Source: an uncultured Prevotella sp.
GTDB lineage: Bacteria > Bacteroidota > Bacteroidia > Bacteroidales > Bacteroidaceae
DNA: 35,054 bases
Reading direction: 5' to 3'
NCBI GenBank assembly: GCA_900315545.1
Contig: OMZM01000018.1
Coordinates: 1-35,054 of the forward strand
This document shows, in pieces, positions 1 to 35,054 of the stretch. The notes beneath the pieces are model-generated. The model did no database searches. It saw only the letters and a program-made list of their open reading frames with translations, and was not told the origin of the DNA. Each line of letters opens with the position of its first letter. Position 1 is the first letter of the stretch. The translations under genes and the position numbers were made by a program.

Positions 1-183
1 GTTCGGACATCTGCGAGTTGAAGTATATGCCTTTGTGGTCTCGGAAGCGTTGCTCCTGTATTTCCCGTGCACGGATGACCCTTTCGCGTATCGTTGCGCT
101 CGACTCGCCCTGCTGTGTGTTGGCTATCTCCTTGAACGGCACAGGTGTTATCTCTATCTGTATGTCTATGCGGTCGAAGATTA
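1..183 (-). pseudogene. 3'-part of a second comM/yifB-like gene (5' part missing, runs off window)
   Basis: Read on the minus strand, this stretch encodes a peptide starting FDRIDIQIEI, containing ESSATIRERVIRAREIQE and reaching KGIYFNSQMSE at the window edge. It aligns without gaps to residues 384-442 of the intact ComM protein encoded at 7519-9066, with about 34 of 58 residues identical by hand count. The two genes share the identical 16-nt string atgtctatgcggtcga (162-177 and 7904-7919). Homology stops abruptly upstream of about 183, where ComM should continue with its Walker motifs. Instead the frame runs into AT-rich DNA and can be opened at ATG codons at 271 or 277, giving a hydrophobic leader (SIIAAMAIILFLTG). 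The AAA core is therefore absent. The divergence shows it is not a recent duplicate of the neighbouring comM. The 3' end lies outside the window, so a functional fusion cannot be excluded. Confidence 0.72.
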
Positions 184-306
184 TGTAACCCCGTTTACAA
201 GAATTTTTCGTTCCTGTAAGAAACAGAATTATTGCCATTGCAGCGATTATACTTAAGTCTAAAAACACCATTTCCATACAATTAAAATATTTGCTAGATA
301 AACAAG

Positions 307-3300
307 TTACGAGATTGCATTCTCTATTTGGCCAAGAGAAATAATCTCCCAAATATCTTTATTATACGCTTCATTAAAACCTATTTTTTTTATGGCTATT
401 GGTTGAGATAATTCAAATTTGTAATCACCATATCCCACCTCCTGTAATCTATTTATATGTATTAGGGTTTTCCTTCCATCTTTACATTTGATTATTATAC
501 CAAATGGTTTTATTTTACAAACAACACCTTCTACAATTTGACCAATTTCGAATGGTGGGAGATCCAATTTTGCTTGCATTTCTTTATACGGCTTTGCATA
601 TACAGCGTGTTTTTTTGTATTTATACTGCATATCCCCAATTTTAGAGTTTTATTTTCTTTTATAAAATCAAGAACGTTCTTACCATCGAGATCAAGTGTT
701 TTCTTATATACTCTAACATAGTGCCCACCAACTAAATATATGAGCGTGGATGTGTTATTCTTATAGTATGTACCCCAAACAGGTACTACTTTTGAGCATT
801 CACTATCTAATATACTATAATCATAACCATCAAATTTAATAAACTTCCCTTTGTATGACCCTATTTCTTTGAATGAGCCATCAATAATTTGCTTATTGTT
901 GTCATCAACAATATACCAAAGTCCCAGTTTTTGGACCTTGTGAACATTGGGTTCAATGCATATTTCTTCAGTTGGAATAACATCAGCATTTGTGTCAATG
1001 TATCCTTCAGAAGCATTTTTCTTGACCTTGGCTTTACCATCCTCAAGATCAGAGATGAAATTATACGACTCTCCAAGATACTTGTTTTGTTCTATGCTAA
1101 ATATCTTGACCTTATTCGGACTTATAGCAACTTTTAGTTTGCCTTCAGCCCATTTTGTCACGTCGGTTATATCTTTCAATATAATCTTGTCACCATTGAA
1201 TACTTCATACTTTGAAAATTTTCTTTTTGCTATGATTGTCTCAGTCAATTCTATTGTGTGATCATAACACTCATTGCCTTCTTCGTCAATAGAGCCTTTG
1301 ACATTATTCATGCTAATGACGCTAGCCAAAGATCCATTAAAATTATCTATTCGCTTATATAAGGTTGGGAGTTCCTTTTCAAGAATCGTTGAGAAAAGAG
1401 AATAACTCGTAATCTTCTTTATCTTTATTAACGAATCGTTTAAGAAAACAGCTTCACGTAAATCAGAAAGGATTGTAGCACCATTTTTTTGGATGGAATA
1501 TTTTTCAAAGAAATTTGAAATAGACCAATTACCTCTTGTTTCGGTAATGTCGGCAAGTTCTTCACAATCTTTATTTATATATCCAGTTTTATAGTTAGAA
1601 ACTACTTTAGCTTTACCTTCCTGCAAATCACCAATCTTCGAATATTTGTTTTTAGATATGACCTCTCCTCTTTCGTTTATCACAACATACAAACCGCCTA
1701 AATAAGCTACATATTTTTTATCTGCCCATTCCCGAATAGATTTATAAGACTTCTCAAAAGGAATTAGTACATCAAAATTTTTACTTAACAATGCATCATA
1801 AGAGTTTTTTGTGACAACACAACAATCATTACTACATTTTTTTATGTTACTAAATTCTTCAGGAAGAACTTTGTTTCCATCAAGCGTGAATAGCGTATAT
1901 GAAGTAATCAGATTTGAAGTTGAATAGTATGATGAAGTTGATACTTGTTTTGTAACACTTGCAAGGATAATTGAATCTGTGAACAACGTAATATTGTCCC
2001 ATTGGGAAGGAAGAATTTGATGTTCATTTTTGTCAAAAACTTCCCATTTCCCAAATATTCTTCTCTTTATCAAACTATGATTCAATTGTTCTTCTAAGTC
2101 ATAAACTTCATGACCTCTATCATCCAATTTGCCAGTTATTCCATTTCTTTCAGCATCCGCGAACCCATCTACGAGCGATGAAATTTTTGTATACTCTTTC
2201 GTTGTAATACTCACACCACTGAGCGACAAGAGGCTATAAGTTTTCGATGGACTCGAATAATAATGGTTCTTAGAAACTAAAAGAATTCCCTTTGACCACA
2301 ATTCTATGGAATCAAACTCACATTCTATGTATTTTTTATCACGAACATTCAAAACACCTTGTTTGCCTTCCTTTACAATAATATAAAATGTTTCAATAAA
2401 AGGTCTTATTTCTGTGACACCCTCACTTAATGGAACCAAGATGTTCCCTTCAATACTTTTTATTTCAAGATGTCCGAATGCTTTAGAAACAACGATTTCA
2501 TTATTCATCGTTTCTGTGTCGTCATAGATAATCTCACCATCTTGATTGATATATCCTATCTGCGAGTTTTTTATAATTTTTGTTTTCCCTTCACCTACAT
2601 CCTCATATGCTTCAAATACACCGATAGAACAGATTACACCATCTTTCTTATAAAGCCGATACTCTTCTCTTGTACTATAATCATACCAACCTCCTTCCCT
2701 AATATCGTTTCGCGTCAAGAACAAATCATTGTCCCATAGTTCTATTGAGTCGAAATCACAAGGTAAGATTAACTTCAACTTGAAATTTAATATGCCATAT
2801 TTCTCTTTCTTGACCTTAGCGAATCCATCACATTTGAAAGGCTCAAAAGAGGAATAGGTGTCTTCTGTTATCGCAAAATTATCAAGTGAGAGAATCTGCT
2901 TATTAAGCCAGACGAATCTAGAATTGGCGAATTCCATCTTAGAATATGTTCCACAATAATTTGATGGAATCCCATTTTGAGTGCCATCAATATTAAAAAG
3001 TTGATACTCGTTGTATTCAACATCAATTGTGTGATATGTCGTTCGCCATCTGTAATTATAAGTCCTGTAACTTTCCGATTTTCGTTCTTTACGATATTTT
3101 ATCAGTTTTACAATAGCAAAATTACAATTATCTATTGTAACAACATCTCTGTATTGTGGCTGGAAAATATAGCTATTGGTAGAATCTTTAATACCCAATT
3201 TTCCACCTGTATTTACCTTAAATAAGTTGTCATTAATAATTTCTATCGGATCATCATGTTCATATGGAATAATCATTTTAGAGTCCTTAAATAGAGACCA

Positions 3301-6300
3301 CCTGCTGAAAAATTTCTTAGTCTCATAGCCGTCAGATAATTCGATGGATTCAGAGCATATCTCTTCTCCTTTAGGTGATATATGTCCTTCTCTCATATTA
3401 AATGAAACGGTTATCTTCGTGTTATTGTAAGGTGAGATAGAATCATATTTGATTTCTGTGAGATAACCTTTCCCAATCTCATATAGACCCCATTTGGAAC
3501 CCTTTTTCACTTTAAAAACATTCTGACTCCACCACTCAATATTATCAAATTCTGTCGCTATGACAATTCGCTTGTCGTTTATCGAATATGCGCCGACTTT
3601 ACCATTTAAGTCACATCTGAAAATGGAGGGATGATACTCGCTGTACCCTTTTTTGAGTTTGTCAATACCTTGAAAACTGATAGGGATACGAACTTCTCCA
3701 TGAGTATCTGATAATCCATAGAATTCTCCAGATTGCACAATCAGATAGTTTTCGTCAAGTTGGCGAATAGAGGTATAAGGACTCTTGTCTAAGCGTTTGT
3801 CTAAAAGACAATAGATATATGATTTCTCCTCAATGCATACAATAACATTTACACCGTTGGGTAGTGGCTTAATTTTATCATATTGAGTATCTATAAGATT
3901 TTCTCCTTCTTTGTCGTATAGGCCATATTTGCCATTGCGCTTTACGATGAGTAACTCCTTATCTGTATCAATTGATTCATACTCTGCTTTTAATACGCAA
4001 TGCCCATCGCTATTATATAGACCTTCAAGGTCGTCTTTCTTTACCAATAACCAATTAGCCCACGAAGAAGAATGCCATGTGTAAAAGTCCGTAATTGAGT
4101 CAAATTCAAATGATGATAGCAAAGAGCAATTTTCATCAAAGATAGCCCAAAAGCCTCCCTTTTTGGCAAGTATAAAGATCTTATGGAGTTGAATTTCTTC
4201 ATATTCGACAGACAACTTTTCAGAGAAGTTACCATCAATTAAGCCACACTTATTGCCTTTTATGACTTTAGAATACTCCTTTAATCCAAAACTCTTAATA
4301 TTATCATAGTCAGTACTCCAAATAATCTCGCCTTTTGAATTGTACACATCTGTTTTGCCAGGCTGTATAGCAATTGTTCGCTCTTGTTCAAAGTTACAAT
4401 CTATATATTCCAAATTGTTCTTTTCCGAGCCATCTAATTCTGTAACTTTCCACTTTCTGCTTATCGAATTCTGGAGCCATAAAGCAGAATAGCCTTGGGT
4501 GAAATGATATTTAGAAAAAGTAGTCGCAATAACTTGCTCGCCTGATATAGAATAAAAGGCATAGTCGTTTTCATTTTTCTTAAACAAGTATTCGTCATCT
4601 ACAATGAAAATATAAAGGCTGCTCGAATTATGTAAAAGAACAAATAATTCTGTCGTCAGTTCCCTGAGAGAAATCGTGTCATGCGGAGACCTATCTGAAA
4701 TACGCCCTATCCCTGAGATGTAAAAACCTGACGTGCTTTCTGCAACGATTAGTCCATTTGACAAACGGTGGAAATCCAGATAATCACATGCAAATAATTC
4801 ATTTCCATATTTGTCTATAAGACCATGGTGCCTGTTAAATGACACTTTATACATACCATTATTACCGAATTCCGAATATGAGGAATATTTAGCAGGAACA
4901 AGAACGACATTGTTATACATGAAACCATACTTATTGCCATCTTTGAATGGTGAGACATGCCCATCATTTTCAAGCATAAGTTTTAGGGCATTATCACGCT
5001 TGACAATTGCTTCTTCAGCTTCTCGACTTGCCCTTGCCAACAAATCATCTATCATTTGTTGTTTTGACCGCTCCTCTTTTTGAATGCGTTCCCTTACTTC
5101 TGGATGTATTTCATAATATGGTGTCTCTGCATCAAAATAATATGGCTTAGCAGTATCTTTATCAAACTTTAGTTCGTCAATCGTGATGAGTATACCATCA
5201 CCATTGCCTTTTGTTGGTGAATAATGCCAAGTATTGTCTGTGTCAAGCCAATTGCATTTAAGCACCAACTCTTCTCGCTCCTCGCTTGCCTGTTGCGCTT
5301 CTGCGTCAAAGATAAATACGTTTCGCTTATTTGCATAGTATATATCTTTGCACATCAGATTAGTAAGGTCTACATATTTTTGATTATCATCAAAGTTGAA
5401 TACCCAAATTATAAAATAATCGTTGAGTCTATAAAAAATATCACGCTGTACAACAACACTAATGAATGTTGTCGATAGTTGTAGCTCAAAGACAATGTTT
5501 AGGTTGTTATATTTGGCAATGACATCTGGTTTCCTCCAATTCATATATGGTAAATTGCTATTTACCCTTTTTTCTTCAACAACATCTGCCACACCTTTTG
5601 CGCGACTTGCATACCCTTCCAAGGCCTCATGTATGAGTCTTTTTAATCTTTTATGGCGATCACTTTCTGCTACAAGCCCATATTTTCTGGCCTCAATTTG
5701 TTCTTTTGACAACCCTGTCGTAGTCTTAATCTCACAATAGTCACTATCATGTAAGTGAGAAAAGAAAGCGACTTGCCCTCTTTCATATTTTCTACCAGAG
5801 ATTTTTACATCCTGTCTACAGTTGGTACAAATAAAACGATGTTCTCCTGCCAAAATTGATTCTTCGAAAATACGGCGCCAACGAATAAGCTCATGTTCTG
5901 GCCTCTTAAAAAAGGATTCCGAATCTATTATATCTCCTTCTTTTGTGTCAAATATTTCAAGAATACTCCGTTTAACAACGTGGGATTCAGTCTTTTTTGC
6001 GCTCTCTACTTCCTTTTTTGCTTCATCCAAAGCATTTTTAAGTGTTGTATACTTGTTTTCTAAGGTGTTATATTCAAATAAACCTGCCTCAATATATATT
6101 TCTGTGTTATCAACAACAGCCTGTAGTGGCATTGATATATCGTCATAGCTAATAGTATTACAAAACGATTTGGCAGTACCAACCAATCTTTCTAAATCGT
6201 TTTTCAATTCTTGTTCCTTATGCTTCTTTTCTTCTTCCAGCCGTTTCTTTCCTTCCTCTTCTTCCCTACGTAAACGCTCAGCTTCTTCCTGTTCTTTACG

Positions 6301-7488
6301 TTTTCGTTCTGCTTCCTCTTCTATCTTGCGCAAACGCTCTTCTTCATCCTGCTCAATCAGATCTTTCTCTTGCTCTTCTGCTACTTTAGACGCAGAATCC
6401 AAACTTTCTTTCGAATCATTCAGCTCTTCAAGTGTGCTATCATCAGAATTAGCTAATTCACGTGAAGACCTTATAGCATCTTCTAATGAATTCTTTACTT
6501 CTTCATGTGTGATGGTTGACAAAATGGACATGGCAGAATCCAATGAATTCTGCAAATTCTCTCTTGCTCCTGTAATTGCAGATTCAATAGCTTCCTGCTC
6601 TTTCTTTGCTTCAACCAGATACATGTAAGGTGATAATTCTTCTTTCTCTGCAACTAATTCTTGAATTTGTTGCCGAAGAGATTCGTTTTCAGTCTTTTGT
6701 TTATCTAATTCTTCGTTCAGTGCGGATTTCTCACTTTCTTTACTAGAACTTTCTTTAGTTAAAAGATCTATCTGTTCCTTTGCTTTGGCAGAATCTTCCT
6801 TTAAACGACTATTTTCACTTTCTAATTCATCTACAGCAACTTGCAATAAATCGGATTTCTCAGATAGAATGCGATTCCCTTCCTGTAACTGGGCTAAATT
6901 CTCTTCTAAAACCTTTTTTGCAGACTTTTCACATTCAATAGTTCTGTTTGCCTCTTCTAGTTGTTCTTTATTGTTGTTATATTCAGAATGGAGTTTATCA
7001 TAGTCAGCCCCCATCATCGATATTTTGGCATCTTTCTCGGATAATTCTGATTGCTGTCTTAACTGAGTCGATTCCAATTGCGTTATTTTTTCTTCAAGTG
7101 CCTTTATTCTATTTGAAAGGGCTAAGTTCTTGCCATTTAACGACGCATTTGATTTTGTGGTTTTCTCACACTCATCTTTAAACTTTTGTTCTGAAGTCCC
7201 AAGAATCTCATTCTCTTTTTTTAACTCTGTAATGGTTTTACTTAGGTCATCAGCTTTATTTTCTAAGATAGAATATTTGTTTCTCTCCCTAGTCATGTCC
7301 TCAGATAAAGAAATATTAAGTTGCTTTAAAGACGCAATTTCGTTATTTTTTTCTGTCAGTGACGTTGAATACCTGGATATTTTTTTCTTTGCAGAAAAAA
7401 TTTCCTTTTTTAAGGAGTTGATTTCTTGCATAAGATCGTCTATATCAACTCCATTAAATATATGTTGAATATTTGAAAAGAAAGACAT
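307..7488 (-). CDS. Giant coiled-coil / CoiA-like nuclease / WG-repeat / S1-like protein (2393 aa)
   Basis: Residues 1 to about 540 are almost entirely coiled coil, with a highly charged KRKEQEEAERLRREEEE segment near 370-435. Residues about 540-715 look like a CoiA-like (DUF6035-type) module: a zinc-ribbon pattern C554-x2-C557, H578-x-H580, C585, then a PD-(D/E)xK-type core with D655 in WRKPDV and E668-L-Q670 in FELQLS. From about 842 to 2240 come WG-type repeats (NGKYGLYDKEG, GSKWGLYEIGKG, KEKYGILNF), about 35-40 intact or degenerate units by hand count, predicted beta-propeller-like. Residues about 2310-2390 resemble an S1 RNA-binding domain (GQIVEGVVCKIKPFGIIIK). The gene is strongly AT-rich compared with all downstream genes, begins 30 bp after comM and has no evident promoter of its own. 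No signal peptide or membrane segment is seen, so it is probably cytoplasmic. A DNA-targeting or defence role is inference; the function is unknown. Confidence 0.85.
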   Translation of the reverse strand: MSFFSNIQHIFNGVDIDDLMQEINSLKKEIFSAKKKISRYSTSLTEKNNEIASLKQLNISLSEDMTRERNKYSILENKADDLSKTITELKKENEILGTSEQKFKDECEKTTKSNASLNGKNLALSNRIKALEEKITQLESTQLRQQSELSEKDAKISMMGADYDKLHSEYNNNKEQLEEANRTIECEKSAKKVLEENLAQLQEGNRILSEKSDLLQVAVDELESENSRLKEDSAKAKEQIDLLTKESSSKESEKSALNEELDKQKTENESLRQQIQELVAEKEELSPYMYLVEAKKEQEAIESAITGARENLQNSLDSAMSILSTITHEEVKNSLEDAIRSSRELANSDDSTLEELNDSKESLDSASKVAEEQEKDLIEQDEEERLRKIEEEAERKRKEQEEAERLRREEEEGKKRLEEEKKHKEQELKNDLERLVGTAKSFCNTISYDDISMPLQAVVDNTEIYIEAGLFEYNTLENKYTTLKNALDEAKKEVESAKKTESHVVKRSILEIFDTKEGDIIDSESFFKRPEHELIRWRRIFEESILAGEHRFICTNCRQDVKISGRKYERGQVAFFSHLHDSDYCEIKTTTGLSKEQIEARKYGLVAESDRHKRLKRLIHEALEGYASRAKGVADVVEEKRVNSNLPYMNWRKPDVIAKYNNLNIVFELQLSTTFISVVVQRDIFYRLNDYFIIWVFNFDDNQKYVDLTNLMCKDIYYANKRNVFIFDAEAQQASEEREELVLKCNWLDTDNTWHYSPTKGNGDGILITIDELKFDKDTAKPYYFDAETPYYEIHPEVRERIQKEERSKQQMIDDLLARASREAEEAIVKRDNALKLMLENDGHVSPFKDGNKYGFMYNNVVLVPAKYSSYSEFGNNGMYKVSFNRHHGLIDKYGNELFACDYLDFHRLSNGLIVAESTSGFYISGIGRISDRSPHDTISLRELTTELFVLLHNSSSLYIFIVDDEYLFKKNENDYAFYSISGEQVIATTFSKYHFTQGYSALWLQNSISRKWKVTELDGSEKNNLEYIDCNFEQERTIAIQPGKTDVYNSKGEIIWSTDYDNIKSFGLKEYSKVIKGNKCGLIDGNFSEKLSVEYEEIQLHKIFILAKKGGFWAIFDENCSLLSSFEFDSITDFYTWHSSSWANWLLVKKDDLEGLYNSDGHCVLKAEYESIDTDKELLIVKRNGKYGLYDKEGENLIDTQYDKIKPLPNGVNVIVCIEEKSYIYCLLDKRLDKSPYTSIRQLDENYLIVQSGEFYGLSDTHGEVRIPISFQGIDKLKKGYSEYHPSIFRCDLNGKVGAYSINDKRIVIATEFDNIEWWSQNVFKVKKGSKWGLYEIGKGYLTEIKYDSISPYNNTKITVSFNMREGHISPKGEEICSESIELSDGYETKKFFSRWSLFKDSKMIIPYEHDDPIEIINDNLFKVNTGGKLGIKDSTNSYIFQPQYRDVVTIDNCNFAIVKLIKYRKERKSESYRTYNYRWRTTYHTIDVEYNEYQLFNIDGTQNGIPSNYCGTYSKMEFANSRFVWLNKQILSLDNFAITEDTYSSFEPFKCDGFAKVKKEKYGILNFKLKLILPCDFDSIELWDNDLFLTRNDIREGGWYDYSTREEYRLYKKDGVICSIGVFEAYEDVGEGKTKIIKNSQIGYINQDGEIIYDDTETMNNEIVVSKAFGHLEIKSIEGNILVPLSEGVTEIRPFIETFYIIVKEGKQGVLNVRDKKYIECEFDSIELWSKGILLVSKNHYYSSPSKTYSLLSLSGVSITTKEYTKISSLVDGFADAERNGITGKLDDRGHEVYDLEEQLNHSLIKRRIFGKWEVFDKNEHQILPSQWDNITLFTDSIILASVTKQVSTSSYYSTSNLITSYTLFTLDGNKVLPEEFSNIKKCSNDCCVVTKNSYDALLSKNFDVLIPFEKSYKSIREWADKKYVAYLGGLYVVINERGEVISKNKYSKIGDLQEGKAKVVSNYKTGYINKDCEELADITETRGNWSISNFFEKYSIQKNGATILSDLREAVFLNDSLIKIKKITSYSLFSTILEKELPTLYKRIDNFNGSLASVISMNNVKGSIDEEGNECYDHTIELTETIIAKRKFSKYEVFNGDKIILKDITDVTKWAEGKLKVAISPNKVKIFSIEQNKYLGESYNFISDLEDGKAKVKKNASEGYIDTNADVIPTEEICIEPNVHKVQKLGLWYIVDDNNKQIIDGSFKEIGSYKGKFIKFDGYDYSILDSECSKVVPVWGTYYKNNTSTLIYLVGGHYVRVYKKTLDLDGKNVLDFIKENKTLKLGICSINTKKHAVYAKPYKEMQAKLDLPPFEIGQIVEGVVCKIKPFGIIIKCKDGRKTLIHINRLQEVGYGDYKFELSQPIAIKKIGFNEAYNKDIWEIISLGQIENAIS

Positions 7489-7518
7489 ATATTATACTTG
7501 ATATTTGTTTTTAATTTA

Positions 7519-9066
7519 TTATAATCCTCTCTCCGCCCAGTCGCCTCGGTCAAGATTGCGATAGCCGATGGCCTCGGCGATGTGGATGGACTCAACCTTC
7601 TCGCTGCCGGCGAGGTCGGCGATGGTGCGGGCAACCTTGAGAATGCGGCTGTAGGCGCGGGCGGAGAGCTTCAGGCGCTCCATGGCCATACGGAGCATGT
7701 CGAGCGAGGCGGCGTCGGGCTCGGCAAACTCATGGAGCATGCGCTCGGTCATCATGGCATTGCAGTGGATGCCCTTGTAGGGCTTGAATCGCTCCTCCTG
7801 GATCTTACGGGCGGCAATGACTCGCTCGCGGATGACGGCCGAGGGCTCGCCGGGCTGCATCTGTGAGAGCTGGGCGAAGGGCACGGCCTGAATCTCGCAG
7901 TGGATGTCTATGCGGTCGAGCAGCGGACCGCTGATTTTGTTCATGTATCGCTGTATTTGTCCTGGCGTGCATACGCAGTGGTGTGTCGGGTCGCCATAGT
8001 ATCCGCAGGGGCAGGGGTTCATTGATGCCACGAACATGAACGAGCATGGGTATTCTACGGTGTATTTGGCGCGCGATATGGTTATGCGTCGGTCTTCCAG
8101 TGGCTGTCTCATTACTTCCAGCGTAGATTTGTTGAACTCCGGCAGTTCGTCGAGGAAGAGCACTCCGTTGTGTGCCAGTGATATCTCTCCGGGCTGCGGT
8201 GTGTTGCCGCCTCCTACGAGTGCCACCTGCGAGATGGTGTGGTGTGGTCCTCTGAACGGTCGTTGCGCAATGAGCGACGTGCCGCGTTCCAGCATTCCCG
8301 CTACGGAGTGTATCTGTGTAGTCTCAAGGCTTTCAGCCAGCGACAGTGGCGGCAGTATGCCCGGCAGTCGTTTTGCCATCATCGACTTTCCCGATCCCGG
8401 CGGACCAATCATTATCAGGTTGTGGAAGCCTGCTGCTGCCACTTCTAGTGCACGCTTCACGTTCTCCTGTCCGCGTACGTCGGCAAAGTCGAGGTCGAAC
8501 TGGTACTGATGTTCGTAGAACTCCTTTCTCGTGTCTACGAAGCATGGTTGCGGGTTTGTTTTCTCGTTCAGAAGGTCGATAACGTCTCCTATGTTTTCCA
8601 TGCCGTAGACTTCGAGGTTGTTTACTACGGCAGCCTCGCGCTCGTTCTGTTTAGGCACTATCAGCCCCTTAAAGCCCTCCTGTCGTGCCTTTATGGCTAT
8701 GGGCAGTGCTCCCCGTATGGGTTGCAGTGTGCCGTCGAGGCTCAGTTCGCCCACCATCATGAAGCTTTGCAGGTTGACGTTCTGTATGCTTTCGTCGGCA
8801 GCCAGTATGCCTATGGCTATCGGCAGGTCGTAGCTGCTGCCCTCCTTGCGTATGTCGGCAGGCGACAGGTTGATGGTTATTTCCGACTTCGGGAACTTGT
8901 ATCCGTTGTTGTTTATAGCCGCCGCTATTCGGTCGCGGCTCTCCCTGACAGCCTCGTCGCCAAGTCCCGACAGGTGATAGTTGAAGCCTTTCGACGTGTT
9001 TACCTCAACGGTTATAGCCGTAACGTTGAGTCCGTTGACGGCAGCGCAGTATGTTTTTACAAGCAT
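7519..9066 (-). CDS. comM: ComM/YifB family Mg-chelatase-like AAA+ ATPase
   Basis: The 515-aa length is normal for the family. An N-terminal Lon-protease-like fold (about 1-170, SPADIRKEGSSYDLPIAIG) precedes a Mg-chelatase-type AAA+ domain. Walker A is GPPGSGKS (221-228), Walker B is VLFLDE (302-307), the cysteine cluster CPCGYYGDPTHHCVC is at 352-366, and the C-terminal lid (RAYSRILKVARTIADL) is at 470-486. In Gram-negative bacteria ComM is a hexameric branch-migration helicase that promotes integration of incoming DNA in natural transformation; that role is transferred from the family. The gene follows the pyridoxal kinase gene after 19 nt and is probably co-transcribed with it. Its base composition is GC-rich, in sharp contrast to the giant gene starting 30 bp after its stop codon. 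The start MLVKTYCAAVNGL is the usual family start. Confidence 0.95.
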   Translation of the reverse strand: MLVKTYCAAVNGLNVTAITVEVNTSKGFNYHLSGLGDEAVRESRDRIAAAINNNGYKFPKSEITINLSPADIRKEGSSYDLPIAIGILAADESIQNVNLQSFMMVGELSLDGTLQPIRGALPIAIKARQEGFKGLIVPKQNEREAAVVNNLEVYGMENIGDVIDLLNEKTNPQPCFVDTRKEFYEHQYQFDLDFADVRGQENVKRALEVAAAGFHNLIMIGPPGSGKSMMAKRLPGILPPLSLAESLETTQIHSVAGMLERGTSLIAQRPFRGPHHTISQVALVGGGNTPQPGEISLAHNGVLFLDELPEFNKSTLEVMRQPLEDRRITISRAKYTVEYPCSFMFVASMNPCPCGYYGDPTHHCVCTPGQIQRYMNKISGPLLDRIDIHCEIQAVPFAQLSQMQPGEPSAVIRERVIAARKIQEERFKPYKGIHCNAMMTERMLHEFAEPDAASLDMLRMAMERLKLSARAYSRILKVARTIADLAGSEKVESIHIAEAIGYRNLDRGDWAERGL

Positions 9067-9085
9067 TGTTTTCCTATTGTTAAGT

Positions 9086-9901
9086 TTACAGCAGGTTCAG
9101 GTAGTTTTCTACGGGTATTCCCCTGTTCTTGTCCTTGTTGTCCTTGTTCAGTTCTATCAGTTTGTAGACGCCGCGCATAGCGCTCTCCGTGCTTTGCTGC
9201 AGCGACTCTCCCGACAGCAGGTGGGCTATGAGTATAGCCGAGAACATGTCGCCCGTGCCGGGGAAGTGCACTGGTATTTCGGTGTATGGCAGGCAGAGCG
9301 TCGTGTCGTCGGCAGCGTTGTAGCCCACTACCGACGGCTGTCCGTCCACCTTTATGCTTGTTATGAGCACTGAGCGAGCCCCCATCTGTCGCAGCCTGTC
9401 TACGAGCTGGAACGCCTCTTCGCGTGTTGCGCCGTCGGCGTTGTACTTGCTGTCGGTCAGATAGCAAGCCTCCGTATAGTTGGGGTATGTCAGGTGAGCC
9501 ACCGACACCATCTCGCGCATCGAGCGTATGGCTGCGTCGGTAACACCGTTGTACAGCTTTCCCTCGTCGCCCATTATCGGGTCTACATACACGGCAGTGC
9601 CCTGCTCAGCCTGTTCCTTGCAGTATTTCGATATTATCTGCGCCTGGTTTTCCGATGCTATGAAGCCCGTCGCTATGGCGTCGAACGTAAATCCGAGTTC
9701 CTTCCATACGGGGAACACGCCTTTTATGTATTCCGTCGTGTCGAGAATGTTGAACTTCCCATAGTCGAGCGTGTTCGACACGAGCGCCGTCGGCAGGTTG
9801 TAGACAGGATGTCCGAAGTACGACAGTATGGGCAGCATGGCAGCCGTAGCCACCTTGCCATATCCTGCCATGTCGTTGATAAGGAGTATTTGCTTCTTCA
9901 T
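9086..9901 (-). CDS. Pyridoxal/pyridoxamine kinase
   Basis: The 271-aa protein belongs to the PdxK/PdxY branch of the ribokinase superfamily and should phosphorylate pyridoxal or pyridoxamine with ATP in the B6 salvage pathway. Evidence is the N-terminal QILLINDMAGYGKVATAAM, the substrate-pocket region NLPTALVSNTL, DPIMGDEGKLY, and the C-terminal anion-hole/catalytic-base motif PGTGDMFSA. I chose the ATG at 9901 (MKKQILLIND) over an upstream in-frame start at 10006, because the extra 35 residues lie inside trmH and do not resemble the family. The ATG overlaps the TGA of trmH (ATGA), suggesting translational coupling. The exact substrate preference cannot be read from the sequence, so no symbol is assigned. 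Confidence 0.9.
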   Translation of the reverse strand: MKKQILLINDMAGYGKVATAAMLPILSYFGHPVYNLPTALVSNTLDYGKFNILDTTEYIKGVFPVWKELGFTFDAIATGFIASENQAQIISKYCKEQAEQGTAVYVDPIMGDEGKLYNGVTDAAIRSMREMVSVAHLTYPNYTEACYLTDSKYNADGATREEAFQLVDRLRQMGARSVLITSIKVDGQPSVVGYNAADDTTLCLPYTEIPVHFPGTGDMFSAILIAHLLSGESLQQSTESAMRGVYKLIELNKDNKDKNRGIPVENYLNLL

Positions 9902-10437
9902 AGTTTTGGAAAATAATAGTTTTTTGCCAGCTCCCATATTATGATGCCAGCCGTTACCGATACGTTCATCGAGTGTTTCGTCCCGAACTGTGGTATCTCT
10001 ATGCATCCGTCAGACTTGTCGATGACGCTCTGGCTCACGCCTTTCACCTCGTTGCCGAGCACCACTGCCACCGGCGTGCTGCGGTCAGCTGCGAAGTCGT
10101 TGAGCATCGTCGACCCTTCAGCCTGCTCTATGCTGTATATCTTGTATCCGTCCTTTCTCAGTTCTTCCACGGCATCGTCGGCAGTGGCAAAATACTTCCA
10201 GCCGACCGACTCCTCGCCTCCGAGCGCCGTCTTGTGTATCTCCGCATTTGGCGGCGTCGCCGTTATTCCGCAGAGATAGACCGCCTGCAGCCTCATGGCG
10301 TCGGCAGTTCTGAACACGCTGCCCACGTTGTGCAGCGAGCGAATATTGTCGAGCACCACCACGAGCGGCATCTTCTCAGCCTCGCGGAAGTCCTCCACCG
10401 ACATCCTCTCTATCTCTATTGTCCTCAGTTTGCGCAT
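9898..10437 (-). CDS. TrmH/SpoU-family RNA 2'-O-methyltransferase
   Basis: The 179-aa SPOUT methyltransferase consists only of the catalytic domain, without the N-terminal substrate-binding extension found in RlmB. The three SpoU motifs are clear: NIRSLHNVGSVFRTADA (motif 1, about 32-48), VLGNEVKGVS (motif 2, about 125-134) and IEIPQFGTKHSMNVSVTAG (motif 3, about 146-164). It is expected to methylate a ribose 2'-OH of tRNA or rRNA using S-adenosylmethionine through the knotted dimer. The target nucleotide cannot be inferred. A hairpin terminator for sufE lies immediately upstream (10451-10488). Its stop overlaps the start of the pyridoxal kinase gene, so trmH, the kinase gene and comM probably form one unit. 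Confidence 0.93.
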   Translation of the reverse strand: MRKLRTIEIERMSVEDFREAEKMPLVVVLDNIRSLHNVGSVFRTADAMRLQAVYLCGITATPPNAEIHKTALGGEESVGWKYFATADDAVEELRKDGYKIYSIEQAEGSTMLNDFAADRSTPVAVVLGNEVKGVSQSVIDKSDGCIEIPQFGTKHSMNVSVTAGIIIWELAKNYYFPKL

Positions 10438-10450
10438 GTTTCAGTCATTT

Positions 10451-10488
10451 AAAAAGGTAAGTCCTCAAAACAACCAGGCTCACTTACC
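10451..10488 (-). terminator. Rho-independent terminator downstream of sufE
   Basis: On the minus strand the arms GGTAAGT (10482-10488) and ACTTACC (10456-10462) form a perfect 7-bp stem, with further partial pairing inside (GCC/AGG). The stem is followed at once by five T residues (10451-10455). It sits between the sufE stop and the trmH start, so some trmH transcription may need read-through or an unseen promoter. Confidence 0.65.
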
Positions 10489-10517
10489 GTTCAGGATTAC
10501 ATCATTAATTATGCCCT

Positions 10518-10943
10518 TTACATTGTTTCCTTAGTCTTGAAAGCCAGTGCGTAGGCTTTCATCTGCTTCATCATGGCGAGCAGTCCGTTGCTTCTGGTGG
10601 GCGAGAGGTGGTCTTTCAGTCCTATTTGGTCTATGAAATAGAGGTCGGCATCGAGTATTTCCTGTGGTGTATGTCCGCTGACGACGCGTATGAGCAGTGC
10701 TATTATTCCCTTTACTATCAGTGCGTCGCTCTCGGCGGCATATTCTATCAGTCCGTCGTGGTAGTCGGCTTGCAGCCAGACGCGGCTCTGGCAGCCGTCG
10801 ATGAGGTTTTGTTCGGTTTTACACTTCTCGTCCAGCGGTTCCAGTTCGTTGCCCAAGTCGATGAGCATCTGGTACTTGTCCATCCAGTCGTCGAACGCGC
10901 TGAATTCCTCTATCACTTCGTCTTGCAGTTCGTTTATAGTCAT
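10518..10943 (-). CDS. sufE: SufE family Fe-S assembly protein
   Basis: The 141-aa length is typical for SufE, which accepts persulfide sulfur from the SufS cysteine desulfurase for iron-sulfur cluster assembly. The sulfur-accepting cysteine is C51 in LIDGCQSRVWL, in its usual context, and the family pattern DWMDKYQMLIDLGNELEPL precedes it. The C-terminal part (LSPTRSNGLLAMMKQMKAYA) is also typical. I start at the ATG at 10943 (MTINELQDEV); an in-frame extension to 11045 would cross the promoter-like -7 element at 10970-10977. No sufS or other suf genes are in the window. A full copy of the large intergenic repeat lies about 200 bp upstream. Confidence 0.93.
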   Translation of the reverse strand: MTINELQDEVIEEFSAFDDWMDKYQMLIDLGNELEPLDEKCKTEQNLIDGCQSRVWLQADYHDGLIEYAAESDALIVKGIIALLIRVVSGHTPQEILDADLYFIDQIGLKDHLSPTRSNGLLAMMKQMKAYALAFKTKETM

Positions 10944-10969
10944 AATTGTCTGTATTTTCTTATTTTTTG

Positions 10970-10977
10970 CAAAGTTA
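10970..10977 (-). promoter_or_regulatory. Bacteroidota -7 element upstream of sufE
   Basis: Minus-strand TAACTTTG matches TAnnTTTG and lies 26 bp before the sufE start. A TTTG is present further upstream but with a spacer of about 23 nt rather than 19-21, so only the -7 box is well supported. Confidence 0.5.
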
Positions 10978-11146
10978 CGAAAAATCCGTTTAAGCGATAA
11001 CAAAATAAATAGTTTTATTGCGCAGAGTGTGCGTATTTTATGCAATAAGCGAGAGATATTCCAAATTTATTTGTATATTTCCGGGCAAGAGCGGCTTATT
11101 TTCCGAAGCGCTAAGGTTACGCGGTGAGGTTGGTGCTATCGATATG

Positions 11147-11598
11147 CTCACAGCAAAAACCGTGCCAAACTCATCAGGATTTTCATCCGAGCCGAAAAAT
11201 GATGAAAAATTTTGACAGAGGAAAAGTCTTCAAATAGAATTTTTACAGCCCCTGAAACTGCAAAAATCTGTTAATTCCAAGACCGACGACAACTGTTAAA
11301 ATTGTCAAAGAGCATGGTTGAGGCACTTATTTGCGTATTTTGGCTTGCGAAACATTGTGTCTGAAAGTCCCAAACACTATGTTTGGCAGCCTCAAACACA
11401 CTGTTTGACAATGTCAAACATGCTCTTTGACAATTTTAACACATGCGTTTCCTGCATAAAAAGCTTATATATGCAGTTAACAAACTGACTGTCAATAAAT
11501 TACAAATTCACTCGTATTTTGGGCATATTTTGCCCCTCAGATTTCCGAAACGACTTTCGCGGGCATTCTCGCGACAGTAAACGAGCGAAAATTGATTA
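11147..11598 (-). repeat. Large intergenic repeat, copy 1 (452 bp)
   Basis: This fills most of the 703-bp gene-free stretch between btuC and sufE. It aligns end to end with 18401-18853. Conserved blocks include cagcaaaaaccgtgcc at one end, a central region of inverted repeats, and an 86-bp block (11513-11598) with only about four differences from copy 2. That block contains gggcatattttgccc and a tcgcg...cgcga stem. No coding frame in it is convincing and no transposase is nearby. Orientation is given so that the repeat reads toward sufE. The rest of the gap (10978-11146 and 11599-11646) holds nothing else recognisable. Confidence 0.9.
11294..11441. repeat. Long-range inverted repeat with nested palindrome (copy 1)
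   Basis: Arms 11294-11316 and 11419-11441 are perfect 23-bp inverted repeats, beginning TGTTAAAATTGTC and ending AACA. About 102 bp lie between them. A second palindrome, tgtttgaca-a-tgtcaaaca (11402-11420), overlaps the right arm by 2 bp. A smaller one, ccaaaca-cta-tgtttgg, lies between the arms. Confidence 0.9.
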
Positions 11599-11646
11599 TA
11601 GTTTTCCCGTTGTAAAGAGATGTTGAAAAAGGATTTTCGGGCAGGC

Positions 11647-12687
11647 TTATTGCTTTATGCGCTGCTTCATGATGACGTAGATGGTTACCGGTGCGCCGAT
11701 GAATGGCGTTATGGCGTTGAGTGGTATGATGCCCTGCGAGCCAGGCAGCATGCAGATGATGTTGCACAGCAGTGCTACGGCTGCTCCCGTGAGTATGGTT
11801 GCCGGCATGAGGTGCTTGTGGTTGTCGGTGCCGAGCAGCATGCGTGCTATGTGCGGCACAGCCAGTCCGATGAATACCACCGGACCGCAGAAAGCCGTTG
11901 TAACGGCAGTCAGCACGCCCGTAACAAAGAGCAGATAGTTGCGTACGTGCTTTGTGTTGAAGCCCAAGTTCTCGGCATACTGTTCGCCGAGCAGCAGTGC
12001 GTTGAGCGGCTTTATGAGCATCAGCGACGCCACGAGCCCCATTATGGTTATCAGTGCGAATGTGGGCATCTGCTGCATCGATACGCCTCCGAAGTTGCCG
12101 AGTCCCCACACCATGTAGGACTGCACGCCCTGTTCGGTGGCAAAGAAGTTGAGCAGCGATATGGCAGACGATGTTATGTAGCCTATCATCATGCCTATGA
12201 TGAGCAGCATGATGTTGTTTCTTACTACCGTAGAGAACAGCAGGATTATCAGCATGACAGCCATTGCCCCGACGAAGGCAGCTGTCAGCACTGCCACGAA
12301 GCCTGTCAGCGAGAGGCTTCCTGCCGTAATGCTTCCTCCGAGCAGCAGCATGACGAGTGCCACGCCGAGCGATGCACCGCTGTTTATGCCGAAGACGCTC
12401 GGTCCGGCAAGCGGGTTGTGGAATGCCGTCTGCAGCATCAGTCCGCATACAGCGAGCGATGCGCCGCAGAGAATGGCTGTCAGCGACTGCGGCAGGCGCG
12501 ACTGCATGACGATGAATATCCACGAAGGCTTGATGTCGCTGTCGGCAGCCAGCTCGGCTGACGAGCCAAACAGTATCTTGACCACCTTGCCGACAGGTAT
12601 GTCTACGGCACCGACGACGAGGCTGACAGCAAACAACAGGGCTATCAGCACAGCCATCGATATGGTGAAACGCCGGCTTCTATTCAT
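11647..12687 (-). CDS. btuC: FecCD/BtuC family ABC permease, cobalamin uptake
   Basis: The 346-aa polytopic inner-membrane permease has the RLPQSLTAILCGASLAVCG and NPLAGPSVFGINSGASLG segments typical of the BtuC/FecCD family, with about ten hydrophobic segments spread through the protein. It should form the membrane channel that takes corrinoid from BtuF. Its start overlaps the btuF stop by 8 bp, and the operon begins with a cobalamin riboswitch, which makes B12 rather than siderophore the likely substrate. The expected ATPase gene btuD does not follow; the gene is the last of the operon and is followed by a repeat. An ATPase encoded elsewhere must complete the transporter. Confidence 0.9.
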   Translation of the reverse strand: MNRSRRFTISMAVLIALLFAVSLVVGAVDIPVGKVVKILFGSSAELAADSDIKPSWIFIVMQSRLPQSLTAILCGASLAVCGLMLQTAFHNPLAGPSVFGINSGASLGVALVMLLLGGSITAGSLSLTGFVAVLTAAFVGAMAVMLIILLFSTVVRNNIMLLIIGMMIGYITSSAISLLNFFATEQGVQSYMVWGLGNFGGVSMQQMPTFALITIMGLVASLMLIKPLNALLLGEQYAENLGFNTKHVRNYLLFVTGVLTAVTTAFCGPVVFIGLAVPHIARMLLGTDNHKHLMPATILTGAAVALLCNIICMLPGSQGIIPLNAITPFIGAPVTIYVIMKQRIKQ

Positions 12688-13801
12688 TCAGCAAGATGAA
12701 ATATTTTGGTTGACCCAGATTGAGCTCCGGGTGAGCTATACATATAAAGTCGCGCAAGAGCAAGTGCGGATGAAACGGTGTCTCCTCGTAGAACGTGCTT
12801 ATGGCAGTGTTGCATCCGTAGACCATGCCCGTAGCGAAAGCCCTGAACTGTCGGTAGCCTCCGTTTTCGCTAAGCAGCGCCGCGCGCGTCATGGGCTTCG
12901 GCGAGTTGTATCTGAACAGCCAGATGTCGGCATCGCCAGCTTTCTCGAGCACACTCTCGAACGGCAGCGAGAGGCTTCCGCTGTGCTCGTCGTCGCTCCA
13001 CGCGTAACCGATGTTGGCATCGGCTATTATCCGTCCCACCGAACTCTGTCCGCCCGGCACATACCATACGGCACCCGTCTGCTTGTCCATTATCAGCGAG
13101 CGCTTCTGCTGTGCCGAGTGAGCCAGCCGCCGCAGGTCGTTGTATTTGCGTTCCACGTCGCTGAAGATGCTGTCTGCCTTGTCCTCGCTTCCGAAAATCA
13201 TGCCGTAGAAACGCATCCACTCAGCCCTGCCGAGCGCAGACGTCTCCATATAGTCGGCAGTCTCTATGATTGGAATGCCGAGTTCCTCCACCTTGCCGTA
13301 GCCGCCGCTGTTCTGGAACGGCGAGAGAAATATGACATCAGCCTGTCGGTCGATAATCTTCGCTATCGTAGGCGCCATGCCGCTGCCGCAGTCGGCAATG
13401 GCTCCGGCAGCCAACTGCTGCTTGATGAAGGGAATGTGTATGTACTGTGGCTCGCACACGCCTGCTATGTTGTCTTTCCTGCCCATGTCGATGACGAGGC
13501 TGCAATGCACGCTTGTCGCCATGACAGCCCTCTTTACGGGCGTTCTGACGATAGCCCCTTCGGGCATGTTGGCAGGCATCGCGCTGTCGGCAGGCACGAG
13601 CAGATAGGTGTGAAGGGTCTTGCCCTCGTTCCAAGGGTCGGCAAGCCGCACCTCCGTATAGCCGCTGTGCTTGATGATAGACAGGTTGCTGGCATACTTC
13701 AGCCTTACCGTGTCGCAACGCTCAGACATATCGCTCTGTGCATGCCGAGACTGGCACGCACAGAGTAATACGACTGACAGTATAATAAGAAATCTGTTCA
13801 T
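12680..13801 (-). CDS. btuF: BtuF-like cobalamin-binding ABC substrate-binding lipoprotein
   Basis: The 373-aa protein starts with a lipoprotein signal (MNRFLIILSVVLLCAC, lipobox cysteine near 16). It has the two-lobed periplasmic-binding (TroA-type helical backbone) layout, with features such as KRAVMATSVHCSLVIDMG, KIIDRQADVIFLSPF and GIPIIETADYMETSALGRAEWMRF. It should hand corrinoid to BtuC in the periplasm. It lies 38 bp after the btuG-like gene and overlaps btuC. Assignment to B12 rests on the riboswitch and the btuB/btuG neighbours; by sequence alone it could be an iron-siderophore binding protein. C-terminal HPHLLLRDFICIAHPEL is typical of the family in Bacteroidales. Confidence 0.87.
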   Translation of the reverse strand: MNRFLIILSVVLLCACQSRHAQSDMSERCDTVRLKYASNLSIIKHSGYTEVRLADPWNEGKTLHTYLLVPADSAMPANMPEGAIVRTPVKRAVMATSVHCSLVIDMGRKDNIAGVCEPQYIHIPFIKQQLAAGAIADCGSGMAPTIAKIIDRQADVIFLSPFQNSGGYGKVEELGIPIIETADYMETSALGRAEWMRFYGMIFGSEDKADSIFSDVERKYNDLRRLAHSAQQKRSLIMDKQTGAVWYVPGGQSSVGRIIADANIGYAWSDDEHSGSLSLPFESVLEKAGDADIWLFRYNSPKPMTRAALLSENGGYRQFRAFATGMVYGCNTAISTFYEETPFHPHLLLRDFICIAHPELNLGQPKYFILLNE

Positions 13802-13839
13802 TCAGTTTTCATTTCTTGCGCCCGATGCGGCGCAGCATA

Positions 13840-14922
13840 TTACTTCAGGAAGACAATCTTGCGTGGATTGACACCCGTAGACTCAAACACCTTCACGAAA
13901 GTGCCGTCGTTCTTGAAGTGGTATATCTTGCCATTGTTTGCAAAGTCGCTTGTCATGACATAGATATCGCCAGTGTACTCGTTCACGTTCATGCCATATA
14001 CAGAGCTTGAACCAAGTTCCTTAGGCGCATTCTTCAGGAAAGAGCCCTTGCTCTTGGTGCCCGTCTTGACGTCATAGCTGTAGAATGTGGTTGTTGTTAC
14101 GTGTGTTGTCCAGTTTGTTTCAGAGTAAGCCAGATAGAGAGTGTTTCTGTATGATGTCCATGCAGAGGCACTTCCCAGCTCCTTAAACTCGCCCGTCTTG
14201 GTGTTAAGTTCGCCCCAAGGATAGTTCCAGTACTGTCCGTAGCCCTGTACGAAGATGTGGTCGTCAACCTCGATGATGCGGTCTGGGTTGTCCATAACGT
14301 CGAAATAAGTAGCCTTGTCGAAAGTCTTCATGTCGATAACGGCAACGCGCTTGTCCTTGCCCCAGCCCGAACATGTGCAGTAGAGCTTGTCGTCTTCTTC
14401 CACGATGTACTCAGGATTGAGTCCTATCTGTACGTTGGCAACGGTTTTCATGGTCTTTGTGTCAATCTTGGCAACATAGCCTCCGTAGCAAGTTACGTAG
14501 AGATAGCCGTCCTCATACACGCCGTAGCGAGGGTCGCCCAGTTCTTCAGCAACAGACAGGTAGCTCTGACGCACGCCTACGTTGTTGAGTTTGTAGATAA
14601 TCTTCGAGCTTGACATGATGACATAGAGATTGTTGTCGTCGCCTACGATGATGTCCTGTGCCACGTCGCCCATAGCGATTGCGTTCTGCGCCATGAACAG
14701 GTCGCCTTCATAAACCTCGTCTGTCGCCCAGTCGAAGTAAGTCATTGTGGCATTGTTCTTGCTCATTGAGCCTTCATTTAGTACGAAAGCACGTTTCTGG
14801 CTCATCTCTATTTTAGAGCCAGCCTTTTCCCAACTCCAATCGTCGTCGTCGCTACATGATGTGAAACCGACTGTGATTGCCATAGCACTAAGTGCTGCTA
14901 AAAATAAACTTCTAAGTTTCAT
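13840..14922 (-). CDS. BtuG-like DUF5074/YncE-type beta-propeller surface lipoprotein
   Basis: The 360-aa lipoprotein has the signal MKLRSLFLAALSAMAITVGFTSC (lipobox Cys 23), followed by an acidic SDDDD stretch that fits a Bacteroidota surface-export signal. The rest is a repeated beta-propeller pattern with YVIMSSSKIIYKLN, LYVTCYGGYVAKIDTKTM, VAVIDMKTFDKATYFDVMDNPDRI and IYVMTSDFANNGKIYHF. In Bacteroides, BtuG proteins of this type bind cobalamin very tightly at the cell surface and associate with BtuB. The position directly after btuB and before btuF supports the same job here. This is homology by pattern and context; binding residues were not identified. Confidence 0.85.
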   Translation of the reverse strand: MKLRSLFLAALSAMAITVGFTSCSDDDDWSWEKAGSKIEMSQKRAFVLNEGSMSKNNATMTYFDWATDEVYEGDLFMAQNAIAMGDVAQDIIVGDDNNLYVIMSSSKIIYKLNNVGVRQSYLSVAEELGDPRYGVYEDGYLYVTCYGGYVAKIDTKTMKTVANVQIGLNPEYIVEEDDKLYCTCSGWGKDKRVAVIDMKTFDKATYFDVMDNPDRIIEVDDHIFVQGYGQYWNYPWGELNTKTGEFKELGSASAWTSYRNTLYLAYSETNWTTHVTTTTFYSYDVKTGTKSKGSFLKNAPKELGSSSVYGMNVNEYTGDIYVMTSDFANNGKIYHFKNDGTFVKVFESTGVNPRKIVFLK

Positions 14923-14967
14923 AGTTCTCTTTTTTAATTATTGTTTATGATAATGAATAGTTATTTC

Positions 14968-17013
14968 TTATAGGTTAAGCGTTGCCGCAAATGTTACGGA
15001 GCGTCCCGGCATGGGGTAGTATTTAATGATGTCGTACTGTTCGTTGGTGAAATTGTGCATCGTTGCTTGCAGATTGAGCCTGCAATGCTTCATCCTGAAC
15101 TCCCTCGACAGTGTTATGCTGTGTTCCCAGTAAGCCTTCAGCTGATACTGAGGTATTCTCTGCACGCTGCTCCAACGCTCTCCCTGCGAGAGCAGGTTGT
15201 AGCCTATGTTGACGTACGGAGTGCGCAGCAGTGCCGACATGTTGCCGCTCTGGCGCGGCGTGTATGGCAGCTGCACGTTGTAAGAAGGCGAATCCTCTTC
15301 CTTGTCTACGGCTTTCTGGTTGGTAAATGCAGCCGTCAGAATCATGCTGTACTCGCCTGAGGCAGTGTTGGCAATAGGTATTTCCGTTGCCAAAGTTATG
15401 TCGAAGCCGTAGATTTTCACCTTTCCGAAGTTCGACATTTTCCATACATAGGTAGAAGGGAAAGCCACTATCTTGTCGTCGATGTTGTTCAGATAGGCGT
15501 CGACGGTCAGTGTTACGTATTTCAGGAACCTTACGGGGCGTCCGCTGTAGGTTATTCCTGCGTTCAGTTCGTGTGCGTTTTCGGGTTTCAGGCCAGTGTT
15601 TCCCATGCGCATATAGTACAGGTCGTTGAACGTAGGCATGCGGAACGTGCTTTTATACATGGCTCTCAGAAACAGCGACTGGTCGTTGAGGAGCCTGTAA
15701 GATGCCGACAGCGACGGCGACAGGCGTTTCTTGTCGGCGGGCTGGCTGCCTGCCTTCACGCTTTCGCTGGCGTATGTTGCCACTATGTTTCCGTTGATTT
15801 TCAGCCGTTGCACCTGTACCTGTGCAGACAGTGCTGTCAGCGATGTCGTGCGCTTAGGGTATGGCGGGTCGGTCAGGTTGTCGGAGATGGATATGTTGCT
15901 GCGCAGGTTGTTGAAGAACAAGTCTTCTGCCAGTGCGAGCGAGAGCCATTCCGTAGGCTTCCACTGTGCTGCCACCGAGCCGTAGTATTCGTTCTGTCGT
16001 GCCACGTCTATGCGCTTTCCGTTTTCATATTTCACGTCGGTGTCTTCATATTTGTTCCATGAGTGGCTGTATTTCAGCCTTGCCTTCATGCTCCAGCGGT
16101 TGTTGAAGCGCTTGGTATATACAGCCTGTGTGAAGAAATCCTCGTCCCAAAGGCGCTCGTCGCTCTTATTGTTGTAGAGTATGACGGCGCCCGGCAGTCC
16201 TCTCTGCGAGTAGTACCAGTATGCCTTTATGTCGAGTTGGCTGTTGTCGCGCCATGTGTGGAAGAGGTTTGCCTCTGCCTGCCAGGAGTATATATCGGAG
16301 TTATATCGCTTCTCGGTTGTTTTCTCTATGCCGTTGACGAGCTTGAACGGATAGTTTCCGTCGGCACGCATGAACGATGCGTTTGCCGTTACTGCCGTGC
16401 GCTGGCTTATGGGCTGCCATAGTCTGAAGGATGGCGACACCATGCCGAACGAGCCTCCTTTTATTTTCATTTCCATGCGTTCGCCTTCGGGCGCATGCCT
16501 TTCGCTCGTTATGCTGAGTATGGCTCCCGATGCGAGGTGTCGTGCCGACTGCAGCAGGTTGTCGTCGCTGCCTACGGCAAGGCTTACCGACTCGGCGTTG
16601 TCGAGCGTGTATCTGCCTATGTCTATCTGTCCGGCCTGCGTGTTGCTTATGGTTATTCCGTCGTAGCTCACTGCCGTGTGGTGTGCTCCCAGATTGCGCA
16701 CGCTGACGGTTTTCATGCCTCCTATGCCGCCGTAGTCTTTCACTTCTGCGCCTGCAAATTTCTTCACGGCATCCGACAGGTTTAGTATTCCGAGAGCCTG
16801 CAGCTCGCTGCGCAGCAACTGTTGCATAGGCATTGTCGACGTAACGTTAGGCGACAGCTTGTTGCTCACTACGGTTACGCTGTCGAGTTGTCTTGCCTTG
16901 TCGGTGTCGGTATTGTCTTGTGCGCACAGCGTTGAGGCTGACAGTGAAGCCAGCAGCAGTGTGAAACAGCGACGAAATGATTTTCTTTTGAAATCGATAC
17001 TTAATGAACGCAT
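14968..17013 (-). CDS. btuB: TonB-dependent outer-membrane cobalamin receptor
   Basis: The 681-aa protein has a signal peptide (FTLLLASLSASTLCAQ), a TonB-box-like DSVTVVSNK near residue 43, a plug domain (about 60-165: LSDAVKKFAGAEVKDYGG, VSVRNLGAHHTAVSYDGI) and a 22-strand-type barrel. The barrel closes with the family's typical aromatic-rich end (NFTNEQYDIIKYYPMPGRS, VTFAATLNL). It imports corrinoid across the outer membrane using TonB/ExbBD energy. It is the first gene after the cobalamin riboswitch, about 50 nt downstream of it, so expression should fall when cobalamin is plentiful. It is followed by the btuG-like gene after 45 nt. The B12 role is supported mainly by the riboswitch. Confidence 0.92.
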   Translation of the reverse strand: MRSLSIDFKRKSFRRCFTLLLASLSASTLCAQDNTDTDKARQLDSVTVVSNKLSPNVTSTMPMQQLLRSELQALGILNLSDAVKKFAGAEVKDYGGIGGMKTVSVRNLGAHHTAVSYDGITISNTQAGQIDIGRYTLDNAESVSLAVGSDDNLLQSARHLASGAILSITSERHAPEGERMEMKIKGGSFGMVSPSFRLWQPISQRTAVTANASFMRADGNYPFKLVNGIEKTTEKRYNSDIYSWQAEANLFHTWRDNSQLDIKAYWYYSQRGLPGAVILYNNKSDERLWDEDFFTQAVYTKRFNNRWSMKARLKYSHSWNKYEDTDVKYENGKRIDVARQNEYYGSVAAQWKPTEWLSLALAEDLFFNNLRSNISISDNLTDPPYPKRTTSLTALSAQVQVQRLKINGNIVATYASESVKAGSQPADKKRLSPSLSASYRLLNDQSLFLRAMYKSTFRMPTFNDLYYMRMGNTGLKPENAHELNAGITYSGRPVRFLKYVTLTVDAYLNNIDDKIVAFPSTYVWKMSNFGKVKIYGFDITLATEIPIANTASGEYSMILTAAFTNQKAVDKEEDSPSYNVQLPYTPRQSGNMSALLRTPYVNIGYNLLSQGERWSSVQRIPQYQLKAYWEHSITLSREFRMKHCRLNLQATMHNFTNEQYDIIKYYPMPGRSVTFAATLNL

Positions 17014-17063
17014 GTTGTTTTTTCCAAAGACCTCTTCCTCGAAAGGCCGTAATGAAACTTAAA

Positions 17064-17250
17064 CATTGGCAGGTCTTCTGACTTTACCCATTGAAAGGCA
17101 GCCTTCCCAAGCCGTTTTGGCTCAGTGGCGCCGTTGCCTTTCAACAACAGGGCTTACAGCAGCGGGACTGTGTAGGACTTGCACCTACTTCCCTTTTTAA
17201 TCGCTCTTGTGTGGCGAACCAACATCTGTATGGTGAAGCGTGCCGGCTAT
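17064..17250 (-). promoter_or_regulatory. Cobalamin (B12) riboswitch
   Basis: On the minus strand the leader has the ordered conserved blocks of a cobalamin riboswitch: GGTTCGCCACAC, AAAAAGGGAA, GGTGCAAGTCCTACACAG, TCCCGCTGCTGTAAGCCC, GCCACTGAGCC...CTTGGGAAGGC, and the B12 box AGTCAGAAGACCTGCC at 17068-17083. It ends about 50 nt before the btuB start. Ligand binding should reduce expression of the btuB-btuG-btuF-btuC unit. No clear intrinsic terminator follows, so control at translation initiation is the more likely mode. The exact outer boundary (P1) is estimated. Confidence 0.95.
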
Positions 17251-17274
17251 TCGGCTCGGCAGCGTTTCGCGGGG

Positions 17275-17282
17275 CAAAGATA
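17275..17282 (-). promoter_or_regulatory. -7 element of the btu operon promoter
   Basis: Minus-strand TATCTTTG fits TAnnTTTG and sits just upstream of the riboswitch, as expected for its promoter. The -33 region at the usual spacing is a weak TTTA/TTAG rather than TTTG, set in AT-rich DNA. Confidence 0.6.
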
Positions 17283-17358
17283 CGAAAAACTAATTAAACA
17301 ACTAAACAATAGTTAATTATTTTTCCAAAATGCATTGTTTTTCAGTTTTTTCCTCGTT

Positions 17359-18372
17359 TCAGGTAGACGAAATATCGTAAGTGTAGTATATTTTTCCGCC
17401 CATGTCGGTCTTGTATTTCTCGTCTCCTCTGGTCAGGTCTATAAGCCTGCACGGCGTGTTTGCCTCCATGTATTTCATCGTTTCAAACAGCAGGGTGTAT
17501 CCAGGCGAGTAGAAAGCATACTTGTCGTTTATGGCGAGTCGCGGTATGCTCACTTTCTTGCCGTTGCAGGTCTTCAGTCCGGAGAAGAAAGCCATCGGTT
17601 CGTCGCCGTTGAGCAGTATGGCGTGGAAGGTGCCCGACATGCTGCGCAGCGACCTGCTGTCGTGCTTCAGGTGCTTGTAGATATATGTGTTATACCATCT
17701 GGCGAAGGCATTTCTGAACTTGCGGCTCTTGTATTTGCTGAAAAGCCGGCTTATGTAGATGTTCTGTATCTTGTTCCACATCGTGTCGTCGATGCGTTTT
17801 CCGTCGTACACTTTCAGGCGATAGTCTATTCCGTTGGTTTTCATTCTGTTGTAGGCAGTCCTGATGTTCTGCCTCACCGACTTAGAAAGCGACTGGTAGA
17901 GATTGTCTGTTCCGTTGCTGAAGTCTATGCTCACGCACTTGTCCGGCGTGTGTCTGGTGTAGTGGGTGAGGACCATTTTCTCAAAATCCTCATCACACAT
18001 TTCCATTCTTCTGAACTTGAACGGGTGTATCAGTCTCTCGAAAAACCTGTGCGTGCTGTCAGCCTTTTCTTTCTGGCTCATGCCCTTTCTGTAGAGCAGC
18101 GACGTGGCTCCGCATCCCTGCACGTCGCCCAGCATCCTGTAGCAGCGCTTGAACATGTCCCATTTCAGCGGTGCTATGGCTACGACCTCGCCTCTGTCGT
18201 CCTCCATGCAAGCTATGCGTGGCGAGTAGAGCGTGGTGTATTTCACAAACCACCACACGTAGCTCATGTATTCGTAGTAGCAGAACGGGTTGTTGCTCTC
18301 CTGCTCCATGTCGTGCCAGGCTGCACGCAGTCTGGGCGAGTTAATGGATTTATATATTTTCAGATTCGACAT
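17359..18372 (-). CDS. GNAT-fold acyltransferase, CelD/BcsL or FemAB-like
   Basis: The 337-aa soluble protein has the two-lobed GNAT architecture of the Acetyltransf_6/CelD group: an N-terminal WHDMEQESNNPFCYYEYM, a middle segment with SLSKSVRQNIRTAYNRMKTNG typical of FemAB/CelD proteins, and a C-terminal acceptor half (FHAILLNGDEPMAFFSGL, FYSPGYTLLFETMKYM, LIDLTRGDEKYKTDMG). Such proteins transfer an acyl or aminoacyl group to polysaccharide, peptidoglycan or small molecules. The substrate is unknown and the neighbours do not decide it. A full copy of the intergenic repeat ends only 28 bp before its ATG, so any promoter must lie in or very near the repeat. Confidence 0.82.
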   Translation of the reverse strand: MSNLKIYKSINSPRLRAAWHDMEQESNNPFCYYEYMSYVWWFVKYTTLYSPRIACMEDDRGEVVAIAPLKWDMFKRCYRMLGDVQGCGATSLLYRKGMSQKEKADSTHRFFERLIHPFKFRRMEMCDEDFEKMVLTHYTRHTPDKCVSIDFSNGTDNLYQSLSKSVRQNIRTAYNRMKTNGIDYRLKVYDGKRIDDTMWNKIQNIYISRLFSKYKSRKFRNAFARWYNTYIYKHLKHDSRSLRSMSGTFHAILLNGDEPMAFFSGLKTCNGKKVSIPRLAINDKYAFYSPGYTLLFETMKYMEANTPCRLIDLTRGDEKYKTDMGGKIYYTYDISST

Positions 18373-18400
18373 GTTTCAAATAATTTCATCTATGTTTTGT

Positions 18401-18853
18401 CTCACAGCAAAAACCGTGCCAAACTCATCAGATTTTTCTTTCTAACCGAAAAATGATGAAAAATTTTGACAGGGAAAAACTCTCCAAATAGAATTTTTAT
18501 AGCCCCTGAAACTGCAAAAATCTGTTAATTTCAAGACCGGACACAACTGTTAAAATTGTCAAAGAGCATGTTTGACGCGCCTATTTCGTCTGTTTTGCCC
18601 TGCCAGGCACTATGCCCGATACCCCCAAACACTGTGTCTGACCTCCTCAAACAGTGTGTTTGACAATGTCAAACATGCTCTTTGACATTTTTAACACTTA
18701 TGTTTTCAGCACAGAAACACTATATTTACAGTTAACAGTCTGACTGTCAGGCGATTGCATCCGTACTCGAATTTTGGGCATATTTTGCCCCTCAGATTTC
18801 CGAAACGGGTTTCGCGGGCATTCTCGCGACAGTAAACGAGCCAAAATTGATTA
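18401..18853 (-). repeat. Large intergenic repeat, copy 2 (453 bp)
   Basis: It fills most of the 562-bp gap between miaB and the GNAT gene and aligns from end to end with copy 1 (11147-11598), in the same orientation. The outermost sequences ctcacagcaaaaaccgtgcc and aaaattgatta are shared. The most divergent part is the stretch between the inverted-repeat arms. The remaining gap sequence (18373-18400 and 18854-18934) shows nothing recognisable. Confidence 0.9.
18548..18696. repeat. Long-range inverted repeat with nested palindrome (copy 2)
   Basis: Arms 18548-18576 and 18668-18696 are 29-bp inverted repeats with a single mismatch. The palindrome tgtttgaca-a-tgtcaaaca (18657-18675) overlaps the inner end of the right arm. 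Spacing and layout match copy 1, although the sequence between the arms differs considerably. Confidence 0.9.
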
Positions 18854-18934
18854 ACCTTTTTCAGGCTCTGCTGCTCCGTCCGTCATCTTGCCGGCAGCCC
18901 TTCTCCCTCAGTTGTCCGTCCGTTTGTCCTGCCG

Positions 18935-20254
18935 TCAGTCTGTGGCTTTGCCCAGCAGCGTAGCCGACGTGCTGCCCGTAATCAGTACGCGCACGGTCTC
19001 GCCGATGTGGTGCGTGCCCTTGTCGAACACCACCATCTTGTTCTGCTCGGTGCGTCCGCATAGCTGTTCGCGCGAGCGCTTCGAGAATCCCTCCACCAGT
19101 ACGTCGAACTCCTTGCCCTCGTCTTTCCTGTTTTGCTCAGCCGAGAGTTTCGTCTGCAACTCAATCAGTTCCGACAGCCGTCGCAATTTTATTTCCTCCG
19201 GCACGTCGTCGGGCAGGTGTTTCGATGCGTATGTGCCAGGACGTTCAGAGTATTTGAACATGAAGGCAGAGTCATATCCCACCTCGCGCATCAGCGACAG
19301 CGACATCTGGTGGTCGTCTTCGGTCTCGCTGTGATAGCCCACGAAGATGTCGGTCGTTATGGCACAGTCCGGAATAATCCGCTTTATAGCCGCAATGCGG
19401 TTCATATACCATTCGCGCGTGTACTTGCGGTTCATCAGTTTCAGTATCCTGTCGGAGCCGCTCTGCACCGGCAGGTGTATGTGCTTGCACACGTTCGGCA
19501 CGTCGGCTATCACCCTCAGCGTCTCGTCGCTCATGTCCTTAGGGTGCGAAGTAGTAAACCTGACGCGCATAGCCGGCACAGCCTCAGCCACCAGGCGCAG
19601 CAGCATGGGGAAGTCTGCCGTGCTGCCGTCAGCCGCCTGAAACATGTATGAGTTGACGTTCTGCCCCAGCAGCGTAACCTCCTTGAAGCCCCTGTCGTTC
19701 AGGTCGCGCACCTCCCGCAGTATGCTTTCCACGTCGCGCGAGCGTTCGCGTCCGCGAGTGTAAGGCACGATGCAGTAGTGGCAGAAGTTGTTGCAGCCTC
19801 GCATGATGCTCACGTAGCCGCCAATCTTCTGTCCGTGCAGGCGCTGCGGCACGATGTCGCGGTAGGTCTCCGTAGTGGAAAGCTCTATGTTCATAGCCTT
19901 GTGTCCCGTCTCCGCCTGTGCCGTCAGGTCTGGCAGCGACAGGTAGGCGTCGGGTCCGGCAACGAGGTCGACACCGTGATTGTCTATCAGTTCCTCCTTC
20001 ACGCGCTCAGCCATGCAGCCGAGCACGCCGATTATGATGTTTCGCTTCTTCCTCATGCTGTTCAGTTCCTCAAGCCGGTGATATATCTTCTGCTCGGCAT
20101 TGTCGCGCACCGAGCATGTGTTGAGGAACACCGCGTCGGCTTCGTCGGCAGCCTCGACAGTGTCGTAGCCCGCCATCTTCATAACCGATGCAACCACCTC
20201 AGAGTCTGCCACGTTCATCTGACAGCCGTAAGTCTCAATGTAAAGTTTTTTCAT
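18935..20254 (-). CDS. miaB: tRNA-2-methylthio-N6-dimethylallyladenosine synthase
   Basis: The 439-aa radical-SAM methylthiotransferase converts i6A37 to ms2i6A37 in tRNAs reading UNN codons. The N-terminal UPF0004 domain has its three cluster cysteines in ETYGCQMN, NTCSVRD and GVLGCMAER. The radical SAM motif is C-NNF-C-HY-C (RGCNNFCHYCIVPYTRGRERSR, about residue 150). A C-terminal TRAM domain follows (FDVLVEGFSKRSREQLCGRTEQNK). I start at the ATG at 20254 (MKKLYIETYGCQMN) rather than an in-frame TTG at 20263, since the former is the family start. It has its own promoter, divergent from the downstream plus-strand gene. Confidence 0.96.
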   Translation of the reverse strand: MKKLYIETYGCQMNVADSEVVASVMKMAGYDTVEAADEADAVFLNTCSVRDNAEQKIYHRLEELNSMRKKRNIIIGVLGCMAERVKEELIDNHGVDLVAGPDAYLSLPDLTAQAETGHKAMNIELSTTETYRDIVPQRLHGQKIGGYVSIMRGCNNFCHYCIVPYTRGRERSRDVESILREVRDLNDRGFKEVTLLGQNVNSYMFQAADGSTADFPMLLRLVAEAVPAMRVRFTTSHPKDMSDETLRVIADVPNVCKHIHLPVQSGSDRILKLMNRKYTREWYMNRIAAIKRIIPDCAITTDIFVGYHSETEDDHQMSLSLMREVGYDSAFMFKYSERPGTYASKHLPDDVPEEIKLRRLSELIELQTKLSAEQNRKDEGKEFDVLVEGFSKRSREQLCGRTEQNKMVVFDKGTHHIGETVRVLITGSTSATLLGKATD

Positions 20255-20282
20255 TGTCAGCAATTATTATCTGTTCTGCGTG

Positions 20283-20313
20283 CAAAGGTACGCTTAAACC
20301 GTTACACTACAAA
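20283..20313 (-). promoter_or_regulatory. miaB promoter
   Basis: On the minus strand TTTG (20310-20313), a 19-nt spacer and TACCTTTG (20283-20290) match the Bacteroidota sigma-factor consensus exactly. It lies about 28 bp before the miaB ATG. Confidence 0.8.
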
Positions 20314-20332
20314 ATAAAAAACAAGTTTTTCT

Positions 20333-20363
20333 TTTGCCGTTAAGTGCGTAAATAGTAACTTTG
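20333..20363 (+). promoter_or_regulatory. Promoter of the C1-peptidase-like / RluA unit
   Basis: TTTG (20333-20336), a 19-nt spacer and TAACTTTG (20356-20363) match the Bacteroidota consensus. It lies 26 bp before the ATG at 20390 and is back to back with the miaB promoter. Confidence 0.8.
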
Positions 20364-20389
20364 CAGTGCATATTTAAACACAGTAATCC

Positions 20390-21436
20390 ATGTTTACAGT
20401 ACTGATATTCGCCATAGCCCTGCTTGTCGGCTGCACCGACGGCAAGCGCGATGCAGTCTCCGGCACTGCCGGGCAGTATGCTTTCACCGACGACATACGC
20501 CTGAAGACGACGCCCGTGAAAGACCAGCAGAACGCCGAGCTGGGCTGGGCATACGCCATGCTGGCAACGATTGAGACGGAACGCCTCATGCAGGGCGACT
20601 CCGTAAACCTTTCGCCGATATACAGCGTGCGCCGCTATATAGAGGAACAGGCTATGGACTGCTATCTGAGAAACACGAAAGCCGGCATATCGCTGCGTGG
20701 CTTCCCGTCGATGCTGCTGGCTCACTTGCAGCAGTACGGAGCCATGTCGTTCGATGCCTACAGGACATACGAGAGCACCGATTTCGGCTATGTCTGCAAC
20801 AAGGTGGAGCAGATGGCCGACGTGCGCAGGCTGCACCGCGACGGTCTGGATGCTGCAAACAGGGCAGTGGCAGACTATCTCGACGACGTAATAGGTCCTG
20901 CTCCGAGATACGTTTTCATGTACGGATGCGAATATACGGTGCAGGAGTTTGCGCACAGCGTATGCCGCAGCGACGAGTATGTCGGCATTACGAGTTTCAC
21001 ACACCACCCTGCGGGCGAATGGTTTTCGCTGGAAGTGGAGGGAAACAAGTACAGGGACAGGCTCTATAACGTGTCGCTCGACCGTCTGGTCAGCCTCGTC
21101 AACGCCTCGATAAGCAGCGGACATCCCGTCTGCTGGGCAGGCGACGTGAGCGAAAAGGGATTCTGTTTTGCCGACGGAGTGGCTGTCGCCGACGACGAGA
21201 AGCGCCAGTACACGCAGCACGACAGGCAGAAAGATTTTGAATACCGACACACTACCGACGACCACTGCATGGCTATCGTGGGCATGGCGCACGACAAAAA
21301 CGGCAGGCGATACTACATCTGCAAGAACTCGTGGGGCAGCAACAACCGGTACGGGGGCATGATGTATATGTCGGAAAACTATTTCAGAATGAAAACAATA
21401 GCAATCTTCATGCAGCGTGAAAGAGTGTTTATGTAG
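20390..21436 (+). CDS. C1 (papain/bleomycin-hydrolase) peptidase-like lipoprotein, catalytic Cys replaced by Gly
   Basis: The 348-aa protein has a lipoprotein signal (MFTVLIFAIALLVGC, lipobox Cys 15). It then shows the C1 peptidase frame: TPVKDQ with the oxyanion-hole Gln at 46, the region where the nucleophile normally stands, DDHCMAIVG with His 292, and CKNSWGSNNRYGGMMYMSENYF with Asn 313. In the family Q-x5-C-W holds the catalytic Cys; here the residue is Gly 52 in QNAELGWAYAML (codon GGC at 20543-20545). His and Asn are kept, so it looks like a catalytically dead member that may bind rather than cut peptides, unless GGC is a sequence error for TGC. Its last 20 bp overlap the start of the RluA gene, implying coupled translation. 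It has a strong promoter of its own. Confidence 0.85.
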   Translation: MFTVLIFAIALLVGCTDGKRDAVSGTAGQYAFTDDIRLKTTPVKDQQNAELGWAYAMLATIETERLMQGDSVNLSPIYSVRRYIEEQAMDCYLRNTKAGISLRGFPSMLLAHLQQYGAMSFDAYRTYESTDFGYVCNKVEQMADVRRLHRDGLDAANRAVADYLDDVIGPAPRYVFMYGCEYTVQEFAHSVCRSDEYVGITSFTHHPAGEWFSLEVEGNKYRDRLYNVSLDRLVSLVNASISSGHPVCWAGDVSEKGFCFADGVAVADDEKRQYTQHDRQKDFEYRHTTDDHCMAIVGMAHDKNGRRYYICKNSWGSNNRYGGMMYMSENYFRMKTIAIFMQRERVFM

Positions 21437-23063
21437 CATACCCGACAGCATCTTGTCGGCACATGGTATAGACGCCACATTGCCAACAATGGCAAATCCG
21501 TTTGCCGCCGAGCCTCACGCACTGTGCCGGTGGGCGGCGGAACAGGTCATGCACGATGCTGCCGCGAGAAAGGAGTGGCAGGCAGAAATAGGCAAGGGTA
21601 AGATGATGGGCGTGCTGATAGTAAGATATGACGACGGAAGGAGTCGCCGCATAGGCTACCTGAGAGCCTATTCCGGACAGATTTGCGGCAGGAGCGACTG
21701 GCAGGGATATGTTCCGGCAGTGTTCGACTATCTGCAGCCCGACGGATACTTCAAACTGCACGAGGCGGAAATAGACGACATAAACAACAGAATAAAGGAC
21801 ATTGCGAGTTCCGACGACTATCTGCTGGCAAGGAAAGAACTGGCAGAAATGACCGAAAGACACGACCGCGAACTGGCAGAGATGCGCTGGCTGATGGCTG
21901 AAGCGAAAAGGCTTCGCGACGAACAGAGGCTCAGCGACACAGCCGACGACAAGGTCAGAGAGCGTCTCGTGCGCGAGAGTCAGCACGAAAAAGCCGAGAT
22001 GAGAAGGCGAAAGCGAGCCATGACGACTGAAATGGAAGCAGTAAGGAAAAGAATTGAGCAGCAGGATGCTGTCATTTCAGAACTGAAAAGCCGAAGACAC
22101 AGGCTTTCCGACTCTCTGCAACGGTGGCTTTTCTCGCAGTTTATACTGCAAAACGCAGACGGAGAGAGCAGGAGTGTGCTCGACATTTTCAGCCATTATA
22201 ACAGTCAGTTGCCGCCTGCCGGAACGGGAGAGTGCTGTGCGCCGAAACTCATCAACTATGCTTTTGTCAACAATATGAAGCCTCTGGCACTGGCAGAGTT
22301 CTGGTTCGGCGAGTCGCCGCGTGGCGAACTGCGGCGGCACGGAGGCTTCTACGAGCCTTGCAAGAGCAAGTGCAGACCACTGCTGGCATGGATGCTGAAT
22401 GAAGACTACGGCTATTCTGCCTGCAATGTGAACGGGAAAAGCCTGCAACCTGCTGTCGTTTATGAAGACGAACACATCGTCGTTGTCGACAAGCCGTCGG
22501 GAATGATGAGCGTGGAAGGGCGTACCGACGATGTTTCTCTGGAGCAATGGCTGAGAAAAAGATATAAGGGGGAAACGGAAACGATGATGGTGCACCGCCT
22601 CGACATGGACACTTCGGGGCTGATAGTAGCTGCAAAGACTAAGGAAGCACACAGGATTTTGCAGCAGCAGTTTGAGCATCGAACGGTGAAGAAACGCTAT
22701 ACTGCCGTCGTCTGCGGCATGCTGTCGCAGCAAAAAGGCATCATAGACATTCCCATAGGTGCCGACTACGACAACCGCCCGATGCAGATGGTTGACGAAA
22801 AGCATGGCAAACGCGCTGTTACGCGCTATGAGGCTGTCGGCAACGACGGCAGATACACGCGCCTGCACCTATTCCCCGAGACGGGGCGCACACACCAGTT
22901 GCGCGTGCATTGTGCCTACTTCGGCGGACTGAATGCGCCCATTCGTGGCGACAGACTGTATGGAAATGCTGCCGACAGGCTGTATCTGCACGCCGACACC
23001 ATAACGTTCAGCCATCCTGCCACAGGCAAAAGCATGACATTCTGCAGCCCTGTGCCGTTCTGA
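21417..23063 (+). CDS. RluA-family pseudouridine synthase with long N-terminal helical extension
   Basis: In this 548-aa protein the C-terminal half (about 345-548) is a complete RluA-type catalytic domain: VVYEDEHIVVVDKPSGMMSV, HRLDMDTSGLIVAAKT with catalytic Asp 396, RYTAVVCG, and the conserved LFPETGRTHQLRVHCAY. The N-terminal 340 residues are not an S4 domain. They include a small alpha/beta part (GVLIVRYDDGRSRRIGYLRAYSGQICG) and a long coiled-coil helix (about 115-230), and appear to be a Bacteroidota-specific extension. It should isomerise uridine in rRNA or tRNA; the site is unknown. The start at 21417 lies inside the preceding gene. MANPFAAEPH at residue 25 is an alternative start. 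Confidence 0.88.
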   Translation: MKECLCSIPDSILSAHGIDATLPTMANPFAAEPHALCRWAAEQVMHDAAARKEWQAEIGKGKMMGVLIVRYDDGRSRRIGYLRAYSGQICGRSDWQGYVPAVFDYLQPDGYFKLHEAEIDDINNRIKDIASSDDYLLARKELAEMTERHDRELAEMRWLMAEAKRLRDEQRLSDTADDKVRERLVRESQHEKAEMRRRKRAMTTEMEAVRKRIEQQDAVISELKSRRHRLSDSLQRWLFSQFILQNADGESRSVLDIFSHYNSQLPPAGTGECCAPKLINYAFVNNMKPLALAEFWFGESPRGELRRHGGFYEPCKSKCRPLLAWMLNEDYGYSACNVNGKSLQPAVVYEDEHIVVVDKPSGMMSVEGRTDDVSLEQWLRKRYKGETETMMVHRLDMDTSGLIVAAKTKEAHRILQQQFEHRTVKKRYTAVVCGMLSQQKGIIDIPIGADYDNRPMQMVDEKHGKRAVTRYEAVGNDGRYTRLHLFPETGRTHQLRVHCAYFGGLNAPIRGDRLYGNAADRLYLHADTITFSHPATGKSMTFCSPVPF

Positions 23064-23126
23064 AAAACAAAAACCGACGGCACCGGCACACATTATTAAT
23101 ATTAATAAAGATAACAATATATACTT

Positions 23127-23510
23127 ATGAAGACTGAAGGATACTTACAGCAGAGTTACCCTAAAAAGGTAAAGCGCTATTGTCAGACGATGGATTTGCA
23201 GGACAATCCTGAACTGATAGCAGAGTACAAGCGCCGCCACAGCGAGGGCGAGGCGTGGACAGAGATACTCGACGGAATACGCGAGGTGGGCATACTGGAA
23301 ATGGAAATCTACTTGCTCGGCACGCGACTGTTTATGATTGTTGAGGCTGCCGACGACTTCGACTGGGATGAGGCTATGGCACGGCTTGCCACACTGCCGC
23401 GACAGCAGGAGTGGGAGGAATACATGGCGCAACTGCAAGACTGCCGCAAGGATGCTACGAGCGACGAGAAATGGCAGATGATGGAGCGCATATTCCACCT
23501 TTACCGATAA
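23127..23510 (+). CDS. L-rhamnose mutarotase family protein
   Basis: The 127-aa protein shows the RhaM/YiiL-type ferredoxin-like fold: KRYCQTMDLQDNPELIAEYKRRHSEG, then WTEILDGIREVGILEMEIYLLGTRLFMIVE and FDWDEAMARLATLPRQQEWEEYM. Family members interconvert alpha and beta anomers of L-rhamnose (or L-fucose), feeding sugar catabolism or synthesis. It lies 63 bp after the RluA gene, in an AT-rich gap. No rhamnose catabolic genes are near, so the substrate is not proven. Its stop codon directly abuts the stop codon of the convergent glycosyltransferase gene, with no base in between. Confidence 0.85.
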   Translation: MKTEGYLQQSYPKKVKRYCQTMDLQDNPELIAEYKRRHSEGEAWTEILDGIREVGILEMEIYLLGTRLFMIVEAADDFDWDEAMARLATLPRQQEWEEYMAQLQDCRKDATSDEKWQMMERIFHLYR

Positions 23511-24653
23511 CTATTCTGTAAGGCTTTTGTATATCTCTACCACCTGAGAGGCAACGTCGCTGCCTTCGAAACGCCGTATATATTCCTGCGACTGCTCAAT
23601 GCGCTCGTCGCGACCATCGCTTTCCTGAAGCGATGACATTATGCCTTTGGCAAAGGCTTCGGTATCGTCGGGGTCGGTATAGATATTGTGTGGTCCGCCC
23701 GCTTCTTCCAGACATGAGCCAGTGCAGGCAACAACGGGAAGCCCGCTCTGTATGGCTTCGATGATGGGGATGCCAAATCCTTCATACCGAGACGGGTAGG
23801 CGAAGACCTCAGCAGCCTGATAGATAGCCGGAAGATGCTCGTATGGAACATGGTTGAGCAGCATGACGCGGTCGGAAAGATTATGAGTCTTTACGTATTT
23901 GATAATCTCTTTTGTGTAAGGAGTGTGCCTGCCTATGATGACAAGCGACAGTTCTTTGGGCAGCAACTCCATTGCCTTGACTGCCAGAAGGGCATTCTTG
24001 CGCTGCTCGACAGTGCCTACGGTGAGGACAAATCGCGGCGGCAGGTTGTACAGTGCATGTACCGTCTGCATCTCGTTGTCTGATACGCGGCGCAGAAACT
24101 GACTGCCGAAACTCTGATATATGACATCTATCTTGTCGGGATTGACTCTGCCGAGTTCCACAATATCGCGCTTTGTACACTCGCTGATGGCTATTATGCG
24201 GTCAGCCTCACGGCATGTGGCATGGAATTTCCTCTTGTATATCCACACGTCTATGGGGTTGTAGTATTCCGGATGACGCATGAAGATGAGATCGTGGATG
24301 GTAACGACACTTCTTATTCCGCTTTTCCTTATTCCCATCGGCAGTTCGCCTGACAGTCCGTGATAGACATTGACGCCGTCGGCAAGCATCTCTTTCACTA
24401 TTCCTCGCGTGCGCCAATAGTCGCAAGCCAGTCTCGTGCGGGCTCTGAGTGGATAGACAAACTTCATGTTTGGCGTTTCCTTGACCTGTTGGCGCAACTC
24501 ATCGCGTCCCTTGTTGGGGGCATACAGGCGCAAAGACCAGTCGCTGTCGACAACAGCAGACAGTGAACAGACAAGTGTACGGGCATAGGAGCCCAGTCCG
24601 GTGTTGTTGCTTACAATGCGCTTGGCATCATAGCCGATAGTCAGTTTGCTCAT
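23511..24653 (-). CDS. GT4-family glycosyltransferase (GT-B fold)
   Basis: The 380-aa protein has N-terminal IGYDAKRIVSNNTGLGSYARTL with the glycine-rich acceptor-side loop, and IAISECTKRDIVE. The donor-binding half contains FVLTVGTVEQRKNALLAVKAM and the E-x7-E motif (E291 and E299 in YEGFGIPIIEAIQSGLPVV). It should transfer a sugar from a nucleotide sugar, probably onto lipopolysaccharide core or another surface glycan. That role follows from its place as the last gene after msbA-like, ltaS-like and lpxL genes. Its start overlaps the lpxL stop (ATGA). No signal or membrane segment is seen, so it would act at the cytoplasmic face. Donor and acceptor are unknown. Confidence 0.9.
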   Translation of the reverse strand: MSKLTIGYDAKRIVSNNTGLGSYARTLVCSLSAVVDSDWSLRLYAPNKGRDELRQQVKETPNMKFVYPLRARTRLACDYWRTRGIVKEMLADGVNVYHGLSGELPMGIRKSGIRSVVTIHDLIFMRHPEYYNPIDVWIYKRKFHATCREADRIIAISECTKRDIVELGRVNPDKIDVIYQSFGSQFLRRVSDNEMQTVHALYNLPPRFVLTVGTVEQRKNALLAVKAMELLPKELSLVIIGRHTPYTKEIIKYVKTHNLSDRVMLLNHVPYEHLPAIYQAAEVFAYPSRYEGFGIPIIEAIQSGLPVVACTGSCLEEAGGPHNIYTDPDDTEAFAKGIMSSLQESDGRDERIEQSQEYIRRFEGSDVASQVVEIYKSLTE

Positions 24654-25606
24654 GCTTCGTCCCTCCTTACTACCTTTCCGTTTACGTATTTAAACCTTTT
24701 GTCAAACTCCTCGCGTGTTCGCTTCCATCTCTTATGGCTCCACAGCCACAGTTCTGGCTGCCGTCTAACTGTTTCCTCGAGTTGCTTGTAGTACCAGTCG
24801 GTTACCGTCCAGTCTTCCTGTTCCTTGGGTTTCGTTGTCATAACCTTCAGCCTGCACACATAATAGCCGCGTTTCTTCCGCATCATATCGCCGTAGACGA
24901 CAGCCTGGTCGGTAGCCTTGCATATTCTCTCGGCACCTGTCAGGACAGGCGTATCATGGTTGAGGAAGTTCACCCAGTGGTGTATGTTGTGCCAATGCGG
25001 CTTCTGGTCATAGAGATAACCCATGACGTGCGCTATGCCGTCGCGTTTCCATGCCACTATTTGTCGCAGCGTGTCTTGCATCGGAACGCCTACGGCATGG
25101 TTCTTCTGGCGTGCATCAAGGATGAGACGGTCGAACACTTTATTTTCCAAAGGATGATAAACTTCGCCGCAGACAACACCCTCCGGCACCCAGAGGGTAA
25201 TGGTTGAAATCCATTCCCAGTTGAATGTGTGCGACAGAAACAGTGCCACCGACTGCCCGCCTTGCAGTATCTTGTTCATTTCTTCTATGCCCTCAAAGCG
25301 CATGCGGCGTTTCAGTTGCTTCTCGCTCATAGACATAAGTTTGACGGTTTCCACGATATAGTCGCAGAAACTGTGGTAGAACTTATAGACAATCACCTTT
25401 CTTTCCAAATCCGTTTTATCTGGAAAAGCAGTAAGAAGGTTTTTCTCGATAGTTTTTTTCCTGTATTTTACTACTATGGCGAGTATGAAAAACATGATGT
25501 CCGACAGCACATACAGCAGCCACATGGGCAGCAGCGACAGTGCATACCAGAACGAGTAGACGGCATGATAGCCTATTTTTGAAATGATATTGCTTGGTTT
25601 TCCCAT
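24650..25606 (-). CDS. LpxL/HtrB-type lipid A acyltransferase
   Basis: The 318-aa protein has an N-terminal membrane anchor (WYALSLLPMWLLYVLSDIMFFILAIVV) and KKTIEKNLLTAFPDK, the usual lead-in. The H-x4-E catalytic motif is H126/E131 in LSHTFNWEW. The later region GYLYDQKPHWHNIHHWVNFLNHDTPVLTGAE corresponds to the family's second acyl-acceptor block. It adds a secondary acyl chain to lipid A on the inner face of the inner membrane. It follows the LtaS-like gene by 24 bp and shares an ATGA overlap with the glycosyltransferase gene. LpxL versus LpxM type cannot be told, so no symbol is assigned. Confidence 0.92.
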   Translation of the reverse strand: MGKPSNIISKIGYHAVYSFWYALSLLPMWLLYVLSDIMFFILAIVVKYRKKTIEKNLLTAFPDKTDLERKVIVYKFYHSFCDYIVETVKLMSMSEKQLKRRMRFEGIEEMNKILQGGQSVALFLSHTFNWEWISTITLWVPEGVVCGEVYHPLENKVFDRLILDARQKNHAVGVPMQDTLRQIVAWKRDGIAHVMGYLYDQKPHWHNIHHWVNFLNHDTPVLTGAERICKATDQAVVYGDMMRKKRGYYVCRLKVMTTKPKEQEDWTVTDWYYKQLEETVRRQPELWLWSHKRWKRTREEFDKRFKYVNGKVVRRDEA

Positions 25607-25630
25607 TATCTGCGTTGTATTTCCGTATTG

Positions 25631-27622
25631 CTATTTGTTAGGCATCAGTTTGTCGTTCACCATGCGGAACATGTACTGATATATGATTGCCTTTATCTCT
25701 TGTTCCATTTCCTGCTGATACTTGACCTTTCCCACGAGGTTGTTCTTCATCAGCCTGTCGTCGAGCGAGTAGACAGCTTTCGTCTTTTCGCCGTCGAACT
25801 GCAGCACATATCCATGCTTTACATACTGATATGTGCCGTTAAGATAGTTCACGGCAAATGTTTCTTCAGCCGGAGTGTCCAGCAGGTTGCATCCGAAACT
25901 GAAGAACAGCTTGCTGTAGTTGAGGTGTCCGAGAATGGTAGGCACAATGTCTATCTGCTGCGCCACAGCCTCACGCATGCCTGGAGCAAGTTCGCCCGAC
26001 GGGTCGAAGATGATGATAGGCGAGCAGAAACGTCCCAAGTCGGTGCTGTATTCCGCATGGTCGCTCTGGTTGGTATGGTCGCTTGTCAGCACGAATATAG
26101 TATTCTTGAACCACGACTGCTTGCTTGCCTCGTCGAAGAACTTGCCTATTGCCATGTCGGTGTATCTGATGCATTTCTGTATAGGCAGGTTTTCTTCCTT
26201 GTAGACATTCTTATATTTGTCGGGAACGACAAACGGATGATGGCTCGATACGGTGAACAGTGCCGTCATGAATGGCTCTTTCATCTCGCCCATCTTGGCA
26301 CAGTAGTATTGTAGGAACGGCTCGTCCCATATCCCCCAGTTACCGTCGAAGTCGCCATCGCCGCCAAAGCGCTTGTCGGCAGCATAGTCCTGCCTGCCGT
26401 AGTATTGCTGGAAGCCCGTCTTGTTGGCAAATGCCATGAAGCCCATAGAGCCTCTGTTGGCACCGTGAAAGAATGCAGTGGAATACCCTTCGGCAGTCAG
26501 CAGTCCGGCGATGCTGGTGTATGTGTTCATCGAGGCAGGCGTAAGCACAAACGGCTCGACAAACATTGGTATGCCGCACAGCACAGATGGCATGCCGTCA
26601 ATAGACTTCCTGCCGTTGCAGTAGGAATATTTGTAGGTTACGCTCTTCTCTATCAGTTTGTCAACATTTGGCGTATAGCCTTTGTATTTGCCGTCATCAA
26701 GGTCTTTGTTCAGTGCACCTATATATTCGCGCCCAAAGCTTTCTACTATAATTATCACCACGTTTTTCTTGCGCATGACAGTGTCTGTGCTGTCGCCATC
26801 CATGCTTTTACCGTTGTTCTTGACAGGACTGAATATCTTTTCTGCCTCGTCTGTAGATGCAAAATAGTTTGGCACGTTGAACACGCTCTTGCCTATGGTG
26901 CGCAGCATGGCAAACGGTGTGTTCAGCACTAAGGCGCAGTCTATGGGGCGTTCAACGTATTGGTTGGCGTTGTTTATAGTTATTGGTCGTATGCCAGAAC
27001 CGAGTCCGCCACGACATGCGCCTATGCTGAGCGGCACGGCGGCAGCAAGGCACAGAGTCATCACTATGGTATATTTCACTCTTTCAGCAGTAGTCTTCAT
27101 CTGAGATGCCAGCACGCGTGGCGAAACATACAGTCGCCACATCAGCCAGATGAGCAGGATGCCAAGCACGACAAGGTACCAGTGGTGTACGAACTCAGTC
27201 ATGAATACTCCCGCAATGTTGTTGTCGTTGCTGAATTCGCTGAACACCGACGTTGTAGTACGGCGCAGTGTATATGGGAAATATACCGCATCGCAGAGAT
27301 TTATGATAACGGCGAGACTGTTGACAACAACAAATAACCATTTCTCTACCTTGTGTATGATGCGCGTTTCCTTGTAGAATACGGGCAGCATCATCAGTAC
27401 TATGTACAGCGAATTGGTGTAGACGATGGCAGAACGGTCGAACATGTAGCCTCCGCGAAATATGTCCAGCAGTGTCGCAGCCGTTTGGTGTTCGCCAAGA
27501 TAACTGTAGTTCTCCAACATGTAAGCTACTCGGCAGATGTTATATACCACGAATGCCATAAGCAAGTTTATCAGCATTGCTATTGCCGACGATGCTTTAT
27601 TGTTGAGCAAGTTTGTCTTCAT
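25631..27622 (-). CDS. LTA-synthase-family membrane phosphotransferase (LtaS/MdoB/EptA superfamily)
   Basis: The 663-aa protein has five N-terminal membrane helices (about 13-33, 66-84, 95-115, 148-165, 183-203) followed by a periplasmic sulfatase-fold domain. Catalytic features are VESFGREY (metal ligand Glu 294), the nucleophile Ser 340 in NGRKSIDGMPS, FFHGANRGSMGF, and the metal motif SDHTNQSDH. Family enzymes move phosphoglycerol or phosphoethanolamine from phospholipid to a glycan or lipid acceptor. In a Gram-negative bacterium the acceptor would be lipid A/LPS core or a surface or periplasmic glycan, not lipoteichoic acid. Its place between the MsbA-like and LpxL-like genes supports an LPS-related role. 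Which phospho-group it transfers is not decidable here. Confidence 0.88.
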   Translation of the reverse strand: MKTNLLNNKASSAIAMLINLLMAFVVYNICRVAYMLENYSYLGEHQTAATLLDIFRGGYMFDRSAIVYTNSLYIVLMMLPVFYKETRIIHKVEKWLFVVVNSLAVIINLCDAVYFPYTLRRTTTSVFSEFSNDNNIAGVFMTEFVHHWYLVVLGILLIWLMWRLYVSPRVLASQMKTTAERVKYTIVMTLCLAAAVPLSIGACRGGLGSGIRPITINNANQYVERPIDCALVLNTPFAMLRTIGKSVFNVPNYFASTDEAEKIFSPVKNNGKSMDGDSTDTVMRKKNVVIIIVESFGREYIGALNKDLDDGKYKGYTPNVDKLIEKSVTYKYSYCNGRKSIDGMPSVLCGIPMFVEPFVLTPASMNTYTSIAGLLTAEGYSTAFFHGANRGSMGFMAFANKTGFQQYYGRQDYAADKRFGGDGDFDGNWGIWDEPFLQYYCAKMGEMKEPFMTALFTVSSHHPFVVPDKYKNVYKEENLPIQKCIRYTDMAIGKFFDEASKQSWFKNTIFVLTSDHTNQSDHAEYSTDLGRFCSPIIIFDPSGELAPGMREAVAQQIDIVPTILGHLNYSKLFFSFGCNLLDTPAEETFAVNYLNGTYQYVKHGYVLQFDGEKTKAVYSLDDRLMKNNLVGKVKYQQEMEQEIKAIIYQYMFRMVNDKLMPNK

Positions 27623-27656
27623 GTTTCCTCTTTCGTTTGTTTTGCTGTTATTATTT

Positions 27657-29492
27657 TCAACTTTGTTGCATTGCGTGCAGCTTGCTGTAGTAGCCGTTGA
27701 GCGCTATCAGTTGTTCGTGAGTTCCTCTTTCCACTATCTCGCCTTCGTGCAGCACGCATATCTCGTCGGCATTACGTATTGTCGAGAGCCTGTGTGCTAT
27801 GGCAATGGTAGTGCGTGTACGCATCAGTTTTTCAAGCGCATCCTGCACCAGACGCTCGCTTTCGGTATCGAGAGCCGACGTTGCTTCGTCGAGAATGAGT
27901 ATAGGCGGGTTTTTCAGTATGGCTCTCGCTATGCTCACGCGTTGTCTCTGTCCTCCCGAGAGCCTGCCTCCGCGATCGCCAATGTTGGTGTCGTAGCCAT
28001 GTTCCGACGACATGATGAAGTCGTGGGCATTGGCTATGCGTGCCGCTTCCTCTATCTCCTGCTGACTCGCCTTTTCTACTCCGAATGAAATGTTGTTGCG
28101 GAATGTGTCGTTGAAGAGTATCGATTCCTGGTTGACGTTGCCTATCAGTTGTCGCAGGTCTTGTACTTTCAGGTCGCGGATGTCGATGCCGTCGATGAGA
28201 ATTTGTCCTTCCTTAACGTCGTAATAGCGCGGTATGAGGTCTACGAGTGTAGACTTACCGCTGCCGCTTTGTCCTACGAGGGCAATCGTCTTGCCCTTTT
28301 CGATAGTGAGATTTATGTTCTTCAGCACTATCGTCTGATTGTATGCAAACGACACATTGCGGAACTCTATGCTGTGGCAGAAGCCTCCGTCGGGCAGGAG
28401 TTTTGGATTTGGAGGGTCCTGTATTTCTATTTCGGCATCGAGAATCTTGTCTATGCGCTCCATTGATGCCAGTCCCTTCGGTATGTTATAGCCTGCCTTT
28501 GAGAAATCCTTGAGCGGGTTGATGATGCTGTAGAGCATGACGAGATAGTAGATGAACAGCGGTCCGGAGAGCGATGCATTGTTAAGCACGAGCACGCCAC
28601 CAAACCATAGCACTATGACAATCATCACTGTGCCGAGAAATTCGCTCATTGGGTGTGCCATCTGCTGACGTATGTTCACTCGCATGATGTCGTTGCGGTA
28701 GGCAGTGTTTACTGAGTCGAACTTCCTATTCATCTTTTCTTCGGCAGAGAATGCCTTTATGATGCGCAGTCCGCCAAGCGTTTCCTCAACTACACTCATG
28801 GTGTCGCTCCACAAAGCCTGTGCGCGGATAGATTTCTGCTTCAGTTTTCTGCCCACATATCCCATGAACCAACCCATCAGCGGCACTATGGTAAGCGTGA
28901 ACAGTGTGAGTTGCCATGATATGAGCAGCAGCGTAATGAAATATGCTATGATGAGTATAGGATTCTTAAAGAGCATGTCGAGCGACGACATTATTGAGTT
29001 TTCCACTTCCTGCACGTCTCCGCTCATGCGTGCTATGATGTCGCCCTTGCGCTCGTCGGAAAAGAACGACAGCGAGAGCGATGTTATCTTGCGGTATAGC
29101 TGGTTGCGTATGTCGCGTACAACTCCAGTGCGTATTGGCATCATCGTAGCCGACGATAGGAAATAAGCTCCAGTCTTGAGGAATGTCATGAAGGCGAGGA
29201 ACAGTCCGATGAGCAGCAGTGTTGTCGTGGCGCCTACTCGCTCGATGAGTTGCAGTACATAGTAGTTCATGTTGTTCATAGCGACGTCGGTAACGTTGCC
29301 CCAGTCCCAAGCCATCAGGCTCGTAGCCTTGTCGGCATCTTTGGTCTGGAACAGTATGTTGAGTATAGGTACCAGCGCGGCAAATGAGAAGATATTGAGC
29401 ACTGCCGACAGTATGTTGAACACCACCGACAGTACCAGATAGCGCTTGTAAGGTGGTATGAAGCGCATCAGTACATGTATAAAATCTTTCAT
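27657..29492 (-). CDS. MsbA-like ABC exporter (permease fused to ATPase)
   Basis: The 611-aa half-transporter has an N-terminal six-helix type I exporter domain (about 15-335, with FFSDERKGDIIARMSGDVQEVE in the coupling region) and a C-terminal nucleotide-binding domain. Walker A is GQSGSGKST (407-415), the signature is LSGGQRQRVSIARA, Walker B is ILILDEATSALD, and the H-loop is IAHRLSTI. MsbA-type proteins flip lipid A-core across the inner membrane, and the downstream lpxL, ltaS-like and GT genes fit this. I use the ATG at 29492 (MKDFIHVLMRF) rather than a TTG at 29504, which lies inside the proximal -7 promoter box. It could also export another lipid or peptide. Confidence 0.88.
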   Translation of the reverse strand: MKDFIHVLMRFIPPYKRYLVLSVVFNILSAVLNIFSFAALVPILNILFQTKDADKATSLMAWDWGNVTDVAMNNMNYYVLQLIERVGATTTLLLIGLFLAFMTFLKTGAYFLSSATMMPIRTGVVRDIRNQLYRKITSLSLSFFSDERKGDIIARMSGDVQEVENSIMSSLDMLFKNPILIIAYFITLLLISWQLTLFTLTIVPLMGWFMGYVGRKLKQKSIRAQALWSDTMSVVEETLGGLRIIKAFSAEEKMNRKFDSVNTAYRNDIMRVNIRQQMAHPMSEFLGTVMIVIVLWFGGVLVLNNASLSGPLFIYYLVMLYSIINPLKDFSKAGYNIPKGLASMERIDKILDAEIEIQDPPNPKLLPDGGFCHSIEFRNVSFAYNQTIVLKNINLTIEKGKTIALVGQSGSGKSTLVDLIPRYYDVKEGQILIDGIDIRDLKVQDLRQLIGNVNQESILFNDTFRNNISFGVEKASQQEIEEAARIANAHDFIMSSEHGYDTNIGDRGGRLSGGQRQRVSIARAILKNPPILILDEATSALDTESERLVQDALEKLMRTRTTIAIAHRLSTIRNADEICVLHEGEIVERGTHEQLIALNGYYSKLHAMQQS

Positions 29493-29501
29493 ATCTGACG
29501 G

Positions 29502-29533
29502 CAAAGGTACGATTAAGTGAGCAAAGAAACAAA
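29502..29533 (-). promoter_or_regulatory. Proximal promoter of the msbA-like operon
   Basis: On the minus strand TTTG (29530-29533), a 20-nt spacer and TACCTTTG (29502-29509). The -7 box ends only about 10 nt before the ATG at 29492, so transcripts from here would be leaderless or nearly so. Confidence 0.65.
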
Positions 29534-29610
29534 TTTATTTGGTTCTTTCGAGCGTGAGTACCTTATACAAAGGTAAATTAAAACACGCAAAGAAACAAAT
29601 TTATTTGGTT
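29521..29610. repeat. 24-bp direct repeat carrying duplicated promoter parts
   Basis: The string gcaaagaaacaaatttattt followed by ggtt occurs at 29521-29544 and again at 29587-29610, an exact 24-bp direct repeat at a 66-bp period. Each copy supplies the -33 box of one of two promoters whose -7 boxes (29502-29509 and 29568-29575) are identical. This indicates a tandem promoter duplication. Confidence 0.85.
29568..29599 (-). promoter_or_regulatory. Distal promoter of the msbA-like operon
   Basis: On the minus strand TTTG (29596-29599), a 20-nt spacer and TACCTTTG (29568-29575), the same layout as the proximal copy. It would give a leader of roughly 70 nt before the ATG at 29492. Confidence 0.65.
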
Positions 29611-29632
29611 TATTTAGAAAATGTGGGTAATA

Positions 29633-29681
29633 GAATAAAGGGAGTTGAGCCTGACAAATTATTGTCGGATGGCTAACTCCC
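29633..29681 (-). terminator. Hairpin terminator after tyrS
   Basis: Arms 29671-29681 and 29640-29651 pair on the minus strand (GGGAGTTAGCC with GGCTCAACTCCC, one bulge). Further pairing CCGACAA/TTTGTC lies inside, and a T-rich run TTTATTCTATT follows. It lies about 30 bp past the tyrS stop and before the msbA-like promoters. Confidence 0.65.
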
Positions 29682-29710
29682 TTTTGTTCCGTTAACTAAA
29701 AAACTGCATC

Positions 29711-31015
29711 TCAGTCTTTCACGGTGATGAGATAGTAGTTTTTCTTTCCCTTTTGTACGAGCAAGTATTTTCCGTCGATGAGGTCTTCTGCGGTGACAGG
29801 TCTGTCGAAAGCCGCTATCTTTTCTTTGTTTATCGACACGCCGCCGCCTTGTACCATCTTGCGGCATTCGCCCCTGCTTGGGAATATCTTGATATTCTCG
29901 TCGGTAACGATGTCTACGAATGGCGAGCCAAGTTTAGCCTTGTCCATGTCGTAGTGTGGCACTCCCTCGAAGATGTCGAGCAATGTCTGTTCGTCGAGTT
30001 TGGCAAGTGCATCCTTCGTAGACTTTCCGAAAAGAATGTTCGAAGCCTCTATTGCAGCCTCAAGGTCTTCGCGCGAGTGTACCATAGTGGTAACTTCCTC
30101 CGCCAGTCTTTTTTGCAGTATGCGTCGTCCTGCGTCCTGCTTGTGTTCCTCCACGAGACTGTCTATGGTTTCTTTGTCAAGCGACGTGAATATCTTTATG
30201 TATTTTTCTGCATCTTCGTCGCTGACGTTGAGCCAGAATTGATAGAACTTATACGGTGTCGTTCTGTTTCTGTCGAGCCAGATGTTGCCAGTCTCCGTCT
30301 TGCCGAACTTCTTTCCGTCAGCCTTTGTTATCAGTGGGCATGTCAGTGCGTAAGCCTGTGCCTCAGAGCCGAGCGTGCGTCGTATGAGTTCTGTTCCTGT
30401 TGTCATGTTGCCCCACTGGTCGTTGCCTCCGAGCTGCAGCTTGCAGTTCTTGTTCTGATAGAGGTGCAGGAAGTCGTATCCCTGCAATAGCTGGTATGTA
30501 AATTCCGTGAACGACAGTCCGTCGCGTGCTGTTCCGTTGAGTCGTTGCTGCACGCTTTCCTTTGCCATCATGTAGTTGACGGTGATGTGTTTGCCCACTG
30601 TTCTTGCGAAGTCGAGGAAGGTAAAGTCCTTCATCCAGTCGTAGTTGTTGACCATTTCGGCGCAGTTTTCTTCCTTGCCGTCGAAGTCAAGAAACTTTGC
30701 AACCTGTTTCTTTATAGCCTCTTGGTTGTGGTATAGTGTTTCGGTGTCGAGCAGATTTCTTTCCTGGCTCTTTCCCGACGGGTCGCCAATCATTCCTGTT
30801 GCGCCTCCCACGAGTATGATAGGCTTGTGTCCGCAGTGCTGCAGGTGTCTGATCATCATTATTCCGCAGAGGTGTCCTATGTGCAGTGAGTCGGCTGTAG
30901 GGTCTGTTCCGAGATATGCCGTTACTGTTTCGCGTTGCAGCAGTTCTTCTGTTCCTGGCATGATTTGTGCTAACATGCCGCGCCATTTCATTTCTTCTAC
31001 AAAGTTTTTCTTCAT
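29711..31015 (-). CDS. tyrS: Tyrosyl-tRNA synthetase
   Basis: The 434-aa length is normal for bacterial TyrS. It has the class I HIGH motif as HIGH 45-48 ([10 protein letters not shown]), tyrosine-binding [27 protein letters not shown] and [20 protein letters not shown], the KMSKS-type loop KFGKT (236-240), and a C-terminal S4 RNA-binding domain (about 370-434). The ATG at 31015 ([13 protein letters not shown]) is the family start. The frame stays open upstream to 31282 through yidD, but that part is shadow. It follows yidD after 98 bp without a recognisable promoter, so it may be co-transcribed. Confidence 0.96.
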
Positions 31016-31113
31016 CGTCTTGTTATATGTTTTAGAATTTGAGATGTCAGGAAGTCTGTTCTGTGGAAGCTGTCTTCCTGTCTTCTGTCTGTCTATGTTT
31101 CTTTTTCTGTTTG

Positions 31114-31377
31114 CTAAGGCACAGGGTCGTAGCCCGAGCCACCCCACGGATGGCATCTTGCTATTCGTCTTATGGCAAGCCATGTTCCCTTTGCCGGTCC
31201 GTGTTTCTTTATTGCCTGTGCGGCGTATTCCGAGCATGTTGGCGTGAAGCGGCATGACGGTGGTGTGAATGGCGATATGCATCGCTTGTAGAAATAAATG
31301 GGCATTAGCATTATAGCCGTTGCCACATTTCTTACGATGCGTATTGTCTGCCTTATGATGTCAGATGTTGTCTGCAT
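31114..31377 (-). CDS. yidD: YidD membrane protein insertion efficiency factor
   Basis: The 87-aa protein carries the YidD hallmark [19 protein letters not shown] (Cys at about 42 and 48), [11 protein letters not shown] before it, and [19 protein letters not shown] at the end. An N-terminal amphipathic/hydrophobic segment attaches it to the inner membrane, where it assists YidC-dependent insertion. Its start lies 25 bp inside the end of rnpA, the usual rnpA-yidD coupling. Confidence 0.95.
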
Positions 31378-31784
31378 TTCTCCGCTATTCTTGTCAATGC
31401 CTGTTGCATCCTTGCCGTTACCTTGTCGGTAGTGAGCAGCTGGTCGTCGGTCCAGATGAAAGCCATCAGCAGTTGTTTTCCGTTGTCTGTCTTGCCGTTT
31501 GTCGTCAGTATGTCGTTGCTGTTTCTGTATGCTTCGCGCATCTGTCGCTTTATTCTGTTTCTCTTTACGGCACGCTTAAAGAATTTCTTTGGCACGCTGA
31601 ACATCACTTTCGCCTGTGGTTGTTGTGTCTTGTCGTCGCTTTCGTTGCTGACGATTTTGTACACCACCCTCAGTGGATGGACCGTCAGTGCCTTGCTTCC
31701 TCCGCTGAACAGTTCGTCTATTTCCTGTCGGCTGGTCAGTCGTTGGCTTTTGCGAAGCGTATGTCTGACATTTTCAACGTCCAT
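31353..31784 (-). CDS. rnpA: Ribonuclease P protein component
   Basis: The 143-aa basic protein has the RnpA signature [18 protein letters not shown] (about 70-87) and the upstream pattern [22 protein letters not shown]. It binds RNase P RNA and helps 5' maturation of pre-tRNA. It is not next to rpmH/dnaA as in E. coli, but follows hemD by 9 bp and overlaps yidD. The C-terminal part is slightly longer than in E. coli. Confidence 0.95.
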
Positions 31785-31793
31785 GCTGTGTGT

Positions 31794-32543
31794 CTATTTC
31801 TTATGTTTCTCGAGATATGCTCTCAGTGCTCCGGTCATTGACGGATATTCTTTCGTAGGTGCCTCGATGGCGAGTTTCAGTTTGTTGTCGGCTACTTCTT
31901 TTGCTGTTGACGGTCCGAAGGCTGCTATCTTTATTTTTCCTTGCTTGAAGTTTGGGAAGTTTTTCACGAGCGAGCGCACTCCTGTCGGGCTGAAGAATAT
32001 CATCATGTCGTAGTCGAATGCTTCTACTTCTTCCGGCGTGAAGTCGTTGCTGACGGTGCGATACATGATGCATTCCTTGTGTTGCAGTTTCTTTGAGTCG
32101 AGAATGGTTGTTATTTCTTTGTTGTGTACGTCGCTCAGCGGCACGAGATAGTTTTCTGTCTTGTGCTTGACCATCAGTGGCAGCAGGTCGGCTATCTTGC
32201 CTGTTGTGCCGAAGAAGATCTTGCGTTTGCGGTATTGCACGTATTTCTGTATGTAGAGTGCTATCTGTTCCGTAACGCAAAAGTACTTCATTGTTTCGGG
32301 TATGGGTACTCTGAGTTCTTTCGACAGGTTGAAGAAGTTGTCTATTGCATGTCGTGAAGTGAATACGATGGCGCTGTAGTCCAGTATGCTTATCTTCTGC
32401 TTGCGAAACTCTTTTGCTGTCAAACCTTCAACTTTGATAAAGGGTCTGAATACTAATTCTACGCCAAAGTCGTTCGCTATATCGAAGTATGGCGACTTTT
32501 CGCTTGACGGCTGAGGCTGTGAAACCAAAATCTTTTTTATCAT
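31794..32543 (-). CDS. hemD: Uroporphyrinogen-III synthase
   Basis: The 249-aa two-lobed HemD-type protein has an N-terminal KKILVSQPQPSS, SAIVFTSRHAIDNFF, a central FFGTTGKIADLL, and in the second lobe FDYDMMIFFSPTGVRSLVKNFPNF and IAAFGPSTAKEV. It closes hydroxymethylbilane to uroporphyrinogen III in tetrapyrrole synthesis. HemD sequences vary greatly, so the call rests on the SRHA and SPTGV/FGPSTA features typical of the Bacteroidota form. It sits 9 bp from both neighbours in a compact operon. No other haem genes are present in the window. Confidence 0.88.
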   Translation of the reverse strand: MIKKILVSQPQPSSEKSPYFDIANDFGVELVFRPFIKVEGLTAKEFRKQKISILDYSAIVFTSRHAIDNFFNLSKELRVPIPETMKYFCVTEQIALYIQKYVQYRKRKIFFGTTGKIADLLPLMVKHKTENYLVPLSDVHNKEITTILDSKKLQHKECIMYRTVSNDFTPEEVEAFDYDMMIFFSPTGVRSLVKNFPNFKQGKIKIAAFGPSTAKEVADNKLKLAIEAPTKEYPSMTGALRAYLEKHKK

Positions 32544-32552
32544 TCGGTGTCC

Positions 32553-33584
32553 TTAGTAACTAATTTTCAATATGTTGTTTAATTCTATCATCGCTCCAAG
32601 CAATGCAAGGAGCGGAACTATTTCGAGCGCGCAAAAGTACAAAATAATTTGCAAAAAACCGCCTTTTCTGCGAAAAAAGATTGCATAGCACTTGCAAAAC
32701 GACAGTATTTCAAAGATTGCTACTATTGCAAGTACATATATCATGGCGTTTCGCGCGGGCATTCCGAAGTATGTTATGAGCATGACGAAGGGTAGCAGGA
32801 GCACTCCTTCTACGGCTGCGAGAAAGAGTTGCGACTTGTTCCACATGCGGCTGCTGTGCCTGTCGAAGAATATCCAGTTTATGAGTGTGTAGAGTGCGAG
32901 CCGCGTGAGGTGGAAGGCGACGATGCAGATGAAGTAGACCACCAGCAGGTGGTACTGCGATGAGAGTATGAATGTGTTGGCTACGTTCTCCAGTGTGTAG
33001 AGGAAGTAGACTATGGAGAAGAGCAGGCACGAGAGTATTACGAGGAACAGCTGGAAGCGTACTTCGCTGGTTGTTTCCGTGATATTGGTCGTGCGGCGGT
33101 CGCTTTTCTGTACGTAGAAGAAGTCTTTTGCCTGTCGGAGGATGAAGCGCCGTGAGTTGTTTATGGCTATGATTGCCATGATGAAGCATCCTATCAGCAG
33201 TGCCGTGATGACGTTGTCGTTGCTGATGGTGTAGGGTACGGGGTCGGCAGCCACGCCGTAGCGGTCGTTTTCGACGGCGGTGTAGTTGAGCATCTCCTTA
33301 AACAGGTATGGATTGTGGTAGTTCTGCAGGTCGCTGACTCTCTGGTCGCGCTGTATGCGTGTGCCTGGTGTGATGCCTATGGTGTCGGGTCGCATGTTGT
33401 ATATGCGCTTGCCGGGCTTGAAGTTTGCCTGTACGGCAGAGTCCTGCTGTGCCGGAGTGGCGTTGGCAGGCAGCTGGTTGAGCACCTGCATGACGGTCTT
33501 CGGCTTGGCTGGCTTCACTCTCACCGTGCTGTCAGGACGGTGGGCTGGCGACAGTTCGACTATTGTTGAGTCGCTTTGCAGCAT
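32553..33584 (-). CDS. DUF4271 family membrane protein
   Basis: The 343-aa protein has a proline/glutamine-rich soluble N-terminal region (about 1-120, VKPAKPKTVMQVLNQ and later RPDTIGITPG) followed by six or seven hydrophobic segments from about residue 125 on (ITALLIGCFIMAIIAI, FLVILSCLLFSIVYFLYTL, LLVVYFICIVAFHLTRLAL, LLLPFVMLITYFGM, IYVLAIVAIFEILSF, IILYFCALEIVPLLALLGA). This fits the DUF4271 family of Bacteroidota, of unknown function. It lies between metK and hemD with 9-bp gaps on both sides, so it is certainly in their operon. No catalytic motif is visible. Confidence 0.85.
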   Translation of the reverse strand: MLQSDSTIVELSPAHRPDSTVRVKPAKPKTVMQVLNQLPANATPAQQDSAVQANFKPGKRIYNMRPDTIGITPGTRIQRDQRVSDLQNYHNPYLFKEMLNYTAVENDRYGVAADPVPYTISNDNVITALLIGCFIMAIIAINNSRRFILRQAKDFFYVQKSDRRTTNITETTSEVRFQLFLVILSCLLFSIVYFLYTLENVANTFILSSQYHLLVVYFICIVAFHLTRLALYTLINWIFFDRHSSRMWNKSQLFLAAVEGVLLLPFVMLITYFGMPARNAMIYVLAIVAIFEILSFCKCYAIFFRRKGGFLQIILYFCALEIVPLLALLGAMIELNNILKISY

Positions 33585-33593
33585 TGTGTGGTG

Positions 33594-34862
33594 TTATAGG
33601 TTAAAGGCTTTCCTTATGTCGTCTGTGCGGTCGAGCTTTTCCCATGTGAAGAGTTCGACGTCGATGATGCGTGTGGGGTGGTAGTGGCTTTCAAACTTTT
33701 TCTTCACCCACTCGTTCTTTCTGCCCATGTGTCCGTAGGCTGCTGTCTCGAGATACATTGGCTGGCGCAGCTTGAGCGTGCGTTCTATTTCTTTCGGTCT
33801 GAGCCTGAAGAGTTCCTGCACGCGCTGTGCTATCTCTCCGTCTGCCATGCTGACGTGCTTTCTGCCGTAGGTGTTGACGTAGACGCTGACGGGGTCTGCC
33901 TTGCCGATGGCGTAGCTCAGCTGTACGAGCATTTCGTCGGCAACGCCTGCTGCCACCATGTTCTTGGCTATGTAGCGTGCCATGTAGGCAGCCGAGCGGT
34001 CTACCTTCGACGAGTCTTTGCCTGAGAAGGCTCCGCCGCCGTGTGCTCCCTTGCCGCCGTAGGTGTCTACTATTATCTTTCGTCCGGTCAGTCCGGTGTC
34101 GCCGTGCGGGCCTCCGATGACAAACTTGCCTGTCGGGTTGACGAGTATGTCGTTGTCGATGTCGATGCCGTCGAACAGCTTGAGCACTTTCTCTGAGTGT
34201 ATCTGTGCTTTGACGCGCGGCAGGAGTATGTTTACGACGTCATCCTTTATGCGTTTCTGCATGCGCAGGTCGTCGCTGTCGAACTCGTCGTGCTGTGTCG
34301 ACACGACTATGGTCTTGATGTGCAGGGGTATGCCCTCGTCGCTGTATTCTATCGTTACCTGGCTCTTGGAGTCGGGGCGCAGGTATGTCATGTCCTTTCC
34401 TTCCTTCCTGATGTCGGCAAGTGTCTTCATGAGCAGGTGTGCCAGGTCGATAGACACGGGCATGTAGCTCTCGGTCTCGTTGGTGGCGTAGCCGAACATC
34501 ATGCCCTGGTCGCCGGCGCCCTGATTGTCCTCATCATCGCGGTCGACGCCACGATTGATGTCGCCGCTCTGCTCGTGGATGGCTGTCATGATGCCGCAGG
34601 AGTTGCCGTCGAACTGATATTCCGACTTGGTATAGCCTATCTTGTTGATGGTCTTGCGGGCTATGGTCTGCAAGTCGATGTATGCTTCCGACCGCACTTC
34701 GCCCATGATGCAGACCTGACCAGTCGTTACGAATGTCTCGATGGCTGTGCGTGCATGGTCGTCGTAAGCCAGAAACTGGTCTAAAAGTGCATCACTGATT
34801 TGGTCGCACACTTTGTCGGGATGTCCTTCCGACACTGACTCTGAAGAAAAAAAGTATGACAT
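33594..34862 (-). CDS. metK: S-adenosylmethionine synthetase
   Basis: The 422-aa MetK makes S-adenosylmethionine from methionine and ATP in the cytoplasm. Signature stretches are SVSEGHPDKVCDQISDALLD near the start, GAGDQGMMFGYATNET (about 138-153), FVIGGPHGDTGLTGRKIIVDTYGG, and GGGAFSGKDSSKVDRSAAYMAR. It is longer than the 384-aa E. coli enzyme because of an internal insertion (GKDMTYLRPDSKSQVTIEYS region and following), as is usual in Bacteroidota. First gene of the metK-DUF4271-hemD-rnpA-yidD-tyrS run. Its product is the cofactor for the methyltransferase and the radical-SAM enzyme also encoded here, though these are not co-transcribed. Confidence 0.97.
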   Translation of the reverse strand: MSYFFSSESVSEGHPDKVCDQISDALLDQFLAYDDHARTAIETFVTTGQVCIMGEVRSEAYIDLQTIARKTINKIGYTKSEYQFDGNSCGIMTAIHEQSGDINRGVDRDDEDNQGAGDQGMMFGYATNETESYMPVSIDLAHLLMKTLADIRKEGKDMTYLRPDSKSQVTIEYSDEGIPLHIKTIVVSTQHDEFDSDDLRMQKRIKDDVVNILLPRVKAQIHSEKVLKLFDGIDIDNDILVNPTGKFVIGGPHGDTGLTGRKIIVDTYGGKGAHGGGAFSGKDSSKVDRSAAYMARYIAKNMVAAGVADEMLVQLSYAIGKADPVSVYVNTYGRKHVSMADGEIAQRVQELFRLRPKEIERTLKLRQPMYLETAAYGHMGRKNEWVKKKFESHYHPTRIIDVELFTWEKLDRTDDIRKAFNL

Positions 34863-34891
34863 AATAATTATGTTTTTATAATTTGAGGGTG

Positions 34892-34921
34892 CAAAATTAC
34901 AACATTTTTATGAATTACAAC
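34892..34921 (-). promoter_or_regulatory. metK promoter
   Basis: Minus-strand TAATTTTG (34892-34899) fits TAnnTTTG. A GTTG at 34918-34921 lies 18 nt upstream, slightly short of the usual 19-21. It is about 30 bp before the metK start in an AT-rich leader. Confidence 0.55.
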
Positions 34922-34958
34922 TATTTTGTGAGAAATTTAAATGGTAAAGTCGCGTTCG

Positions 34959-35047
34959 CAGCAAAAACCGTGCCAAACTCGTCGGATTTTTCTTTTGACC
35001 CGAAAAATGATGAAAAATTTTGACAGGGGAAAACTCTCCAAATAGAA
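34959..35047 (-). repeat. Large intergenic repeat, copy 3 (partial, about 89 bp)
   Basis: It matches the first part of copies 1 and 2 from cagcaaaaaccgtgcc through gatgaaaaattttgacag to ccaaatagaa, in the same orientation. It lies 97 bp upstream of the metK start. At 35048 the sequence departs from the other copies, seven bases before the window ends, so this is either a truncated copy or one with an internal difference. Confidence 0.85.
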
Positions 35048-35054
35048 ACGGAAC

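Follow-up and report, generated by a model that had tools for sequence, protein, structure and literature searches.

The window analysed here, a 35,054-nucleotide stretch of a contig from an uncultured Prevotella sp., carries on its minus strand an intact open reading frame of 2393 codons (307..7488; 2393 aa), which reads from an ATG start with 0 internal stops. Its GC3 is 0.30, against 0.70 in the adjoining comM gene, and no membrane span is evident in the product (highest 19-residue Kyte-Doolittle mean 1.44). The giant gene encodes a real, intact and unusual protein. From the N-terminus, the domain order is a short motif, a coiled coil, DUF7830, DUF6035/CoiA_nuc, WG repeats and an S1-like tail. 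An initial annotation, made from the sequence alone, had proposed an architecture of coil, CoiA-like nuclease, WG array and S1-like end, and this is borne out by Pfam, a coil match and AlphaFold2. At E ≤ 1 the giant protein matched only the PADLOC 2.0.0 models LmuB (17.8 bits, residues 17-333) and JetC (7.7 bits, residues 8-205), both confined to the coil, and no PADLOC 2.0.0 model covers the protein.

The short N-terminal motif (FSNIQHIFNGVDIDDL), which ends in GVDID, and the coiled coil occupy residues ~1-480 (6049..7488, minus strand), as seen from the coil match, the composition and the nucleotide identity to the relative L040 described below. Residues 15-480 are rich in E, K and L, and residues 15-313 match an SMC-type coil. 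In 3 of 26 loci, the family gene is directly preceded by a gene for a small coil protein that has a similar N-terminal motif.

Beyond the coil, Pfam places DUF7830 (PF25169), the CxxC-H-C segment, at residues 518-591 (5716..5937, minus strand; E 3.9e-16, 59.1 bits against a cut-off of 27.5), followed by DUF6035 (PF19500) at residues 606-786 (5131..5673, minus strand; E 1.7e-13, 51.3 bits against 22.6) and, overlapping the latter, CoiA_nuc (PF06054) at residues 652-732 (E 4e-5, 24.2 bits against 20.3). Pfam matches to the DUF6035/CoiA-like nuclease were obtained at E ≤ 0.01 in 25 of the 26 family rows. The PD-(D/E)xK fold anticipated in the initial annotation was recovered in an AlphaFold2 model of residues 496-835 (pLDDT 83.6), and the residues it had named (C554, C557, H578, H580, C585, D655, E668 and Q670) are all present at those positions. 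The proposed active site, D655 (RKPD, codon at 5524..5526, minus strand) with E668-L-Q670 (ExQ, codons at 5479..5487, minus strand), stands: D655, E668 and Q670 are invariant in 25/25 aligned rows, the outlier L031 lying outside that alignment. Among the supposed ligands, C554, C557, H578 and C585 are likewise invariant in 25/25 rows, whereas H580, with a histidine in just 6/25 rows, was rejected as a zinc ligand. By Pfam, catalytic residues and predicted fold, the giant protein is thus a putative DUF6035/CoiA-like PD-(D/E)xK nuclease. A search of the nuclease profile against PDB sequences returned one meaningless match only (E 2.5).

Two distant long relatives depart from this active-site pattern. 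In one (L031, 9096-13124) the residues are altered to RRPS and FDAL; the other, a Prevotella plasmid protein (L111, 2072-6472), keeps KPD but reads FETL. From their sequences, both are possible inactive paralogues.

The WG-repeat array spans residues 849-2213 (850..4944, minus strand), as recognised by Pfam, a repeat profile and self-alignment. The WG_beta_rep model matched with E 5e-29 (100.4 bits against a cut-off of 25.6), four stretches individually passing E 1 and one passing 0.01, and it was matched in 22/26 family rows. An iterated repeat profile resolved 15 WG units at iE < 0.1 and 20 at iE < 10. The array claimed initially is therefore present, and since the step between neighbouring units, pooled over the family, is most commonly 34 residues, the accompanying figure of 35-40 repeats was reasonably extrapolated rather than counted. 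Aligning the array with itself by a pairwise aligner revealed larger self-similar blocks, at lags of 146 (1705-1817 versus 1559-1676, z 27), 190 (1912-2047 versus 1722-1882, z 7.7) and 192 residues (2105-2274 versus 1913-2076, z 7.0), with more distant block pairs at other lags (z 4-12). Consequently, part of the array seems to have grown through duplication of multi-repeat blocks.

The S1-like (OB) tail, residues 2313-2385 (334..552, minus strand), is recognised from Pfam, from PDB sequence matches and from the C-termini of relatives. The Pfam S1 match at residues 2313-2350 (E 0.0029, 18.4 bits) is under the cut-off of 22; S1 was matched at E ≤ 0.01 in 6/26 family rows, the best at 9.2e-20. 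PDB chains of 30S ribosomal protein S1 match the same stretch (E 0.0085 and weaker), and in 15/26 relatives the C-terminal part matches the final 94 residues at E < 1. Short relatives retain the last array block together with the S1-like tail.

The comM insertion site

The giant gene starts 30 bases past the stop of an intact comM/yifB gene of 515 aa (7519..9066, minus strand), the gene before the insertion and outside the system. Behind the giant gene lies a 3' fragment of a second, diverged comM (2..181, minus strand), truncated by the contig end; both comM sequences were identified by sequence matches. Window positions 1-265 are 96.6% identical to positions 4893-5156 of contig C2 of the same genome, and C2 6533-6642 is 98% identical to C2 4682-4791. 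Between two comM fragments on C2 lies a 439-aa gene (L093 5181-6500), which has no Pfam match at E 0.01 and is probably a second cargo gene at the comM site. These sequences suggest the order comM, giant gene, fragment, 439-aa gene, fragment and further genes, with the repeat as the point where the assembly broke.

In another genome of the genus, G060, an intact comM is followed by low-G+C small ORFs, presumably with Rhs-type motifs, and then by a comM fragment identical to that genome's own comM over 129 residues from codon 385; the fragment in the window's own genome begins matching at codon 382. In these two genomes the comM 3' side holds captured cargo and then partial comM 3' copies starting near codons 382-385 (window 1-265 and 7519-9066; L093 4606-6642; L099 3519-9013). 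Two genomes have two fragment matches, of 22 with any match among 120 searched. In intact comM, the fragment breakpoint coincides with a GACCGCAT stretch; the comM site used by AbaR/Tn7-like islands contains ACCGC. No recombinase was recognised by eye among the cargo ORFs at the comM sites. Elsewhere in the window, a repeated element of ~450 bp occurs at 11147-11598 and 18401-18853 (84% identical), with a partial third copy at 34956-35047, and the same element ends contig C2 (L093 3-447, 91% identical).

Relatives and their gene neighbourhoods

Matches to the nuclease region were found in at least 10/200 genomes of the genus, 6/399 of the family and 6/395 of the phylum, the own genome included each time, these counts being lower bounds because only some first-look candidates were scored (2 per genome in the genus scan). 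The other 29 of the 39 genomes listed in the genus scan match by coil or WG repeats only, and four of the phylum matches are distant forms of 463-557 aa. The family is hence rare and patchy at these lower bounds, and does not behave as a core gene of the order, the outcome that the initial annotation had set against its own proposal. The named scan yielded 26 loci, 23 of them from Bacteroidota by title or lineage; the others are L047 (no lineage), L039 (a Pseudobutyrivibrio MAG) and L059 (Marithrix). In the tree, the L039 protein (960-7019), although on a Pseudobutyrivibrio-labelled contig, is a near relative of Prevotella members, a placement that may reflect cross-phylum transfer or a binning error. 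Family ORFs in the 26 loci range from 429 to 2129 aa (L041, L044 and L058 being cut by contig ends), and the giant protein, at 2393 aa, is the longest family form. Stand-alone DUF6035 relatives were matched in 30/72,556 plasmid records and in 1/50,697 phage records, at the end of a Vibrio phage, and a viral contig scan gave one distant relative.

The giant gene resembles different relatives along its length. L040, a Prevotella MAG, shares 87% identity with nucleotides 1-1233, which encode the coil, and this match ends there; nucleotides 1447-2771, encoding the nuclease and the first WG part, are 74% identical to L034. At the protein level, the coil is 80% identical to L040 and ~30% to L034, and the nuclease 52% and 86%, respectively. 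From these identities, the gene appears to be a mosaic of two relatives whose modules have been exchanged.

The length of the C-terminal part after the nuclease differs between groups of members: 390-627 aa follow the nuclease in 11 partnered members versus 392-1558 aa in 12 others, the window included (Mann-Whitney p 0.001, with partner class following the tree). The grouping for this test was made by the authors, with L053 (TOTE partners) counted as partnered here and as 'none_or_other' on the tree; L034 and L044 entered as incomplete sequences, and L038, L041, L058 and L059 were left out. The idea that the array lengthens when partners are absent was not upheld, since partner class tracks the tree, and it is kept as a lead only.

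One neighbourhood is a conserved five-gene run with the nuclease gene first, found in 6/26 loci (L054 9206-17158, with equivalents in L048, L049, L052, L055 and L056). It comprises the nuclease, a methyltransferase-like protein, a UvrD-like helicase, an unannotated protein of 509-773 aa and a DUF1848 protein, the domain names resting on the scanned L054 and L056 members. The unannotated protein falls into two weakly related clusters, and its L054 member has no PADLOC match at E 0.1, while the L054 DUF1848 protein matches RTasDUF1848. Directly upstream of the nuclease, 4/6 operon loci encode a small unannotated protein of 85-121 aa (L054 8875-9132, L056 8875-9132, L055 8833-9096, L049 8963-9328). 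More widely, the DUF1848 cluster occurs in 9/26 loci, always with a UvrD- or DEAD-type helicase nearby. No DUF1848 was found in the window's assembled genome or in G164, the genome of L040, by a search that was positive in G019 and G100 (completeness 92% and 83%). Thus, the initial view of a stand-alone gene lacking partners holds for the giant gene as far as the contig extends, but fails for the six relatives with the five-gene operon.

Beyond that operon, relatives have other partners, including TOTE, TerB, Schlafen and reverse-transcriptase genes. L042 has TerB and WG-like plus UvrD protein neighbours; a DEAD helicase lies alongside L050 and L057; L043 belongs to an island that also holds SngB and SngC, and a reverse transcriptase gene precedes it; the next genes after L040 are a Schlafen AlbA_2 gene (assigned by clustering with a scanned L054 gene) and then AEP-TOTE; L051 is followed by HEPN-RES; a Fic gene precedes L041; and the second gene downstream of L039 is of PLD type. 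A pair of TOTE S1CSD and M16A-like genes adjoins two different nuclease clades (L053 and L025), which favours a true association. Five of the 30 plasmid records were viewed, and the genes near the nuclease were RES-Xre and AbiEii in one, MazF and TrlF in another, type I R and PIN in a third, SbcCD-like and transposition genes in the fourth, and a DNA/RNA endonuclease and a peptidase in the fifth. The survey for defence islands suggested at the outset therefore finds defence-type genes adjoining many relatives. Nothing telling was seen among the neighbours looked at in L035, L036, L044 and L046, and a near/far PADLOC comparison of neighbour genes (121/122 near, all 99 far; L038 and L056 dropped beforehand as near-copies, the second ORF of L034 omitted from the near set) was not decisive.

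Likeness to described families and systems

By Pfam cut-off, the giant protein shares its nuclease domain with DUF6035/CoiA_nuc proteins, and the stand-alone members on plasmids and the Vibrio phage are annotated as 'DUF6035 family protein'. Those viewed are ~416-614 aa long, a length that cannot accommodate the WG array and S1 tail of the giant protein. The domains are thus named in Pfam and the stand-alone proteins already annotated, so that calling this an undescribed system, as was done initially, is too strong. Literature searches, as far as the accessible texts go, found no function for DUF6035, and the one publication naming it leaves the domain uninvestigated in its accessible part; nor was a description of the giant-protein family recognised in accessible literature on WG repeats, CoiA and anti-phage defence, DUF6035 or DUF1848.

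In the accessible text of the screen by Vassallo et al. 2022 (PMC9519451), a CoiA-domain protein is reported as anti-phage, and so is another protein, a 7-bladed propeller carrying a nuclease domain of the Mrr family. None of the proteins as described there joins coil, CoiA-like nuclease, WG array and S1 tail, the comparison being by description only. CoCoNuT systems (PMC11090510, from the accessible portion) offer a parallel in uniting long coils, PD-(D/E)xK nucleases, OB/CSD domains and helicases within a single defence theme, and are built around an NxD McrB-like GTPase. Pfam gave no such GTPase in the genes scanned, namely the giant gene, five ORFs of the window, one cargo gene from the same genome and 27 genes neighbouring relatives, the contig ending beside the giant gene.

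TOTE conflict systems consist of TPR, OB, TBP and Effector parts (PMC12458937, in the sections available), and AEP-TOTE and S1CSD-TOTE models exist in Pfam. Components lie beside three relatives (L040, L053 and L025), and the S1/OB tail of the giant protein echoes the OB part. However, the giant protein has no TPR or TBP match at E ≤ 1, only an S1-like tail, and its nuclease is CoiA-like. The PADLOC models RTasDUF1848, RTasHel and RT_UG35, associated with reverse transcriptases (DRT), match the DUF1848, helicase and methyltransferase-like neighbours of relatives. A reverse transcriptase itself lies beside one relative, L043; neither the scanned genes of the L054 operon nor the five window ORFs beside the giant gene, on the side where the contig continues, yielded one.

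Putative function of the giant protein

Because its relatives are patchy and often lie beside defence-type genes, the giant protein is probably an immune nuclease against phages or invading DNA. Our preferred reading, with a probability of roughly 0.6, is that of an intracellular effector nuclease from a biological-conflict family, most likely acting against phages or mobile elements. This putative function draws on the coil, the CxxC-H-C segment and the predicted PD-(D/E)xK-type domain with its conserved active site, and, at the sequence level, on the variable-length WG array, the S1/OB-like tail, the patchy spread, the defence-type neighbours and the apparent mosaic evolution. Most likely, the protein would work in the cytoplasm as an oligomeric effector that cuts DNA, its WG array and S1-like tail binding a trigger or target. 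Mechanistically, the N-terminal motif and coil would serve for oligomerisation or for docking on a partner coil; the WG array, together with an S1 tail binding single-stranded nucleic acid, would recognise a component or trigger of the invader; and this recognition would license the nuclease to cut DNA. At the loci of relatives, the helicase and DUF1848 proteins (9/26) and the methyltransferase-like protein (6/26) probably act with the nuclease, and the helicase (UvrD or DEAD) and DUF1848 may supply further steps; the long-array version in the window may work without these two, or with partners not yet seen.

The same neighbourhoods could be read as those of a self-acting toxin, an abortive-infection or toxin-antitoxin effector rather than a nuclease directed at the invader. 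Some relatives have HEPN-RES, Fic, ADP-ribosylglycohydrolase or toxin-antitoxin genes nearby, the 85-121 aa protein upstream in the operon loci is a possible antitoxin or regulator, and suicide is a common mode of action of defence nucleases that carry large sensor parts. Yet the giant gene is preceded by comM and not by a small gene, and helicase and methyltransferase-like neighbours better fit DNA processing, which leaves this reading doubtful. We consider it unlikely that the gene serves a mobile element with its own agenda, be it competition among plasmids, phages or integrative elements or stabilisation of the element, and not host immunity. The plasmid and Vibrio phage relatives point that way, as does L037, which lies near mobilisation-type genes (judged by eye from ORF starts) and a YhcG nuclease (Pfam), but several loci, including L036, L054 and L056, look chromosomal with housekeeping-type flanks (by eye only), and the reading overlaps with that of defence.

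That the gene is an oversized, decaying and non-functional one is very improbable. Its closest relative, L034 (7829-15682), is broken by an in-frame stop within the WG array into 2101 + 432 aa, which could be decay or a MAG error. The window ORF is, by contrast, intact throughout, as are its catalytic residues. Comparison of the coil with L040 gives a dN/dS of 0.29, and that of the WG part with L034 gives 0.16-0.24 at a nearly saturated dS; in the nuclease dN is 0.10 and dS is saturated, and hence no ratio is given. A role in competence or DNA uptake was rejected as scarcely credible, although the CoiA_nuc match over the cut-off and the adjoining intact comM both carry competence-linked names. 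The remaining family loci retrieved (L022-L059, mostly with flanks of up to 10 kb on either side) gave no tblastn match to ComM, so the adjacency looks a one-off, and the nuclease gene is patchy whereas each of the 8 further comM loci retrieved has a full-length comM.

The initial proposal of a single-gene effector against phages or mobile elements thus gains from the conserved active site, the patchiness and the defence-type neighbours, and loses from the partner operon in 6/26 loci; the sensing by the WG/S1 part and the gating by the coil that it put forward are hypothetical. A broader view of the invader-directed nuclease, held only tentatively, is that it belongs to a new defence family of modular build, whose conserved CoiA-like nuclease would be combined with exchangeable coils and partner sets (helicase/methyltransferase/DUF1848, TOTE, RT or TerB) and with a WG array growing by duplication of blocks of ~146-192 residues. 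The giant protein might then be the extreme form, a single-protein sensor-nuclease with a long array replacing the partners.

As a DUF6035/CoiA-like nuclease with WG array and S1-like tail, the giant gene is by its sequence a good defence candidate, and the five-gene operon and module exchange of its family are more striking than its size alone. If the defence reading is true, bacterial immunity would gain a family of nucleases whose recognition array, built of repeats, is tunable, together with a conserved and directly testable operon of nuclease, methyltransferase-like protein, helicase, unannotated protein and DUF1848. The varied array lengths behind a well-conserved nuclease would offer a natural series on whether WG repeats set specificity.
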